Shown: positions 1 through 64,000 of the stretch, piece after piece
Position numbering within the stretch: position 1 is the first letter of the stretch
Layout of the letters: every line of letters starts with the position of its first letter
Assembly: GCF_000975155.1 (NCBI RefSeq)
Contig: NZ_BBRG01000001.1
Location: 62,001 to 126,000, forward strand
Direction: 5' to 3'
Source: Demequina globuliformis
GTDB taxonomy: Bacteria > Actinomycetota > Actinomycetes > Actinomycetales > Demequinaceae
DNA length: 64,000 bases
The notes under the pieces: generated by a model
What the model saw: only the letters and a program-made list of their open reading frames with translations
What the model was told of the DNA's origin: nothing
The model's database searches: none
Program-made: the position numbers and the translations under genes

Positions 1-138
1 GCTGTAGACCATCGAGTGGGTGACCTGCTCCTTTGCCTTGCGGTAAAGGCGCGAGCGCTGGCCACGGTAGCCAGCTGCCCGCTCGAGGGTGCTGCGGCGC
101 TTCTTCTGGGCGTTGACTGCCCGCTTGACGCGTGCCAT
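1..138 (-). CDS. rplT: 50S ribosomal protein L20, N-terminal part
   Basis: The first 46 residues are present (MARVKRAV then [23 protein letters not shown]), the conserved basic N-terminus of L20. L20 binds 23S rRNA and is essential for assembly of the large subunit. The gene runs off the left edge, so only the 5' part is visible. It follows rpmI by 26 bases in the infC-rpmI-rplT order found across bacteria, with an AAGGAG ribosome site just before the ATG. It is probably co-transcribed from the infC leader. Confidence 0.97.
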
Positions 139-164
139 GAGTTACTCCTTGCGTTAAACGGGCG

Positions 165-359
165 TTACTTGCCCAGCAGCTTCTTGATCTTCTTCGAGTC
201 GGCGTCGGACAGAATCGCGTCCTGTGCCACGCGGCGCTTGCGCGAGGAGGTCTTCTCCTCGAACTTGTGCACGTTCATTGCGTGAGCGTGCTTCACCTTG
301 CCGGTGCCGGTGAGCTTGAAGCGCTTCTTGGCACCCGAGTGGGTCTTGTTCTTCGGCAT
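165..359 (-). CDS. rpmI: 50S ribosomal protein L35
   Basis: A 64-residue, very basic protein starting MPKNKTHSGAKKRFK, the diagnostic L35 start, with the GKVKHAHA segment and a Lys-rich C-terminus. Length is normal for the family. L35 is a small rRNA-binding protein of the 50S subunit. It lies between infC and rplT in the classic operon, with an AAAGGGC ribosome site upstream of the ATG. No promoter or terminator is visible between it and infC, so expression should follow the infC leader. Confidence 0.98.
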   Translation of the reverse strand: MPKNKTHSGAKKRFKLTGTGKVKHAHAMNVHKFEEKTSSRKRRVAQDAILSDADSKKIKKLLGK

Positions 360-415
360 GATCTGCCCTTTCTTGACATCAGGTCCGGCCTAGGCCGGAC
401 GCGTCTGTACCCGGC

Positions 416-1039
416 TTATTCGCCGGACGACTTCTTGGCGGCCTTAGCGGCTGCGCGTTCTTCACGCTCGGCCACCGCCGCGGCCTTCGCCGCGTCGCGC
501 GCCTTGCGCTGCTCTTCCTTGGCTTCCGCCTTCTTCTTCAGCGGACCCAGAACGAGCGACATGTTGCGGCCCTCTTGCGAGGGCGCGTTCTCGACGACGC
601 CGTACTCCTGGAGCTCGTCTGCCAGCTTCATCAGCAGGCGGCGGCCCATCTCGGGACGGGACTGCTCGCGACCGCGGAACATGATCGTGACCTTGACCTT
701 GTCGCCGCCCTTAAGGAAGCGGATGACGTGGCCCTTCTTGGTCTCGTAGTCGTGCTCGTCGATCTTGAGACGGAATCGCATCTCTTTGATTTCCGTGTTG
801 GCCTGGTTGCGCCGGGCCTCACGTGCCTTGACAGCCGCCTCGTACTTGAACTTTCCGTAGTCCATGAGCTTGACGACCGGGGGGCGCGAGTTCGGAGCGA
901 CCTCGACAAGGTCAAGCTCAGATTCCTGCGCCAGACGGAGCGCATCCTCGATGCGGACAATGCCGACCTGCTCGCCCTGCGGTCCAACCAAGCGGACCTC
1001 AGGAACGCGGATGCGATCGTTGATGCGGGGCTCGTTGAT
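416..1039 (-). CDS. infC: Translation initiation factor IF-3 (AUC start)
   Basis: IF-3 of about 207 residues. It begins [20 protein letters not shown], the usual actinobacterial start, and continues through the two IF-3 domains to an Ala/Lys/Glu-rich tail typical of actinobacterial IF-3. IF-3 binds the 30S subunit and rejects non-AUG or mispaired starts. The first ATG/GTG/TTG-type codon in frame is a TTG at 991, which would remove the conserved first 16 residues. The frame is closed by TAA at 1052-1054, directly followed by AAGGAG and, six bases later, ATC at 1037-1039. I therefore place the start at ATC. Escherichia coli infC uses AUU for autoregulation, so the same logic is likely here. rpmI and rplT follow. 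Confidence 0.93.
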
Positions 1040-1088
1040 GAGTGGCTCCTTTTACGTGGACGTTGCGGTCTTAACTCCCCGGGCAAGG

Positions 1089-1121
1089 AAAAAGGCCCTC
1101 ACCCGAACACGAGCGAAGGCC
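1089..1121 (-). terminator. Intrinsic terminator/attenuator in the infC leader
   Basis: Read on the minus strand, GGCCUUCGCUCG and CGGGUGAGGGCC can form a 12-pair stem (some G-U pairs) around UGUU, immediately followed by UUUUU. This is a textbook intrinsic terminator. It lies 50 bases before the infC start and between the likely promoter and the gene, so it must act as a conditional attenuator. The plus strand has no U-run after the stem and no gene ending there. Confidence 0.75.
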
Positions 1122-1125
1122 ACCG

Positions 1126-1188
1126 TCACATCTTGATCAGGCACCCGCGGCTGCGAGTTCCCCACCAAGAGGTGGAACCCCGGCCCAT
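1126..1188 (-). CDS. Putative 20-residue leader peptide with tandem Trp, upstream of infC
   Basis: A short frame, MGRGSTSWWGTRSRGCLIKM then UGA, opens at ATG 1186-1188 three codons after an in-frame UAG. An AGGG lies seven bases upstream as a possible weak ribosome site. The two Trp codons sit within a small hairpin (1157-1178). The stop codon ends four bases before the 5' arm of a terminator hairpin (1094-1121). A ribosome at this stop would cover the terminator arm, whereas one stalled on the Trp pair would not. Translation of the frame is inference. Position and codon content resemble attenuator leader peptides, although infC is not a tryptophan gene. Confidence 0.5.
   Translation of the reverse strand: MGRGSTSWWGTRSRGCLIKM
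1157..1178 (-). promoter_or_regulatory. Hairpin in the infC leader overlapping the Trp codons
   Basis: In the minus-strand RNA, GUUC-CACC pairs with GGUG-(GG bulge)-GAAC around a UCUU loop. The hairpin spans the tandem UGG codons of the short leader frame, so a translating ribosome must unfold it. Its partner structure, if any, is not obvious by eye. Confidence 0.45.
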
Positions 1189-1271
1189 CTGCTGGCCCTA
1201 GGGTGGGAGGTGGACTCCACTTGCGCGCCGGAAATTGTCTTCCCGGCCGGTCGACTCACAAGGATATCACG

Positions 1272-1637
1272 ATGACTGACTCAACTCCCGCCAACGATCC
1301 CCTGGGCGCGGCTTCTGCCGACGCCGCCCGCGACATCGCGGACGTGACGGCGGTGGAACTTATCTCTACTGTAAGCGTTCATCTGTTGAGCGCCGCCGCG
1401 CTCCGGTGTGGATTGGCCGATGAAGGCGAGCAGCACCAGGATCTCGACGAGGCACGCACCCTCATCAACGCCCTGGCTGGTCTCATCACTGCCTCCGCCC
1501 CGGATTTGGGCGACACTCATGCCCGCGCACTGCGCGACGGGCTGCGAAGCGTACAGTTGGCGTTCCGGGAGGCTTCGGTCATTCCCGACGCACCGGGCGA
1601 AGGCCCGGGTGAGAAATACACGGGGGCCGTGAGCTAA
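1272..1637 (+). CDS. DUF1844 family protein
   Basis: A 121-residue protein starting MTDSTPAND, with the helical DUF1844 core: DVTAVELISTVSVHLLSAAALRCGL, then an acidic EARTLINALAGLI segment. Members are small helical proteins of unknown function, often encoded beside infC in Actinobacteria, as here (divergent). The ATG at 1272 follows AAGGA; the longer frame upstream has no ribosome site. The stop codon abuts the ATG of the next gene (TAAATG), so the two are surely co-transcribed. The function is unknown and I do not assign one. Confidence 0.85.
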   Translation: MTDSTPANDPLGAASADAARDIADVTAVELISTVSVHLLSAAALRCGLADEGEQHQDLDEARTLINALAGLITASAPDLGDTHARALRDGLRSVQLAFREASVIPDAPGEGPGEKYTGAVS

Positions 1638-2486
1638 ATGGATCGAACTCCTCAGGAGACACCTTCCGAGGCCAGCGAAAGCGTTGGCAACGTTGGCGTA
1701 CCCGAGGAGTCTGCCGAGTCGACTCAGGAACTCGCTCCGGTCCGGGATGAGCCCGACGGGTCACACGACGCAGAGCAAGACGCCACCGCCGGCTCTGCTG
1801 ACCTCAAAGGCGGCAGCGGAACTCACCCCAAGGACAGCGACACCGGGCCTGTACGTGCACCATTGGGCACGGTGCCCATGACAGGCCCCATCCCTGTGGT
1901 CGGCGACGCCCTGCCCATCACCGGCGCGGTTCCCGTCATCCGGCCCATCTACCCCCCTAAACGCCGCCTGCCGTGGATCATCTCCACGGTTGCCCTCGCG
2001 CTCCTCGTTCTGGGCGGCGCGTACCTGGGCTGGAGAATGTACGAGGTCAATACTGAGTGGCAGGCATACGCCGCAGACCTCGAGGACGCCAACTACGAGC
2101 TGGGTTCCCAGATTGCCGTTGAGCAGGGAAACGTGATGGACAAACAGGCCGAGGTGGACCTGCTATCCGAGCAGCTGTCCACCTCGAATGACCGCTTGCT
2201 TGACCTCGCCGACGAGAAGGCGTCGGCCGTGGACGGCCAGGAGTTCAACGAACAGGTCATTGAGCAACTGCAGACCACGTTGAACCTCGGCACGGCCGCG
2301 ACCGCCTCCCTCAACAGTTGCATCGACGGTCTCGAGCAGCTCAATGAGTACCTCGCCGCACCTGAGGACGAGTACGACCCGGAGGAAATCCAGGACTACG
2401 CGGACGGCGTCAACGAGCTATGCACCGACGCCAACTCGGCGACGTCCACCTTCCAGCGCTCGTTGACTGAGAGCACCACCGAATGA
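1638..2486 (+). CDS. Single-pass membrane protein with external coiled coil
   Basis: 282 residues. The first ~110 are Pro/Glu/Asp/Ser-rich and probably disordered. A transmembrane segment (about 113-134, PWIISTVALALLVLGGAYLGW) follows. Next comes a long heptad-like coiled coil (about 140-215, containing DKQAEVDLLSEQLSTSNDRL) and a C-terminal part with two Cys (in LNSCIDGL and NELCTDAN) that may form a disulfide outside the cell. I do not recognise a family. It starts directly after the DUF1844 stop and overlaps the protease gene by four bases, so it is probably a membrane partner of that protease, by context only. Confidence 0.75.
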   Translation: MDRTPQETPSEASESVGNVGVPEESAESTQELAPVRDEPDGSHDAEQDATAGSADLKGGSGTHPKDSDTGPVRAPLGTVPMTGPIPVVGDALPITGAVPVIRPIYPPKRRLPWIISTVALALLVLGGAYLGWRMYEVNTEWQAYAADLEDANYELGSQIAVEQGNVMDKQAEVDLLSEQLSTSNDRLLDLADEKASAVDGQEFNEQVIEQLQTTLNLGTAATASLNSCIDGLEQLNEYLAAPEDEYDPEEIQDYADGVNELCTDANSATSTFQRSLTESTTE

Positions 2487-3211
2487 AGCGCCTCCTCGCC
2501 GCAGGACTCGCCGCTGCGCTGACGCTCGGCGGTTGCGCGGTCCTGCCCGCCTCTCCCGCACCCATGCCCACTGACTGGGTCCCAGAGCCCTCAGCCGAGC
2601 CCGAGCTCAACAACGTGGCGCTGTCCCCCGACGGCTTCAGCGCTGCACAACGCATGACGGTACGTGTGAGGAACATCGGCTGCGGCTCTGTCTCGACGGG
2701 CACAGGGTTCGCGCTCGACGCCTTCCACCTGGTGACGAACCGGCACGTGGTGTCGAACTCGCAGTCGGTCGAAGTCTCGACTCACGATGGCAGGTCCATC
2801 GACGTGGAGACCGCGTCAGTCACCACGGTGGCGGACATCGCGATCGTCACCACGGAGACGTCAATGGGAGGCGCGTTTGCGGTGCGGGCCGACGAGGACC
2901 CAGCCGCCGGTGACGCGATCACCGTCGTCGGCTACCCCAACGGGGGCCGCCTCACCACGACGACCGGCGTGGTGCTTGGCCCGGCTGAAGACCCGATTGG
3001 TGGGTCCGTCGGTACGGTCCTCGCGACCTCGGCCGTGGTGCAGCCGGGGTCCTCCGGTTCGCCCGTCCTTAACGAAGAGGGCGAAGTGGTGGGTGTCGTG
3101 TATGCGAAGAACGACTCTCACCAGAGCTTCATTGTCCCGGTCTCGACGCTCAACTCGCTGCTGGCACAGCCAAGTCTTCTGGTCCCCGAGCCTGCCGGCT
3201 GCCAGGGGTAG
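2483..3211 (+). CDS. Lipoprotein trypsin-like serine protease
   Basis: 242 residues with a lipoprotein signal (lipobox LGGC, Cys18), so it is expected outside the membrane on a lipid anchor. A chymotrypsin/HtrA-type fold is shown by the triad His88 (TNRHVV), Asp118 (ADIAIV) and Ser191 (GSSGSP), with GYPNGG and VVGVVYAKN strands. The usual GNSGGP is GSSGSP here, still compatible with catalysis. There is no PDZ domain, unlike classical HtrA. It overlaps the coiled-coil membrane gene by ATGA, indicating translational coupling. The substrate is unknown. Confidence 0.85.
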   Translation: MKRLLAAGLAAALTLGGCAVLPASPAPMPTDWVPEPSAEPELNNVALSPDGFSAAQRMTVRVRNIGCGSVSTGTGFALDAFHLVTNRHVVSNSQSVEVSTHDGRSIDVETASVTTVADIAIVTTETSMGGAFAVRADEDPAAGDAITVVGYPNGGRLTTTTGVVLGPAEDPIGGSVGTVLATSAVVQPGSSGSPVLNEEGEVVGVVYAKNDSHQSFIVPVSTLNSLLAQPSLLVPEPAGCQG

Positions 3212-3219
3212 CGCGCTGC

Positions 3220-3942
3220 TTACGCCTGCGTGAGCTTCATTTCGACGCTGTCGACACGCTGCGCCACCACATCCGACTGGGCGAGTTCGCGCTGGACGCG
3301 CTCGAGGACCGCGTCAACCTCCGGACGGGTGAGTCCGGCCACCAGCGCCAACACCACGGCGACCTCGGCCCCCGCACCTGCTCGAACGGACACCGCCACG
3401 AGCGCACTGTCGAGGGTGACAGCATCCTGCACCGCGTCGACGATGTCGGGATGCACGGCCCCGTCCACCACGGCTGGTTTCCAGTCGTGGCCTTGACCAA
3501 GCGCCCATACCGCCGGCCGCGGGACGAGCACGGTCTCCATGCCTGGGTTGATGACGAGCGACGACCAGTTCTCGGCGATCGCGGCGAGTGCGGCGCGGGG
3601 GCCTTCTGCAGGAATCGGCCGAGCCTTGTCGTTCCACGCCTTGACGGCGTCGACGTCGGTGAAGACTGGCAGCGCGGCGCGCCCATCCGGCATCTGCACC
3701 GCGACCACACCTGTCGAGGCGACTGCGTCTTGCTCGAGCCCGTGCTCGCCCACAAAGCGCTGCTCCCCGGTAGCGAGCACAGGGATCAACACCCTGGCGT
3801 ACGCCAGCGCGTCCACCACCTCAGCTAGCGGAGCATGTCCGTGCGAGTGGCGAATGAGCACCTGCGCGAGGCGGGCATCGGCCGTGCCGTCATCGTCAGA
3901 GAAGACGGACTCGGGAATCTCCTTCATGGGCTCATCACTCAT
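3220..3942 (-). CDS. SseB family protein
   Basis: 240 residues from ATG 3942 (MSDEPMKEIPES). SseB N-terminal-domain features are visible: LIPVLATGEQ, VVAVQMPDGRAALPVFTD, WNDKARPIPA and VINPGMETVLVPRPAVWAL. A C-terminal part follows that may correspond to the SseB C-terminal region. SseB-type genes next to priA are common in Actinobacteria. Their function is not established (E. coli SseB is only named for enhanced serine sensitivity). A TAGCAT box seven bases before the ATG suggests a leaderless mRNA, although GGGGG in the spacer could also serve as a weak ribosome site. Confidence 0.82.
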   Translation of the reverse strand: MSDEPMKEIPESVFSDDDGTADARLAQVLIRHSHGHAPLAEVVDALAYARVLIPVLATGEQRFVGEHGLEQDAVASTGVVAVQMPDGRAALPVFTDVDAVKAWNDKARPIPAEGPRAALAAIAENWSSLVINPGMETVLVPRPAVWALGQGHDWKPAVVDGAVHPDIVDAVQDAVTLDSALVAVSVRAGAGAEVAVVLALVAGLTRPEVDAVLERVQRELAQSDVVAQRVDSVEMKLTQA

Positions 3943-3949
3943 GCCCCCG

Positions 3950-3955
3950 ATGCTA
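3950..3955 (-). promoter_or_regulatory. -10 box before the SseB gene
   Basis: TAGCAT on the minus strand, seven bases before the ATG. It would place the transcript start at or next to the start codon. Confidence 0.35.
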
Positions 3956-3977
3956 CGCGCCAGCAGTGACGCGGAGG

Positions 3978-4715
3978 CTACGGCCGGCCGGCGATGTCCA
4001 GGGCCTGCGGCAGGGTGAAGTTGCCGTTGTAAAGTGCCTTGCCCACGATCGCGCCCTCCACGCCGATTCCGGTGAGCTCTCGCAGCGCCGCAATGTCGTC
4101 CAGGCTCGAGATGCCTCCCGAGGCTACGACGGGACGGTCGGTGGCCTCGCATACCTGCCGCAGGAGCTCAACATTGGGCCCGGACAGCATTCCGTCTTTC
4201 TTCACGTCCGTGACGACGTAGCGCGCGCACCCCTCGGCATCCAGCCGCGCGAGGACGTCCCAGAGATCCCCGCCGTCGCGGGTCCAGCCGCGCCCGGAGA
4301 GGGTGGTGCCGCGAACGTCGAGGCCTACCGCGACGCGATCGCCGTGCTTGGCGATAGCCGCAGCGGTCCACTCAGGATTTTCCAGGGCCGCGGTCCCAAT
4401 GTTGACGCGCGCGCATCCGGTGGCCAAGGCACGCTCGAGCGACTCGTCGTCGCGGATTCCACCGCTCATCTCCACCTTGATATCGACGCTCTTCACCACG
4501 CTCTCGAGCAGCGCAGCGTTCTCGCCACGCCCAAAGGCGGCGTCGAGGTCAACGAGGTGGATCCATTCGGCGCCGCCGTCGACCCAGTCCTGAGCCGCAG
4601 ACAGTGGGTCGCCGTAACTGGTCTCGGAGCCAGCCTCCCCTTGCGTCAGGCGGACGGCCTGACCGTCGGCGACGTCAACAGCGGGCAGGAGTTCAAGGCG
4701 GTCAGCGGTGGTCAT
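3978..4715 (-). CDS. priA: Phosphoribosyl isomerase A (dual HisA/TrpF)
   Basis: 245-residue (beta/alpha)8 barrel. The actinobacterial PriA enzyme isomerises both ProFAR in histidine and PRA in tryptophan biosynthesis. The two catalytic Asp are visible ([10 protein letters not shown] near 14, and [12 protein letters not shown]). So are the phosphate-binding GGI segments ([20 protein letters not shown]) and the [14 protein letters not shown] loop that distinguishes PriA from plain HisA. The ATG at 4715 is chosen by homology; the longer frame upstream is low-quality sequence overlapping the divergent arsR-like gene. hisH and hisB lie upstream but are separated by plus-strand genes. No separate trpF is in the window. 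Confidence 0.95.
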
Positions 4716-4825
4716 GGTCTCGCTTTCATGAGGGCCAACGTGGGGCGGCAACAGGGCCGATGCGCGTCCCAGGCTACCGGCACCGGCGACAGTACAGCGA
4801 AACATGGACAGTTCATCACTTCGTG

Positions 4826-4831
4826 TATTAA
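4826..4831 (+). promoter_or_regulatory. -10 box of the ArsR-type regulator
   Basis: TATTAA, with TGGACA 15 bases upstream as a possible -35. The predicted start of transcription falls within a few bases of the ATG at 4841, so the mRNA is probably leaderless or nearly so. A repressor site would have to overlap this region; no clear palindrome was seen. Confidence 0.4.
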
Positions 4832-4840
4832 CGTGTGCGC

Positions 4841-5206
4841 ATGAGCACTGTTGACACTGCGCCCCCACATGGCGCCGGCCGCGTCGCGACCGCTGCCCAT
4901 ACTGCCGCCATGGCCCACCTGGGCCATGCGCTGTCCGACGCGACTCGGTCCGCGATCTTGTTGTCACTGCGCGATGGCGCCCAGTGCCCCGCCGACCTCG
5001 CTGAGGGTCTTGGCGTGAGCCGGCAGCGCATGTCCAACCATCTCGCGACGCTGCGCGGATGCGGGCTCGTTGAGGCCGAGCGAACGGGGCGCCATGCGCA
5101 CTACAGGCTCGCGCACCTCGATGTCGCGGCGGCGCTCGACGCGATGCTGTCACTGGCCCTCGCCCTCGACCCCACCTGCTGCGACAACCAGGAGTGCACC
5201 TGCTGA
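4841..5206 (+). CDS. ArsR/SmtB family metal-sensing repressor
   Basis: 121 residues of winged-helix ArsR type: [20 protein letters not shown], then [29 protein letters not shown] as the recognition region. Candidate metal ligands are Cys in the helix-turn-helix (QCPADL, LRGCGLV) and a Cys-rich C-terminus (CCDNQECTC). That pattern recalls cadmium/lead sensors of the CmtR type, but only part of the CmtR ligand set is matched. GTG at 4835 is an alternative start. The stop overlaps the ATG of the CDF transporter (TGATG), so it should repress its own operon and release on metal binding. Confidence 0.88.
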
Positions 5207-5889
5207 TGACAATGACGGCCCTCTCCCCCACCCGCTCCGCCCTGCTCAGGCGCCGCATCCGCTGGATCGTGGGTGCCACGATCGCCTACAACACTCTCGA
5301 AGCGATCATCGCTCTCAGCGCCGGAGCGGTCGCCTCCTCGAGCGCGCTCATAGGATTCGGGCTCGACTCCGTTGTCGAGGTAGGCTCCGCCGCCGCCGTC
5401 GCATGGCAGTTTTCCGCGCCCGACCCACGCAAGCGCGAGCACATCACGATGCGCATGATCGCCGTCGCTTTCTTTGCGCTTGCTGCCGTGGTGACGGCCG
5501 ATGCCCTCCGCAGCCTGATCTTTGCCGCTCCGCCGGAGACCTCGACCGTTGGAATCTGGCTTGCTGCGGTGTCCCTCGCAATCATGCCCACGGTCGCCTG
5601 GTACGAACGCCGTACGGGAGAAGAGTTGGGATCCACGACCGCGATCGCCGACTCCCGTCAGCTCATCCTGTGCTCGTACCTGTCTGCGGCGCTGCTCGTC
5701 GGATTGCTGCTCAACTCGACCTTGGGCTGGTGGTGGGCAGACCCCATCGCGGCGATCGTGATCGCAGGCTTCGCCATCCGCGAGGGCCGCGAAGCGTGGA
5801 AGGGTGATGGCTGCTGCGCCACCTCAGGCGCGCTTCTCCACGCTGATGCGGAACCTGGCTGCGCCGACGACTGCTGCACTCCCGCTTAG
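5206..5889 (+). CDS. Cation diffusion facilitator-type metal transporter
   Basis: 227 residues with six predicted membrane helices. CDF-like signatures include [34 protein letters not shown] (helices 1-2, with the metal-binding Asp in FGLDS) and TAIADSRQ (helix 5 Asp). The C-terminal cytosolic domain is short and ends in Cys pairs ([16 protein letters not shown]) that could bind soft or thiophilic metal. Start ATG 5206 overlaps the regulator stop. Role: proton-coupled efflux of a divalent cation, probably Zn, Cd or Pb given the Cys tails of both proteins. The metal is inferred. Confidence 0.85.
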
Positions 5890-5978
5890 CGCCCGCCGAG
5901 GGCATCGACAGACCCGGTCCCCCTCACTAGGGCGCGAACTCCATCGCGGAGTGTGACATGCCGCCTGGCGCACGGCAG

Positions 5979-6641
5979 TTACGAGCTGAGCGTCTGCACC
6001 CAATTTCGCAGCAACTGCAGCCCCGCCTCGCCTGACTTTTCCGGGTGAAACTGCGTGGCCTTCAACGCGCCGTTCTCGACGGCTGCGACGAACCTGTCTG
6101 ATGCATCGGCCGTACCCGCGTGCGACCACGTCACCAACGGCGCTGCGAAGCGCCCCGTGTCTTCCGTGGTGCCCAGGGGGAACTCGCGCGCGGCGTACGA
6201 GTGCACAAAATAGAAGCGCTCGTTCTCCACGCCTGCGAACAACTCGGACCCCTCTGGCACCTCAACCGGCGCCCAGCCCATATTGGGGACGACGGCGCTG
6301 TGAAGTTTTTCGACCACGCCGGGCCACTGGTCAAGACCATCGGCCTCGCGACCGTGTTCGACTCCGCGCTCAAACATGACTTGGTGACCCACGCAGATAC
6401 CGAGGACCGGCCGCCCACCGGACAGACGGCGACCCACAATCTGGTCGCCCCGGACCCGCTTGAGGCCTTCCATCACGGCCTCGAACGCCCCCACCCCAGG
6501 AACGACGAGCCCGTCAGCGTTCTCCGCGACCACTCGGTCGTCGGTGAGCACGACCCGTGCACCGACGTGCTCGAGCGCGCGAACGGCGGAGCGGACATTG
6601 CCAAATCCATAATCCAAGACAGTTACGAGAGGTTGTGCCAC
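5979..6641 (-). CDS. hisH: Imidazole glycerol phosphate synthase, glutaminase subunit
   Basis: 220 residues. A class I glutamine amidotransferase with the Cys nucleophile in GICVGHQ and the His/Glu pair in FHPEKSG. The oxyanion segment PNMGW and N-terminal [11 protein letters not shown] are typical. It supplies ammonia to HisF, which turns PRFAR into IGP and AICAR. hisF is not in the window. The GTG start (6641) has no ribosome site but is preceded at six bases by TAGGCT, consistent with its own promoter and a leaderless mRNA. It lies between the hypothetical gene at 7444 and priA, separated from both by plus-strand genes. Confidence 0.95.
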
Positions 6642-6647
6642 GACACC

Positions 6648-6653
6648 AGCCTA
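6648..6653 (-). promoter_or_regulatory. -10 box of hisH
   Basis: TAGGCT on the minus strand, six bases before the GTG start of hisH. No ribosome site is present, supporting a leaderless transcript. Confidence 0.4.
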
Positions 6654-6705
6654 ACGACAGCGTTAGGGTCAAAGGGACGGGGTCTCCCGCTACCAGGAGG
6701 TCGGC

Positions 6706-7422
6706 ATGGACACTACGCAGGTTCTCATCATCGTGGCGGCAGTGGCACTCGTGCTCCTGCTCATCGTGATTGCTCTTCGCGTGAGCCGGTCCCGGAAGGT
6801 CAAGGCTATGTCGCCCGAGCAACGCGATCTGCATTATGCCCAGCGGGCACACAAGAAGCGCGTCGCAGAACTCAAGGGGGACTACAAGGCGGTCGAGAAG
6901 GACACCGAACGCGCCGTCAAGGAGGCGCGAACCCGCCTGAAGGACGCACTCGCGATCGGCTCAGACAAGGTGGATGCAGTGAAAGGCGTGGACGGCACCG
7001 TGACGCTCACGTCGACGACCCTCACGCTTCCCCACGGCGAACACGAACTCACATCCGACGTCACCGCGACGGCCACGACCGAGGGCTCCGCACCTGCGAG
7101 CGAGGGCGACGAGGACACGCGCCAGACAATACTCACCGTCACCCACGGCGGCGAGGCTACCGTGGTGCACTTCAAAGCCGACCAAGAAGACGCCGTGCGT
7201 GCCATGGCGGCCAAGATCAACTCAGCGGCCAGTCACGTGGACGAGGTACGTCGCCAGCGCGACGAGGCCACGGCGGAGGCGGAAGAAGCCATCTCGACCG
7301 CCAATGAACAAGCGACCGTACGGCTCAACGAGGCGCAGCGGGTCTACGATTCCGGAATCGCCGAATCAGAAGCGAAGGTCCGCGCGGCCGAGGACAAGGT
7401 ACGCAAGACCCGCCTACGGTGA
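6706..7422 (+). CDS. Membrane-anchored coiled-coil protein of unknown function
   Basis: 238 residues. An N-terminal membrane helix (about 5-26, VLIIVAAVALVLLLIVIAL) with a following basic SRSRK places the rest in the cytoplasm. The remainder is a coiled coil (KKRVAELKGDYKAVEKD), a beta-rich middle (GTVTLTSTTLTLPHGEHEL, TILTVTHGG) and a second coiled coil to the C-terminus (VDEVRRQRDEATAEAEEAI). ATG 6706 follows a good AGGAGG site. I recognise no family; the middle may be a small PH-like beta domain, but that is a guess. It is convergent with the 7444 gene and sits inside the split his cluster. Confidence 0.7.
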   Translation: MDTTQVLIIVAAVALVLLLIVIALRVSRSRKVKAMSPEQRDLHYAQRAHKKRVAELKGDYKAVEKDTERAVKEARTRLKDALAIGSDKVDAVKGVDGTVTLTSTTLTLPHGEHELTSDVTATATTEGSAPASEGDEDTRQTILTVTHGGEATVVHFKADQEDAVRAMAAKINSAASHVDEVRRQRDEATAEAEEAISTANEQATVRLNEAQRVYDSGIAESEAKVRAAEDKVRKTRLR

Positions 7423-7443
7423 CGGGCCCTCCAGGTCGATCGT

Positions 7444-8049
7444 CTAGGAGCCAGACCCGTCGGGGTTCGGGTCCGTCTCTCGCTTCATCTTTTCCATCGC
7501 CTTGTAGCGCTTCTTGGCGTCCTTGGCAGCCGACCTCAACTCCTTGAAGGCCTGCATCTTGCTCATGCGCGCCTCGAACACCTTGCCCGGGTGAGTCATG
7601 GCGAGCTCGTCCACCGTTTGCACACCGGTCATCAGCGTTTCCAACACCCCAGGGGCGTTGTCGAGCGCCAATCCTGGCGGTACCTTGCCGTGGTCCTCTC
7701 CTGCGAGCCACCGCGTGATGGTGATCTGCCCGGCACGGCGGTCCATCTGCAGCACCGGTTGCGTCTTCACGAACGCGGAGAGCGCCTGGCCGGCACGCGA
7801 CGCACTCTCGGGGGACGTGTCATCCAGCATCACGAGCGCTCCCGCTGACGTCTCGATGCACCGTCCGCGGACCTCATTGAGCGAACACACCGCGGCGAGC
7901 AGGCGTCCATTGGCGACCGGGGTGAAGATCGCGCTCACGGCCTGCTCTACGTGGCGTCCGCTCTCCCCTTGCGGCGGCGCGGAGTCCAGGCCGGACAGGT
8001 CGTCAGGAATCTCGACGCCCTCGGGCAAGTCGTCGTGCTCGCCCGTCAC
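7444..8049 (-). CDS. Conserved-type hypothetical protein downstream of hisB
   Basis: 201 residues, acidic N-terminus and strongly basic C-terminus ([29 protein letters not shown]). The middle contains [32 protein letters not shown]. It has no signal peptide or membrane segment and I recognise no domain. The GTG start overlaps the hisB stop (GTGA), so it is translationally coupled to hisB and co-expressed with histidine genes. A role in histidine synthesis does not follow from sequence alone. Confidence 0.7.
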
Positions 8050-8666
8050 AGCGCACCCTTGGTGGACGGGATCCCCTGAACCCTGGCATCGGCCGTCACC
8101 GCGAAGCGCAAAGCGCGAGCGAGCGCCTTGAACTGTGCCTCAACGATGTGGTGCGGGTCGCGGCCAGCCAGCACCCGCATGTGAACGCAGATGCCCGCGT
8201 GGTGTGCAATCGACTCAAGTGCGTGGCCCGTCAGCGAGCCGGCGTAATTGCCGCCGATGAGGTGCGTGGCCTGCCCCACTGGCTCACCTACGTGCACAAA
8301 GTAGGGCCGGCCGGACACATCGACCACGCACTGGGCGAGGGCCTCGTCGAGCGGCACCAAGGCGTCCCCAAAGCGGGAGATTCCCGCCTTCGTTCCCAAC
8401 GCCTGCTTGAGCGCCTCCCCAATGCAAATCGCGACATCCTCCACCGTGTGGTGCGAGTCAATGTGAACATCGCCGGTCGCCTTAACCGTCAGGTCCATCA
8501 GCGAGTGCTTGCCGAGCGCCGTCAGCATGTGGTCGTAGAACGGCACTCCTGTGCTGATCTCCGTGATCCCGGAGCCGTCAAGATCGAGTTCGACCAGCAC
8601 CTCCGACTCGCTCGTCTTGCGCTCGATGCGTCCCGTACGCGTGCCCGGGGCGGGTGCGTCGCTCAT
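8046..8666 (-). CDS. hisB: Imidazoleglycerol-phosphate dehydratase
   Basis: 206 residues of the monofunctional HisB type. It dehydrates IGP to imidazole-acetol phosphate in histidine synthesis. The manganese-binding repeats are visible: [37 protein letters not shown] and [17 protein letters not shown]. Start ATG 8664-8666 overlaps the hisC stop by ATGA, and its own stop overlaps the next gene by GTGA, so hisC-hisB-7444 form one coupled unit. Confidence 0.97.
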
Positions 8667-9757
8667 GCAGTGACCTCCATAAGTGCGCTGCGGAACAGCG
8701 CCATCTCCGTCGCGGTGCCGATTGACACACGCAGCCATCCTTCGGGCCCGGTCACGCGGATCAACACTCCCCGTGCCAAAAGCCCCTCAAACACCTTCTC
8801 ACGGTCCTCGAACGGACCAAAGAGGCAGAAGTTCGCATCCGTCTCCGCGACCACATAGCCCTGCGCCCTGAGCCACTCGACGGTGTCGTCACGCTCGGCG
8901 CGAATCTCGTGCACCTGCGCTTGGAGCTCACGGTAATGGGCGAGCGCGGCGCGAGCGACGGCCTGCGTCACCGCACTCAGGTGGTACGGCAGGCGCACCA
9001 CCCGCAGTGCATCCACGAGCGGCTCGTGCGCCACCAGATACCCCAGCCGACCGCCCGCGAGCGCGAACGCCTTCGACATGGTGCGGCTCACCGCAAGGTT
9101 GCGGTGCGTCGGGATCAATGTCGCGGCACTCGGGACACCGGAACGGCGGAACTCCGCGTACGCCTCATCGATGACGAGCACGCAGCCGCCCTCCACCTCC
9201 TCGGTGGCGGCATACAGCGCCCGCACCTCGTCGAGCGTCAGCGCCGTCCCGGTGGGGTTGTTCGGACTCGCGACGATCACCAGGGTGGGCTGCACCTGCC
9301 GGATCTGCTCAGTGGCGGCCTCGATGTCGATGGTGAAGTCCGCATTGCGGGGCACCGCGACGTACTCGGTCAGGCTGTCGCGCGCGTACTCCGGGTACAT
9401 CGAATATGTGGGCGCGAAACTCATGATGGTCCGCCCAGGCCCACCGAAGGCCTGGTGGAGGTGCAGCATCACTTCGTTCGAGCCGTTCGCCGCCCAGATA
9501 TTGCGAGCCTCAACAAAGTCCACGTGGCTCTCTGCAGCCAGGTAGCTTGCGAGGTCTTGACGCAACAACGTGAAGTCCCGGTCCGGGTAGCGGTTCAGCC
9601 CCTCGGAAGCCTTGCGCACGGCCTGTGCAATCGCGTCCACGACTACTGGCGGTGGCGCGTAGGGGTTCTCGTTGACATTGAGGCGCGCGGCGACCGCGAG
9701 TTGAGGGGCGCCGTAGGGCTCCAGCCCCGCGAGGTCGGGGCGCAGGGGCAAAGTCAT
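8663..9757 (-). CDS. hisC: Histidinol-phosphate aminotransferase
   Basis: 364 residues, PLP-dependent fold type I. The N-terminal [12 protein letters not shown], the SPNNPTGT motif and the PLP lysine in [17 protein letters not shown] (about residue 230) are all present. It converts imidazole-acetol phosphate plus glutamate to histidinol phosphate. ATG 9757 is chosen because TAGACT lies exactly seven bases upstream, the same layout as hisD. No ribosome site is seen, so the mRNA is probably leaderless. It is divergent from recQ across an 83-base gap. Confidence 0.96.
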
Positions 9758-9764
9758 GGTGGGC

Positions 9765-9770
9765 AGTCTA
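9765..9770 (-). promoter_or_regulatory. -10 box of hisC
   Basis: TAGACT on the minus strand, seven bases before the hisC ATG, identical in sequence and spacing to the hisD box. Confidence 0.45.
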
Positions 9771-9827
9771 GTGGGGTGCGTGGAGCGGGCCGATGCCGGG
9801 GTTGCGCCGGGTGTCACCGGTCACCTT

Positions 9828-9833
9828 TACGGT
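9828..9833 (+). promoter_or_regulatory. -10 box of the recQ-like gene
   Basis: TACGGT seven bases before ATG 9841. It supports that start over the upstream in-frame codon at 9793. Confidence 0.35.
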
Positions 9834-9840
9834 GGGTGAC

Positions 9841-12075
9841 ATGACGGACAACTCGCCCGGCCCCGCTTCCGCGTTCGCCGACTCTTCTACGCCGGCCTCC
9901 GCGAGTGGCGAGGACCTTCGGGCCGACGGTGAAGCGGCGCTCAAGCGGCTCGTGGGGCGCGAGGACGCGCGCCTTCGAGAAGACCAGTGGCGAGCCATTG
10001 AGGCGCTCGTCGACCGCCACGCCCGTGCGCTCGTGGTGCAGCGCACTGGGTGGGGAAAGTCGGCCGTGTACTTTGTCGCGACTGCGCTGTTGCGCGCGCG
10101 TGGCGCTGGCCCCACCATCATCGTTTCTCCCCTGCTCGCCCTCATGCGCGACCAGATCGCGGCAGCCGGCCGCGCGGGCGTGGAGGCCGCCACGGTGAAC
10201 TCGGCAAATGTGACGGAGTGGGACGACGTCCACGCATCCATCGCCGCCGGGGAGATCGACGTGCTGCTGTGTTCACCCGAACGGCTCAACAACCCCCAGT
10301 TCCGCGATGAGGTGTTGCCCCAGCTGGCCGCCAATGCCGGGCTAGTCGTGATCGATGAGGCCCACTGCATCTCCGACTGGGGTCACGACTTCCGGCCGGA
10401 CTACCGCCGCATTCGCACGCTGCTGAGCGAGCTTCCTCACGGCATCCCGGTGTTGGCCACCACCGCGACTGCGAATGCGCGCGTGACAGCAGATGTTGCG
10501 GAGCAGCTCGGAGTCTCTCGCGAGGATGGCCTGTCTCGCGAGGATGTACTCGTGTTGCGCGGTGAACTCGATCGCGAGTCCCTGTCGCTCGGCGTGGTGC
10601 CCCTCCCAGACGCCGCGACTCGCATTGCGTGGCTCACGACGGCGCTGCCACAGATGGACGGGTCGGGGATCATTTACTGCCTGACCGTCTCCGCCGCGGA
10701 GGAAGTCGCGTCCCAGCTCCGGGGGGCAGGCATCGACGTCGCGTCCTACACGGGCAGGACCGAACCCACCGAGCGGGAGTCACTGGAAGAGGACCTCAAA
10801 CACAATCGTGTCAAAGCCCTGGTGGCGACGTCTGCACTCGGGATGGGCTTCGACAAGCCCGACCTCGCATTCGTCATTCACGTAGGCGCGCCGTCGTCGC
10901 CCATCGCGTACTACCAACAGGTGGGTCGCGCGGGACGTGGCGTTGACCGAGCGGTCGTTGCGCTCCTTCCCGGGCCAGAGGACCAAGCAATCTGGGACTG
11001 GTTTGGCTCTCAGTCCTTTCCCGACGAGGACCAGGTACGCGCCGCACTAGGCGCGATGGACCCCGTCGCACCCATGTCCGTCATGGCACTGGAGACTCAG
11101 GTCGACCTGAGACGTGGCCGTCTTGAGGCGATGCTGAAGGTGTTAGACGTGGACGGTGCGGTGCGTCGCGTGAAAGGCGGGTGGGTCGCGACCGGCGCTG
11201 AATGGCACTATGACGCCGAGCGCTACGGGCGCGTTGCGCAGGCACGGCATGCAGAGCAACAGACCATGCTTGAGTACGAGTCGCTCACCGGGTGCCGTAT
11301 GGCGTTCTTGCGCAGGGTCCTCGATGACCCCGACCTCGCTGACGACTGGGCCTGCGGCCGGTGCGACAACTGCGGTGCGCTCACGCTTCCCGGTGCGCCT
11401 ACCTCAGAAGCAGTCACGGCGGCACGAGCAGACCTGGACCGAGTAGGCGTAGAGATCACGCCGCGACGCCAGTGGCCCAGTGGACTCGACCGCATGGGCG
11501 TGGACCTACGCGGAAAGATTTCATCCGGCGAACAGGCCGGACCAGGGCGCGCCATTGCGCGTCTGGACGGCCTGGGTTGGTCGGGGGCACTGCGCGAGCT
11601 TCTCGATACGCGCGATGCCGACGGCGCGGTGCCGGATGGGCCCACACCCGTCCTTTTACGCGGAGCCGCCACCCGGGTCCTCGACGAATGGGAGGACCTG
11701 TGGAGTGGATCCGGACTGACTCGCACCCGCACCATCGAGGCCGTCGTGGGCATCCGCTCGTTCACGCGACCCCAGCTACTCGAGCACCTTGCACCGGGCC
11801 TCGCACGGTACCTCGAGATCCCCTTTGCTGGTTGGCTCGGGGCGGCCCCCGGGCTTGAGGCGCCGGGACGTCACGACCTCAACTCCGCGCAAAGGCTCGC
11901 GGTCGTCTCGCGGCGCTTGGGAGTGGAAGAGTCGACGCGGGCCTCCCTCGGAGGACGCTCAGTACTCCTTGTTGACGACTACACCGACTCCGGATGGACC
12001 CTCACCGTGGGAGCGAGGCTACTGAGGCAGGCCGGTGCGCCCGCCGTGTACCCCTTCGTGTTGGGCGTGCGCTAG
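9841..12075 (+). CDS. recQ: RecQ-family DNA helicase with C-terminal phosphoribosyltransferase-like tail
   Basis: 744 residues. Helicase motifs: Walker A QRTGWGKSA (about 67-75), DEAH box VIDEAHCISDWGHDFRPDYRRI (about 170), TTATAN, ATSALGMGFDKPD and YYQQVGRAGRG. A zinc-type Cys cluster follows (GCRMAF, WACGRCDNCG, about 485-510). The C-terminal ~100 residues end in LLVDDYTDSGWTLTVGARLLRQAGA, the PRPP-binding signature of type I phosphoribosyltransferases such as ComF. The 3'-5' helicase acts in recombination repair. What the PRTase-like part does, or whether it is active, is not known to me. The stop is interlocked with that of hisD in a shared CTAG. Confidence 0.9.
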   Translation: MTDNSPGPASAFADSSTPASASGEDLRADGEAALKRLVGREDARLREDQWRAIEALVDRHARALVVQRTGWGKSAVYFVATALLRARGAGPTIIVSPLLALMRDQIAAAGRAGVEAATVNSANVTEWDDVHASIAAGEIDVLLCSPERLNNPQFRDEVLPQLAANAGLVVIDEAHCISDWGHDFRPDYRRIRTLLSELPHGIPVLATTATANARVTADVAEQLGVSREDGLSREDVLVLRGELDRESLSLGVVPLPDAATRIAWLTTALPQMDGSGIIYCLTVSAAEEVASQLRGAGIDVASYTGRTEPTERESLEEDLKHNRVKALVATSALGMGFDKPDLAFVIHVGAPSSPIAYYQQVGRAGRGVDRAVVALLPGPEDQAIWDWFGSQSFPDEDQVRAALGAMDPVAPMSVMALETQVDLRRGRLEAMLKVLDVDGAVRRVKGGWVATGAEWHYDAERYGRVAQARHAEQQTMLEYESLTGCRMAFLRRVLDDPDLADDWACGRCDNCGALTLPGAPTSEAVTAARADLDRVGVEITPRRQWPSGLDRMGVDLRGKISSGEQAGPGRAIARLDGLGWSGALRELLDTRDADGAVPDGPTPVLLRGAATRVLDEWEDLWSGSGLTRTRTIEAVVGIRSFTRPQLLEHLAPGLARYLEIPFAGWLGAAPGLEAPGRHDLNSAQRLAVVSRRLGVEESTRASLGGRSVLLVDDYTDSGWTLTVGARLLRQAGAPAVYPFVLGVR

Positions 12076-13376
12076 TTCTCGAGTCGCGCCTGGATCGCCT
12101 GTCCGTGCGCCGGGAGGTTCTCGGCATTGGCGAGCGCAATGACCTTGTGACCGATCGCGCTCAGCGCATCGGCGCTGTAGTTGATCGTCGACACCGCTTT
12201 TAAGAAACTGTGCGCGCCCAAGCCGGAAGCGAAGCGTGCCGTCCCTCCCGTGGGAAGAACGTGGTTCGACCCGGCCATGTAGTCACCCAGCGGCACAGGA
12301 CTGTACGGACCCACAAAGATCGCTCCCGCGTTGCGGATGCGCGCCGCCACGGCGTCGGCGTCGCGCGTGTGAATCTCAAGGTGTTCCGCACCATAGGCGT
12401 CCGCTACCTGGATCGACTGCTCAAGGGAACCGGTCAGGATGATCGCGCTCTGACGCCCCGACAGTGCTTCCTTGGTGCGTGCCAAGTGCGTCGTCGCGTC
12501 GACGAGGCCCAGCAGCTCCGTCTCCACGGCATCGGCCAGTTCCTGCGAATCCGTGATGAGCACGGACCCCGCCATGGGGTCGTGCTCCGCCTGGCTCAAC
12601 AGGTCTGCGGCAACGAAACGCGCGTGTGCAGAGTCGTCCGCGATGATGGCGATCTCCGTTGGGCCTGCCTCGGAGTCGATGCCCACCACGCCGTTGACCG
12701 CGCGCTTAGCCGCGGCGACGTAGACGTTCCCTGGCCCAGTGACGACGTCGACGGGATCGCACAGGCCCTCGACCCCATACGCGAGCATGCCGATCGAGTG
12801 AGCGCCGCCAACGGCGTACACCTCGTCAATCCCCAAGAGTGCGCACGCGGCCAAGATTGTTGGGTGCGGCTGGCCGCCGAACTCCCGCTGCGGTGGCGTA
12901 GTGACCGCGATGGACTCCACTCCTGCCGCCTGCGCCGCGACTACGTTCATGACGACCGAGCTGGGGTACACAGCGAGCCCGCCCGGGACATACAGGCCTA
13001 CGCGGCCCACAGGGATCCAACGCTGGCTCAGCATTGCGCCGGGCGCTACCTCTAGCTCAACCGCCGGCGGCACCGTCGCTTCGTGGAAGGCGCGCACGCG
13101 CACAATGGCTTCCCGCAGCGCATCGACCACCGCAGAGTCGAGGGTGTCCAAAGCGGCTTCGATGTCCGCCGCGGGAACCCGCAGGTGCTCAGGGTTGACG
13201 CCGTCGAACCTCTCGCCGTACTCGCGTAGCGCCGCTTCGCCACGCTCCCGCACGTCTGCGAGCATCGGCTCAACGACGGTGAGCGCGTGGCTCACGTCGA
13301 CATCCGCGCGGGGCACGATGTCGAGAAGTTCACGGGCGCTCGGGGTGGACTCACGGAGATCGATGCGGCTCAACAC
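12072..13376 (-). CDS. hisD: Histidinol dehydrogenase
   Basis: 434 residues, normal length. It performs the last two steps of histidine synthesis (histidinol to histidine, two NAD, Zn). Conserved parts: VGLYVPGGLAVYPSSVVMN, VTGPGNVYVAAAKR, DSEAGPTEIAIIAD, DLLSQAEHDP and SNHVLPTGGTARF. The start is a GTG at 13376 with TAGACT seven bases upstream, so the mRNA is probably leaderless. The upstream ATG at 13424 lies inside a dispersed repeat and lacks a ribosome site. Downstream, the neighbour is the convergent recQ, separating hisD from hisC. Confidence 0.95.
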   Translation of the reverse strand: MLSRIDLRESTPSARELLDIVPRADVDVSHALTVVEPMLADVRERGEAALREYGERFDGVNPEHLRVPAADIEAALDTLDSAVVDALREAIVRVRAFHEATVPPAVELEVAPGAMLSQRWIPVGRVGLYVPGGLAVYPSSVVMNVVAAQAAGVESIAVTTPPQREFGGQPHPTILAACALLGIDEVYAVGGAHSIGMLAYGVEGLCDPVDVVTGPGNVYVAAAKRAVNGVVGIDSEAGPTEIAIIADDSAHARFVAADLLSQAEHDPMAGSVLITDSQELADAVETELLGLVDATTHLARTKEALSGRQSAIILTGSLEQSIQVADAYGAEHLEIHTRDADAVAARIRNAGAIFVGPYSPVPLGDYMAGSNHVLPTGGTARFASGLGAHSFLKAVSTINYSADALSAIGHKVIALANAENLPAHGQAIQARLEN

Positions 13377-13383
13377 ACTCGCG

Positions 13384-13389
13384 AGTCTA
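13384..13389 (-). promoter_or_regulatory. -10 box of hisD
   Basis: TAGACT on the minus strand, seven bases before the GTG start. It implies that transcription begins at the start codon. Confidence 0.45.
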
Positions 13390-13407
13390 GTGTCCCCTCC
13401 GCCCGTC

Positions 13408-13463
13408 TTCCCCTGGCCGTACATACACGGCGGGGTTCTGAGCCTTGGGAGGTCCTGGCCGTC
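13408..13463 (+). repeat. Dispersed repeat, copy 3 (opposite orientation to copies 1 and 2)
   Basis: Structure: TTCCCCTGGCCG, ACATACACGGCGGGG (with one T between), an 18-base variable core, then CCTGGCCGTC. It matches copies at 15766-15822 and 20256-20312 in both arms and in core length. It sits just 5' of hisD and beside the accessory pocket, in inverted orientation to copy 1 on the other side. CCTGGCCG occurs twice inside the element as a direct repeat. Confidence 0.75.
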
Positions 13464-13497
13464 ACTTCTCGTCGGCGTGTTCCGCCTGCGCGGGATT

Positions 13498-14616
13498 CTA
13501 GTCGTCCAGATAGCGCCTGACCGTGTCGCGAATCGGCTCGATCAAGGTGTAGATCTCTTCAAGGCTGTCGATGGGGACACGGGTCTCGTTCTTGTTCTCA
13601 TCGAATACGCCCACATACTTCTGACTCTTGTTGTTAAACCACAAGCGAGCGATTGGGCGTCGGTTATTGTCATCGAGAAGAATCGCGAAGTAGCTCTTCG
13701 CGTCTCGGTGAGCGATCCGCTGTGGCTTAACCTCGCTGCATGCGATCGCCTTCACAATTTGGTACCCCTCGAGTTCCTCGAGCGTAGTTTCAATGTCAGA
13801 GGCCGTATCCAGATCTCCTTCGGCAACGGCCTGACTGGTCACCGCCTCGGCACTGTGGCCGTCTGGCACGGCGCCCGCAGACTCGGCGGCCGTTCCCCCG
13901 CCAGCCCGCAATGCTGTCTTCAGTCGATCATTCACCCGTTCGTTGGTGTACTGCACAAGCGCCTTAGCGACAAGGCCGCTGAACTGTGCTCGAACATCCT
14001 GAGTTAGACGGCCCTCATACACCTGTGACGCGAAGTGCTTGACAAAAGCTTCGGAGGGCTCGCGAAACTCCGCAGATACCGCCCGCTTCAGAGCACCCAC
14101 ATACTTCAGCTCCTCTGCCGCGTTAATCACCGAGGTCAGGTCGAAGGAATCCTTGGTCAGCTTCCTCAACTCAGGGACCAACGTCGGGTCGATGTCGAGC
14201 ATATCCAACACGAGGAAAGGCCGATCATCCATCTTGTTTGGGCTGTCAAGGTCAGTGTAGAAGTTGTATACCTGCCCGTTCGTTAGAACCGCAATGCGCG
14301 CGTTGGTCACCGAGAAATAGCGGAAAAGCTGTGAAGCGTGCTCAATTTTCAACGGACCCGTGGTGGGCTTGCACTCAATGAGCATTTGAATCTCACCATC
14401 GCGAAGCACCGCATAGTCGACTTTCTCGCCGCGCTTCGTCCCCACATCAGCAGTGAACTCCGGTACCACTTCGAGCGGATTGAAGACGTCATAGCCGAGG
14501 ACTGACGCGATGAAGGGCATTACAAAAGCGTTCTTCGTGGCCTCCTCAGTCTCGATTGCGTGCTTCTGTTCGCCAATTTTCTTTGCGAGTGCAGCGATGC
14601 GCTCTTCGAAGTCCAT
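13498..14616 (-). CDS. Orphan type I restriction HsdR N-terminal-like nuclease protein
   Basis: 372 residues. The N-terminal half fits the HSDR_N / COG4748 nuclease fold: ETEEATKNAFVMPFI, then GTKRGEKVDYAVLRDGEIQMLIECKP, which carries the Asp and Glu-x-Lys of a PD-(D/E)xK site, and IAVLTNGQVYNFYTD. The C-terminal half (YFAILLDDNNRRPIARLWFNN) is separate and not identified. It has no helicase motor, methylase or specificity subunit and none is nearby, so it is not a complete restriction system. Sampled lines are about 48% GC, well below neighbours, suggesting horizontal transfer. AGGGAG before ATG 14616 supports the start. Confidence 0.8.
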   Translation of the reverse strand: MDFEERIAALAKKIGEQKHAIETEEATKNAFVMPFIASVLGYDVFNPLEVVPEFTADVGTKRGEKVDYAVLRDGEIQMLIECKPTTGPLKIEHASQLFRYFSVTNARIAVLTNGQVYNFYTDLDSPNKMDDRPFLVLDMLDIDPTLVPELRKLTKDSFDLTSVINAAEELKYVGALKRAVSAEFREPSEAFVKHFASQVYEGRLTQDVRAQFSGLVAKALVQYTNERVNDRLKTALRAGGGTAAESAGAVPDGHSAEAVTSQAVAEGDLDTASDIETTLEELEGYQIVKAIACSEVKPQRIAHRDAKSYFAILLDDNNRRPIARLWFNNKSQKYVGVFDENKNETRVPIDSLEEIYTLIEPIRDTVRRYLDD

Positions 14617-14814
14617 TCCATACTCCCTCAACGTCGGTATCCAGGACCATACCGTTGACGTGGTCGGCCAGGCAGCAGGACACAGGGGATAGACCAAAAC
14701 GTTGAACTGTCGCAGAGGCCCTGAACAGGATTGCTACAGTGGCCCGATGCAGACCTTGTGACTCGCTCAGCGCACCGCCGCGCCGACCATTTCCACTCAC
14801 AGAACAGGACTGCC

Positions 14815-15675
14815 ATGACCCATCTCCCCCTGTCCGGACGGACCGCACTGGTCACCGGAGTTTCCCGCCGGCGAGGCATTGGCTACGCCGTCGCGTCACG
14901 ACTACTCAAGGACGGCGCCTCCGTCTTTGTGCAACACCACCGTCCCCACGACGAGGCACTGCCGTGGGGCGGCGACGACATCGAGGCGCTGGTCGGCGAA
15001 CTGTCGGCGATCGCCACCCCGGGCGCACGCGTGGGCCACGTTCCCGCAGACCTCAGCGACCCCGAGGCGCCACACGCCCTCGTGACGCGCGCCGCGACGC
15101 TCACGGGCACGCTGGACATCTTGGTGTGCAACCAAGCCAAGAGCGGCGACGACGGCTCCATCCACGACATGACCGCACAGCGCCTGAGCGCCATGTGGGA
15201 CGTCAACACGCGCGCAACACTCCTAATGACGAGCGCCTTCGCCGCACTTCACGGTGGCGAGGCAGCTTCGGCACGCCCGGGAGACCGTGCGGACCGTCAA
15301 CCGCTCGTGGCGCCAACGGGACGGGTGGTCTGGATGACGTCGGGCCAGGGCGACGGGCCGATGCCCGGTGAGGTCGCATATGCGGCGTCCAAGGCCGCGC
15401 TCGCGGGGGTGACCGCGACGGTGGCTGCCGAGCTGCTGGATCTTGGCATCATCCTCAACACCATCAATCCCGGCCCGGTCAACACGGGGTACCTCGACGC
15501 CGACTCCACCGACCGCGACTTGGGGCCGATCGACGAGTGGCGGCAACGCACACCATTCGGGCGATTTGGCGAGCCAGCAGACCCCGCGAACCTCATCGCG
15601 TGGCTGGTCTCAGATGAGGGCGCATGGGTGGCCGGTCAGGTCTTGAAGTCTGACGGCGGGCTCAGCCTGTTCTAG
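14815..15675 (+). CDS. Short-chain dehydrogenase/reductase
   Basis: 286 residues, Rossmann fold. The cofactor motif TGVSRRRGIGYA is a variant of TGxxxGxG. The catalytic YxxxK is in VAYAASKAAL, the Ser in VVWMTSGQGDG, and the PG segment in NPGPVNTGY. It is probably NAD(P)-dependent; the substrate cannot be told. An odd insertion of about 25 residues around GGEAASARPGDRADRQPL precedes the catalytic Ser. ATG 14815 follows AGGA. Its GC matches the chromosome, unlike the HsdR-like gene next to it. Confidence 0.88.
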   Translation: MTHLPLSGRTALVTGVSRRRGIGYAVASRLLKDGASVFVQHHRPHDEALPWGGDDIEALVGELSAIATPGARVGHVPADLSDPEAPHALVTRAATLTGTLDILVCNQAKSGDDGSIHDMTAQRLSAMWDVNTRATLLMTSAFAALHGGEAASARPGDRADRQPLVAPTGRVVWMTSGQGDGPMPGEVAYAASKAALAGVTATVAAELLDLGIILNTINPGPVNTGYLDADSTDRDLGPIDEWRQRTPFGRFGEPADPANLIAWLVSDEGAWVAGQVLKSDGGLSLF

Positions 15676-15677
15676 CA

Positions 15678-15741
15678 GCACCGCACGCTTGTGGCACCGC
15701 ACACTTGTGGTACCTCGCGCTTGAGGCACCTTGCGACTGGT
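15678..15741 (+). repeat. Four degenerate 16-base tandem repeats
   Basis: Units begin at 15678, 15694, 15710 and 15726. The first two read GCACCGCACGCTTGTG and GCACCGCACACTTGTG, the third GTACCTCGCGCTTGAG, the fourth GCACCTTGCGACTGGT. They lie directly after the SDR stop codon. There are no spacers, so this is not a CRISPR array. Function unknown. Confidence 0.8.
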
Positions 15742-15765
15742 CCGCCTCGGACATCCCCAGAAACC

Positions 15766-15822
15766 GACGGCCAGGAGCCGCCGACCCCTCAATCCCCGCC
15801 GAGTATGTTCGGCCAGGCGGAA
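15766..15822 (-). repeat. Dispersed repeat, copy 1
   Basis: Read on the minus strand: TTCCGCCTGGCCG, ACATACTCGGCGGGG (after one A), an 18-base core, then CCTGGCCGTC. On the plus strand it could encode TDGQEP, SPPSMFGQ, closely matching the peptide encoded by the copy inside hrpA. It fills the gap between the SDR gene and the dnaE stop codon. Confidence 0.8.
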
Positions 15823-15833
15823 AGGGCGGGCGG

Positions 15834-18800
15834 CTAGGTCGCGAGGCAGCTAGGACCGAAGGCAGCCTTCAAGTCGCCATACAGCGCGGACGAGCGCGAG
15901 ACCCTGAACTCGTCCCCGAGCCGCATCGTGATCGAGTCGCCCGCTCCGGTGAGCACCATTCGCACCTCGATGTTGCCGGGGTTAGCCGCGAGGATGGATT
16001 TCAGTTCTTCCACGAGCGCGGCGTTGACGCGCGTGGCCGGCAACGTGATCACCAACGGAGACGTGTCTTGCACCTGGAGGTTCGGCACGCGCACGTCGAC
16101 GGCAGAAAACTGCAGGCCGCCATCGCCGCGTTCACGGGCCCTGACCTTGATCGCCAACACCGCGTCGTCAGTCAGATCGCGCGCGTAGGTCTCGTAGGTC
16201 TTCCCGAAGAATGAAATCTCAGTCTCTCCGGTCAGGTCCTCGAGGGTCACAATCGCGTAGGCGTTGCCGGACTTCGCGACACGACGGTCAACCCGGGTCA
16301 ACAGGCCCGCGAACGAGACTTGCGATCCGTCGGCCACACCTGCGGCGGGCGTTGCATTGAGAATCTGATGCGACGCTTCAGAGCGGATGATGTGGTCGAG
16401 CCCCGACAGGGGGTGGTCAGAGACATACAGACCAAGCATGTCGCGTTCCAAGTTGAGTTTGGTCTTCTTGTCCCACTCTTCAAGGTCGGGGACGGACACC
16501 GTGACTCCCCCGCCCAACTCGTCGTCGCCGCCAAACAGATCGAACTGACCGGTCGCCTCTTGGCGCTTCACGCCCACCACCGAGTCGATGGCCTGCTCGT
16601 GGATCGCGTTCAGGGACCGGCGCGAGTGACCGAGCGAATCGAACGCTCCTGCCTTGATGAGCGAGTCGATGGTGCGCTTGTTGCACACCTGCGCGGGCAC
16701 CTTGTCGAGGAAGTCCTGGAACGAGGTAAACGCACCCTTGTCGGTGCGCGCTTTGATGATGCCCTCCACGACGTTCGTGCCGACGTTACGCACGGCAGAA
16801 AGCCCAAAGCGCACATCGGTGCCGACTGCGGAGAAGAACGCAATGGACTCGTTGACGTCCGGCGGCAGCACCGTGATGCCCATGCGGCGACACTCTGCGA
16901 GATACATCGCGGACTTGTCCTTGTCCGCGCCTACCGAGGTCAGCAGTGCTGCCATGAACTCGGTGGGATAGTGCGCCTTCAGGTAGGCGGTCCAGAAGGA
17001 CAACACTCCATAAGCGGCGGTGTGCGCCTTGTTGAACGCGTAATCCGCGAAGGGCAACAAGGTGTCCCACAGTGCCTTGATGGCAGCGTCGGAGTACCCG
17101 TTGGCCTTCATCCCGGCTTCGAAGGGCTCGAACTCCTTGTCGAGGATCTCCTTCTTCTTCTTGCCCATCGCGCGTCGCAACAGGTCTGCGGCTCCGAGGG
17201 TGTAGCCGGCCACGATCTGTGCGATGCGCTGGACCTGCTCCTGGTAGACGATGAGCCCATAGGTGATGCCCAGCACCTCGCGGAGCGGCTCGTCCAGTTC
17301 CGGGTGAATGGGCGCGATGGGTTGGCGGCCGTTCTTGCGCTCCGCATAGTTGGTGTGCGAGTTCATGCCCATAGGACCGGGCCGGTACAGGGCCAGGACT
17401 GCGGAGATGTCTTCGAATGTGTCCGGCTTCATCTGGCGCAGTAGCTGGCGCATCGCGTTGCCATCAAGTTGGAAGACGCCCAGGGTGTCGCCGCGTCCCA
17501 GGAGCTCGAAGGTCTCCTTGTCCTCGAGCGGGAGTTCCTCGAGCACCAGCGGGGCCTTGCCGTTGTGCTCGATGTTGTACAGCGCGTCGTCAAGGATCGT
17601 GAGGTTGCGCAGCCCCAGGAAGTCCATCTTGACCAGCCCCAGGCCCTCGCAGGTGGGGTAGTCGAACTGGGTGATCACCGCGCCGTCCTGCTCGCGACGC
17701 ATGATGGGGATGATGTCGATGAGCGGGTCCGAGGACATGATCACGCCGGCCGCGTGCACGCCCCACTGCCGCTTGAGTCCCTCGAGACCTTGCGCGAGTT
17801 CAAAGACCTGTTGGGCTTCGGGATCCGCCTCCAAGAGAGCACGGAAGTCCTGGCCTTCGTGGTGCCGCGCGTGCTTGGGATCGGTGATGCCGATAAGCGG
17901 CATGTCCTTGCCCATGATCGCCTCGGGGTATGCCTTCGTCAGCTGCTCACCCACCGCGAACGGCTTGCCAAGCACACGAGCGGCATCTTTGAGCGCCTGC
18001 TTGGCCTTGATGGTGCCGTAGGTCGCGATCATCGCGACCTTCTCCTCGCCGTACTTATCGCTGACGTAGCGGATCACTTCGGAGCGCCTGCGCTCGTCGA
18101 AGTCAATATCGAAGTCGGGCTTGGACTCACGTTCGGGGTTGAGGAAGCGCTCGAAGTACAGCTGATGGACGATGGGGTCGATGTCGGTGATCTTCATCGC
18201 GTACGCGGCCATCGATCCCGCACCGGATCCACGTCCGGGCCCCACGCGGATGCCGTTGTCCTTCGCCCACTGAATGAAGTCGGCGACCACCAGGAAGTAG
18301 CCCGGGTAGCCCTTGCCGGCGATGACCTCGATCTCGAAGTTTGCGCGCTCTTGCACCTCCGCGGGAATGGTCTCCCCGAAGCGCTCGTGCAGTCCCTTCT
18401 GCACTTCCTTCACGAACCACGAGTGCTCGTCTTCGCCCTCGGGCACGTCGTAGACCGGCATGTAGTCGGCCTTGGTGTTGAACTCGACCTCGCACTTTTC
18501 TGCGATCTCGAGCGTGGAGTCGCAGGCCTCCGGTAGCTCCCGCCACAGCTCCCGCATCTCAGCGGCGGACTTGAGGTAGTAGCCGTTGCCGTTGAACGCG
18601 AAGCGCTTGCCGCCCTGGTCATAGGTGGGCTCGTTGAGGTTGGAGCCCGACTGCACGCACAGCAGTGCCTCGTGAGCGACAGAGTCGTCCTTGCGCACGT
18701 AGTGCGAGTCATTGGTCGCGACCAGTGGCGCCCCTAGTTGGTGGGCTAGGCGCAGGAGATCCTCGCGCACGCGCTTTTCAAGGTGGAGGTCGTGGTCCAT

Positions 18801-19373
18801 CAACTCCACGTAGAAGTTCTCCGCGCCAAAGATGTCCTGGAACTCGCCGGCCGCCCGCAGGGCTTCGTCGTATTGACCCAGCCGCAGGCGCGTTTGGACC
18901 TCTCCTGACGGGCACCCGGTGGTCGCGATGATCCCATCGGAGTACCGCTGCAGGAGGTCGCGGTCCATGCGGGGCTTGTGGAAGTGACCCTCGAGCGAGG
19001 CGTAGGAGGACATGCGGAACAAGTTGTGCATGCCGGCGGTGTTTTGGGCCCACATGGTCATGTGGGTGTAGGCGCCGTTGGCAGAGACGTCGTCCTTCTC
19101 CTGGCCGCGTTCGCCCCACTTCACGCGCGTCTTGTCCTGCCGCGCGGTTCCTGGCGTGAGATATGCCTCGACACCGATGATCGGCTTCACACCGTGCTGT
19201 TGGCCCTTGGCCCAGAAGTCGTACGCGCCAAAGATGTAGCCGTGGTCCGTGGTCGCGATGGCTGTCTGACCCAGTTCCTTCGCGTGCGTGAAGAGGTCGT
19301 CGAGCCGAGCCGCGCCATCCAGCATCGAGTATTCGGTGTGGACGTGGAGGTGCACAAAATCGCTGCCGGGCAT
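15834..19373 (-). CDS. dnaE: DNA polymerase III alpha subunit (replicative)
   Basis: 1179 residues, standard DnaE1 length. The N-terminal PHP domain starts FVHLHVHTEYSMLDGA. The polymerase active site is PDFDIDFDERRRSEVI (about 415-425), with the preceding GPGRGSGAGSMAAYAM. The C-terminal tandem helix-hairpin-helix and OB parts include SHQILNATP, VSFAGLLTRVDRRV and AIVTLEDLTGETEISFF. It is the chromosome replicase, working with the beta clamp and tau. Start ATG 19373 is supported by TAGAAT exactly seven bases upstream (leaderless); a GTG two codons earlier is a less likely start. Confidence 0.97.
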   Translation of the reverse strand: MPGSDFVHLHVHTEYSMLDGAARLDDLFTHAKELGQTAIATTDHGYIFGAYDFWAKGQQHGVKPIIGVEAYLTPGTARQDKTRVKWGERGQEKDDVSANGAYTHMTMWAQNTAGMHNLFRMSSYASLEGHFHKPRMDRDLLQRYSDGIIATTGCPSGEVQTRLRLGQYDEALRAAGEFQDIFGAENFYVELMDHDLHLEKRVREDLLRLAHQLGAPLVATNDSHYVRKDDSVAHEALLCVQSGSNLNEPTYDQGGKRFAFNGNGYYLKSAAEMRELWRELPEACDSTLEIAEKCEVEFNTKADYMPVYDVPEGEDEHSWFVKEVQKGLHERFGETIPAEVQERANFEIEVIAGKGYPGYFLVVADFIQWAKDNGIRVGPGRGSGAGSMAAYAMKITDIDPIVHQLYFERFLNPERESKPDFDIDFDERRRSEVIRYVSDKYGEEKVAMIATYGTIKAKQALKDAARVLGKPFAVGEQLTKAYPEAIMGKDMPLIGITDPKHARHHEGQDFRALLEADPEAQQVFELAQGLEGLKRQWGVHAAGVIMSSDPLIDIIPIMRREQDGAVITQFDYPTCEGLGLVKMDFLGLRNLTILDDALYNIEHNGKAPLVLEELPLEDKETFELLGRGDTLGVFQLDGNAMRQLLRQMKPDTFEDISAVLALYRPGPMGMNSHTNYAERKNGRQPIAPIHPELDEPLREVLGITYGLIVYQEQVQRIAQIVAGYTLGAADLLRRAMGKKKKEILDKEFEPFEAGMKANGYSDAAIKALWDTLLPFADYAFNKAHTAAYGVLSFWTAYLKAHYPTEFMAALLTSVGADKDKSAMYLAECRRMGITVLPPDVNESIAFFSAVGTDVRFGLSAVRNVGTNVVEGIIKARTDKGAFTSFQDFLDKVPAQVCNKRTIDSLIKAGAFDSLGHSRRSLNAIHEQAIDSVVGVKRQEATGQFDLFGGDDELGGGVTVSVPDLEEWDKKTKLNLERDMLGLYVSDHPLSGLDHIIRSEASHQILNATPAAGVADGSQVSFAGLLTRVDRRVAKSGNAYAIVTLEDLTGETEISFFGKTYETYARDLTDDAVLAIKVRARERGDGGLQFSAVDVRVPNLQVQDTSPLVITLPATRVNAALVEELKSILAANPGNIEVRMVLTGAGDSITMRLGDEFRVSRSSALYGDLKAAFGPSCLAT

Positions 19374-19380
19374 GGCCACG

Positions 19381-19386
19381 ATTCTA
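19381..19386 (-). promoter_or_regulatory. -10 box of dnaE
   Basis: TAGAAT on the minus strand, seven bases before the dnaE ATG: a near-consensus -10 element at leaderless spacing. Confidence 0.5.
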
Positions 19387-19529
19387 GGGCCGTCCACCGA
19401 CATGGCAGCCCGACAACCGGCACTCGGAACCGATTGGGGGACCGACACGCCCGCGACCGTCGGCCTTCACCCGCCGCGACCGGCGTGTCGCCCCATCCGT
19501 GGCGCGAACTGTCCAGGGGGTGAGCCTGA

Positions 19530-19535
19530 GACAAT
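19530..19535 (+). promoter_or_regulatory. -10 box of hrpA
   Basis: GACAAT six bases before the GTG start of hrpA, at the spacing seen for other leaderless genes here. It is a weaker match than the dnaE box. Confidence 0.3.
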
Positions 19536-19541
19536 GACGAG

Positions 19542-22500
19542 GTGAGTCAGTCCCCGTCCCGTCCTCGTCGCGCGCGCCGCGAGCGCGACCCGCACCGGCG
19601 CATCGGCCCTCGTGAACTCGAGGCGGCCGCCCAGGCGCGCCGGGACGTGACGCTCGCCCCCCTCACGTACCCGCCTGAGTTGCCTGTGTCCTCCAGCAGG
19701 GAAGACATTGCTGCCGCGATTCGCGACCACCAGGTCGTGATCGTGGCGGGCGAGACGGGATCCGGCAAGACCACCCAGTTGCCTAAGATCTGCCTCGAAC
19801 TCGGCCGGGGCCGCGAGGGACAAATTGGCCACACGCAGCCCCGCCGCATCGCCGCGCGTTCCGTCGCCGAGCGCATCGCGGAGGAACTGGGGACCACCCT
19901 CGGTGACATCGTCGGCTACCAGGTGCGCTTCACCGACGAATCCTCAAGCACCACCCTCGTCAAAGTGATGACGGACGGCATCCTGCTCGCTCAGATTCAG
20001 CGCGACCCTGACCTACGTGCGTACGACACGCTGATCATCGACGAGGCCCACGAACGTAGCCTCAACATTGACTTCATGCTCGGGTATCTCACAAACCTGC
20101 TCCCCCGCCGCCCCGACCTCAAAGTCATCATCACGTCAGCGACTATTGACTCGCAGCGCTTTGCACGTCACTTCGCGCCAGGAGGTCCGCTTCCGCCATT
20201 ACCAGCGGATGCGGCCGATCCTGGGGCAGGTTCCGCATCTGCGTCACCGGATACTGACGGCCAGGAGCCCGCTGGGGAGGATTCCCCGCCGAGCATGTTC
20301 GGCCAGGGGGAAGGGGCGAGGACGGCGCCGGTCGTCGAGGTCACCGGGCGCACCTTCCCGGTTGACATTCGCTACCGGCCCCTTGCTGGCGAAAGCCGCG
20401 GCGATGAGGTCGACCAGGTGACGGGCATCGTGTCCGCCTGCGATGAGCTCATGGCCGAGGGGCCGGGTGACATCCTGGTCTTCCTGTCAGGCGAGCGCGA
20501 GATCCGCGACGCGGCCGACGCTCTCGAGGGTCACCTGGGTCCGCGAGCGCGCGACCTCAAGCACCCACGGGCCGTCGAGATCATCCCGCTCTACAGTCGC
20601 CTCAGCGCCGCAGAGCAGCACCGTGTCTTTGAGCGTCACTCCACCCGTCGCATCGTCCTGGCCACCAATGTTGCGGAGACGTCGCTGACGGTCCCTGGCA
20701 TCCACTATGTGGTGGACCCTGGCACAGCCCGCATCTCCCGCTACTCGAAAGCGACCAAAGTCCAACGGTTGCCCATCGAGCCCATTTCTCGCGCGAGCGC
20801 CAATCAACGTTCGGGCCGCGCCGGTCGCATCGCGGACGGTATCGCCATCCGCCTGTACAGCGAAGAGGACTTCGAGGGTCGTCCCGCCTTCACGGAGCCG
20901 GAGATCCTTCGCACGTCGCTCGCGTCCGTGCTCCTTCAGATGATCGCCGTCGGCGTGGTGTCCTCCCCTGACGACGTCGCGGCGTTCCCCTTTGTCGAGC
21001 CGCCGGACACGCGGGCCATCCGCGACGGCGTGAATCTGCTGACGGAGCTGGGCGCGATCGAGGTCCGCGACGGCGCCACGACGCTGACGTCAACGGGCCG
21101 GTCACTCTCGCGTCTCCCGATGGATCCGCGGGCCGCGCGCATGGTCGTCGAAGGTGCCCGCCACGGCGTTGCGCACGAGGTGGCCATCATCGCGGCCGCC
21201 CTCAGTATTCAGGACCCGCGGGAGCGCCCCGCAGAGCACCGCGAAAATGCGGACGCCCTTCACGGGCGTTTTGCGGACCCGACCTCTGACCTGTTGAGTT
21301 ACCTCAACCTGTGGGAGCACCTGCGTGATCGCCGCGAGGCACTGTCCGGCAACGCCTTCCGCCGGGAGGTGAAGGGCGAGTTCCTCAATTACCTGCGCAT
21401 CCGCGAGTGGCAGGACGTGGTCACACAGATTCGACAGACCGCCAAGCCGCTGGGCATCACCATGAAGCGCCACGAGCCTCAGGCTGCCGAGGCTGACAAA
21501 GCGACCGCGGTGCGCTACGTGTGGAACGAGGAGGCCATCCATCGATCCGTCCTCGCTGGCCTCCTCAGCCAAATCGGTATGCAGGTCACACACGACCCCA
21601 AGGCGTCCGACTTCACCCACCTGCGTGGCGGCGCACGCGAGGCCGCGATACGGCGCGCCAAGAAGGCGGGCCGCAACGAGTACCTAGGCTCACGGGGCGC
21701 ACGGTTTGCCATCTTCCCCGGCTCTGCGCTGTCGAAGAAGCCGCCGTCCTTCGTCATGGCGGCGGAGCTTGTCGAGACCTCTCGGCTGTGGGCCCGTGAC
21801 GTCGCCGCGATCAAGCCGGAGTGGGCGGAGGAGCTCGCCGGGGCACTCGTGAAGAAGACGTACTCCGAGCCCGTGTGGTCCGCCAAGCGCGGCGCAGCGG
21901 TCGCCACGGAGAAGGTGCTTCTGCACGGCGTGCCCATCGTGACTGATCGCGTGGTGCTGTGGGGCCACACCCATCGGGAGGAGGCGCGCGAGCTGTTCAT
22001 TCGCCATGCCCTTGTAGCCGGCGAGTGGCGCACCCACCACCACTTTTGGCGCGACAACCAGCGAATGCTGGCGCAGGCAGAGGAGCTCGAGGCGCGGACT
22101 CGCTCACGCGGCCTGATGGTCGACGAGGACACCCTGTTCGACTTTTACGACGAGCGCATCCCTGACTCGATCGTGGCGCAGCGCCACTTCGATCGGTGGT
22201 GGAAGGACACGCGACGGCACGACCCGGATCTCCTCACGTTCTCCATGGCAGATGTCGCGCCAGCCCACGAGGAGGTCGATACCTCCGCGTTCCCCGACCG
22301 GTGGCCCCAGGGAGACCTGTCGCTGCGCTTGACCTATCAGTTTGAGCCAGGCACGGCGGCCGATGGCGTCACCGTGCACATTCCTGTCGAGGTGCTGGCG
22401 CGCGTGGTGCCCGACGGCTTTGACTGGTTGGTCCCCGGGATGGCGGATGACCTTGCGACAGGCACCATTCGCGCGCTTCCCAAAACCGTGCGCCGGCTCC

Positions 22501-23834
22501 TTGTGCCCGCGCCCGACACGGCCAGGGAGGTGGTGTCGTGGCTGGAGCGCGAGACTCCTACCTGGGAGGACCGCGCACGCGCGGCAGACATGGCCGAGCC
22601 GTACTCCGTGGCGTTCACTCGAGCCGTCCGAGCCATCCGCGAGGTCGAGATTCCCGACAGCGCGTGGGAGGAAGCGGCTTCGCGTCTCTCTCCACACCTG
22701 CAGGTGACGTTCAAGGTCGAGGACGGCACGACCACGCTGGGAGAGTCCACCTCCTTGCTCGCGCTCCAACGCCGCCTGGCACCTGAGGCCCAGGCGGCTG
22801 TCGCCGCCGCAGTCGCCACCCCCGCTGGGGTCGCACACCGGCGCGCGGCGGGCGGCGCCGATGAGAGGAACCGCGAGCACCGGGCCGATGCCAACGCACC
22901 CCACGCACGGGGCTCACGGACCGTGGCCGGTGACCTGGAAAAGACGGGACTGACGTCGTGGCCTGTGCTCGGCTCGGAGGCGGCTTCGCACGCCGAAGCC
23001 CTGCCGCGGGAGGTGACAGTTCAGGTGCACGGCGCGACCGTGCGCGGCTATCCGGCGCTCGTGGCCGAGTCCGACGCCGTGTCGCTACGCATCCTCGCCG
23101 ACGCCTCACAGGTAGAAGGGACTCACCGGGAGGGCGTGCGCGCCCTGCTGCTGAGTGAACTCGCGCTGCCAACCAAACGGATCACGACCCGATGGTCGAC
23201 GCAGGATGCCATGAACCTGGGAGCATCCCCCTATCCGTCGACTGATGCGCTCGTCACCGACCTTCATCGCGCCGCGCTGGTGCGGTTGACCAGCGGCGAC
23301 CACGATGTCTCGCGGGTGACCACGAAGGCCGACTACGAGCAGGTGCGTGCGCGCGTGCGCGATGCCCTCGAGAGCGAGGTCCATGCTGTCGCTACCGTGG
23401 CGTCGGCCGCCTTGGCCGCCCACCGCGAACTGGAACGCGACATCTCCCACGCGAACTCCTTCGCATTGCTTGCGACGGCCACCGACCTGCGCGCCACCAC
23501 GGGCGCGCTCATCACCGATGGCTTTATCTCCCGGACTCCGCCGCTGTGGCTCGGCCACCTGGAGCGCTATCAACGCGCCGGCAGCGCACGCCTGTCTAAA
23601 GCCTCAACGGACCCTCACCGCGACGCCGTGCTGGCCGGTCAGGTGCGCGACGTGGAAGACACCGTCAAGGGCGCACTGGAAGCGTACGAGCGTGGCCGGC
23701 CTGACCCTCAGCGCGCCGCGCGGCTGGAGCGGGCGAGGTGGCTTGTCGAGGAACTCCGCGTCTCGCTGTTCGCCCAATCTCTTGGCACGAGCGAACCCGT
23801 GAGCGCGAAGCGCATTCTGAAAGAACTGGCATGA
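19542..23834 (+). CDS. hrpA: ATP-dependent RNA helicase HrpA
   Basis: 1430 residues, DEAH/RHA family. Motifs: AGETGSGKTTQLPKIC, TQPRRIAARSVAERIAEE, IIDEAHERSLNIDF, ITSATID, ATNVAETSLTVPGIHYVVD and QRSGRAGR, followed by HA2, OB-fold and the long C-terminal domain of bacterial HrpA. HrpA acts on mRNA and on stalled or collided ribosomes in E. coli. The GTG start is fixed by frame, because the ATG at 19533 stops at once. About 45 extra residues (PLPPLPAD to GQGEGARTAP, roughly 212-257) interrupt the linker between ARHF and VVEVTGRTFPV. They include the in-frame dispersed repeat. The stop overlaps the next gene by ATGA. Confidence 0.95.
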   Translation: MSQSPSRPRRARRERDPHRRIGPRELEAAAQARRDVTLAPLTYPPELPVSSSREDIAAAIRDHQVVIVAGETGSGKTTQLPKICLELGRGREGQIGHTQPRRIAARSVAERIAEELGTTLGDIVGYQVRFTDESSSTTLVKVMTDGILLAQIQRDPDLRAYDTLIIDEAHERSLNIDFMLGYLTNLLPRRPDLKVIITSATIDSQRFARHFAPGGPLPPLPADAADPGAGSASASPDTDGQEPAGEDSPPSMFGQGEGARTAPVVEVTGRTFPVDIRYRPLAGESRGDEVDQVTGIVSACDELMAEGPGDILVFLSGEREIRDAADALEGHLGPRARDLKHPRAVEIIPLYSRLSAAEQHRVFERHSTRRIVLATNVAETSLTVPGIHYVVDPGTARISRYSKATKVQRLPIEPISRASANQRSGRAGRIADGIAIRLYSEEDFEGRPAFTEPEILRTSLASVLLQMIAVGVVSSPDDVAAFPFVEPPDTRAIRDGVNLLTELGAIEVRDGATTLTSTGRSLSRLPMDPRAARMVVEGARHGVAHEVAIIAAALSIQDPRERPAEHRENADALHGRFADPTSDLLSYLNLWEHLRDRREALSGNAFRREVKGEFLNYLRIREWQDVVTQIRQTAKPLGITMKRHEPQAAEADKATAVRYVWNEEAIHRSVLAGLLSQIGMQVTHDPKASDFTHLRGGAREAAIRRAKKAGRNEYLGSRGARFAIFPGSALSKKPPSFVMAAELVETSRLWARDVAAIKPEWAEELAGALVKKTYSEPVWSAKRGAAVATEKVLLHGVPIVTDRVVLWGHTHREEARELFIRHALVAGEWRTHHHFWRDNQRMLAQAEELEARTRSRGLMVDEDTLFDFYDERIPDSIVAQRHFDRWWKDTRRHDPDLLTFSMADVAPAHEEVDTSAFPDRWPQGDLSLRLTYQFEPGTAADGVTVHIPVEVLARVVPDGFDWLVPGMADDLATGTIRALPKTVRRLLVPAPDTAREVVSWLERETPTWEDRARAADMAEPYSVAFTRAVRAIREVEIPDSAWEEAASRLSPHLQVTFKVEDGTTTLGESTSLLALQRRLAPEAQAAVAAAVATPAGVAHRRAAGGADERNREHRADANAPHARGSRTVAGDLEKTGLTSWPVLGSEAASHAEALPREVTVQVHGATVRGYPALVAESDAVSLRILADASQVEGTHREGVRALLLSELALPTKRITTRWSTQDAMNLGASPYPSTDALVTDLHRAALVRLTSGDHDVSRVTTKADYEQVRARVRDALESEVHAVATVASAALAAHRELERDISHANSFALLATATDLRATTGALITDGFISRTPPLWLGHLERYQRAGSARLSKASTDPHRDAVLAGQVRDVEDTVKGALEAYERGRPDPQRAARLERARWLVEELRVSLFAQSLGTSEPVSAKRILKELA
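20256..20312 (-). repeat. Dispersed repeat, copy 2, in frame within hrpA
   Basis: Minus-strand reading: TTCCCCCTGGCCG, ACATGCTCGGCGGGG (after one A), an 18-base core, then CCTGGCCGTC. It is translated as DGQEPAGEDSPPSMFGQGE in HrpA, at a surface linker where other HrpA proteins have no such insert. Arms and core length equal those of copies 1 and 3. Confidence 0.8.
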
Positions 23835-24808
23835 CACGGTCCTCGGCCTCGACGCGCGGGTCGAAGGCTGTGGCGCCTGGCTGGCTGCAATGGCTCGAGA
23901 CCCTGACGGCCATGGCGGGCCTTGGGGTGGCGGCGTGGGCGTGGTTGACGAGCACCGGCGGCGTGATCCATAGCCACCCCGCCTACTTGGTGTTGCTCGT
24001 CGCCACCGCAGGGGTCTCGCTCATGGCGTGCACGGTGCCGCTCATGCGCGGCCGGCGGCCGTCAAAGCGGGGTTGGCCACGCGCGTTCCGGGTGTGCGGT
24101 GCGATTCTCGCCGTCGCGTGGGTCGCGTTGATGGCTTGGCTGCGCCCCTTCAGCGCGATCGAGCCCGCGCTGGAAGCCATGCGGTCGGACGCGGCCGTGT
24201 CCGTCACGGAATCGGCCACCACCATCACCTTGACGCCCGCGGCATCGACCGCAGGCACGGGTGTGCTCTTCCACCCTGGCGCGTTGGTCGACCCACGAGC
24301 CTACGCCGCGGTGTTGCGCCCGCTCGCGGAGGCCGGCCACACAGTGATCATCACCAAGGATCCACTAGGAATCGCCTTCCTCAACACCGGCGCGCTTGAT
24401 GACGCCCGGGGCTCCCACCCCGACGTCGCCCAATGGGTCGCGGGCGGTCACTCTCTTGGCGGAGTGGTGGCATCGATCGAGGCTGACCGCGACGATTCCC
24501 TGACAGCCGCTCCTGCGACGGGGCTACTGCTTTTCGCGTCGTATCCCGCGGCCGACCTCTCACGCACGCTCACCGCGAGCGTCGAGTCCATCTCCGGCAC
24601 CGAGGACGGGCTGTCCACGCCCACCGCGATCCAGAACTCACGCGGCGATCTGCCGGCCGCCACCGACTTCACGATCATTGACGGCGCGAGCCATGCGCAG
24701 TTCGGTGACTATGGCCCGCAGCCCGGCGACGGGGTGGCCACGATCACCGACGATGAGGCTCGGGCGCGCATCAGCGACGCGGCCGTGACCTTCGTCAACG
24801 CTCAGTGA
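23831..24808 (+). CDS. Membrane-anchored alpha/beta hydrolase
   Basis: 325 residues. Three N-terminal hydrophobic segments (about 18-38, 48-68, 82-100) precede an alpha/beta hydrolase domain. The nucleophile elbow is GGHSLGG, the His is probably in DGASHAQFGDYG, and an oxyanion segment is in GVLFHPGALVDPRAY. The active site should face the outside or the membrane interface. The closest families I can name are the YdeN/dienelactone hydrolase-like Abhydrolase_5 group; the substrate is unknown. ATG 23831 overlaps the hrpA stop, so it is coupled to hrpA. Its 3' end overlaps the convergent acetyltransferase gene by 14 bases. Confidence 0.82.
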   Translation: MTRSSASTRGSKAVAPGWLQWLETLTAMAGLGVAAWAWLTSTGGVIHSHPAYLVLLVATAGVSLMACTVPLMRGRRPSKRGWPRAFRVCGAILAVAWVALMAWLRPFSAIEPALEAMRSDAAVSVTESATTITLTPAASTAGTGVLFHPGALVDPRAYAAVLRPLAEAGHTVIITKDPLGIAFLNTGALDDARGSHPDVAQWVAGGHSLGGVVASIEADRDDSLTAAPATGLLLFASYPAADLSRTLTASVESISGTEDGLSTPTAIQNSRGDLPAATDFTIIDGASHAQFGDYGPQPGDGVATITDDEARARISDAAVTFVNAQ

Positions 24809-25295
24809 GGTCCTTGTACGCGTCCCTATGCCAGATGCCCTCGTCGAGATAACGCGGCCCATGGATCGTGTAGCCGAGTCGTTCGTAGAACGCGATGGCA
24901 CTCTCTTGAGCCGACAATTCGACGCGAACTGACTGGGCTACGGCGTGACGCCGCAGCGCCTCACCCTCAAGCGCCTCCATCAACGCCCGTCCGGCGCCCG
25001 TTCCCCGAAGGCGAGCGGTGACCGCCAGGCGCCCAATGTGGACGGTACCGGGGTCCATGGAACCGTGACCGGTCCCCTCACCGTGGGCGGTGTCCGTGTG
25101 CGGCGCAAGGAGGCGACCCGCACCGCTAGGGACCCCGTTATCGTCGTAGGCGACCAGATGCACGGTGCGCGGGTCGTCGTCCAAGGCATCCCGTTCGCCT
25201 TCAGGCGACACGCCCTGCTCACCGACAAAGACGGCGAACCGCACCGCCATCGCGTCCTCGAGCTGCGCCGCATCCGCGACGGTCACAATCCTCAC
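24795..25295 (-). CDS. GNAT family N-acetyltransferase
   Basis: 166 residues. The acetyl-CoA motif is visible as VHIGRLAVTARLRGTGAGRALM (R/Q-x-x-G-x-G/A), with a C-terminal AIAFYERLGYTIHG strand. The N-terminus VRFAVFVGEQGVSPEGERDALDDDPRTVHLVAY resembles the ElaA/YjdJ-like GNAT group. The acceptor is unknown. The GTG start (25295) is preceded by ACGAGGC. It is the last gene of the TraR-lspA-rluD run, starting two bases after the rluD stop codon. Confidence 0.88.
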   Translation of the reverse strand: MRIVTVADAAQLEDAMAVRFAVFVGEQGVSPEGERDALDDDPRTVHLVAYDDNGVPSGAGRLLAPHTDTAHGEGTGHGSMDPGTVHIGRLAVTARLRGTGAGRALMEALEGEALRRHAVAQSVRVELSAQESAIAFYERLGYTIHGPRYLDEGIWHRDAYKDLTER

Positions 25296-25297
25296 GG

Positions 25298-26224
25298 TCA
25301 GCCTCGTAGCAGCGCCAGCGCGGATGCGAGGTCCTCGGGATATGGAGACGTCACTCGTACCTCATCGCCGTGGGCGGGATGCGCAAATGCCAGCTCCCGC
25401 GCATGCAGCCACTGCCGTGTGAGCCCCAAGCGCTTCGCCAAAGCAGGGTCAGCACCATAGGTGAGGTCGCCTACGAGCGTGTGACGCATGGCAGTCATGT
25501 GGACCCGGATCTGATGAGTGCGGCCCGTCTCCAGGTGCACTTCGACCAAGGAGGCTGCCGGGAACATTTCGAGCACCTCGTAGTGCGTGATCGAGGGCTT
25601 GCCGTCCTGCATCACCGCGAACTTCCAGTCCGACCGCGGGTGCCGGCCGATGGGGGCGTCGATGGTGCCTTCCGTGGGGTCCAAGTGGCCCTGCGCGACT
25701 GCGTGGTAGATCTTCTCCACGGTGCGTTCCTTGAAGGCGCGCTTCAGCGTCGTGTACGCGATGTCCGAGCGGGCCACCACCATCAAACCCGAGGTTCCTA
25801 CATCCAGCCGGTGCACGATGCCTTGCCGCTCCGCGGGACCCAGCTGCGACACCGTCACGCCTGCCGACGCGAGCCCGCCCACCACGGTCGGTCCGGTCCA
25901 GCCTGGGCTGGGGTGCGCGGCGACACCGATGGGCTTGTCGACCACCACCACGTCATCGTCCTGGTAGGCGATCGTGAGGCCACCGGGAAACTCTGGCTCA
26001 GGGCCGGCCTCGCGCTCATCGGGGAGGTCGACGGCGAGAATGCCATCGGCCACACGGTCAGACTTTGCGAGCACCTTGCCGTCCAAGAGGACGGCGCCAT
26101 CGGACAGCAGCTGCGCGGCTTTGGTGCGACTCACGCCAAGCATGCGCGACAGCGCGGCATCCGCGCGCTCGCCTACGACGGCATCGGGGACAGGGAGGTA
26201 TCGGGTATCAGCCACGGTCCCCAT
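25298..26224 (-). CDS. rluD: 23S rRNA pseudouridine synthase, RluD type
   Basis: 308 residues. An N-terminal S4 RNA-binding domain ([26 protein letters not shown]) precedes a RluA-family catalytic domain with the nucleophilic Asp in [18 protein letters not shown] and [12 protein letters not shown] near the end. RluD makes three pseudouridines in helix 69 of 23S rRNA; the actinobacterial specificity is inferred. ATG 26224 or GTG 26215 could be the start; both lie near the lspA stop, so it is coupled to lspA. The lspA-rluD order is common in Gram-positive bacteria. Confidence 0.92.
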
Positions 26225-26777
26225 TGTCCTGGGTCGCGGCGTCAGACGACGCATCGGAGTCGTCACCGTCGCGTGATCGCTCCTGAGAGGCAGCCTGGGC
26301 GCGGCCCGCCGGCGCCAACAATTCTGTCCCACGCATGCTCAGCACAAGCACCACGACCGCAACGCCCACGATGGCGATGTCAGCGACATTGCCCACAAAC
26401 CAGTCGTTGTAGTTGATCATGTCAACGACGTGGCCTTGCCCAAAGCTCGGGTCGCGGAAGAGCCGGTCGATCAGGTTACCGACGGCGCCACCGAGTCCAA
26501 TACCAAAGAGCGCGACAGCCAGAGTGGACTGTGCGCGCTTGGCGTACACAATGATGCCGACCGTGATGGCGAGCGCCACAAGGGTCAAGACCCACGTGAA
26601 GTTATCGCCAAGCGAGAATGCCGCGCCGGAGTTGAACACCAACTGGATCGACAGGAAGTCGCCCAGAACCTCGTGTTTCTCGTATGGCTCCAGGTTGTTC
26701 AAGGTCCACTGTTTGGTGGCTTGATCAACGAGAACGACCGCGAGGGCGACCAGCCAGAAGGCCGGTCGCCAGGTCAA
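26208..26777 (-). CDS. lspA: Lipoprotein signal peptidase II
   Basis: 189 residues, four membrane helices. Catalytic Asp pair in GNLIDRLF and [17 protein letters not shown] and FNSGAAFSL are family signatures. The enzyme removes signal peptides from diacylated prolipoproteins, such as the protease at 2483. A polar acidic C-terminal tail ([13 protein letters not shown]) is extra. The TTG start is chosen because it follows GAGGAG at good spacing and overlaps the upstream stop as TTGA. No ATG gives a sensible N-terminus. Confidence 0.93.
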
Positions 26778-27226
26778 CGACGCTCCTCGCGCTGCTTGCA
26801 CGTGACGCAGTGGGTGGCGCGCGGGAACGCCTGGAGGCGCGCCTTCCCGATGCCCTCGCCACACGACACGCAGGTGCCGTACGTCCCCTTCTGGACCCGA
26901 CGCAGGGCATCAACGCTCTGCTCGAGCATGTCGCGCGTGTTGTTGACGATCGACATTTCCTGCTCGCGCTCGAGAGCGGACGAGCCGATGTCGGCCTGGT
27001 CGTCGCCGGCGCCTTCAGACGTGTGGAGCAACGCGTCCAGTTCGTCTTCCACACCACGGTATTCGGCGACGAGGCGCTCAACGTCGTCGTTCAGCGTGGT
27101 GACGATTGCGCGGAGCTCGGCGAGCTTCCACGAGTCGTCTCCCTCGCGCACTGCAAGCTTCTTGGCGTCGCCGGCCTTGAGTTCGGCCGGGTCGATCACG
27201 ATAACCGTGACTTCTGTGCTGGACAT
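26774..27226 (-). CDS. TraR/DksA-type zinc finger protein
   Basis: 150 residues. A helical hairpin (LAELRAIVTTLNDDVERLVAEY) leads to a C-terminal C4 zinc finger (GTCVSCGEGIGKARLQAFPRATHCVTC), as in the DksA/TraR family. Actinobacterial members such as RbpA-unrelated DksA-like proteins may bind RNA polymerase, but the role here is inferred. GAGGA precedes ATG 27226; an ATG two codons upstream is less well placed. It overlaps lspA by TTGA, so the two are coupled. This gene order before lspA is common in Actinobacteria. Confidence 0.88.
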   Translation of the reverse strand: MSSTEVTVIVIDPAELKAGDAKKLAVREGDDSWKLAELRAIVTTLNDDVERLVAEYRGVEDELDALLHTSEGAGDDQADIGSSALEREQEMSIVNNTRDMLEQSVDALRRVQKGTYGTCVSCGEGIGKARLQAFPRATHCVTCKQREERR

Positions 27227-27306
27227 GCCCATCCTCGTTTCGAGTAGTGACGCGAGACTAGTCCCCTTCGGACGGCTGCGCAAAGCGCCACGCCCCACAC
27301 GTGAAA

Positions 27307-27346
27307 GCGGCGCCGTCACCGGAACAATCTCCGGTGACGGCGCCGC
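27307..27346 (-). terminator. Strong hairpin terminator after divIVA
   Basis: A perfect 16-base inverted repeat (GCGGCGCCGTCACCGG and its complement) around an 8-base loop lies 29 bases after the divIVA stop. On the minus strand it is followed by UUUCACG. It separates the ftsZ-to-divIVA unit from the TraR-lspA unit. Confidence 0.8.
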
Positions 27347-27375
27347 GTCACTTTTCGTGCGTACGCACGGTGGAC

Positions 27376-28263
27376 TTACTTGGCGTCCTCGCCGTTGTCG
27401 GCCTGGAAGCGCGGGGTGTACTGCGAGGCACCCCACGGGGTCGTGGTCTCGTCGACACCACCTGCGCTGGGCGAGCTAGCGGGGCGAACCTGCGCCCACG
27501 GGCTCGGTGCGGGCTCCTCGGTCTCACCCTGCTCCTGCACCTCAGGCGCGGGCTCATTGGCACTGTCCTCAACGGCGTCGGTGGCCTCGTCCGATGCGGA
27601 TGGTGCGGACACCACCGAGGTGTCGGCCGCAACCGCGTCGGCCGTGCCCTCGGCAGCGAAAGCCGAGGCAAACGGGACGCGCTCAGGCGTCGCGTCCTGA
27701 GCCGGAGCGTCGGCTGACCCGCTCGAGCCGTGATCGAGGTCACCCAGCAGGTTCTCGAGGTAGCCCTTGAGACGCGAGCGGTAGTCGCGCTCGAAGCGGC
27801 GCAGATCGTCGATCTTGCCCTCGAGCTCGGTGCGCTCGGAGGCGAGCTCGTCGAGGCGGCTCTTCGCGTCCGTCTCGGCCTGACCCACGATGGACTCGGC
27901 CTTGACCTTGGCCTCGTCGATCAGACGGTCGCGCTCTGCCTCGCCCGCGGAAACATAGTCATCGTGCAGCTTCTGCGCCATGGCAAGCATGCCGGTCGCA
28001 GTCGGCGGCGTGGGGTCAGTGGCCGCCTGCAAGAGGTTCTCGCTCTCGCTCGGCTCTGCGGTCGCGGCCGCAGGCGTCGCGGCCTGTCCGGCCTGCGCCT
28101 GAGCGAGACGCTGCGCGAGGTCGTCGCGCTCCGCAGTGAGTGCGGTCACCGTCTGTGCGACCTCGTCCAGAAAGTCGTCGACCTCGTCCTGGTCAAATCC
28201 TTCGCGGTACTTCGTCTTGGAGAACGCCTTATTCAGGACGTCCTCTGCAGTCAGCAGTGCCAT
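27376..28263 (-). CDS. divIVA: DivIVA/Wag31 polar growth and septum protein
   Basis: 295 residues. The N-terminal lipid-binding domain is MALLTAEDVLNKAFSKTKYREGFDQDEVDDFLDEV (longer than needed but diagnostic). Two coiled coils (about 30-60 and 105-165) are separated by a Pro/Thr/Ala linker, and the tail is acidic and disordered. It marks negatively curved membrane and directs polar cell-wall synthesis in Actinobacteria. The longer frame adds seven residues before the conserved MALLT. It is the last gene of the ftsZ-pgeF-sepF-yggT-divIVA run. Confidence 0.95.
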   Translation of the reverse strand: MALLTAEDVLNKAFSKTKYREGFDQDEVDDFLDEVAQTVTALTAERDDLAQRLAQAQAGQAATPAAATAEPSESENLLQAATDPTPPTATGMLAMAQKLHDDYVSAGEAERDRLIDEAKVKAESIVGQAETDAKSRLDELASERTELEGKIDDLRRFERDYRSRLKGYLENLLGDLDHGSSGSADAPAQDATPERVPFASAFAAEGTADAVAADTSVVSAPSASDEATDAVEDSANEPAPEVQEQGETEEPAPSPWAQVRPASSPSAGGVDETTTPWGASQYTPRFQADNGEDAK

Positions 28264-28371
28264 GTGTCGACCACCTCGTGTCACGCCCGGGCCGCAGGTG
28301 CCGACCCAGACTGGTTGTACTTCACTTTATATACGTATCGGCACAAGCATGAGCCGGCCGAAGAAGATTCG

Positions 28372-28671
28372 CTACGTGAGCCTCATGATGACCTGGCTCA
28401 GCAGTCCGTCGACCACGATGCATCCGATGAACAGCACCAGGAATGCCAGGTCCAGCTGGACGCCACCCATGCGCAGCGGTGGGATCACGCCACGGAGCGC
28501 GCGCAACGGCGGGTCAGTCACCGTCAACACGGACTCAACGACCACGAGCATCACGCCCGAGGGCCTCCAGTCGCGGGAGAACACCATGACCCAGCTGATA
28601 ATCATGCGCGCGAACAGCGTCAGCATGAACAGGTACAGCGCGAATTTCAGCGCGGCAAGAATGAAGACCAC
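28372..28671 (-). CDS. YggT family membrane protein
   Basis: 99 residues with two YggT-like hydrophobic regions: FALYLFMLTLFARMIISWV near the N-terminus and LAFLVLFIGCIVVDGLL near the C-terminus, joined by TDPPLRALRGVIPPLR. YggT genes lie between sepF and divIVA in many Gram-positive bacteria, and a role in membrane or osmotic homeostasis or division has been suggested. The GTG start has no ribosome site, and TAGGCT lies six bases upstream. It may therefore have its own leaderless transcript besides read-through from sepF. Confidence 0.9.
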   Translation of the reverse strand: MVFILAALKFALYLFMLTLFARMIISWVMVFSRDWRPSGVMLVVVESVLTVTDPPLRALRGVIPPLRMGGVQLDLAFLVLFIGCIVVDGLLSQVIMRLT

Positions 28672-28677
28672 GCAGTG

Positions 28678-28683
28678 AGCCTA
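28678..28683 (-). promoter_or_regulatory. -10 box of yggT
   Basis: TAGGCT on the minus strand, six bases before the GTG start of yggT, in the short gap after sepF. Confidence 0.35.
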
Positions 28684-28689
28684 ACGGAG

Positions 28690-29160
28690 TCAGTGCTCGT
28701 TGAAGAATTCGCTGTCGACGCGAGCCGGGGGCTCCTCGTCGATGCCAATCTCCACGTGCGCGGGCGACAGCAGGAACACTGCGGTCGTGACGCGCTCAAT
28801 CGAGCCGTGCAGACCGAACGACAGACCGGCGGCAAAGTCGACAAGGCGCTTGGCGTCGCCGTCGGACATCTCGGTCAAGTTCATGATGACCGGAACGCCC
28901 TGGCGGAACGCTTCGCCGATCAAGCGAGCGTCGTTGTAGCTGCGGGGCTTGACGGTCTGGATGCGGCGCAGGTCGTTCTCCGACACCGACGAGGCCGCGC
29001 GTCGGTTCTCGTGACGCCCCCGGGCCTCCGCCTTTTCGCGCACGTCGGAGACGTCGTGCAAGTGCGTCACAGGAGCGAGCTCCTCGTCCGCGTAGTCATA
29101 GTCCTCGTGCTGCGACGTGTCGAAGCCGAGGTACTGGATCGCCTTGCGCATGGCGCTCAT
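28690..29160 (-). CDS. sepF: Cell division protein SepF
   Basis: 156 residues. It starts [13 protein letters not shown], an amphipathic membrane-binding helix. An acidic linker precedes the SepF core: [29 protein letters not shown], then [31 protein letters not shown]. SepF tethers FtsZ to the membrane; Actinobacteria lack FtsA, so it is the main anchor. GGAGCGGGCC precedes ATG 29160. Located downstream of ftsZ and pgeF as in most of the phylum. Confidence 0.96.
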
Positions 29161-29249
29161 GGCCCGCTCCTTACCCGTGTCTGCCTGGTGGTTGCTCTCA
29201 CGGTACGGCTGGCGCGAGCACCCATCCGGGAGCGACACGCCGCGCACCC

Positions 29250-29963
29250 TCAAGGGTGGACGATCACCCCGGCATGACGGCCGGTCACGCCGTCGCGTCG
29301 GTGCGAAAACAGGCTCTCGTCCTCCCGAGTGCACAGGGGCACTCGGACAATGGCGGTGACGCCCAATTCCCCGAGCCGCGTTTCCACTGCACGCGGCAGA
29401 TCCAAGGCTGGCGTACCCCAGGACGTCGTCGAGAAGGCCGCTCGGTGGCGCGCTGACACCTGCTCGCGAAGGTCGTGCGGAACCTCGTAGCACCGACCAC
29501 AGATCGCCGGGCCAATGGACGCACTAAGGGTGTCGGACGCAGCGGCTCTGCCACGCACATCGATGAGGGCCGCCATGGCGGCGTCGATGGCGCCTGCGTA
29601 GACGCCGGGGCGGCCCGCGTGAATCGCCGCCACAGCTCCGGATGCCGCGTCGTGGATCAGCACCGGGACACAATCCGCGGCGATGGCGCCAAGCGCTACA
29701 CCCGGCGTGGTGCTGATCAGCACGTCCGCGGGCGGGGGCTCGGCGCCCACCTCAGTGACCCATGCGACCCTCACGCCGTGGGCTGCGTTGAGAAACGTCA
29801 CGGGAGCCCCCGCGGCCTCGCTCACTACCCGCCGGTTGGCGACGACCGCTGTGGGGTCGTCGCCAACGTGGGTGGCGAGGTTGAGGCTCGCGTAAGGTTC
29901 CTGTGAATGCCCGCCGTCGCGCGTCGTGAAGAAGGCGCGGACCGGCAGACCCGCGTCGATCAC
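29250..29963 (-). CDS. pgeF: Laccase-domain purine nucleoside phosphorylase / PgeF-type protein
   Basis: 237 residues of the COG1496 (YfiH/YlmD) family. Zinc ligands are visible: [23 protein letters not shown] and [11 protein letters not shown]. The later [13 protein letters not shown] is also diagnostic. Members act as purine nucleoside phosphorylase/adenosine deaminase and, in some bacteria, edit peptidoglycan precursors carrying L-Ser (PgeF). The ftsZ-neighbour position fits the second, but the activity here is untested. The GTG start lies three bases after the ftsZ stop, so it is coupled. Confidence 0.9.
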
Positions 29964-29966
29964 GAC

Positions 29967-31154
29967 TTAGCGCAGGAAGTCGGGGATATCGAGAGCATCG
30001 GCTTCGCGGGTGCGGGCCTTGCTCACGTCGATTGCGTCGGTCTCCGGAGCCGGCTCGTCCGCGTCGATCGCCTGCGGCACGGGGGCCGCAGCGGGTGCGG
30101 TTGACCGCTCGACCGGGGCTTCGACGGGTGCGGTCGCGGCGGCCTGAGGGGCAGGGGTCGCCCCTTCGATGCCGCCGAGTGCACCCTCGTGCTTGCGCAC
30201 CGTGGGCTGCCCCCCATCGAAACCTGCGGCGATCACGGTGATGCGCAGCTCGTCACCGAGCGAGTCGTCGATGACGGTTCCAAAGATGATGTTGGCCTCG
30301 GGGTGGGCGGCCTCGCGCACCAAGCGCGCTGCGGTCTCTACTTCCTTGATTCCGAGGTTGGTACCTCCGGCGATCGACAGCAGCACACCGTGCGCGCCCT
30401 CAATCGACGCTTCCAGCAACGGCGAGGCGATGGCGCCCTCCGCGGCCTGGAGCGCGCGGCCTTCGCCGCGTGAGGAGGACACGCCCATGAGGGCCGTGCC
30501 CGCGTCCTTCATCACGGACTTCACGTCATTGAAGTCGACGTTGATGAGGCCGGGAGTGGTGATGAGGTCGGTGATGCCCTGGACTCCGCCTTGCAGCACC
30601 TGATCGGCGGCCGCGAACGCACCCAGGATGCTGAGTTCGGAATCGGAGATGTCGAGCAGGCGGTCATTCGGGATGACGATGAGGGTGTCGACCTCCTCGC
30701 GCAGGCGCTGAATGCCCGAGTCCGCCTGGTCGGCGCGGCGGCGACCTTCGAAACCGAATGGACGGGTCACCACGCCGACGGTCAGTGCGCCTAGGCCGCG
30801 TGCGATCTTGGCAACGACGGGCGCGCCGCCGGTGCCGGTTCCGCCGCCCTCGCCGGCGGTCACGAACACCATGTCCGCGCCCTTGAGCGCCTCGGCGATC
30901 TCGTCCTCGTGGTCCTCCGCCGCCTGGCGCCCCACCTCGGGGTCGGCGCCGGCGCCCAGGCCGCGGGTGAGTTCGCGACCGATGTCCAACTTGACGTCAG
31001 CATCAGACATGAGCAGCGCCTGAGCGTCAGTGTTGATCGCGATGAACTCGGCCCCCTTGAGGCCAACGTCGATCATGCGGTTGACGGCGTTCACGCCGCC
31101 GCCGCCCACGCCGACGACCTTGATGGCGGTGATGTAATTCTGCGGTGCGGCCAT
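29967..31154 (-). CDS. ftsZ: Cell division GTPase FtsZ
   Basis: 395 residues. Tubulin signature [16 protein letters not shown] (about 105-120). GTP-binding N-terminus [18 protein letters not shown], synergy loop [22 protein letters not shown], a variable Pro/Ala linker and the conserved C-terminal peptide [10 protein letters not shown] for SepF and other partners. Forms the Z-ring. A promoter lies just upstream. It is separated from ftsQ by an oppositely oriented gene, so it depends on that promoter. Confidence 0.98.
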
Positions 31155-31172
31155 GAGCCCTCTCCCAACCTT

Positions 31173-31204
31173 AACCTTCTACTTGAAGGTTATAGTTATG
31201 TCAA
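31173..31204 (-). promoter_or_regulatory. ftsZ promoter with overlapping inverted repeat
   Basis: On the minus strand TTGACA (31199-31204) and TAGAAG (31176-31181) are 17 bases apart. A perfect 7-base inverted repeat AACCTTC / GAAGGTT with a 5-base spacer (31173-31191) covers the -10 box and ends about 18 bases before the ATG. It could be an operator or a 5' hairpin. Confidence 0.7.
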
Positions 31205-31324
31205 CTAGTTCCACCGATGACGGTACGGTCCGCCCCCGGCTTTGCCGTGCACCGCGCCGCGCGTGTCGCGTGTTGGAGCCCCACGCACTTGCCGTCTGCG
31301 CGCGAACGCGCCACAGTGGCACCC

Positions 31325-31813
31325 ATGAGCGCAGGCGCGTCCCACGACCACCAGCCCGGCACTGGGCCTCACCTGCGCGGCGCACGCATCACCACCTACG
31401 TCCTCACCGGCATCGGCGCCATCGCGGCCCTCGCCTTCTATCCCCTGTTGCCGGACGCCATTCCCATTCACTGGGACGCCACGGGGACCGCGGACAGCTG
31501 GGGTTCGCCGGTCATGATCGTGGTGCTGGTCGCGCTGTGGGTCGGCATCGTGATCGGTGTCGACGCCCTCTCGCGGCGGCCTCACATCTTGAACTACCCC
31601 ATGGAGGTCACGAAGGAGGCCGCACCGCGCCTGTATGCCTCTGCCACTCGCATGCTGGTGTGGATGAACGTGGGACTCACCGTGTTGTTCGGCTCGCTCG
31701 TCCTGCAGTCGTACGGGATCTCGGCGGCGGTCCTCACCGGGGCGGCCGCGCTCGCCATCCTCGTGGCACTCGCCGTGGGCCTCGTCCGCATGCTGCGGGT
31801 GCACACGCGCTAG
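31325..31813 (+). CDS. DUF1648 (SdpI-like) membrane protein
   Basis: 162 residues, three or four membrane helices. The DUF1648 signature is ALAFYPLLPDAIPIHWDATGTADSWGS, followed by a second helix (VMIVVLVALWVGIVIGVDAL) and two more near the C-terminus. DUF1648 domains occur in SdpI-type immunity/signalling proteins and in many stand-alone membrane proteins; function here unknown. It lies against the direction of the dcw cluster, between ftsQ and ftsZ. Its TAG stop interlocks with the ftsQ stop in CTAG. Start ATG 31325 by homology; an upstream GTG-type extension is unlikely. Confidence 0.85.
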   Translation: MSAGASHDHQPGTGPHLRGARITTYVLTGIGAIAALAFYPLLPDAIPIHWDATGTADSWGSPVMIVVLVALWVGIVIGVDALSRRPHILNYPMEVTKEAAPRLYASATRMLVWMNVGLTVLFGSLVLQSYGISAAVLTGAAALAILVALAVGLVRMLRVHTR

Positions 31814-33060
31814 TCGGTCGCGACGGTGGGCAAGGTGGGCGCGGACACGTCGATGACTGTCGCCCCCTCAGCTTCCTCGGAAGCGAGCAGCACCTCAAGG
31901 ACATCGGCCTTCACTGCGGATGCCTCAACCGACCCCCACTCCACGCGCGGACCGTCACGCAGCACAAAGTGGATCGAGTCCTCCGTGTCTGCCTCAACGT
32001 TCTCGATGCTCTCGCGCAGCGCCACCGGAGTCTGCTCCAGGACTCCTAGCACGCCGGAGAGGATCCGCTCGTGCTCCTCTCCCACCGGCACCCGGACCAC
32101 GGGCAAGTCGGCGGGCGCGTCCTCGGACTCCGACACCTGCTCCCCCGTCTGCGTCACCAGCGCGAATCCCTCGTCTGCTGGAATCGCGGCCACCGGCTCC
32201 GATGGCGTGAGGGTGACACGCAACCCCGTCGGCCAGACCTTTTCCACCTGCGCAGCACTCACCCCCACAATCTCGGTGAGCTGGTTCTCCATGTGCGAGG
32301 TATTCAAGGTGGCCAAGGCGACGCCGTCAAAGGCAGCCACGACGTCATCGACCTCGACCCGGTCCACGACGCTACCGAACCCTGACGCCTCGACCGCATC
32401 CGAGTCGAACTCGAGAAACGGCGACATCAGCACCACATACGCTGCGCCGGCTGCGGCGCCCGCAATGGCCAGCCGCTTGCTCCAGCGAATCGCGCGGACC
32501 CGCCGCTCGACCGAGCGCCGCTCCTTGAGACGCTCCTGCATGCGCAGAGTCACCACAGCGCTCGACAGTCGGGTGCTCACGCGGGCCCATGGAGTCCCGA
32601 CCGTGGTCTGCTCCGCGGCTGCTGGCACCGTGCTCGGCGTCGGATCACCACCGCGCGTGCGCTTCAGCGACCGCGCCCACAGTCGCAACCGGCCCGCGCG
32701 GGGCGCGGCCTGAGCGGCTGGAGACGTCGTGGGTACCGCGCGTGAGGGGGCCGATGCGCCGGACGACGCGCGCGAGGAGCCCGCTGGTGTGGACGACGCA
32801 CGTGGGGCGGCGGCCCGCTTGGCCGTCCGAGTGGCTCCCGTGGCCGGCCGCGCATCAGTGCGCGCCTGGGTAGTGCGCGGCTGACTGGAGCGCGCCTGAG
32901 TGGCGCGCGGCTTGGCGGGGCGAGGCGTCGAGGGTCGCTGGGCGGCTGGGCGCGCACTGCGCCCCTGCGGCTCCGAAGCACCGGTGCGGTGGCCCGAGGA
33001 CCGCGTGGTCGAAGGGGCAGGCGGCCGCCCCGGCGCCTTTGGACGGCGCGCGTCAGCCAT
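31810..33060 (-). CDS. ftsQ: Cell division protein FtsQ
   Basis: 416 residues, long for FtsQ because of a ~190-residue cytoplasmic N-terminus rich in Ala, Pro, Arg, Ser and Thr. One membrane helix follows (about 200-218, LAIAGAAAGAAYVVLMSPF). The outer POTRA domain begins FDSDAVEASGFGSVVDRVEVDDVVAAF, then the FtsQ beta domain (VEKVWPTGLRVTLTPSEPVAAI). Part of the FtsQ-FtsL-FtsB complex that activates septal synthesis. The ATG lies eight bases inside the murC end. Basic disordered N-termini are usual in actinobacterial FtsQ, though this one is large. Confidence 0.93.
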   Translation of the reverse strand: MADARRPKAPGRPPAPSTTRSSGHRTGASEPQGRSARPAAQRPSTPRPAKPRATQARSSQPRTTQARTDARPATGATRTAKRAAAPRASSTPAGSSRASSGASAPSRAVPTTSPAAQAAPRAGRLRLWARSLKRTRGGDPTPSTVPAAAEQTTVGTPWARVSTRLSSAVVTLRMQERLKERRSVERRVRAIRWSKRLAIAGAAAGAAYVVLMSPFLEFDSDAVEASGFGSVVDRVEVDDVVAAFDGVALATLNTSHMENQLTEIVGVSAAQVEKVWPTGLRVTLTPSEPVAAIPADEGFALVTQTGEQVSESEDAPADLPVVRVPVGEEHERILSGVLGVLEQTPVALRESIENVEADTEDSIHFVLRDGPRVEWGSVEASAVKADVLEVLLASEEAEGATVIDVSAPTLPTVATD

Positions 33061-34408
33061 CGGTGGTCTCCCGCGCGCGCAGGGCCTCGAGAATCCACTC
33101 GGCCGCGTAGGTGACCGGGCCAGACCCGACAGTCAGCACAACATCGCCGCGGTGTGCACTGGCCACCGCCTGGTGGGCTGCCTCGCGCAGGTCTTCGACC
33201 ACCACCGCACTCGACGAGGCCGGTACGGTCATGTGGCTCAGGATGCTGTCAGACGTCACCCCAGGAATGGGGTCTTCGCGATCCCCGTGCACGCCAGCGA
33301 TGATGATGTGCGCATCCTCGATGGACAGGGCGTTCGCAAAGTTTGCCGCGTGCAACTGAGTGCGGCTAAACAGCGCGGGCTGGAACAGGACCACGAGGTG
33401 GCCGGCGCCGGCCGCGCGGGCTGCGCCGAGCAACGCTGCTACCTCAGTCGGGTGGTGGGCGTAGTCGTCAATGACGCGCACGCCGTCGGCTTCACCGCGG
33501 AACTGATAGCGCCGCCCCGTGCCTCCGAACGACTCCAAGGCGCGGGCTGCCTGGGTCGCGTCGGCCCCGCTCTCGACCGCAGCCGCCCATGCCGCGGCGG
33601 CGTTGAGCTTCATGTGGTCGCCCGGCACGGGCACGTGGACCTCGTAATCGACGCCGCCGCGCGACCATCCCGTGTCCGTGACAACCACGTCTGCGTCCGA
33701 ACGTCCGTAGGACACGACGGTCACGCCAGCGCCCCGCGCGCGGCGCGCAATGGTCATGGCGGTCGGGTCGTCCGCGCACACCACGAGCACGCGGCAATCT
33801 GACGCGAATGTGGTGAAGGCCTCGTGGAGTCGCTCCACCGTCCCGTAGTGATCCAAATGGTCGGGTTCGACATTCAGCAGGATCGCCACGTCCGGGTGGT
33901 AGCGCAGGAACGAACCGTCCGACTCATCGGCCTCCACCACAGCGACATCAGACTCGCCCGCATAGCCACCGGCGACCGCGCCTTCAATACCGAACACGCG
34001 CGCACCGACAGCGAAGGACGCGTCGATACCTGAGCCGTGAAGGGCGTGCGACACCATCGCGGAGGTCGTGGTCTTTCCGTGAGACCCGGCCACCGCCACC
34101 AGTCTACGGTCGTCAAGGGCCCGTGCCAGAGCTTCGGAGCGGTGGACCACCTCGATCCCCCGCTCGCGGGCGCGCGCCAACTCGGGGTTTGTCTCGCGCA
34201 CCGCCGTCGAGATCACGACCTGGTCCACATGCTCCACGTTGGCCGCATCGTGGCCGATCGTCACGTTCATCCCGGCGTCGCGGAGGGCCTCAAAGTAATG
34301 ACTCACGCGCTGATCGCTGCCGGACACCTCGTGTCCGGCGGCAGCGGTCAGCCGTGCCACGGCGGACATCCCGGAACCGCCGACGCCAATAAAGTGCACG
34401 CGGCTCAC
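33053..34408 (-). CDS. murC: UDP-MurNAc-L-alanine ligase
   Basis: 451 residues. N-terminal HFIGVGGSGMSAVARL, ATP loop VAGSHGKTTTSAMV, then EADESDGSF and DDYAHHPTEV, the MurC signatures. Adds L-Ala to UDP-MurNAc in the cytoplasm, the first amino acid of the stem peptide. The GTG start overlaps the murG stop (GTGA). The order murG-murC-ftsQ is standard for Actinobacteria. Confidence 0.97.
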   Translation of the reverse strand: MSRVHFIGVGGSGMSAVARLTAAAGHEVSGSDQRVSHYFEALRDAGMNVTIGHDAANVEHVDQVVISTAVRETNPELARARERGIEVVHRSEALARALDDRRLVAVAGSHGKTTTSAMVSHALHGSGIDASFAVGARVFGIEGAVAGGYAGESDVAVVEADESDGSFLRYHPDVAILLNVEPDHLDHYGTVERLHEAFTTFASDCRVLVVCADDPTAMTIARRARGAGVTVVSYGRSDADVVVTDTGWSRGGVDYEVHVPVPGDHMKLNAAAAWAAAVESGADATQAARALESFGGTGRRYQFRGEADGVRVIDDYAHHPTEVAALLGAARAAGAGHLVVLFQPALFSRTQLHAANFANALSIEDAHIIIAGVHGDREDPIPGVTSDSILSHMTVPASSSAVVVEDLREAAHQAVASAHRGDVVLTVGSGPVTYAAEWILEALRARETTDG

Positions 34409-35517
34409 AGCGCCTCCTCCACCAGGTCCGCCACACGCGCGGCACCGTCGATCATGGCGAACTCCGCGGCCGCCTCCTTCATGTCGTCGGCGTCCGGGCC
34501 ACCAAGCAGCATCCGTTCGGCCCCCAACTCCAAGACCACCGGCGACAACTTCGCATCGTCAATCATGGTGGCGGCGCCCGCCTCGACGGCGGGAACGGCG
34601 TTGAGCGCTTGTTCGCCATTGCCGTGCGGCAATGGCACGTACATCGCTGGCAAACGCATCGCGGTGACCTCGGCCACCATCCCCGCGCCCGCACGGCACA
34701 CCACGGCACCGGCCGCCGAATACACCGTCGCCATATCGTGGCTGTACTCGTCGACGCGGTACATGTCCCGGTGTGCAGCGGACAGATCGCCTTTGGCGCG
34801 CTCGGCTTCCTCCGATTTGCCGCGTCCCGTGATGTGCCACACGTGCACGCCGTGGTCCGTCAGGGTGGCAGCAGCCGCAGCAGTCGCTGCGTTGAGACTG
34901 GCGGCGCCTTGTGACCCTCCCGTCACAACGAGGACGGGGGCATCAGCTGGCCACCCGAGCGCCTCACGCGCTGCAGCGCGCACGTCTCCTGCCACAAGCG
35001 GATCGCTCAACGCATCTGCAAGTTCGCGGACATGGGGCATCAACGGCATGCCTGTCAGCACCCCGCCGCGAATGGGGGTGTCGGGCAAGGTGGTTCCCAC
35101 GTGCGTGGCCCAGCGCGCTCCCAGCTTGTTGGCGAGGCCGGGGCGCGCGTTCGCCTCGTGAATGATGATCGGAATCTTGCGCCGGCGCGCGGCAAGGTAG
35201 CCGGGCGTCGAGACAAAACCACCAAAGCCCACCACCGCCTGCGCTCCGGTGGCGTCGATGGCATCCTCCGCGGCGCGCACTGCGGCGCGCAGTCGGCCAG
35301 GTAACCGGAACAAATCCGCTGAAGGCCGACGCGGCATGGGTACCCGCGGCACTACGTGCATCTCGACGCCGGCCCTCGGCACGAGGTCAGCCTCGAGCCC
35401 CTCTGCGGTGCCGAGCGCGGCGACCCGGTGACCGCGTTCGCGCAGTTCAAGCGCCGTCGCAAGCATGGGATTGACATGGCCGGCTGAGCCTCCGCCGGCG
35501 AGCAGCACGCTAGCCAC
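34405..35517 (-). CDS. murG: Lipid II synthase (GlcNAc transferase) MurG
   Basis: 370 residues, GT-B fold. Gly-rich LLAGGGSAGHVNPM at the N-terminus, GFGGFVSTPGYLAA, VTGGSQGAASLN and PLPHGNGEQALNA are MurG signatures. It transfers GlcNAc from UDP-GlcNAc to lipid I on the inner membrane face. The GTG start lies inside the ftsW 3' end (8-base overlap), so translation is coupled. Confidence 0.97.
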   Translation of the reverse strand: MASVLLAGGGSAGHVNPMLATALELRERGHRVAALGTAEGLEADLVPRAGVEMHVVPRVPMPRRPSADLFRLPGRLRAAVRAAEDAIDATGAQAVVGFGGFVSTPGYLAARRRKIPIIIHEANARPGLANKLGARWATHVGTTLPDTPIRGGVLTGMPLMPHVRELADALSDPLVAGDVRAAAREALGWPADAPVLVVTGGSQGAASLNAATAAAAATLTDHGVHVWHITGRGKSEEAERAKGDLSAAHRDMYRVDEYSHDMATVYSAAGAVVCRAGAGMVAEVTAMRLPAMYVPLPHGNGEQALNAVPAVEAGAATMIDDAKLSPVVLELGAERMLLGGPDADDMKEAAAEFAMIDGAARVADLVEEAL

Positions 35518-36733
35518 GGCGGCCTCGAGACATGACGGCGACCGACCGGCGCAGCACGCTGGGTCGCGCCGCGAAGGCGGCCTCCGCCCCTGGCTCTCGG
35601 CGCGCGAACGCCATCAGGATGCCAATGGCAGCGAGCGACATGATCAAGGAGGATCCTCCGGCGGAAATCAAGGGCAGGGGCACGCCGGTGACCGGCAGCA
35701 GACCAATGACCACGGCGATGTTGACAAGGGCCTGGCCGACCAACCAGGCGCCCAGTGCGGCTGAGGTGATCTGAACAAACGGATCGGTGTGGCGCTGGAC
35801 CAAACGGTTCACGGCCACTGCGAGCATGCCAAACGCGATCAACACCAACAAGGTGCCGAGGAGCCCAAATTCTTCGCCAATGATCGCGAAGGCAAAGTCG
35901 GAATCCGCGACGGGAAGGTACCCGCCCCACTTCTCGCGACTCATGCCTGGACCCAGGCCCCATAGTCCACCAGATGCCAGCGCCCACAGGCCGTGGATCG
36001 ACTGCATGCCCACGCCTTGCGGGTCGGCCATGTCGGGGTTGAGCCACGCGTCAATGCGCGCCGACCGCGACTCGCCCACGGTTAACGACGCGGCGATCAG
36101 CGCCGCTGCGCCCAGCGCACCGATGCCAAAGTAGCGCTTGGGCGCGCCCGCGACCCAGAACGCGGCCGCCACCATCATCACGATGACGAGGGTGGTGCCG
36201 AGGTCCTGACCTAGCATCACCAGGCCAATCACGCCGAGCGACATCAGGCCGCCAGGCATCAGAATGCCTTTGAGTGTCGTGAGCTCTTTACGGAACTTCG
36301 CGAGCACCACGCCCAGGTAGAGAGCAATGCCCACCTTGGCCATCTCGGACGGCTGAAAACTCATGGGGCCCAGGCGGATCCAGTTGCGGTTACCGCCCAC
36401 CGACTCACCCAGGAAGACGACGGCCACCAGCAGCGCCATCGAGGCGTACAGGATCCACGGTGCCGCACGTTTCCAGAACGCCAGGGGCATGCGGGAGCCG
36501 ACGACGAGCGCGCTCAGGCCGAGCACAAGGGCGATGGCTTGGGTAACGAACAACGAGTAAGGCGAATTGTCGCCGTCGATGCGCAAAGCGGTCACCGAAC
36601 TCGCGGACAGCACCACGGCAAGGCCCACCAGAACCAGGATCGTGGTGGCGGCGACGATGAGGTAGTAGGTCGCGACAGGTGAACCGGCGGGGTCGGCGGC
36701 TGAGGGGCGGCGTCGAGATGCCGTGGCCGTCAT
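35510..36733 (-). CDS. ftsW: Septal peptidoglycan polymerase FtsW
   Basis: 407 residues, ten membrane helices, SEDS family. Conserved: GGNRNWIRLGPMSFQPSEMAKVG, GQDLGTTLVIVMM, GPGMSREKWGGYLPVADSDFAFAIIGEE (the Asp-containing loop) and GVPLPLISAGGSSL. Glycosyltransferase working with the FtsI transpeptidase. The C-terminal tail is Ala/Arg-rich and cytoplasmic. ATG 36733 is ten bases after the murD stop. Confidence 0.97.
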   Translation of the reverse strand: MTATASRRRPSAADPAGSPVATYYLIVAATTILVLVGLAVVLSASSVTALRIDGDNSPYSLFVTQAIALVLGLSALVVGSRMPLAFWKRAAPWILYASMALLVAVVFLGESVGGNRNWIRLGPMSFQPSEMAKVGIALYLGVVLAKFRKELTTLKGILMPGGLMSLGVIGLVMLGQDLGTTLVIVMMVAAAFWVAGAPKRYFGIGALGAAALIAASLTVGESRSARIDAWLNPDMADPQGVGMQSIHGLWALASGGLWGLGPGMSREKWGGYLPVADSDFAFAIIGEEFGLLGTLLVLIAFGMLAVAVNRLVQRHTDPFVQITSAALGAWLVGQALVNIAVVIGLLPVTGVPLPLISAGGSSLIMSLAAIGILMAFARREPGAEAAFAARPSVLRRSVAVMSRGRRG

Positions 36734-36742
36734 AGACGCCTC

Positions 36743-38128
36743 CTAGTCGTTCAATGCCCCCACCGCTTCCGCGAAGGCGTCTCCTCGGTCCGCGTAACTA
36801 CGGAACTGATCAAAGGACGCGCAGGCCGGTGACAACAGCACGGTGTCCCCGGGCCTGGCGGCCGCTCGGGCCGCTTGCACAGCCCTGACCATCACAGTCT
36901 CCCCCGGCTCGATGCGAGTCACGGGGATATCCGGCGCGTGTCCCGCCAGCGCGCTAGCCAGTGGCTCGGGATCCTCGCCAATGAGCACGACCGCACGGAC
37001 GCGGCCCCTCACCTGGGCAACGAGGTCGTCGAACTCCTGACCCTTCGCCTGCCCGCCGGCGATCCACACCACCGACTGGGGGCCTTGACTACCAAACGCC
37101 GCAATCGCTGCGTGGGCGTTCGTCGCCTTAGAGTCATCCACCCACGTGACGCCGTCGAGTGTGCCGACCAGCGCCGTGCGGTGCGCATCGAGCGCGAAGC
37201 CGCGCAAGCCGTCGCGCACCGCCTCGGGACGCACGCCGAGGGCACGCGCGAGTGCCGCGGCACACAGTGCATTGAAGACGAGGTACGGCGGCACTGCCCC
37301 ACCCACCAGGTGGCGCAGGTCGTCGACCTCGCCCAATTCGATCGCGCTGCTACGCCGGTCGTCGTGAAACGCGCGGTCAGCGAGGACACCCTCAACAACG
37401 CCCAGTTCCGACCGACCTGGGGCACCCAGAGTGACTCCGACCGCTCGGCACCCGTCCACGACATCGGCCCCTTCGACCATAGCCTCCGTGACCGGATCCT
37501 GAGCGCCGTAGACGCACGCCACCTGCACGCGCTCGTACACGCGCGCTTTGTCCGCGCGGTACGCCTCCACGGACCCGTGCCAATCAAGGTGGTCCTCGTC
37601 GACATTCAGGCACACGGCCGCGTGCGGAGACAGTGTCGTCGTGAAGTGAAGTTGCAAGCTCGCGATCTCCACCGCCACGGCGTCGCGCTGCTCACGTGCT
37701 GCCGCGATGACGGGCACGCCCATGTTCCCGCAGACCGCCACGTCGACGCCGCCGGCCGCAAGGATGGCGCCCGTCATCTGCGTGGCCGTGGTCTTGCCGT
37801 TGGTGCCGGTGATCAATACCCACGGAATCCCTGGCACGCGCACGCGCCACGCGAACTCCATCTCCGAGACGACCTCGACGCCCGCATCTTGGGCGGCACG
37901 TACCCAGGGATGGTGCGGAGCGAAACCGGGTGAGGACATGCACAGGTCGAACGAAGCGACGTCGACCGACGCGAGATCGGCATAGTCGGCCTGTGCGGCG
38001 TGCGGGTCGACACTCACGGCGTGGGCCCCGAGTTCTTGACACGCCTCGAGCGCCGAGCGCCCAGCGACGCCAAGGCCAAGGATCAGGACCCGCTTGCCCG
38101 CGATGTCCGTCAACGGCTGACCTGTCAT
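36743..38128 (-). CDS. murD: UDP-MurNAc-L-Ala D-glutamate ligase
   Basis: 461 residues. KRVLILGLGVAGRSALEA at the N-terminus, ATP loop ITGTNGKTTATQM, LNVDEDHLDWHGS and DDSKATNAHA, all MurD signatures. Adds D-Glu to the stem peptide. ATG 38128 overlaps the mraY stop by ATGA. The longer upstream frame lies inside mraY and is rejected. Confidence 0.97.
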   Translation of the reverse strand: MTGQPLTDIAGKRVLILGLGVAGRSALEACQELGAHAVSVDPHAAQADYADLASVDVASFDLCMSSPGFAPHHPWVRAAQDAGVEVVSEMEFAWRVRVPGIPWVLITGTNGKTTATQMTGAILAAGGVDVAVCGNMGVPVIAAAREQRDAVAVEIASLQLHFTTTLSPHAAVCLNVDEDHLDWHGSVEAYRADKARVYERVQVACVYGAQDPVTEAMVEGADVVDGCRAVGVTLGAPGRSELGVVEGVLADRAFHDDRRSSAIELGEVDDLRHLVGGAVPPYLVFNALCAAALARALGVRPEAVRDGLRGFALDAHRTALVGTLDGVTWVDDSKATNAHAAIAAFGSQGPQSVVWIAGGQAKGQEFDDLVAQVRGRVRAVVLIGEDPEPLASALAGHAPDIPVTRIEPGETVMVRAVQAARAAARPGDTVLLSPACASFDQFRSYADRGDAFAEAVGALND

Positions 38129-39222
38129 TGACCCGCGGGTAGCGTCGCTACCCATTCCGCATAGAAGAGTGCGCCACCCACCGCTGCACAGAGCGCAGCG
38201 ATGATCCAGAATCTGATGACAATCGTCACCTCTCCCCAACCCATGAGCTCAAAGTGATGATGCAGGGGTGCCATCTTGAAGACGCGTTTACCGCCCGAGA
38301 TCTTGAACCAGCCAATCTGGATCACCGAGGAGGCCACGATGATCACGAAGAGGCCGCCGATGATCACACCGAGCAGCTCAGTGCGCGACATGATCGTGAT
38401 GCCGGCAATCGCACCACCCAGCGCGAGCGAGCCCGTGTCTCCCATGAAGATCTTCGCGGGGCTGGCGTTCCACCACAGGAACCCAAAGCACGCGCCCGCG
38501 ATGGCCGCTCCCAGGATCGCGAGGTCACGCGGATCTCGCACTTCGTAACACTGGGACGACGCTGACGTAAAGCCACACCATTGGTTGTACTGCCAGATCG
38601 TGATGAGCGTGTAGGCGCCAAAGAAGATGAGGGCGGCTCCGGTGGCGAGGCCATCGAGGCCGTCCGTGAGGTTAACCGCGTTTGACCAGGCCGTAATCAG
38701 AAAGTTCGACCAGATGATGAACAGGATCAGGCCAACGGCGGGCCCCCAATACGCAAGGTCGATGACCGTGTCGCGCAGGAACGAGATCGCCGTTGAGGCG
38801 GGAGCGTCGCCGTGCTCGTTGGGGAACTGAAGCGCCAGCACACCGAAGGAGATACCCACGACCGCCTGACCCAGAATCTTCCACCGGGCACGCAAACCGA
38901 GCGACCGTTCCTGACGGATCTTGATGTAGTCGTCGAGGAAGCCGACGAACCCCAGGCCAACGATCAGGAACACGACGAGCATCGACGACGCGTACGGCGT
39001 GCGCCCCGTGAGGAAGTTGCCTCCCAGCCAGCCCGCAAGCAAGGCCAAGATGATGACGACGCCACCCATCGTCGGCGTTCCGCGCTTCACAAGGTGCGAG
39101 GCGGGGCCGTCATGACGAATGAACTGCCCGTACTGATGCCGGGTCAGGTAGCGGATGAACAGAGGTGTTCCCAGCAAGGCGATCACCAAAGAGATGCCGC
39201 CCGAGAAAATCACCGCTCTCAT
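38125..39222 (-). CDS. mraY: Phospho-MurNAc-pentapeptide transferase
   Basis: 365 residues, ten membrane helices. KRGTPTMGGV, VGFLDDYIKI (Mg-binding Asp pair), NAVNLTDGLDGLA and MAPLHHHFELMGW are diagnostic. It makes lipid I from UDP-MurNAc-pentapeptide and undecaprenyl phosphate. Start overlaps the murF stop by four bases (ATGA). Confidence 0.98.
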   Translation of the reverse strand: MRAVIFSGGISLVIALLGTPLFIRYLTRHQYGQFIRHDGPASHLVKRGTPTMGGVVIILALLAGWLGGNFLTGRTPYASSMLVVFLIVGLGFVGFLDDYIKIRQERSLGLRARWKILGQAVVGISFGVLALQFPNEHGDAPASTAISFLRDTVIDLAYWGPAVGLILFIIWSNFLITAWSNAVNLTDGLDGLATGAALIFFGAYTLITIWQYNQWCGFTSASSQCYEVRDPRDLAILGAAIAGACFGFLWWNASPAKIFMGDTGSLALGGAIAGITIMSRTELLGVIIGGLFVIIVASSVIQIGWFKISGGKRVFKMAPLHHHFELMGWGEVTIVIRFWIIAALCAAVGGALFYAEWVATLPAGQ

Positions 39223-40613
39223 GCAGTTGCTCCCACCAAGTCGTCAGCCAAGCGCCACAGCCCGGTGCCGTGGGAGCCCTTGATCAAGACGGTGTCGCCG
39301 CCGATCACGCGCTCCTCGAGGAACTCGCGGGCCTCGTCAATGGTAGCGACGAACGCGGCCTCGTCTCCCCACGACCCCTCTCTGACGGCGGAGACGTACG
39401 CGGCACGCGCACCCGCGCCCACCACGAGGAGGTGATCGATGCGCAGGCGCACCGCGTCGAGCCCCACTTCCTCATGGGCGGCGAGCGAGGCCTCCCCCAT
39501 CTCCAACATCTCGCCCACGACGGCGAATGACCGACCCGCATCTGCGACGTCTTTGAGGGCACGCAGCGCGGCCCGCATCGACTCGGGGGATGCGTTGTAA
39601 CTGTCGTCAAGGATCCGTACGCCGTCTGGCCGGATGGTCAGCGCCATACGGTGTGGGCTCAGCGGTCGCGCGTGGCCGACCAACTCTGCCGCGTCCACGA
39701 GCGTGCGCCCGGCTTCAAGCGCGACGCAGATCGCAGCCAGCGCGTTGGTGACGTGGTGTTCGCCCACGAGCGACATCGACACGGGCGCCACCGCTCCGCC
39801 TGCGACGGCCGCGTCGAACGTGGGCCGTCCGGCCTGGGCCGCCACTCGGGAAGCGGTGACGGTACGACCGGTGCCGCCGACGCCGAAGGTCACCAAGCGT
39901 CGGTCATCTGCGGCGAGGACGGGCCTGGTCGCCATCGCGGACACGCGTGGGTCGTCGTCGTTCAGGATCGCGACGCCGCCAGGCACCAACCCGTCGAGCA
40001 GACTTGCCTTTTCCTCGGCCAACGCCTCGGGTGATCCGTAGCCCCCCAAATGAGCCGTGCCGACAGTCAGCACCACCGCGACGTCTAGGGGCGCAATCGT
40101 GGTCAGGTATGCCAGGTCTCCCGGAGCGGACGCACCCATCTCCAGTACCAGGAACTCGGTCTGGGGCTCCGCACGCAAGACCGTCAGCGGTAGCCCAATC
40201 TCATTGTTGAAGCTGCCCTGCGGGGCAATCGCCTCTGGCAACACCTGCGCGAGCAGGTCCTTGGTGGTGGTCTTGCCGTTGGAACCCGTGATACCAATCA
40301 CGCGGATGTCACCCTCAGTGCGCAGCAACGCGAGGTACGCCCGCGCCAGCGCGCCGAGCGCGGCCACTACGTCATCGACCAGCACGTGCGGACCCGCAAC
40401 CGGCTGGGACACCAAAGCAAGGGTCGCACCCAACTCGAATGCGCGCGGCGCATACTCGTGCCCGTCCACGCGCTCCCCCACGAACGCCACGTACAGCGCC
40501 CCAGGGGTCACGAGGCGTGAGTCCTTCTCGACACTCGTCACGGTCGTGTCAACGTCGGCAATGAGCTCTCCGCCAACAGCGTTGGCGATCCATTGCGCGG
40601 TCAGCGCCCTCAT
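39219..40613 (-). CDS. murF: UDP-MurNAc-tripeptide D-Ala-D-Ala ligase
   Basis: 464 residues. ATP loop GITGSNGKTTTKDLL, NEIGLPLTVL, NDDDPRV and LDDSYNASPESMRAAL identify MurF. Adds D-Ala-D-Ala to complete the pentapeptide. ATG start overlaps the murE stop (ATGA). Confidence 0.97.
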   Translation of the reverse strand: MRALTAQWIANAVGGELIADVDTTVTSVEKDSRLVTPGALYVAFVGERVDGHEYAPRAFELGATLALVSQPVAGPHVLVDDVVAALGALARAYLALLRTEGDIRVIGITGSNGKTTTKDLLAQVLPEAIAPQGSFNNEIGLPLTVLRAEPQTEFLVLEMGASAPGDLAYLTTIAPLDVAVVLTVGTAHLGGYGSPEALAEEKASLLDGLVPGGVAILNDDDPRVSAMATRPVLAADDRRLVTFGVGGTGRTVTASRVAAQAGRPTFDAAVAGGAVAPVSMSLVGEHHVTNALAAICVALEAGRTLVDAAELVGHARPLSPHRMALTIRPDGVRILDDSYNASPESMRAALRALKDVADAGRSFAVVGEMLEMGEASLAAHEEVGLDAVRLRIDHLLVVGAGARAAYVSAVREGSWGDEAAFVATIDEAREFLEERVIGGDTVLIKGSHGTGLWRLADDLVGATA

Positions 40614-42181
40614 GCCTGGTCCTCTCGTTCGGCCACCATACGTGCGTGTGCCTGCAGGTACGCGTCGCGGTCGTTGTACCGGTGAAACACGCCGGCGATT
40701 TCTTGGGTGGGCTCGTGGCCCTTGCCCGTCACGATGACCGTGTCATCTGGCCGCGCCAGCCGCAAAGCCGTCTCCACCGCGAGCACGCGGGGCTCGACCT
40801 CGTGCACGTCGGCCAGTCCCGGCCGCTCCTTCTCGATCCCGGCGCGAATCGCGGCACGCACTGCGGCGGGATCTTCCGAACGGGGGTTCTCGTCTGTCAG
40901 CACAATGACGTCAGCCAGTCGCGCCGCGATCTCGCCCATCACCGGCCGCTTGCCTTGGTCGCGGTCGCCATCCGAGCCGAAGATCAGGATGAGGCGGCCA
41001 GGCGTGATGGGCCGCACGCCTTCGAGCGCAAGCGTGAGCGCATCAGGAGTGTGCGCGTAGTCAACGATCGCGAGGGGGTCCACGTCGGAACGCTCGATGA
41101 CGCGCTCCATGCGACCGGGGACGCCGTGGGCGGTCGCCACGCCTTCGATCGCCTCGACGATGGGCACGCCCGCGGCCACGGCCGCGGCGATGGCTACCAT
41201 CGAGTTTGAGACGTTCACGAGGCCAGGAAGTGGCGAGAATGCCTGATGTTCGGAGCCTTCCGGATCGGTGAACACAAAACGCGAACCGACGCCATCGAGC
41301 CCGATGTCTGCCTGCACTACCGTCCAGTCCGCTGGATGTGGATCATCAACGTGGGTCGACACGGTCTGCGCTGGGATCTCGACGCGCGCCGCCAATGTGC
41401 GACCCCATTCGTCGTCAACATTGATGATGCCTATGTGTGCGCGCCCCGGAGCGAACAGTTTCGCCTTCGCGTCGAGGTAGTTCTCCATGGTGCCGTGGAA
41501 GTCGAGGTGGTCCCACTGCAAGTTCGTGAAGACAGCGACGGCAAACTCGACGCCCGCGATGCGCTCGAGCGTGGCGGCGTGTGAACTGACCTCGGTGACC
41601 GCAGCGGTGACGCCGTCCTCACGCATGCGTGCCAGCAGCCCGTGCAGGACTGGAGACTCGACCGTGGTGCGCGGCGACTCCATGGCCTCGTCGCCAATGC
41701 GCAGCTCGACAGTGCCCATGATTCCCGTGTGCTCATGCACGCGCGCCAGCGCGTTCTCGATGAGGTAACTCGTGGTGGTTTTGCCGTTGGTGCCCGTCAC
41801 CCCGACAAAGGTCAGGTCGCGACTGGGGTCCCCGTAGATCTGTGCAGCCGCCTCGCCCATGGCTGCACGAGCATCGGCCACCACCAGCACGGGTCCTTCG
41901 ACGCCGGCGTCGCGCAACAGCGCCTCGCCCTCCGCGTCCGTGAGGAAGGCCGATGCGCCGCTTGCGGCGGCATCGGCCCCAAAGCGCGCGCCGTGAACCG
42001 TGAACCCAGGAAAGGCGCCAAACAGGTCGCCCGGTCGCACGTCGCGCGAGTCAACGCTCGCGCCCGTCAACACAACGTCATCGCTTCCGGCGGGCGCGTG
42101 CGCCCCGCAACGTTCAGCAACCGCGGCGAGCGTGGTGGGCACCGCACGCGCAGGTCGCAGCACCATGTCTGCCACTGTCAC
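40610..42181 (-). CDS. murE: UDP-MurNAc-dipeptide : diamino acid ligase
   Basis: 523 residues. GVTGTNGKTTTSYLIENAL (ATP loop), TNLQWDHLDFHGTMENYLDAK and VDYAHTPDAL are MurE signatures. The residue-selecting motif reads TDENPRSEDP. meso-DAP enzymes usually have DNPR here and this has ENPR, so whether residue 3 is mDAP, Orn or Lys cannot be settled by eye. The GTG start (42181) overlaps the ftsI stop by GTGA; a GTG two codons and an ATG five codons later are alternatives. Confidence 0.95.
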   Translation of the reverse strand: MTVADMVLRPARAVPTTLAAVAERCGAHAPAGSDDVVLTGASVDSRDVRPGDLFGAFPGFTVHGARFGADAAASGASAFLTDAEGEALLRDAGVEGPVLVVADARAAMGEAAAQIYGDPSRDLTFVGVTGTNGKTTTSYLIENALARVHEHTGIMGTVELRIGDEAMESPRTTVESPVLHGLLARMREDGVTAAVTEVSSHAATLERIAGVEFAVAVFTNLQWDHLDFHGTMENYLDAKAKLFAPGRAHIGIINVDDEWGRTLAARVEIPAQTVSTHVDDPHPADWTVVQADIGLDGVGSRFVFTDPEGSEHQAFSPLPGLVNVSNSMVAIAAAVAAGVPIVEAIEGVATAHGVPGRMERVIERSDVDPLAIVDYAHTPDALTLALEGVRPITPGRLILIFGSDGDRDQGKRPVMGEIAARLADVIVLTDENPRSEDPAAVRAAIRAGIEKERPGLADVHEVEPRVLAVETALRLARPDDTVIVTGKGHEPTQEIAGVFHRYNDRDAYLQAHARMVAEREDQA

Positions 42182-44085
42182 TCCCAGGTGGTCGGGTACA
42201 TCTCCTCGGCAGGTCCGGACGGGGGAACCCGCAAGGACTGCAAGGCAAAGGTTGCCACGTCGGAGAACACGGGTGCGGCTACCTCGCCGCCCCAGATCGA
42301 ACTTGCGGGGTCAAACACGATGACCGACACCACAATCTCGGGGTCGTCAGCCGGAGCCACGCCCACGAACGACGCCACGGTTGAATCGAGCTTGCCCGAC
42401 GGCCCAACGGCCTCCGCGGTGCCAGTCTTGCCGGCGACGCGGTACCCGTCGATCTTGGCCAGGCTTCCCGTTCCGGATTCGGTCACATCTTCAAGCATCA
42501 ACATGACCTGCGCCGCCGTCTCCTCCGAGACCACACGCTCGGGCTCGACCGTCTCGGCCTCGGTGAAGACCCCATCCTGGTCAGTGAAACCCTTGACGAG
42601 CGACGGCTGCACGCGCACGCCTCCGTTGGCCAGAGTCTGGTACACCTGCGACGTTTGCAAGGCCGTGACGGCGACGCCCTGGCCGTACAGAACGGCGTAC
42701 TCGGTGCGGCCGTCCCAGTCTTCCCAATCGCGCAAGATGCCAGGTGACTCGGTGGGCATGCCCACACCAGTACGCGTGCCAAAGCCGAACTTCTCGAGGT
42801 ACTCGTAGCGCTGCGCCTCCGACAGTTGCTCGCCAATCTGCACCGTCCCCGTGTTGGAGGACGACACCATGATCCCCGAGGTCGTGAGCTTTTGGGTCTC
42901 GTGCTCGTGCGAATCCTTGAAGGTCTGTCCGTTCTCGGTGGTGTACTCGTAGGGAACGGAGAATCGGCTCGTGGGCGTCACGAGGCCTTCCTCAAGCGCA
43001 GCTGCCACCGTGATGGCCTTGCCGGTCGAGCCTGGCTCAAACACATCCTCAACGGAAGCCGCTCCGCGATCGGAGGCGTCGGAGGCACCAGGGTCGTTGG
43101 GGTCCACGGTCTTTGAATCCGCGAGTGCGAGGAACTCGCCGGTCTTCACAGTCTGGACGGTCACGATGCCCTGGCGGCCGCCCGTGGTCGCGAGCGCCTC
43201 GGCAAGGCGCTCCTGCGCGTAGTACTGGATGTCGCGGTCGATCGTCAGCACCACGTCCTGGCCCGGTGTAGCCGGGTCCTCATCGAGCACTCCCGTCGGG
43301 ATGACGGTGCCTTGCCCGCCACGCTCATAGGTCAGCGAGCCGGGCTGGCCGAGCAAGACGGATTCGTAGGACTTCTCGACGCCCGCCAGGCCCCAGTTCA
43401 CCCCGACTGCGTCTTCCTTGCCGCCCACGAAGCCCACGATGTTGCCCGCGACGTTGCCGTTGGGGTACTCGCGCTCCGACACCGGCTCGTAGTCGATGCC
43501 CGTAATGCGCTCTTCGCTGATGAGGTCCCACGTTTCCGGGGTGACGTACTTCGCGATGTACTGGAAAGTCTTGTCACCCACCAAGTCCGCGGCGAGTTCC
43601 GACTCGCTCACGTCGAGAATGGGTGCGAGGATTCGCGCGGCGTCGAGTGCGCCCTGCGCCACGACCTGACCGTTTTCCGTCCGCTTCCACTCGTCAGCGA
43701 GCTTCTGCTGGTTCACAAACACGTGATAGCGCTGCGCTGAGGTCGCCAAGACAGTGCCGTTGCGATCCACGATGTCAGCGCGCTGCGTCTCGATGGTGGT
43801 GGTCGCTAGCCGGTTCTGCAGCGCCTTAGCCGACAAGTCCTCGGCATTGACCACCTGGACCATGACCAGCCGCACCGCGAACACGGCGAGCACGATGAAC
43901 ACCACGAACAACACCGCGCGCTGGCGGTTGACGGGGTTGCCTATTCGCATGGCGGGGGCCGACGCCCTCGCCTGCTGTGGACGTCGTCCCTGAGGGCTGC
44001 GTACTCGAGCCGACTCCTGCGCGGCGGGACGACGGCGCTGGCTTGGGCGCGGCCCCGAGGCGCGCGGCGGCTGACGGTCCGTCAT
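42178..44085 (-). CDS. ftsI: Septal transpeptidase FtsI (PBP3)
   Basis: 635 residues. Arg/Pro-rich cytoplasmic tail, one membrane helix (AVLFVVFIVLAVFAVRLVMV), PBP dimerisation domain (RADIVDRNGTVLATS) and transpeptidase domain. Active-site motifs: STGK (about 353, in FEPGSTGKA), SSNTG and VAGKTGTAEA (about 549). Crosslinks septal peptidoglycan with FtsW. Start overlaps the ftsL stop (TGATG). Confidence 0.97.
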   Translation of the reverse strand: MTDRQPPRASGPRPSQRRRPAAQESARVRSPQGRRPQQARASAPAMRIGNPVNRQRAVLFVVFIVLAVFAVRLVMVQVVNAEDLSAKALQNRLATTTIETQRADIVDRNGTVLATSAQRYHVFVNQQKLADEWKRTENGQVVAQGALDAARILAPILDVSESELAADLVGDKTFQYIAKYVTPETWDLISEERITGIDYEPVSEREYPNGNVAGNIVGFVGGKEDAVGVNWGLAGVEKSYESVLLGQPGSLTYERGGQGTVIPTGVLDEDPATPGQDVVLTIDRDIQYYAQERLAEALATTGGRQGIVTVQTVKTGEFLALADSKTVDPNDPGASDASDRGAASVEDVFEPGSTGKAITVAAALEEGLVTPTSRFSVPYEYTTENGQTFKDSHEHETQKLTTSGIMVSSSNTGTVQIGEQLSEAQRYEYLEKFGFGTRTGVGMPTESPGILRDWEDWDGRTEYAVLYGQGVAVTALQTSQVYQTLANGGVRVQPSLVKGFTDQDGVFTEAETVEPERVVSEETAAQVMLMLEDVTESGTGSLAKIDGYRVAGKTGTAEAVGPSGKLDSTVASFVGVAPADDPEIVVSVIVFDPASSIWGGEVAAPVFSDVATFALQSLRVPPSGPAEEMYPTTWE

Positions 44086-44498
44086 CAGTCGCCCTGGTGC
44101 AGGACGGTGGAGTCCTCAATTGAGATGAAGCCACTGGCCGACGCAGGCACCATTCCGAGCTCCTCTGCCGCAGATGCAAGGTAGTTGGGCGCGGAGAACG
44201 ACTCCAGCTCGCTCACGAGCGCCGCCTGTTGCTGATGAAGCGAAGCAATCTCGATCTTAAGGTCGCGTCGCTCAAATGCGCCTTGAGTCATCTGCGTGTT
44301 GATCAACAGCACGGAGGCCAACGCTGCCAGCACGATCGCCACGCAAGCGATGGCTAACGGGGCAAGCGACCGCGCCTGCTCAGGCGCGGCGACGGCATGC
44401 AGGTGACGACGGGGTGCTGGCGCGCTTGAGGCACCACGGCTACGCGAAGGCTGACTCGCACTGACAGGGCGGGACTGTCGAAGGGGTGCGGCGCTCAT
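44085..44498 (-). CDS. ftsL: FtsL-type division protein
   Basis: 137 residues. Basic Pro/Ser-rich N-terminus, one membrane helix (about 47-68, APLAIACVAIVLAALASVLLI) and an external leucine-zipper-like coil (RRDLKIEIASLHQQQAALVSELE). It ends in an AAEELGMVPASASGFISIED motif typical of actinobacterial FtsL-like proteins between rsmH and ftsI. Partner of FtsQ and FtsB. Identification rests on topology and position, since FtsL sequences are poorly conserved. Confidence 0.88.
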   Translation of the reverse strand: MSAAPLRQSRPVSASQPSRSRGASSAPAPRRHLHAVAAPEQARSLAPLAIACVAIVLAALASVLLINTQMTQGAFERRDLKIEIASLHQQQAALVSELESFSAPNYLASAAEELGMVPASASGFISIEDSTVLHQGD

Positions 44499-45478
44499 GA
44501 TGACCTCCTGTGGCGCGTGGTGGGAGTGGGACGGGTGCGTTCAACCGCTCGCAGGCGGACGGGCTTGGAGCGGGGATTCGCGTCTGCCTCGTCTTGCGAG
44601 GCCTTTTCGGCGCCTCGCGTCAGCAGGCGCAGGTAGGGCTGGTCCTCGTCGGGCACGATCGGCAGGCCCGGCGGCGCGGAGGACGTCGCCCCTTCCGCGA
44701 AGACGCCCTTGACGATCCGGTCCTCAAGCGAGTGGTAGGACATGACCACCACCCGCCCGCCGGTGTTGACCGCCTCGACGGCCGCGGGGATGGCGCGTTC
44801 GAGGATCTCGAGTTCGCGGTTGACCGCGATGCGAAGTGCCTGGAAAGTGCGCTTGGCGGGGTTGCCGCCTTTGTCTCGCGTCGCGGCGGGGATGCACGCA
44901 CGCACAATGTCGACAAGTTCCGCACTGCGCTCGATCGGGGCCGTGCTGCGACGCGCCACGATGGTCTCCGCGATGCGCCCGGCGAACCGTTCCTCGCCGT
45001 AGACGCGCAAGATGCGCGCGAGCTCCTTCTGGTCGGCCTCGCGCAGCAAGTCCGCGGCAGTCACGGTGTCCTCGGAGTTCATCCGCATGTCCAGTGGCGC
45101 GTCCTGCGCATAGGAGAAGCCGCGCTCGGCCTCGTCGATCTGCAGCGAGCTCACGCCCAGGTCTAGCAACACAGCGTCGGCATGTGAGACGCCAGCGGCC
45201 GCGACAGCCCCGGCCATGTCGTCATACTCGGCGTGGTGAGCGATGAATCGATCCCCAAAGTGTGCGAGCCGCTCGGACGCCAGCGCGATCGCCTGCGGAT
45301 CGCGGTCGATGCCCACCACGCGGGCGTGGGGGCACTGCGTCAGGATCGCCTCAGTGTGGCCGCCCATTCCTAGCGTCCCGTCGATGACGACTGAGCCCGG
45401 GTGCTGAGCGGCAGGTGCGAGGAGGTCAACGCAGCGCTGCAGCATCACCGGCTGGTGTCGAGAAGCCGCGTCCGACAT
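44495..45478 (-). CDS. rsmH: 16S rRNA m4C1402 methyltransferase
   Basis: 327 residues. SAM-binding VVIDGTLGMGGHTEAIL and VVGIDRDPQAI, DAVLLDLGVSSLQIDEAERGFSY, KRTFQALRIAVNREL and SYHSLEDRIVK identify RsmH (MraW). It methylates N4 of C1402 in the ribosomal P site. ATG 45478 follows GGAGGGATC at ideal spacing; the longer frame is rejected. A Pro/Arg C-terminal tail is extra. Confidence 0.97.
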   Translation of the reverse strand: MSDAASRHQPVMLQRCVDLLAPAAQHPGSVVIDGTLGMGGHTEAILTQCPHARVVGIDRDPQAIALASERLAHFGDRFIAHHAEYDDMAGAVAAAGVSHADAVLLDLGVSSLQIDEAERGFSYAQDAPLDMRMNSEDTVTAADLLREADQKELARILRVYGEERFAGRIAETIVARRSTAPIERSAELVDIVRACIPAATRDKGGNPAKRTFQALRIAVNRELEILERAIPAAVEAVNTGGRVVVMSYHSLEDRIVKGVFAEGATSSAPPGLPIVPDEDQPYLRLLTRGAEKASQDEADANPRSKPVRLRAVERTRPTPTTRHRRSS

Positions 45479-45529
45479 GATCCCTCCTTCCTGTCGCTGC
45501 TGACCGTGTCTCCCGGTCTCCCTCCGGCT

Positions 45530-45555
45530 CTCTGGCGGGGGGAAGTCCGCCAGAG
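45530..45555 (-). promoter_or_regulatory. Stem-loop between mraZ and rsmH
   Basis: A perfect 9-base inverted repeat, CTCTGGCGG / CCGCCAGAG, with an 8-base loop lies in the mraZ-rsmH gap. There is no U-run after it. It may attenuate or stabilise the dcw mRNA after mraZ. Confidence 0.5.
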
Positions 45556-45588
45556 CCGCGCGGGAGGAGGCCGCGGGACACGGGTCAC

Positions 45589-46056
45589 TTACATGGCGTC
45601 GAACACCTCGGCCGCAGTAGCGGCGTACTCGTCCTCGCCTCGTTCGAGGTAGTCCTCCCAGGCCTGGGCATCCCACACCTCAACGCGGGAACCCATGCCC
45701 ACCACGGCGACGTCCCGGTCCAGGCCGGCGTACTTGCGTAGAGCAGAGCTCAGCAAGATGCGCCCCTGCTTGTCGGGGATGTCATCCGAGGCGTGACCCA
45801 GGAAGTTACGCAGATAGTCCCGAGCGCTCTTGTTCTCCAGCGGCGCGCGTCGCAGGCGGTCGTGAACGACTGCGAACTCGTCGAGGGGAAACAAAAAAAC
45901 GCACCGGTCCAGCCCGCGCGTGGCGACCAGACCCGACGCCAACCGCCCGCGGAACTTCGCGGGCAGGATCAGTCGGCCCTTGTCATCGAGGCGAGGCGTG
46001 AACGTGCCGAGGAAGACCCCAGTGGGGCCCAGACCGTGCGCCAGTGCATCTGACAC
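45589..46056 (-). CDS. mraZ: Transcriptional regulator MraZ
   Basis: 155 residues with two AbrB-like MraZ halves: FTPRLDDKGRLILPAKFR and DIPDKQGRILLSSALRKYAGL. MraZ binds repeats before its own gene and controls the dcw operon. The GTG start adds 13 residues before the usual FLGT. It is chosen because GAGGAGGTG lies at the right distance, and no ATG exists near FLGT. Three direct repeats upstream fit its binding site. Confidence 0.95.
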   Translation of the reverse strand: MSDALAHGLGPTGVFLGTFTPRLDDKGRLILPAKFRGRLASGLVATRGLDRCVFLFPLDEFAVVHDRLRRAPLENKSARDYLRNFLGHASDDIPDKQGRILLSSALRKYAGLDRDVAVVGMGSRVEVWDAQAWEDYLERGEDEYAATAAEVFDAM

Positions 46057-46092
46057 GCGATCACCTCCTCAGCGCCACGACTCGCCCGATGC

Positions 46093-46117
46093 CCCCACTT
46101 TACTCCACTTCTCCCCA
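46093..46117 (-). promoter_or_regulatory. MraZ-binding repeats upstream of mraZ
   Basis: On the minus strand TGGGG-N5-TGGAG-N5-TGGGG, three repeats at 10-base period, about 40-60 bases before the mraZ GTG. This is the TGGGN-N5 pattern described for MraZ operators in other bacteria, with one changed base in the middle unit. Confidence 0.75.
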
Positions 46118-46290
46118 CTTTGGGCGAGAAATCACGCGAATCTCAGCAATTCGAGCTCGAAAGTGCAGGTAGACCTCCAGATAGCGCGGTGGGGGGATTT
46201 CTCAGCCAGGGGGCACTTCATCGCGCGGCACCCTGTTGCCACGCCCGGAAGTCCCCTAGGCTCGACGAGTACGACGCAAAGGAGCCCTCC

Positions 46291-47301
46291 ATGACCGTGA
46301 CCCCACCCACCGCGGCCGAACTCGAGCAGGTGCAGCGCTTCACCAGCGCCATCGAAGAGTCGATGAGCGCAGTGGTCGCGGGGCAAGGGGACGCCATCAG
46401 GGCGATCATCACGACGGTGCTGGCCCGCGGGCACCTCCTCATGGAGGACGTCCCCGGGGTGGGCAAGACGACGCTGGCGCGAGCGTTCGCCGCGAGCATC
46501 GACGCCTCAGTGGGGCGCATCCAATTCACCCCTGACCTACTCCCCGCAGACGTCACCGGGGTCAGCATCTACCGCTCCGACGAGCACGCTTTCGAATTCC
46601 GTCCTGGACCCGTCTTCGCGCATGTGGTCATCGCGGACGAGATCAATCGCGCTTCGCCCAAGACTCAGTCCGCGCTCTTGGAGTCCATGCAAGAACGCGC
46701 CGTGACTGTCGACGGCACCACGCGCGCGCTGCCTAACCCCTTCACCGTGGTGGCGACTCAGAACCCCATTGAAATGGAAGGCACCTACCCCTTGCCTGAG
46801 GCTCAGCGCGATCGCTTCATGGCTCAGATCTCTGTGGGGTACCCCAGCCGCGAGGCGGAGATGGACATGCTGATGGGGCGCGACGGCGGGGTCGACCCGC
46901 TTGCGGCGATTGTGCCGGTGGCACACACGCAGGATGTCACCCTGGCCATCGGCACAGCCAACAAGGTCCACGCCTCGCCTGCCGCCAAGCAATACATCCT
47001 GGACCTGGTGGGCGCGACCCGTGAGCATGCGGCCCTGCGCCTGGGGGCGTCGCCGCGCGCTTCCCTCCAGCTGTTGGCGGCCTCCCGCGCCACGGCCGCC
47101 CTCCACGGCCGCGGCCACATCATCCCCGAGGACGTGCAAGAACGTGCAGTGGCCGTCCTCTCCCACCGGCTCCTGCCCTCCCACGAGGCCCGAGTCGCGG
47201 GGCTGTCCACCCGGGACATCGTCGAGGAGATCGTGCGCGCGACCCGCGTCCCAGGGACCCCCCGCATGAACACCCGCGAAGCCGTCGCCGCCCGCCCGTG
47301 A
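46291..47301 (+). CDS. MoxR-family AAA+ ATPase
   Basis: 336 residues. Walker A DVPGVGKTTLARAFA (about 52-66), Walker B VVIADEINRASPKTQSALLESMQE, sensor NPFTVVATQNPIEMEGTYPLPEAQRDRF and the C-terminal lid. MoxR ATPases act as chaperones or maturation factors for partners encoded with DUF58 proteins. AAAGGAG lies seven bases before ATG 46291. First gene of the moxR-DUF58-transglutaminase operon, divergent from mraZ. Confidence 0.93.
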   Translation: MTVTPPTAAELEQVQRFTSAIEESMSAVVAGQGDAIRAIITTVLARGHLLMEDVPGVGKTTLARAFAASIDASVGRIQFTPDLLPADVTGVSIYRSDEHAFEFRPGPVFAHVVIADEINRASPKTQSALLESMQERAVTVDGTTRALPNPFTVVATQNPIEMEGTYPLPEAQRDRFMAQISVGYPSREAEMDMLMGRDGGVDPLAAIVPVAHTQDVTLAIGTANKVHASPAAKQYILDLVGATREHAALRLGASPRASLQLLAASRATAALHGRGHIIPEDVQERAVAVLSHRLLPSHEARVAGLSTRDIVEEIVRATRVPGTPRMNTREAVAARP

Positions 47302-47302
47302 C

Positions 47303-48568
47303 ATGACCTCCGCGCAACCTGCTCGCCAACGCCGCCTCACTCCCACCCGGCGCGGCACCGGCGTCGCCATCGCAGCTGCCACCATGCTCATTCTCGGCAT
47401 TGGCTTCGGCTCTGCCGCACTGACGTACCTAGCCGTTGCCACGACCGCTGCGGTGCTCGTCGCATGGGTCTGGGTCGCCGTGATCGGGATCAGCCTGCCG
47501 AGCCGGCTCGCACGTGTGTCGCGGGCCATCGGTCCGCAGCACGCCATGGTGAACGTCCCCGCGTTCGTGACAACATCCATGACCGCGACACGCTGGAACG
47601 CCACATCGCACATGCTCATCCGCGGCCTCGGGGTCAGTGAACAAGCTGCTGCGGAGATCACCGGCACTGCGCATCAACGCGCCGCCGTCACGCGTGGCGA
47701 ACGCGCGCTGACACTGACCTACCCGATTCGCCCCACCCAGCGCGGCTGGTGGACGCTGGGCCCGTGCATGGTGGCGACGACGGACCCCTGGGGACTCGTC
47801 AACGCAGAATGCTCGGTCGGAGCCACCGACACCGTGGCAGTCTGGCCAGCGGTGGTGGACCTCGTCGACGTCGCCCGCGCCGTGATGGGAGTCTCGGAGC
47901 ACCGCTCTACGGGGGTCGTATCAGCTCAGGCGGACGATTCCTCGCTACGCGAGTATCGACAGGGCGACGACTTGCGGCGGGTCCACTGGGCATCGTCCGC
48001 GCGGCGTCAGACCATGCTCGTGCGCCACGATGAGCACGAAGGCAAACGGCCTGCCACAGTCATCCTCGACTTGCCGGGCTCTGCCGCCGCAGCGGAATGG
48101 GCGATCTCCGCCGCCGCATCCATCGCCTCTGCCGTCCTGGAAACCGGACATGAGGCGGTGACCGTCGGCGCCGGGCTCAGCCACGACCCCAGCATTGCGG
48201 CAACCGGTAACGCTGAACGCGAGCGCCTCCTGGACTCCTTGGCCGCCTTAGAGGCGCGTCCGATTGACCGCGTCGGCGATCCGACGGGGAACGTGGGGGA
48301 CGCCGCGGCGATCGCCGCCGACCGTGAACGGTATGGAGCGGTGACGTTCGCCATCATGGGAGCGCCCCCAGAGGCGGCGCTCGCCGACTTGGCGCGTCTG
48401 GGCCACTCCGGATCCGCGTGGGCCGTGATCGTGGACACCGCCGCGCGCGGGACACAAAGCGCCACTGACGCACTGCGGGCGGCCGGTTGGCGTGTCGTGG
48501 TGGCGAACCCGCACGAGCCCGTCGGGCGCGCGTGGCAGCTTCTTGCTGGCGAGGCGGCACACGCATGA
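47303..48568 (+). CDS. DUF58 domain membrane protein
   Basis: 421 residues. Two adjacent membrane helices near the N-terminus (VAIAAATMLILGIGFG and LAVATTAAVLVAWVWVAVIG) are followed by a cytoplasmic part with the DUF58 motif SLREYRQGDDLRRVHWASSARRQTMLVR. A vWA-like fold follows (TVILDLPG). Partner of MoxR ATPases; exact role unknown. It starts one base after the moxR stop codon, and its stop overlaps the next gene by ATGA. Confidence 0.92.
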   Translation: MTSAQPARQRRLTPTRRGTGVAIAAATMLILGIGFGSAALTYLAVATTAAVLVAWVWVAVIGISLPSRLARVSRAIGPQHAMVNVPAFVTTSMTATRWNATSHMLIRGLGVSEQAAAEITGTAHQRAAVTRGERALTLTYPIRPTQRGWWTLGPCMVATTDPWGLVNAECSVGATDTVAVWPAVVDLVDVARAVMGVSEHRSTGVVSAQADDSSLREYRQGDDLRRVHWASSARRQTMLVRHDEHEGKRPATVILDLPGSAAAAEWAISAAASIASAVLETGHEAVTVGAGLSHDPSIAATGNAERERLLDSLAALEARPIDRVGDPTGNVGDAAAIAADRERYGAVTFAIMGAPPEAALADLARLGHSGSAWAVIVDTAARGTQSATDALRAAGWRVVVANPHEPVGRAWQLLAGEAAHA

Positions 48569-50745
48569 ACGCGCCGCGAGACGGGTGGATGAGCGCCGCC
48601 GCGACCCTCTCCATCGCGGCCGCCGTCTACCTGAGCCTTGGTGCACTCTCCGGCTGGATCAACGTCGATGACCTGCGCGGCGTGGCCGCTGCTGTGCTCG
48701 CGATGACCGCCGGCGTCGTCGTGGCGGTGCGTGCGGTGACACGGTCTCTGTGGTGGCCAACGGCCGCCGGCCTCATTGCCGCGACCGTGATCTGCGTACC
48801 TGTGTTCACGATGCACGATGACGGGGGCCGCCAGTGGCTTCCTACTCCCGGCGCCCTCGCTGACCTCGGGCGCGTGTTCGCCGAGGGGCTGACGTATGCG
48901 GGAGCCACGGTGGCGCCCGCCCCCGTGGTGCCACCGCTCGCACTCGTGATCCTGGCCGGGCTGATTCCGCTGTTCCTTGTGGCGGATGCCCTCGCGGTAG
49001 GTGCGCGGTGGGTGGCAACGTCAGGCGTGGTCCTGCTCGCGCCGTGGCTACCGGCGATTGTCATGGAGCACGTGGTCCATATCCCATCGATGCTGGCGGC
49101 GTTCGGAGTGTGGCTCATCGCGCTCGGACTCTTGCGCCGGCCGAGCGCGATCCGCTCCCGGGCACCGGTGGCCGCTCCCCTGGTGACTGCCACGGCCGTG
49201 ATCGCCGCCGCGCTCGTCGTGACACCGCTGCTTGTCAGCGGTCCCGGGTGGGACCGCCTGCCCCGGATCTCCAGCGCCGGCGGCGCGAGCACCACCACCC
49301 GCCTGAGCGTGGAACTCGACTTGCGCGAGTCACTGGGGGCGCGCTCCACGTCGCCCGTGCTGCAGTACACGAGCGACGGCGGCCAGCCGGACGCATTCAA
49401 GCTGCGCACGCTCACCGACTTTGACGGCACGTCATGGGAGCCCGCGGCGAGTTCGCGGTCGGAGCGACCCCGCGAGGGTGACGTCGTGTGGACCGTGCCA
49501 GTCGACAACCCTGCGGACTATGAGGCGACGACCGTCACTGTCGAACCCGTGGGCGCCGCAGAGGAGAACATCCCCTTGCCGAACGCGCCCCGATCGATCG
49601 CGATCGATCGCGCGTGGGATTACGACGCGGCGCTCGACGAGGCCACGCTGGCACGAGGCCGCATCACCGGCGCCACCTACTCAGTGTCGCTGCTGGACGA
49701 CTTTGTGACGGGCGAGCGACTCCTGGCTGCGGAAGATGGGATCGGAACCGACAGTGACGATGTGGGCGAGCGCTACCTCGCCATTCCCGACGCGATGGAT
49801 GCCGAGCGCGTGGCGACACTCGCGCAGGAGGTGACGGCGGAGGCCACCAGCCGCTACGGCACCGCGGTGGCTCTGCAGCAGTACCTGCGCAACCCGACGA
49901 CGTTTACGTACGACACCTCGGTTGAGCCCAATACCGCGGATACGGTGAGTACGTTCCTCGATACGCGTACGGGCTACTGCATTCAGTTCGCCACCGCCAT
50001 GACCATGATGGCCAGGACGTTGGACATTCCCGCGCGGATGGCGGTGGGGTACTTGCCGGGAAATCAGTTGGGGTCAGGCACGTACGTCGTGGACGGATCG
50101 CAGGCTCACGCGTGGCCCGAGCTTTGGTTTCCCGGCGCTGGGTGGATCCGCTTTGAGCCCACGCCCGCCGTCCAGACGGGCTTTGCGCCCACCTACGCTT
50201 CGAACTACGCCGTCGAAGCGGCCTCAGGCGTCGAAAGCGACGCCGCGGACCCCGTGGCACCGGCCGAACCCGAACGTCCCGAGGAGACTCAACAGCCGGA
50301 GCCGGAGCACACCGGCGCCGCGACGTCACCGAACGATTCCACCACTACCGCGGCCCCCTGGTGGCTCCTTGCCATCGGCGTGGTGTTGGTGGCGGGAGGT
50401 GCAGCGTGGGCCCTGGCACGGCGTTCAACGGCCGACGCCGCGCTCGACGACGCCGACGCGATATGGGCAGGCCTACGGCGCCGGCTGCCCGCCGCCGCCC
50501 GGTGGCCCGAGTCCATGAGCCCCGCGCAGGCCGTGCGCTTTTCGTGCGACGCGCTTGCGACGGAGGGGCTGCTGTTGCCGGCCAATGCCAGGGCGGCCTT
50601 TGAGACGCTCGCGCAGGACGTCATGACACACCGCTACGCCCCGGATCCGTCGACGGTGGCGCTGTCGCACATGCGGGCCTGCCGTGATCAGGTCCTGCAC
50701 GGCGTCAAAGCGGCCGCTCGGACGTCTAGCGGCGCTCGCACCTAG
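48565..50745 (+). CDS. TgpA-type transglutaminase-like membrane protein
   Basis: 726 residues. Six or so N-terminal membrane helices, an external TgpA_N domain and a transglutaminase core: Cys in RTGYCIQFATAMTMMAR (about 471), His in GSQAHAWPELWF (about 514), then GWIRFEPTP. A Glu/Pro/Ala-rich linker leads to a last membrane helix (PWWLLAIGVVLVAGGAAWAL) and a DUF4129-like C-terminus. Probably a peptide- or wall-active enzyme; no substrate is known for this group in Actinobacteria. Confidence 0.92.
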   Translation: MNAPRDGWMSAAATLSIAAAVYLSLGALSGWINVDDLRGVAAAVLAMTAGVVVAVRAVTRSLWWPTAAGLIAATVICVPVFTMHDDGGRQWLPTPGALADLGRVFAEGLTYAGATVAPAPVVPPLALVILAGLIPLFLVADALAVGARWVATSGVVLLAPWLPAIVMEHVVHIPSMLAAFGVWLIALGLLRRPSAIRSRAPVAAPLVTATAVIAAALVVTPLLVSGPGWDRLPRISSAGGASTTTRLSVELDLRESLGARSTSPVLQYTSDGGQPDAFKLRTLTDFDGTSWEPAASSRSERPREGDVVWTVPVDNPADYEATTVTVEPVGAAEENIPLPNAPRSIAIDRAWDYDAALDEATLARGRITGATYSVSLLDDFVTGERLLAAEDGIGTDSDDVGERYLAIPDAMDAERVATLAQEVTAEATSRYGTAVALQQYLRNPTTFTYDTSVEPNTADTVSTFLDTRTGYCIQFATAMTMMARTLDIPARMAVGYLPGNQLGSGTYVVDGSQAHAWPELWFPGAGWIRFEPTPAVQTGFAPTYASNYAVEAASGVESDAADPVAPAEPERPEETQQPEPEHTGAATSPNDSTTTAAPWWLLAIGVVLVAGGAAWALARRSTADAALDDADAIWAGLRRRLPAAARWPESMSPAQAVRFSCDALATEGLLLPANARAAFETLAQDVMTHRYAPDPSTVALSHMRACRDQVLHGVKAAARTSSGART

Positions 50746-50777
50746 CCCGCGCACCGCACGGGCGCCAACGCACAAAA

Positions 50778-50800
50778 CCCCGGCCACCTGGGCCGGGGTC
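50778..50800 (-). terminator. Terminator after the DUF3040 gene
   Basis: A 9-base stem ACCCCGGCC / GGCCGGGGT with a 5-base loop. On the minus strand it is followed by UUUUG. It serves the DUF3040 gene and may also stop the convergent transglutaminase transcript. Confidence 0.7.
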
Positions 50801-50831
50801 GTGCTACGAGGTCGCGGTGAGTGTCGCGGGC

Positions 50832-51218
50832 TTAGAACTCGCCGTTCTCACGCCTGCGGTCAAAGCGGTCCTCGAACCGCTGCATGAAGTCCTTGTTCTC
50901 CTTCGCGGGCTTGCCTTGCGGCGCAGGACGCGGCTTCGCGGCGTCGGATGCCTTCGGCTCTTCCTTCTTCCCGCCGGCCAGGAGCGTCCACAGTGCAACG
51001 CCCGCCATCAGCACAAAGCCCACGATGCCCAGGATCGGCATCTGGAAGGCCACTCCGGCCACGACGATACCGAGGCCGGCGATGACGCCGACGATGCCCA
51101 AAATCACCCGCGTGGGGGTGTGCGAGGAGCGGTTCATGGCACGGTGAAGCGTCGCGTCGCTACCGAGCTCCTGCTCGAGCTCGTCGAGTACGCGCTGCTC
51201 ATACTCAGAAAGCGGCAT
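50832..51218 (-). CDS. DUF3040 small membrane protein
   Basis: 128 residues. It starts MPLSEYEQRVLDELEQEL, the defining DUF3040 start, with two close membrane helices (VILGIVGVIAGLGIVVAGVAF and LGIVGFVLMAGVALWTLLA) and a Lys/Pro/Arg-rich C-terminal tail. The family is common in Actinobacteria, often near the moxR/transglutaminase or dinB genes, and has no known function. GGAGGGC precedes ATG 51218. Confidence 0.92.
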   Translation of the reverse strand: MPLSEYEQRVLDELEQELGSDATLHRAMNRSSHTPTRVILGIVGVIAGLGIVVAGVAFQMPILGIVGFVLMAGVALWTLLAGGKKEEPKASDAAKPRPAPQGKPAKENKDFMQRFEDRFDRRRENGEF

Positions 51219-51306
51219 GATGCCCTCCTCCAACACAGTCTGTGGCGTAGACCCTAGTCTAGTTCGCGTCGCCCTCGCACACTAGTCCTCCTGCCGAAAG
51301 GCCCCC

Positions 51307-52083
51307 GTGACTCCACGATCCAGTTCTGAACGCGTCGCCGACGGGGTTGCTCGCGGCGTCACCATCCCCACCGCGAGCGCAGAAGTTCGGCTCGAGGACG
51401 AGCCTGATGGGTCAACGACTGTATGGGTGGGTGGAGTTCCCAGTTCGTCCATGCGCCCTGAAAAGGATGTCCTTGACTTCGAGTACATGCGCCACGAGGC
51501 GGCGGTGGTCGACGCATGGGCGAGGCCTGAGCGGTTCCTCGCGCTGCACGTGGGCGCGGGCGTGTGCACCTTGCCTCGCTACCTCGCCTACCGCTACGAC
51601 GACTCGCGTCACATCGCCGTGGATGTGGATGCCGACTTGCCGCTCCTGGCGCGCCAGTGGTGGGACCTCCCGCGCGCCCCGCGTCTGCGGATTCGCGAAC
51701 AGGACGGGCTCGACGCCGTGGCGTCCAGGCATGACGCCAGCGTGGACCTGATTGTCCGCGACGCCTTCGCTGGCGACGAGACTCCACAGTCGCTGGCGGA
51801 TGACGTGTGGTGGGCACACGCTCGTCGTGCATTGCGTCCGGGCGGTCTCGTGATCGCAAACATCGGCACGCGCCCTGGCGGGCAGGCACACCGCGCGGAC
51901 GCGGCAGCAGCCGCAGCACACTTCACGGGCCTCGTCGCGATCGGTGAGCCTGCAGTGCTCAAGGGACGGCGCCGCGGCAATGTCATTCTCGCCGCCGCTC
52001 CCGCACTCAACGTTGATAGCCTCAGGCGCTACGCGGCATCGGCCCCCTTGCCGACCGGGGTCTCCACCCGCTGGCCGTCCTAG
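51307..52083 (+). CDS. Spermidine synthase-like methyltransferase-fold protein
   Basis: 258 residues. Rossmann methyltransferase fold as in spermidine synthases: LALHVGAGVCTLPRYLA, then HIAVDVDADLPLLARQWWDL, DLIVRDAFAGDETPQSL and LRPGGLVIANIG. The N-terminal beta domain is short and the polyamine-binding Asp pair of true SpeE is not fully visible, so the substrate is uncertain. Related actinobacterial genes are usually called spermine/spermidine synthase or fused methyltransferase. GTG start after GAAAGG. Confidence 0.82.
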   Translation: MTPRSSSERVADGVARGVTIPTASAEVRLEDEPDGSTTVWVGGVPSSSMRPEKDVLDFEYMRHEAAVVDAWARPERFLALHVGAGVCTLPRYLAYRYDDSRHIAVDVDADLPLLARQWWDLPRAPRLRIREQDGLDAVASRHDASVDLIVRDAFAGDETPQSLADDVWWAHARRALRPGGLVIANIGTRPGGQAHRADAAAAAAHFTGLVAIGEPAVLKGRRRGNVILAAAPALNVDSLRRYAASAPLPTGVSTRWPS

Positions 52084-52096
52084 GCCCGAGCACGAC

Positions 52097-52130
52097 GAAG
52101 GCCGCCACCGGAAATCCGGTGACGGCCTTC
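52097..52130. terminator. Hairpin between convergent genes
   Basis: GAAGGCCG and CGGCCTTC enclose an inner CCGG-AAAT-CCGG with one mismatch, a 15-pair stem between the methyltransferase-like gene and cspA. Neither side has a clear U-run, as is usual for high-GC genomes. It is probably a bidirectional terminator. Confidence 0.65.
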
Positions 52131-52186
52131 GAGAAAACTTAAGTCTGCCCCCGAGTCATGCTCGGCGACAGGGAACTCTCAAGTCC

Positions 52187-52390
52187 TTAGAGGGGGCGAA
52201 CGTTCGCCGCCTGGGGGCCCTTGGGGCCATCGGTCACGTCGAACTCGACGCGCTGAGCCTCTTCAAGGCTCTTGTAACCGTCGGTCTCGATTGCCGAGTA
52301 GTGGACGAAGACGTCGTCGTTCGAGCCGTCCTGGGCGATGAAGCCATAGCCCTTTTCAGCGTTGAACCACTTCACAGATCCCTGTGCCAT
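52187..52390 (-). CDS. cspA: Cold shock protein CspA type
   Basis: 67 residues, one cold-shock domain. RNP1 KGYGFI and RNP2 VFVHYSAI, start [14 protein letters not shown]. Single-strand nucleic-acid binding RNA chaperone. The gap to the next gene upstream is 145 bases, enough for the structured 5' leader many csp mRNAs carry; I did not find a clear promoter in it. Confidence 0.97.
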
Positions 52391-52535
52391 GCGTATTTCC
52401 TTTGTCTATCTTGCCCGCGGACGGGAGCACCGAACACTCTGCCCGGCGCTGTCGCCGCAATGTTCTTGTTCCGAGCCCAGACAGACCGGTTCTTGCACAC
52501 TACGTTTTCTGCAACCAGGGCAAGTGTGTCACGTT

Positions 52536-53459
52536 TTACGCTCCAGGGGGAGTGTCTCCCCGCTGTTGTTGCAGGAATTTTTCAAATTCCGCCCCGAGTT
52601 CCTCCGCCGAAGGCAACGGCCCGTCGGCCTCGATGCCGTCCTCACGGCGCTCCATGAAGGCGTCGTACTGCTCTTCGAGGGCCTGGACGAGTGCCTGCAC
52701 CTCATCTGATTCCGCGCTCTGACGTGCGATCTCCTCGCTCGCCACGAGCGCGTCGTCGGTGAGACCTTCCGCGTCCAACAAGAGTCCAGAGATGTCCTCG
52801 ACAGCGGCGATGGCGCGGGCCGCCGCTTGCGGGTACGACGACTGCGCAAGATAGTGAGGCACGTGAACCGCCACGTTGACAGCCGACAGGCCCCACTGGC
52901 CAAACCGGTACTCCATCAGGTTCATGGCGCTCGCCGGTACCGCGGCCGTGCCGAAGAACGACGCCGCGTCCGGCAACAACTCCTGCGGAGTGCCGTGCAC
53001 CGTCACACCCAGGGGGCGCGTATGCGGAGCCGCCATCGGGATGCCGTGCGTTCCAAGCGTGAGGCCTACGTGCATGCGCTTCACAATCTCGCGCACCTCA
53101 GCGATGTATGCCTCCCACCGGATGTCGGGCTCAAAACCGTGCAGCAACAAGAACGGCGTGTCCTCCAGGTCGCGGACGAGATCCACGTGGAGGTGAGGCT
53201 CGTCGTAGTCGGTGAACTCGTTCACGGAGAAGGTCATCTCTGGCCGGCGCGAGCGGTAGTCAAGCAGTTGGTCGATGTCGAAGCTCGCCACGCGCACCGG
53301 CTCACAGCCGTCGAGGATCTGCCGCGCCACGAGTGAGCCGGTGTTCCCTGCGTCGATAAAGCCTCGCAACGAGTGCATGAGGACGGCGGAGTCGGCGGGC
53401 GCAATGCGCTCCCACTCCTCGACGCCGTCCGGGTTCCAACTCACGAGTGCAGAATTCAT
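52536..53459 (-). CDS. PAC2 family protein
   Basis: 307 residues. PAC2 (proteasome assembly chaperone-like) features: VLMHSLRGFIDAGNTGSLVARQIL, the FDIDQLLDYRSRRPEM segment, PFLLLHGFEPDIRWEAY and LTLGTHGIPMAAPHTRP. The C-terminal ~90 residues are helical and acidic. Actinobacterial members have no settled function. ATG 53459 follows AAGGA. Confidence 0.9.
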   Translation of the reverse strand: MNSALVSWNPDGVEEWERIAPADSAVLMHSLRGFIDAGNTGSLVARQILDGCEPVRVASFDIDQLLDYRSRRPEMTFSVNEFTDYDEPHLHVDLVRDLEDTPFLLLHGFEPDIRWEAYIAEVREIVKRMHVGLTLGTHGIPMAAPHTRPLGVTVHGTPQELLPDAASFFGTAAVPASAMNLMEYRFGQWGLSAVNVAVHVPHYLAQSSYPQAAARAIAAVEDISGLLLDAEGLTDDALVASEEIARQSAESDEVQALVQALEEQYDAFMERREDGIEADGPLPSAEELGAEFEKFLQQQRGDTPPGA

Positions 53460-53578
53460 AGTTCCTTCATTGTTTCACGCACCGGGCACGGTTTGGCCGA
53501 TGCACGCTGAGCGCGAAACACCTGCGAGCACCGGCCCATTCCCCGAGTCAGGGGGTGGCGAGCACCCCGAGGTACGGG

Positions 53579-53615
53579 GATAATGGAGGACTGCCTTGAC
53601 GCGAGCGGGTCAAGG
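53579..53615 (+). promoter_or_regulatory. -10 box and 22-base inverted repeat before helR
   Basis: GATAAT (53579-53584) looks like a -10 box. From about the expected +1, CCTTGAC and GTCAAGG (53594-53615) form a perfect 7-base inverted repeat with an 8-base spacer. It could be an operator or an mRNA hairpin. Half-sites contain CTTG/CAAG as in the rifamycin-associated element, but the spacing is wrong. Confidence 0.45.
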
Positions 53616-53630
53616 ATGAAGGGCGAAAGC

Positions 53631-55823
53631 ATGCATGACGACAGCACCCGGACCGCCTACGGCCTGGATGCGGAACAGCGCGTAATTGACGGGCTGTACG
53701 GTCGCCTCGACGATCTCCGCGGTGAGACCGAACGGCGACTAGCCGAGGTCCGCAAGTCGGGACCGTCGGGATCCCCGCAAAACCGTTCCGAGCGCGATGC
53801 CTTCGCGACCCTGTACGAGGACCGCATCATGCAGCTCGACGCGGTGGAGGACCGGCTGTGCTTTGGTCGCCTCGACCTGGCCGACGGCGACCGGCTCTAC
53901 GTAGGCCGTATCGGGCTGTCAGATGAGGCCCACGCTCCCCTGCTCACTGACTGGCGCGCTCCGGCAGCACGGGCCTTCTATTCAGCAACCGCCGCCAACC
54001 CGTCCGGCGTGGTCAACCGCCGTCACCTCACGACGCGCGGCCGCGTGGTCACGGCAGTGGAGGACGACGTCCTCGACGTCGCCGCGCTGCGAGAGGCCGG
54101 ACTCGACGACACCCTCGCGGGAGAGGGCGCGCTGCTGGCGGCACTCGACGCGCGCCGCACGGGGCGCATGGGCGACATTGTCGCGACCATTCAGGCCGAG
54201 CAGGACGCGGTGATTCGCGCCGACCTCGACGGTGCGCTGGTGGTGCAAGGTGGGCCAGGGACCGGCAAGACGGCCGTGGCTCTTCACCGCGCCGCCTTCC
54301 TCCTGTACCACCACCGCGAGCAGCTTGAGCGCCGTGGTGTGCTGTTGATCGGTCCGTCGGCGCAGTTCCTGCGCTACATCGACCACGTGCTGCCGTCTCT
54401 GGGTGAGACGGGCGCGGTCTCGACCACCTTGGCCGGGTTGGTGCCCGGAGTGCGCATCGGCGCCGTGGAACGGGACGACGTCGCCTCCGTGAAGGGCCGC
54501 ACCATCATGAGCCGCGTGATCAAGAACGCGGTGCGCGAACGCCAGCGCCTACCGCGCGAGGACCAAGAAGTCTCGATCGACGGACGCACGGTCGTGATTC
54601 GCCGCTCAGATATTCGCGAGGCCCAGTCGAAGGCACGCCGCGAGGGCAAGCCCCACAACGAAGCGCGCGCGTCCTTCGCCAAGGAGATGATTGGCCGGCT
54701 CACCGCCCAACTCGTCGAGCAACTGGACCACCACCTCGACAACGACGAGCGGTTCGAGCTCGAACGCGACGTACGCGATTCCAAGACAATCAGGATTGCG
54801 CTCAACCTGTGCTGGTTGCCCATCACGCCCGTGCAGTTCATTCGCGACCTCCTGTCCAAGCCCCACCTTCTTGACCACGCAGCGCGGAGCCTCAGCGCCC
54901 ACGACCGCGCGCTCCTCATTCGCCCCTCCCACGCCCCCATGACAGAGGCCGACATTCCCCTCCTGGACGAGGCCGCGGACCTGTTGGGCGATATGCCGTC
55001 CAACGCCCCCCGCGCCGCCACGGGAGCCAGCGAGGAAGAGATCGAATACGCCCGCGAGGTGCTGTCGACTTTCGACACCGACGGCATGGTGAGCGCGGAG
55101 GACCTCGCCGAACGCATGCGCGGATCAACGTCGCGCATGACCCTCGCCGAACGCGCAGCGAGTGACCGCACCTGGACCTACGGTCACGTGGTGGTTGACG
55201 AGGCACAGGAGTTGTCGCCCATGGCATGGCGCATGCTGCTACGCCGCTGCCCCACGCGTTCCTTCACGATCGTGGGCGACGTGGCGCAGGTGACGAGCGC
55301 GGCGGGCACCCAATGGTGGCCCGAGACCATGGATCCCCTGTTTGGACCATCGTGGCACCTGCGAGAGTTGACGGTGTCGTATCGCATCCCGGCGCAGGTG
55401 GCGCAGGTAGCGCAGTCCTTCGCCAAGGCCGCGGCGCTGCCGGTGAGCGAGTTGAGTGCGGCGCGCGAGGTGGACGATGCGGTCGCCCTGACAACGGCCG
55501 ATGCCCCAGTTGCGGCGCGAACCGCGGCTCGCCTTGCAGGCGAGCACGCGGCGCGCATGGCCGACAGCGAGGGAGGCTTGGTAGCGATCATTGCTCCGCA
55601 GGACAGTCTGGGAGCGGTCCGCGAGGGCCTCGCGCAGCACGCCGCCGCGGCTGACGTCACCGTGTGCACTCCGTTGGAGTCCAAGGGTCTTGAGTTCGAC
55701 GTGGTGGTCGTGCTCGACCCGGCGGCAATTGCGGCCCGTCCAGGCGACCTCTACGTGGCGCTCACGCGCCCCACTCAGCGCCTGGAGATCGTTCACACCG
55801 GACGTTTGCCCGCTGGACTGTGA
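53631..55823 (+). CDS. helR: RNA polymerase recycling motor HelR (HelD class)
   Basis: 730 residues, UvrD/HelD-like ATPase. N-terminal coiled antenna arm (AEQRVIDGLYGRLDDLRGETERRL), Walker A VVQGGPGTGKTAVALHRAA (about 206), motif II VVDEAQELSPMAWRMLL, then GDVAQVTSAAG and a C-terminal VYVALTRPTQRLEIVH. HelR removes RNA polymerase from nucleic acid and in Streptomyces protects it from rifamycins. ATG 53631 is chosen (GAAGG about ten bases upstream); an ATG five codons earlier is possible. Confidence 0.9.
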   Translation: MHDDSTRTAYGLDAEQRVIDGLYGRLDDLRGETERRLAEVRKSGPSGSPQNRSERDAFATLYEDRIMQLDAVEDRLCFGRLDLADGDRLYVGRIGLSDEAHAPLLTDWRAPAARAFYSATAANPSGVVNRRHLTTRGRVVTAVEDDVLDVAALREAGLDDTLAGEGALLAALDARRTGRMGDIVATIQAEQDAVIRADLDGALVVQGGPGTGKTAVALHRAAFLLYHHREQLERRGVLLIGPSAQFLRYIDHVLPSLGETGAVSTTLAGLVPGVRIGAVERDDVASVKGRTIMSRVIKNAVRERQRLPREDQEVSIDGRTVVIRRSDIREAQSKARREGKPHNEARASFAKEMIGRLTAQLVEQLDHHLDNDERFELERDVRDSKTIRIALNLCWLPITPVQFIRDLLSKPHLLDHAARSLSAHDRALLIRPSHAPMTEADIPLLDEAADLLGDMPSNAPRAATGASEEEIEYAREVLSTFDTDGMVSAEDLAERMRGSTSRMTLAERAASDRTWTYGHVVVDEAQELSPMAWRMLLRRCPTRSFTIVGDVAQVTSAAGTQWWPETMDPLFGPSWHLRELTVSYRIPAQVAQVAQSFAKAAALPVSELSAAREVDDAVALTTADAPVAARTAARLAGEHAARMADSEGGLVAIIAPQDSLGAVREGLAQHAAAADVTVCTPLESKGLEFDVVVVLDPAAIAARPGDLYVALTRPTQRLEIVHTGRLPAGL

Positions 55824-55886
55824 GGTGCGGGGCGCTGCGGCAAGGAGCGCTCGTGTGACGACGCATCGCCGCTGAGGCTCCAGGCG

Positions 55887-56681
55887 CTACTGGCAGGGAC
55901 CCGCACCGGCGACCGCGAGCGCGTACCGGTCCCCCGGCCCCCAGGACGCCGCAGCCATGTTCTCCGTGTGCATCAGCTCAGTGGGATCGTCAACGTGACC
56001 CAAGCCCACGACGTGCGCCAACTCGTGACGGATGATTGACTCGGCACGCTCAAGCCCACCTGGCTCCTCCAGCAAGTCAGCCAAGTCTTCCCTGTCCAAG
56101 ATGACGACTCCCGCGGCCAGGAAGCGTTGGTCGCCGTATGCGCCGGTGACCGATGACGACCCGCCGAGACCTGCAGTGGAACCCGCGAGGTCGGCGGTCT
56201 CTTGCTCGTCTGACCACCCGATCACGATCGGAGCAAACCGCTCGCCGTACCGGTCTTGAATCAGCGGCCGGTCGAACGATGCGAGTTCCGATGTCTCCCC
56301 TTCGAAATCGAACACCAGACCGGTGTAAACCTCGATGTCAGCGACTGCCCGTTCCACGAGACCCTGAGCGCCTGCAGGCATCCCCTCAGGATTGTGCACC
56401 CACGCCAACGCCACGCAAGGGTCGTAGCGCGTCGGCTCGCCGTCCTCTTCGAACAAGAACGCGTGATCTCCTGAGGTCGACGCCGCGACCGCTGGTGCCA
56501 GGCGCGCGCCGGACGACTGTGCCTGCGGGACGCGGATCTCCTGCCCCTCGATCTCCAGCACGTTGCGAGGTTGACCCAAATGAGAAATGTCTTCCCACGT
56601 GGCGCCCGTCGCCCACACCCCTGCCCCGGCCGCGGCAACGCCGAGTCCGGTGATGACGAGGAGCCTGCTAGCCAGATTCAC
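55887..56681 (-). CDS. Matrixin-like secreted zinc metalloprotease
   Basis: 264 residues. An N-terminal hydrophobic segment (LLVITGLGVAAAGAGVW) acts as signal or anchor. The zinc site is ESIIRHELAHVVGLGHVDD, a metzincin HExxHxxGxxH, followed by ELMH as Met-turn. The central GVVILDREDL and FAPIVIGWSDEQET are typical of peptidase M10 relatives. No pro-peptide Cys switch is evident. The GTG start (56681) removes an odd Cys-rich extension. Substrate unknown. Confidence 0.82.
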   Translation of the reverse strand: MNLASRLLVITGLGVAAAGAGVWATGATWEDISHLGQPRNVLEIEGQEIRVPQAQSSGARLAPAVAASTSGDHAFLFEEDGEPTRYDPCVALAWVHNPEGMPAGAQGLVERAVADIEVYTGLVFDFEGETSELASFDRPLIQDRYGERFAPIVIGWSDEQETADLAGSTAGLGGSSSVTGAYGDQRFLAAGVVILDREDLADLLEEPGGLERAESIIRHELAHVVGLGHVDDPTELMHTENMAAASWGPGDRYALAVAGAGPCQ

Positions 56682-56827
56682 AGGACATAGCCTGCCATGC
56701 GCCCCGTCCGCGCCGTCGCACCCACACGAGCCCAGGCATCGGCCCATTCCTCGGTCCCGCAGGGACCATGACCAACCGCCGGGTAGTCGGATTGGTCACA
56801 GCGCCCCATTTGCGGAAAGATAGCCCC

Positions 56828-58024
56828 GTGCGCGCACTTCTACTTGAGAATCTTCACTCCAAGGCCACCGAGAACTTCGAGGCCGCCGGCATCTCCGTCG
56901 AGAACCACGCTGGCGCGATGGACGAGGACGAGCTCATCGAGGCCCTTCAGGGCGTTGAGATCCTCGGCATCCGTTCCAAGACCCAGCTCACCGAACGGGT
57001 CATGGCGGCCTCGCCCTCGCTGATCGCGGTCGGAGCGTTCTCCATCGGCACCAACCAGATTGACCTCGACGCCGCCGCGCGCCGGGGCATCGCGGCCTTC
57101 AACGCGCCGTACTCCAACACGCGTTCCGTCGTCGAGATGGCGGTGTCGGAGATGATCTCCCTGACGCGCCGCCTCCCGGTTCACCAGAAGCTCATGCACG
57201 AGGGCGTGTGGAACAAGAGCGCTGACGGCGCCCACGAGATTCGTGGCCGCACGCTGGGCATTGTCGGGTACGGCAACATCGGTTCACAGTTGTCCGTGGT
57301 CGCCGAGGCGCTGGGCATGAACGTCATCTTCTTCGACAGCGCTGAGAAGCTCGCTCTGGGCAACGCCACGCGCATGCCGTCGCTCGATGCCCTGCTGCGC
57401 GAGGCAGACATTGTGACCTTGCACGTGGACGGCCGCAGCGGCAACCAGGGCTTCTTTGGCCGCGAGCAGTTCGAATCGATGAAGCATGGTGCGCACTTCC
57501 TCAACCTGTCGCGTGGGTTCATCGTCGACGTTGATGCCCTGCGCGAAGGCCTCGAGTCCGGCGCCATTGGTGGAGCCGCCATCGACGTGTTCCCGGAGGA
57601 GCCCAAGAAGAAGGGCGACCCGTTCCTCACGCCGTTGCAGAACATCCCGAACGTCATTTTGACCCCGCACATTGGCGGATCAACGGAAGAAGCCCAGCGC
57701 GACATCGGCATCTTCGTGTCCACGCGTCTGTGTGACTATGTGACGAAGGGCTCTACGTCCCTCAGCGTCAACCTGCCCAACCTTCAGCTCGACCGCCCGT
57801 CCGGATCGCACCGCATCGCCCACCTGCACGAGAACGTGCCCGGTGTGCTCGCGGCCGTCAACCGAGTGTTCGCCGAGCACGAGGTCAACATCGAAGGCCA
57901 GATGCTCGCGACCCGCGGTGAACTGGGTTACGTGGTGACGGACATTTCCGCCGGCGTGACCGAGGAGTCCGTGGCAGCGTTGGGCGCCATGCCAGGAACC
58001 GTCCGACTGCAGGTGCTCTCATAA
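56828..58024 (+). CDS. serA: D-3-phosphoglycerate dehydrogenase
   Basis: 398 residues. NAD-binding GIVGYGNIGSQLS, catalytic Arg/Glu/His set in NLSRGFIVDVDAL, DVFPEEP and TPHIGGSTEEAQ, and a C-terminal ACT domain (HENVPGVLAAVNRVFAEHEVNIEGQ) for serine feedback. Short form with one ACT domain, as in E. coli, and not the long mycobacterial type. First step of serine synthesis. GTG 56828 is preferred over the upstream ATG 56768 by homology and by GGAAAG upstream. Confidence 0.95.
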   Translation: MRALLLENLHSKATENFEAAGISVENHAGAMDEDELIEALQGVEILGIRSKTQLTERVMAASPSLIAVGAFSIGTNQIDLDAAARRGIAAFNAPYSNTRSVVEMAVSEMISLTRRLPVHQKLMHEGVWNKSADGAHEIRGRTLGIVGYGNIGSQLSVVAEALGMNVIFFDSAEKLALGNATRMPSLDALLREADIVTLHVDGRSGNQGFFGREQFESMKHGAHFLNLSRGFIVDVDALREGLESGAIGGAAIDVFPEEPKKKGDPFLTPLQNIPNVILTPHIGGSTEEAQRDIGIFVSTRLCDYVTKGSTSLSVNLPNLQLDRPSGSHRIAHLHENVPGVLAAVNRVFAEHEVNIEGQMLATRGELGYVVTDISAGVTEESVAALGAMPGTVRLQVLS

Positions 58025-60021
58025 CTGTCCACGACGCCAGCGACCCGATCGCATTCGCAGACCTCGGTCTGCCACCCACCCTTGTCGAAGCTCTCGACAG
58101 GGCGGGGTTGACCACCGCATTCCCGATCCAGTCGGCGACCATCGCCGACGCCCTTGCGGGGCGCGACGTGCTCGGCAAGGCCCGCACAGGCTCAGGCAAG
58201 ACCCTTGGCTTTGGCCTCCCAGCCATCGCTCGCCTGGCCGACGGAGACAAGCCTGCGCCCACGAAGCCGCGCGCGATCGTGTTGGTTCCCACGCGCGAGC
58301 TTGCGATGCAGGTCAACGACGCGCTCGAACCGTTCGCCCACTCGATGGGGGTATCGCTACGCCTGGTGGCAGGCGGCCTGTCCATGACCAAGCAGGTGCA
58401 GGCGCTCGAACGCGGAGTCCACCTCCTTGTCGCGACTCCCGGACGCCTTGCCGATCTGACGCGCCGCGGACACGCGGATATGTCAGACGTGGAACTCATT
58501 GTGCTCGATGAGGCGGACCACATGGCTGACATGGGGTTCATGGACGAGATCAATGAGATCCTCGAACACGTGCCCGCTGGCGGACAACGCCTGCTGTTCT
58601 CCGCCACCCTTGACGGCGACGTCGACCGCCTCGTGGCGGAACACATGGTTGACCCTGTCCTCCATGACGTCACGGGCGGAGACGATGGTCCCGCCAGCAT
58701 GACCCACCTGGTGCTGAGCATCCCGCCACACGTGAAGTACCAGCTCGCGCACCGGATCGTCGCGCGCGAAGGCCGCACCATCGTGTTTGTGCGCTCGAAG
58801 TTGGCCTGCGACCGTATCGCGGGCGAGATGCGAGACGCGGGTGTGCTCGCAGTGTCCCTGCACGGCGACAAGTCGCAGGCAGAGCGCAATCACGCCATTA
58901 CGGGTTTCCGGGCAGGGCAGATTCCTGTGCTGGTCGCCACCGACGTTGCCGCGCGCGGTATCCACGTCGACGCCGTTGACCTGGTGCTGCAAATGGACCC
59001 GCCGTCCGATTTCAAGGACTACACGCACCGTGCCGGGCGCACCGCGAGGGCGGGCAGCGCCGGCATTGTGGTGACTCTGTCACTTCCCCACCAGCGCAAG
59101 ACCGTTGACCGCCTCATCGACAACGCCGGCGTGGACGCGATCTTCCGCAAGGTACGCGGGGAAGATCAGGAATCGCTCGCGCTGCTCAGCGAGCTCACAG
59201 GCGCACGCGAGCCCTCAGGAGTACCGGTCCCCGAGCCCCTGCCAGACAGCGCCCTGCGTGGACGCGGCGGACGCGGACGGCCCGACCGTGGGGGTCGCGG
59301 CCGCACCGACAGGAACGGTCGTGAGCGTCCAGCGCGCACCGACTACGGTGCGCGAGCTGACCGCACCCGACGTCCTGCCCGGGGCCGCGATGACTTCGCC
59401 GATGAGTCGCGCACCGCCCGCGAGAATGCTCTCCTGGCACGCGAGGAGCGCCTCGCGCGACGCGAAGCCGAACTCGAGGCACGCGAACGCGACGTCGCGC
59501 AGCGTGGCCGCTCGCGGGACTACGAGACTGGGCCCGCGAGACGCGGCGGTAGCCGTGATCGCAGCCCCGAACGCGCGACCGGCCGTACTCGCGGAGATGA
59601 CGACAACCGTCGTGGGTCCAAGCCAGAGGCGCGGCGCCAGGCGCGTGGTGACGGCGACACCCGGCGCCCACCCAGGACGGAGACTCGACGGGACTCGCGC
59701 TTCGACGACCGTCGAGACAGTCGCGGAGGCTCAGACAGTCGCGGAGCCTCAGACAGTCGCAGAGGCTCAGGCCGCTCGCGCGATGCACAGGCGCCCGCAA
59801 ACGACGGCCGCCGCCGTCCCTCGAGCCGCCAGCGCCCACAGGATGATGCTCCGTCCACCGCGCGCGATCGTGGCCAGGCACGGCCCGAGGGTCAGGCGTT
59901 CGAATCCAAGAAGGGCGCGTCACACGGCAAGAAGAAGTCTGCCGCGAAGCAATCGGGCCGTTCGGGCAAGGCCCGGCCCAAGAACAAGGGGCAGGGCAAG
60001 GGCAAGCGCTCCAAGCGCTAA
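58021..60021 (+). CDS. DEAD-box RNA helicase, apparent AUA start
   Basis: About 666 residues. Q-motif region FADLGLPPTLVEALDRAGLTTAFPIQ, Walker A ARTGSGKT (about 55), PTRELAMQV, VLDEADHMADMGF, SATLDGD, ATDVAARGIHVD and HRAGRTARAG. The C-terminal ~250 residues are Arg/Gly/Asp-rich with RDSRGGSDSRGASDSRRG repeats and a Lys-rich end. The first ATG/GTG/TTG in frame (TTG 58108) would delete the Q-motif phenylalanine region. The frame is open upstream to a TGA at 57919 with no normal start. ATA 58021 has AGGTG five bases upstream and overlaps the serA stop. Confidence 0.88.
   Translation: MTVHDASDPIAFADLGLPPTLVEALDRAGLTTAFPIQSATIADALAGRDVLGKARTGSGKTLGFGLPAIARLADGDKPAPTKPRAIVLVPTRELAMQVNDALEPFAHSMGVSLRLVAGGLSMTKQVQALERGVHLLVATPGRLADLTRRGHADMSDVELIVLDEADHMADMGFMDEINEILEHVPAGGQRLLFSATLDGDVDRLVAEHMVDPVLHDVTGGDDGPASMTHLVLSIPPHVKYQLAHRIVAREGRTIVFVRSKLACDRIAGEMRDAGVLAVSLHGDKSQAERNHAITGFRAGQIPVLVATDVAARGIHVDAVDLVLQMDPPSDFKDYTHRAGRTARAGSAGIVVTLSLPHQRKTVDRLIDNAGVDAIFRKVRGEDQESLALLSELTGAREPSGVPVPEPLPDSALRGRGGRGRPDRGGRGRTDRNGRERPARTDYGARADRTRRPARGRDDFADESRTARENALLAREERLARREAELEARERDVAQRGRSRDYETGPARRGGSRDRSPERATGRTRGDDDNRRGSKPEARRQARGDGDTRRPPRTETRRDSRFDDRRDSRGGSDSRGASDSRRGSGRSRDAQAPANDGRRRPSSRQRPQDDAPSTARDRGQARPEGQAFESKKGASHGKKKSAAKQSGRSGKARPKNKGQGKGKRSKR
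59716..59769 (+). repeat. Three 18-base tandem repeats in the helicase C-terminus
   Basis: GACAGTCGCGGAGGCTCA with two near-identical copies, coding for DSRG-type six-residue units. An in-frame, length-variable RGG/RS-like tail is the likely result. Confidence 0.85.
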
Positions 60022-60058
60022 CGGGCCGCCCGGTGGAGCCGGCGGTGCCAGAACGTGG

Positions 60059-60508
60059 TTACTGCTGACCCGTCCGGAGGTCCGTGATGGCCGCGTCGAA
60101 GTCGTCGAGGTTCTGGAAGTCCTGGTACACGCTCGCGAACCGTAGGTATGCCACCTCATCGAGTTCGCGCAGCGGCGGCAGAATCGCCAGCCCAATGTCG
60201 GTTGCCTTAATCTCCGCTGCCCCAGAGGCGCGGATCGATTCCTCGACCTTGTGTGCCAGCACTGCGAGGTCGTCGTCGCTGACGGGGCGGCCCTGGCATG
60301 CCTTGCGTACACCCCCCACGACCTTCTCGCGACTAAACGGCTCCCCCACGCCATTGCGCTTCATCACCATGAGGCTTGCGGTCTCAATCGTCGAGAAGCG
60401 CTTGCCACACTCAGGGCACTCTCGGCGCCGCCGAATCGCAAGACCGTCATCGGACGTGCGTGAGTCAATGACTCGGGAGTCGGCATTCTTGCAGAAAGGA
60501 CAGTGCAT
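60059..60508 (-). CDS. nrdR: Transcriptional repressor NrdR
   Basis: 149 residues. N-terminal zinc ribbon [17 protein letters not shown] then [15 protein letters not shown], followed by an ATP-cone domain ([29 protein letters not shown]). NrdR represses ribonucleotide reductase genes in response to ATP/dATP. It sits near lexA and the LysM gene, an order shared by many Actinobacteria. No NrdR box is obvious in its own upstream region. Confidence 0.97.
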
Positions 60509-60571
60509 GCCCCTACTTTCCCACGACTAGGCGGTTAGTCGGAATCCTGGGTCCGGCTGCCGCCTGGGGAC

Positions 60572-60946
60572 CTACTCGCTGACGGGCACCCGCAGCTGCT
60601 GGCCAACCTGCAGGGAGGACCCTCCCAGTGCGTTCAGCGAAGAAATCTCCGAGACGGCATCGCGCACATCTTCGCCCTCGGGGGTGTATGCGGATGCAAT
60701 CGACCACAGTGTCTCGCCGTGCGCCACGGTGTAGGTGTCGAAGGCAGTGGGTGTCCCGCCCTCGGAGTCCGCGAACGCCTGCGGGCCAACAATCGCGGCC
60801 ACGATTGCGAGCAGCACAGCCACGACCGTGCGGCGACGACGGCGCATGACCGGGGTGTCGATCACCCGCACACGGGGGCGCGGCGCGGCGCCTACCGGGC
60901 GTGGGCGAACTGCCTGCTTGGGGCTCGTCATCGCAACTGCGGTCAT
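60572..60946 (-). CDS. SOS-linked LysM membrane protein (ChiZ/YneA-like position)
   Basis: 124 residues. Basic cytoplasmic N-terminus, one membrane helix (TVVAVLLAIVAAIVGPQAFA) and an external LysM domain (YTVAHGETLWSIASAYTPEGEDV, LQVGQQLRVPV). Divergent from lexA with SOS boxes in between, like ChiZ (Rv2719c) in Mycobacterium and functionally like YneA: damage-induced inhibition of division at the wall. The role here is inferred from position. GGAGATC precedes ATG 60946. Confidence 0.85.
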   Translation of the reverse strand: MTAVAMTSPKQAVRPRPVGAAPRPRVRVIDTPVMRRRRRTVVAVLLAIVAAIVGPQAFADSEGGTPTAFDTYTVAHGETLWSIASAYTPEGEDVRDAVSEISSLNALGGSSLQVGQQLRVPVSE

Positions 60947-60959
60947 GATCTCCTCCATT

Positions 60960-60973
60960 CGAACACTTGTTCG
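60960..60973. promoter_or_regulatory. SOS box 1
   Basis: CGAACACTTGTTCG, a LexA operator of the Gram-positive CGAAC-N4-GTTCG type. It lies 13 bases from the LysM start codon. Confidence 0.8.
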
Positions 60974-60974
60974 T

Positions 60975-60988
60975 CGAACATCTGTTCT
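60975..60988. promoter_or_regulatory. SOS box 2
   Basis: CGAACATCTGTTCT, one base from SOS box 1 and with one mismatch in the last position. The tandem pair should give tight LexA control of the LysM gene. Confidence 0.75.
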
Positions 60989-61026
60989 ATTTGTAGCACT
61001 CTGGGCTGGCTCTGGCAAGACACGCT

Positions 61027-61040
61027 CGAACATATGTTTG
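61027..61040. promoter_or_regulatory. SOS box 3
   Basis: CGAACATATGTTTG, matching the Gram-positive consensus fully. It lies about 89 bases before the lexA ATG and probably mediates autoregulation. Confidence 0.85.
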
Positions 61041-61128
61041 ATTCCTGCGCTCGGGTGCTCTACCGTCATGAAGGACAGCGAATCACCGGGGTCTGACATC
61101 ACAGGCGCCGGGCACCTCAGGAGGCGAC

Positions 61129-61836
61129 ATGGCGCAGGCACCGGGAGACGGCGAAGCCACCATCCACGAGTTCCCCGACAAAGGTGGCGCGGGCCTCAGT
61201 GAGCGCCAACGGCTCATTCTGGAGTTCATCAAGGAGTGCGTCGAGAGCCGGGGCTATCCGCCGTCCATGAGGGAGATTGGCCGGGCAGTGGGGTTGACGT
61301 CGACTTCCTCGGTACAGCACCAGCTGAGCGCGCTCGAAGGCAAGGGCTACCTGCGCAGGGATCCGCACCGCCCCCGCGCGATGGAGGTCGTGTTGCCGGA
61401 GGCAACCGACTCCCCCGCGCTCGACGCCCCTGCCGCCCCGCAGGCGCCGGCTGTCCCCGACGACGTCTCTCACGTCCCGCTGGTGGGCCAGATCGCTGCA
61501 GGCGGTCCTATCCTCGCGGACCAGGCAGTCGAGGACGTATTCTCGCTACCCCGTCAACTCACCGGACAGGGCGAGCTCTTCATGCTCACCGTCAAGGGTG
61601 ACTCGATGATCGACGCCGCCATCTGCGACGGCGACCTCGTTGTCGTGCGCCGGCAGAACACCGCTGACAACGGCGACATTGTGGCGGCGCTCTTGGATGA
61701 CGAAGCAACCGTCAAGACGTTCCGCCGTACAGACGGACAGGTGTGGCTCATGCCTCACAACCCGGCGTACACCCCCATTGATGGCACGCACGCATCGATC
61801 ATGGGCAAGGTCGTGTCCGTCTTGCGAAAGGTCTAG
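61129..61836 (+). CDS. lexA: LexA repressor
   Basis: 235 residues. Winged helix ([46 protein letters not shown]), cleavage site QIAAGGP (about 122) and the Ser/Lys pair in [15 protein letters not shown] (about 158) and DDEATVKTF (about 195). RecA-stimulated self-cleavage derepresses SOS genes. GGAGGCGAC before ATG 61129. SOS boxes upstream imply autoregulation and control of the LysM gene. Confidence 0.97.
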
Positions 61837-61839
61837 CGG

Positions 61840-62079
61840 CTACTCGCCGTCTTTGCCGCTTCGCCAGCCATCCTGCCAGTGAAACTCGCCGGTGATGGCG
61901 CGGCGCATCGCGTTCATCGCGTTGGCGATGGTCGTCTGGTACACGCGCGACTGCTCGGTTTCGGCCTCCGCGGCCATAGTCCTCGAGCCCTTCTCGAAGT
62001 GTTCGAGGTACTCAGCGAACCTCGCGCGCTCAGCCTCCTGGCCGCGACGGAACTCTTCTGACGTGTCCTGGTCACTCAT
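61840..62079 (-). CDS. Small hypothetical protein
   Basis: 79 residues, charged and helical (SEEFRRGQEAERARFAEYLEHFEKG), ending FHWQDGWRSGKDGE. No membrane segment or known motif. GGGAGAGAC precedes the ATG, so it is likely translated. It lies 37 bases after dinG in the same direction and may be co-transcribed. Function unknown. Confidence 0.65.
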   Translation of the reverse strand: MSDQDTSEEFRRGQEAERARFAEYLEHFEKGSRTMAAEAETEQSRVYQTTIANAMNAMRRAITGEFHWQDGWRSGKDGE

Positions 62080-62116
62080 GTCTCTCCCTCACCCTCGCAT
62101 CGTCTCTGGATAGAGG

Positions 62117-64000
62117 CTACTGCCCCGCCGCACGTGCGGCCTCGTCTAGTCGCTCGAGTGCCCCCACGACAACTGCCCTATCCGTCGTGCCCCACAGCGC
62201 GGGCATTGACCGGGCGAGGAAGCCGCCGTAACGCGCGTGCTTCAACCGCGAGTCCAGCACAGCGACCACCCCCCGGTCTGCGTGGGTGCGGATCAGGCGG
62301 CCTGCGCCTTGAGCCATCAGCAGCGCCGCATGCGTCGCAGACACGGCCATGAATCCGTTGCCGCCGCGTTGTGCGACCGCCTCAGTGCGGGCTTGAGCGA
62401 TGGGCTCGTCCGGCCGCGGGAACGGAATGCGGTCGATGATGACGAGTGTGGCGGACGGTCCCGGCACGTCGATTCCCTGCCACAGCGACGTTGACCCAAA
62501 CAGACATGCGCGCGGATCCGCCTTGAATTGCTCGACGAGCGTGGGCAGTTGATCGTCAAGTTGGTAGAGAACGGGCAGATCCAAGCGTTCACGCATTGCC
62601 TCGGCAGCCGCCTGGCCTGCCCGGTGCGACGAGAACAAGCCCAGCGTGCGGCCGCCCGCGGCCCGAATGAGAGTCTCCATCTCATCCAGCGCCTCATCGG
62701 TAATCCCGCCTGCGCCTGGCTTGGGGAGGTGCGCCGCCACGTACAGGATCCCCTGCTTGTCGTAGTCGAATGGGCTGCCCGCGTCGAGGGTCATCGGCTC
62801 GGACACGCCCAGGTGAGCGCTGATGGCGCGGAAGTCGCCGCCCAAGGCAAGAGTCGCGGAGGTGAAGACCGCGGACTTCTCCTCGATCAGCCGCGTACGG
62901 ATGAGTCCCGCGACGTCGAGTGGCGCAGCCACGATGCGCACGGCCTGCCGCGAGTCGTACTCACCGTCGGGTGGAGCAAGCCAGATGACATAGCGCCCGT
63001 GTTCGCCCTGCAGCTCTTCACAGACGTCGTGTATCTCCTGCAGTGCCGCGCTCGCCATCTTGGCAGTGGCTGAGCCAGCGTCTGGCCCGCTCTGTTGGGT
63101 TTTTTGCACGGCGCTCAGCAACGCACGCGCGGCACCCCGCACAGCCTCGATAGCCTCCGCGAGCTCCTCGCCTAGCCCCGAGCGCAATCGCGTGGGCTCA
63201 TGTTCGCCCAAGGCAGCGTCCAACCGGCGCGCAGCGCGGTCAAGGTCGTCGGTGGTGTGCCCCGCCCTCCTGGCAGCGCGTGCCGCCCTGTCCACGCGCA
63301 GCACAGTGATCTCGTGGGTCGCGGCGGACGTGATTCGCGACACGAGTTCGTGCGCCTCGTCCACGACCAGCGCGTCGTGGTCGCCCAGGAGGTCATGGGA
63401 TGCGGCCTGCACGCCCAAGACGGCATGGTTGGTCACCACGATCTTCGCCTGCGCGGCCTCGTCCCTGACCTTTTGGGAGAAGCACTCCTTGATCATCGGG
63501 CATTTCGATTCCAGGCATTCGCGTCCCGACACCGACACCTGGGCCCAGGCACGATGGGAGACGCCAGGGATCAGGTCATCGCGATCACCAGTGTCCGTCT
63601 CGTCGGCCCACTGGTGCAGGCGCGCAACCTCTTCGCCGAGCGCGCTCGTAGGGCCCGCGGAGATAGGCAACATGTCGTCATCGGGTTCGCCGTAACCGCC
63701 AGCGAGTTTATGGACGCACAGATAGTTCGCGCGTCCCTTGAATAGCGCCGCAGCCGGGCGCGTGCCGAGTTCCGGTTCGAGCGCGTCGAGGACCAGTGGC
63801 AAGTCCTTGGTAAAGACCTGACGTTGGAGCGCAAGGGTCGCGGTGGACACGACCACGCGCGATCCTTCGCGCGCCGCGTGTGCCACGGCAGGCACCAAGT
63901 ACCCCAGTGACTTACCGGTACCGGTACCGGCCTGGACAAGCACGTGTTGCTGAGACTGCAGAGCCTCGTCGACGACCTCGGTCATCTGGGTCTGGCCCTC
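62117..64000 (-). CDS. dinG: ATP-dependent helicase DinG-like, 5' end outside window
   Basis: At least 627 residues. Walker A VLVQAGTGTGKSLGYLVPAV, iron-sulfur Cys in NYLCVHKL, GRECLESKCPMIKECF, DEAH-box VVDEAHELVSR and late motifs GSTSLWQGIDVPG and QGAGRLIRT. XPD/DinG family 5'-3' helicase. The N-terminal ~30 residues, with the EGQTQM/Q-motif, run past the right edge. LexA control cannot be judged because the promoter is absent. Confidence 0.93.
   Translation of the reverse strand, partial: EGQTQMTEVVDEALQSQQHVLVQAGTGTGKSLGYLVPAVAHAAREGSRVVVSTATLALQRQVFTKDLPLVLDALEPELGTRPAAALFKGRANYLCVHKLAGGYGEPDDDMLPISAGPTSALGEEVARLHQWADETDTGDRDDLIPGVSHRAWAQVSVSGRECLESKCPMIKECFSQKVRDEAAQAKIVVTNHAVLGVQAASHDLLGDHDALVVDEAHELVSRITSAATHEITVLRVDRAARAARRAGHTTDDLDRAARRLDAALGEHEPTRLRSGLGEELAEAIEAVRGAARALLSAVQKTQQSGPDAGSATAKMASAALQEIHDVCEELQGEHGRYVIWLAPPDGEYDSRQAVRIVAAPLDVAGLIRTRLIEEKSAVFTSATLALGGDFRAISAHLGVSEPMTLDAGSPFDYDKQGILYVAAHLPKPGAGGITDEALDEMETLIRAAGGRTLGLFSSHRAGQAAAEAMRERLDLPVLYQLDDQLPTLVEQFKADPRACLFGSTSLWQGIDVPGPSATLVIIDRIPFPRPDEPIAQARTEAVAQRGGNGFMAVSATHAALLMAQGAGRLIRTHADRGVVAVLDSRLKHARYGGFLARSMPALWGTTDRAVVVGALERLDEAARAAGQ

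Follow-up and report, generated by a model that had tools for sequence, protein, structure and literature searches.

How is translation of a DEAD-box RNA helicase started when its reading frame holds no ATG, GTG or TTG ahead of its Q-motif? The question is raised by a locus of Demequina globuliformis (source genome of 2.62 Mb) that lies in a stretch of 64,000 nucleotides with 66% G+C, called the window here. Its forward strand carries serA, encoding phosphoglycerate dehydrogenase (56768..58024; the open reading frame was read directly and its product matches NCBIfam PRK11790 with 596 bits against a cut-off of 404), which is listed from the ATG at 56768, with the GTG at 56828 as another possible start. 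The helicase frame on the same strand is bounded by a stop at 57919-57921 on its upstream side and ends at 60021, and a scan of this frame places its first canonical start codon, a TTG, at 58108..58110. Direct reading confirmed two claims made earlier from the sequence alone, namely that ATG, GTG and TTG are absent between the upstream stop and this TTG, and that serA ends in ATAA, where the stop TAA (58022-58024) shares bases with an ATA at 58021..58023 (+), the inferred helicase start codon. The ATA is preceded by the moderate Shine-Dalgarno-like stretch AGGTG (58011..58015, +) and the five bases CTCTC, and it would open a helicase of 666 codons (58021..60021, +) with a long Arg-rich tail. 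The predicted N-terminus of the AUA-started protein is MTVHDASDPIAFADLGLPPTLVEALDR, with Met rather than Ile at position 1, or with this Met removed. The segment that we take to be the Q-motif (58054..58131, +, delimited by alignment and by solved chains) runs, counted from the ATA, from a Phe at codon 12 (58054-58056) to a Gln at codon 37 (58129-58131); its Phe precedes the TTG, which is residue 30, as the sequence-only reading had pointed out. Further 3' of the helicase, the list of open reading frames contains a frame at 60059-60508 that is presumably NrdR-like.

The translation contains the Q motif with its upstream Phe, ARTGSGKT, DEAD, SAT and HRAGRTAR, all of them read directly, and by the motif set that defines the class it is a DEAD-box protein. 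These motifs are largely invariant in a 10-row alignment (A1), in which the Phe and the Gln of the Q-motif do not vary at all. Pfam DEAD and Helicase_C both score above their cut-offs; among the best 25 of 30 NCBIfam families compared none reaches its cut-off, the top one being CshA with 302 of 646 bits. Of the best 60 of 104 matched solved chains, the alignment begins at helicase residue 11 or 12 in 50 and no later than residue 16 in 58; since these chains cover residues ahead of residue 30, a start at TTG 58108 would delete a stretch that is present in known structures.

The junction was compared across 44 genomes of the genus, the source genome included, some of which are near-copies of one another. 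Thirty-six harbor the serA-helicase pair, with orthologue identities of 67-100%, and the other eight (G004, G008, G017, G020, G026, G028, G040 and G043) gave matches at the level of paralogues only. All 36 junctions were read, and at the overlap they show ATA (30 genomes), CTG (four), ATG (one) or CTA (one). In the genome with CTA (G027) serA ends 12 nt earlier and the ATA is kept at the same helicase position, 34 codons ahead of PIQ as in 22 others, with AGGTG-N5-ATA retained, which brings the conservation of ATA at the start position to 31/36 (30 in the overlap plus the displaced one). If ATA, CTG and ATG are counted as starts, a -4 overlap with the downstream frame at -1 is found in 35/36, G027 being displaced by 12 nt, and the frame of the helicase relative to the serA stop is identical in 36/36. 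The N-terminal lengths to PIQ (29, 30, 31, 33, 34 and 35 codons) keep the frame and contain no stops. The canonical overlap codon of a termination-reinitiation pair (ATG, or else GTG or TTG) was seen in G012 only (ATGA, 1/36). The middle T of the overlap codon is constant because the serA stop forces it, so it provides no evidence for an ATA start. In a clade of four species (loci L035, L036, L038 and L074) serA ends in CTGA, which places CUG at the start position of the helicase.

Other places for a start are scarce. Between the upstream stop and the Phe of the Q-motif a canonical start is absent in 23/36 orthologues, and up to the Gln it is absent in 11/36 (two scans combined); 19/36 likewise lack any other near-cognate codon between the overlap and the Phe. 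In five of the 36 a canonical codon does lie in the interval from the overlap to the Phe; one of these is G012, where the overlap already reads ATG. In another eight the canonical codons lie at least 271 codons upstream, in the -1 frame, either within serA or ahead of it, and we judge them implausible as helicase starts. On the other side, the first canonical codon 3' of the overlap comes after the Phe in 31/36 and after PIQ in 16/36. A start at such a downstream codon, as at TTG 58108 or its equivalents, would yield a product without the Phe and the helix of the Q-motif. The codon five ahead of PIQ could serve for this in a few species, being ATG in 6/36 and TTG in 1/36, but no canonical codon stands there in the other 29, and in the 16 orthologues just mentioned the next one lies past PIQ altogether. 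The skipped stretch is moreover conserved as protein and is present in 58 of the best 60 solved chains (104 matched), which makes this alternative, including the TTG proposed by the earlier reading and present at that codon in one orthologue of 36, very unlikely.

The conservation of the stretch is seen in its nucleotide differences, which were counted in the 23 of the 36 orthologues with equal N-terminal length. From the Phe to just before TTG 58108 the pairwise differences are 0.21, 0.19 and 0.49 at codon positions 1, 2 and 3, a pattern of coding constraint and thus the mark of a translated stretch. In the ten codons directly after the ATA the values are 0.49, 0.40 and 0.37 and the codon-position bias is absent, which counts against a start at ATA; the frame-keeping length changes and the lack of stops are therefore the only evidence of translation that these ten codons provide. 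With this reservation, a start at or adjoining the serA stop is supported by comparison together with the conservation of ATA, and the AUA codon at 58021-58023, overlapping that stop, is by the same comparison well supported as the putative start of the helicase, in agreement with the earlier reading.

That reading also derived the junction from ATGA by a single base change; a rival reading is a sequencing error or a recent mutation of an ATGA junction in the source genome. ATGA does occur in a relative (G012), but 29 other genomes share ATA at the overlap and one more keeps a displaced ATA. In the tree the sister group of G012 consists of four ATA genomes (100/99), the four CTG genomes form one clade (100/99) that adjoins an ATA genome, and all other deep forks are ATA, many of them unresolved, so that CTG arose once and ATGA once; two of the helicases are partial (G033, G039) and two genomes stand on long branches (G011, G037). 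ATA looks the simplest state for the genus, and the ATGA of G012 looks derived. The comparison with relatives that had been proposed as a check (ATA predominant with 30/36, ATGA in 1/36) lends no support to an origin from ATGA in the source genome; the relatives refute the idea of an error or a fresh mutation, to which we give next to no probability. The same arrangement in most relatives that have the pair suggests that the start is throttled on purpose and is no error.

The end of serA itself differs where the helicase follows. Its last codon is TCA in 31/36 genomes with the helicase and in 0/9 of those read without it (Fisher p 2e-6; the Fisher and binomial values ignore kinship), and TCA is rare elsewhere, with 28 of 838 internal serA Ser codons and 8% of the Ser codons in 464 kb of the source genome. 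The nine helicase-less ends come from seven of the eight genus genomes without the pair (G040 gave none) and from G044 and G046 of the family (G045 was left out), and they read TCC TGA in four, TCC TAG in four and TCG TAA in one. As TCC TGA ends serA also where no helicase follows, the CTG of the four-species clade may be tolerated rather than selected. These endings also bear on a SerA-helicase fusion made by a -1 frameshift at the end of serA, in favor of which stands the frame relation constant in 36/36. The 36 junctions, inspected by eye, end serA in TCA TAR, TCC TGA, TCA TGA or TCC TAG without a shared slippery run, TCA is absent in the nine helicase-less ends, and reading the overlap codon as a start explains ATA, CTG, ATG and the displaced ATA alike; we regard a fusion product as very unlikely. 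Another reading takes CATAR as kept for a different reason, for instance as a -10 promoter element from which a leaderless helicase mRNA would be made. TAGCCT in G030 and G001 fits TANNNT, the consensus of the -10 element; the sixth base varies in others, however (TAACTG, TAACCG, TAAACA), and no conserved canonical start lies just downstream, and we regard this reading as more doubtful still than the fusion.

How ribosomes would reach the AUA depends in part on the stretch ahead of it. The AGGTG, which lies five bases before the ATA and had been described as being at good distance, is only moderate in strength. For the predicted Shine-Dalgarno pairing the mean of the 36 orthologues is -6.6 kcal/mol vs -4.6 kcal/mol in control stretches, 24% of which reach the former value; the window genome (G000) scores -9.6 kcal/mol, and pairing is poor in several species (-2.5 kcal/mol in G007). 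No special RNA structure was found at the junction, where 61-nt folds average -19.0 kcal/mol vs -19.8 kcal/mol in controls. The AUA could be used by free 30S subunits recruited through AGGTG or GGGTG, with serA translation only opening the site and no true re-initiation. This would agree with G027, where AGGTG-N5-ATA is kept although the serA stop lies 12 nt earlier, and with the third-base entropy of the last five serA codons (0.58-0.98 vs 1.18 as the average of 36 conserved codons), even if some inner codons are as low; against it stand the pairing, which is no more than moderate on the whole and weak in a number of species, and the overlap of start and stop codon in 35/36. We consider such entry of free subunits possible, with clearly less than even chances.

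The explanation that we favor as a whole, and regard as probable, is that of an AUA start reached by termination-reinitiation from serA, with a low, IF3-sensitive output whose weakness is selected; the re-initiation, the low output, the control by IF3 and the selection for weakness are what we infer from the sequences compared. Ribosomes finishing serA at UAA or UAG would move back a single base and, with initiator tRNA, start anew at the AUA that overlaps the stop, assisted by the moderate Shine-Dalgarno-like AGGUG or GGGUG inside serA; AUA being poor and disfavored by IF3, the helicase level would be low, tied to the translation of serA and probably sensitive to IF3.

Both elements of the favored explanation have precedents. 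AUA is among the rare bacterial starts listed in PMC9094748, and according to PMC13009471 it opens the Staphylococcus aureus genes infC, ccpN and citZ, where reporters gave about 10% of AUG (ccpN up to 30% in rich medium), the non-canonical start of ccpN is strongly conserved and attenuation is due to inefficient P-site decoding modulated by IF3. The helicase resembles these genes in that AUA opens a chromosomal bacterial gene, and differs from them in the -4 stop/start overlap, in the 66% G+C of the window and in coding for a DEAD-box helicase; furthermore, infC, cvfC1 and ccpN have extended Shine-Dalgarno motifs there (PMC13009471) whereas those of the helicase are moderate to weak, and with a mean of -6.6 kcal/mol the 36 orthologues do not on average show a strong or extended motif of this kind. 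Termination-reinitiation at ATGA or TGATG pairs is described in PMC6728339 as widespread, and in many such pairs the first gene itself contains a Shine-Dalgarno stretch; the serA-helicase pair shares the same-strand stop/start overlap and has a Shine-Dalgarno-like stretch within serA, but its start would be AUA (CUG in one clade) and not AUG, and its coupling is a proposal. A result that counts against re-initiation at AUA comes from a phage GA coat-lysis reporter in E. coli, in which, according to PMC9955659, AUAA in place of AUGA failed as a start; the AUAA vs AUGA junction is the same, but the host was E. coli and the reporter had no Shine-Dalgarno sequence. In vitro, weak or mismatched third-base pairs together with IF3 gave very low yields, the AUA/CAU pair not being among those in the available part of PMC10158994. 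No earlier report of a genus-wide AUA start inside a stop/start overlap was found in the open-licence papers searched: AUA starts are known and stop/start overlaps are known, and the two combined and kept across a genus are apparently unreported.

Selection for a weak start is suggested by the substitutions available. A single transition turning TAA or TAG into TGA would produce AUGA and still terminate serA, and ATGA is found once in 36; TGA is not a rare stop either, closing 150 of 383 called genes in 464 kb. The weak AUA thus seems to be kept by selection, since the one-step change to AUGA is at hand and was seen in a single genome. On the more specific proposal, that in this genus a weak AUA is retained on purpose as a re-initiation codon within the stop, against the one-step change to AUG, that the helicase would be low, coupled to serA and sensed through IF3, and that post-termination ribosomes accept AUA where those of the E. 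coli reporter did not, we find the chances evenly balanced. The natural variants (ATA, CTG, ATG, displaced ATA and serA without helicase) allow selection for a weak start to be tested, and they bear on whether re-initiating ribosomes read AUA where the E. coli ones did not.

A second gene of the window is relevant to the role of IF3. The infC gene, encoding IF3 itself (416..1039, minus strand), has no canonical start in the short open frame ahead of its conserved N-terminus and starts from AUC at 1037-1039 with AAAGGAG upstream; this is the second non-canonical start in the window, and of the expected kind. Relatives have ATC at the same place in 20/20 loci read, with AAGGAG or GAGGAG, and this conservation of an ATC start with a strong Shine-Dalgarno plausibly implies IF3-type discrimination of ATN starts in the genus. 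In E. coli infC starts at AUU, and a study of Sacerdot from 1996 is reportedly connected with its non-AUG start. Like infC, the helicase would have a conserved near-cognate ATN start; unlike it, it lacks the strong AAGGAG or GAGGAG, its start would overlap a stop codon and it does not code for an initiation factor. AUA starts are easily missed because gene callers normally accept ATG, GTG and TTG alone, and calling from these codons strips the Phe of the Q-motif in the window and in the majority of the relatives (first canonical codon after the Phe in 31/36).

Overlaps of the -4 type are ordinary in this DNA, as the window contains six with ATGA or GTGA. No widespread use of ATA overlaps was seen in the genome: when genes were called crudely in 464 kb of it, ATG, GTG and TTG made up 51 of 77 comparable junctions and ATA three, of which the first is followed by a canonical start after two codons, the second has such a start nine codons upstream and the third is the serA-helicase junction, the only one without another canonical start close by. 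A separate -4 overlap reading CTGA (L240) was seen near 6423 on the minus strand, where the first canonical start of the downstream frame lies 29 codons beyond the overlap and would open a product of 579 aa; a CUG start is possible there.

The origin of the junction was sought in 35 orthologues from other families, of which 33 were readable (L109 and L114 had no pattern match). The end of serA was near the helicase core in 0/33 of the readable loci; serA, searched for at E <= 1e-60 in the 35 genomes, was found in 18 and not in 17, and in 18/18 it stood at a distance from the helicase or on a different contig. These outgroup loci provide no junction by which ATGA and ATAA could be polarized. 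In these other families (L082-L108, L110-L113, L115 and L116) the helicases mostly have canonical starts available in long open frames, and their N-termini may be longer. Seven genomes of the genus without the helicase behind serA (L198-L203 and L205) have the presumed NrdR-like frame next, on the opposite strand, in 7/7, and as this frame follows serA or the helicase alike, the helicase must have either entered or disappeared from the place between serA and nrdR.
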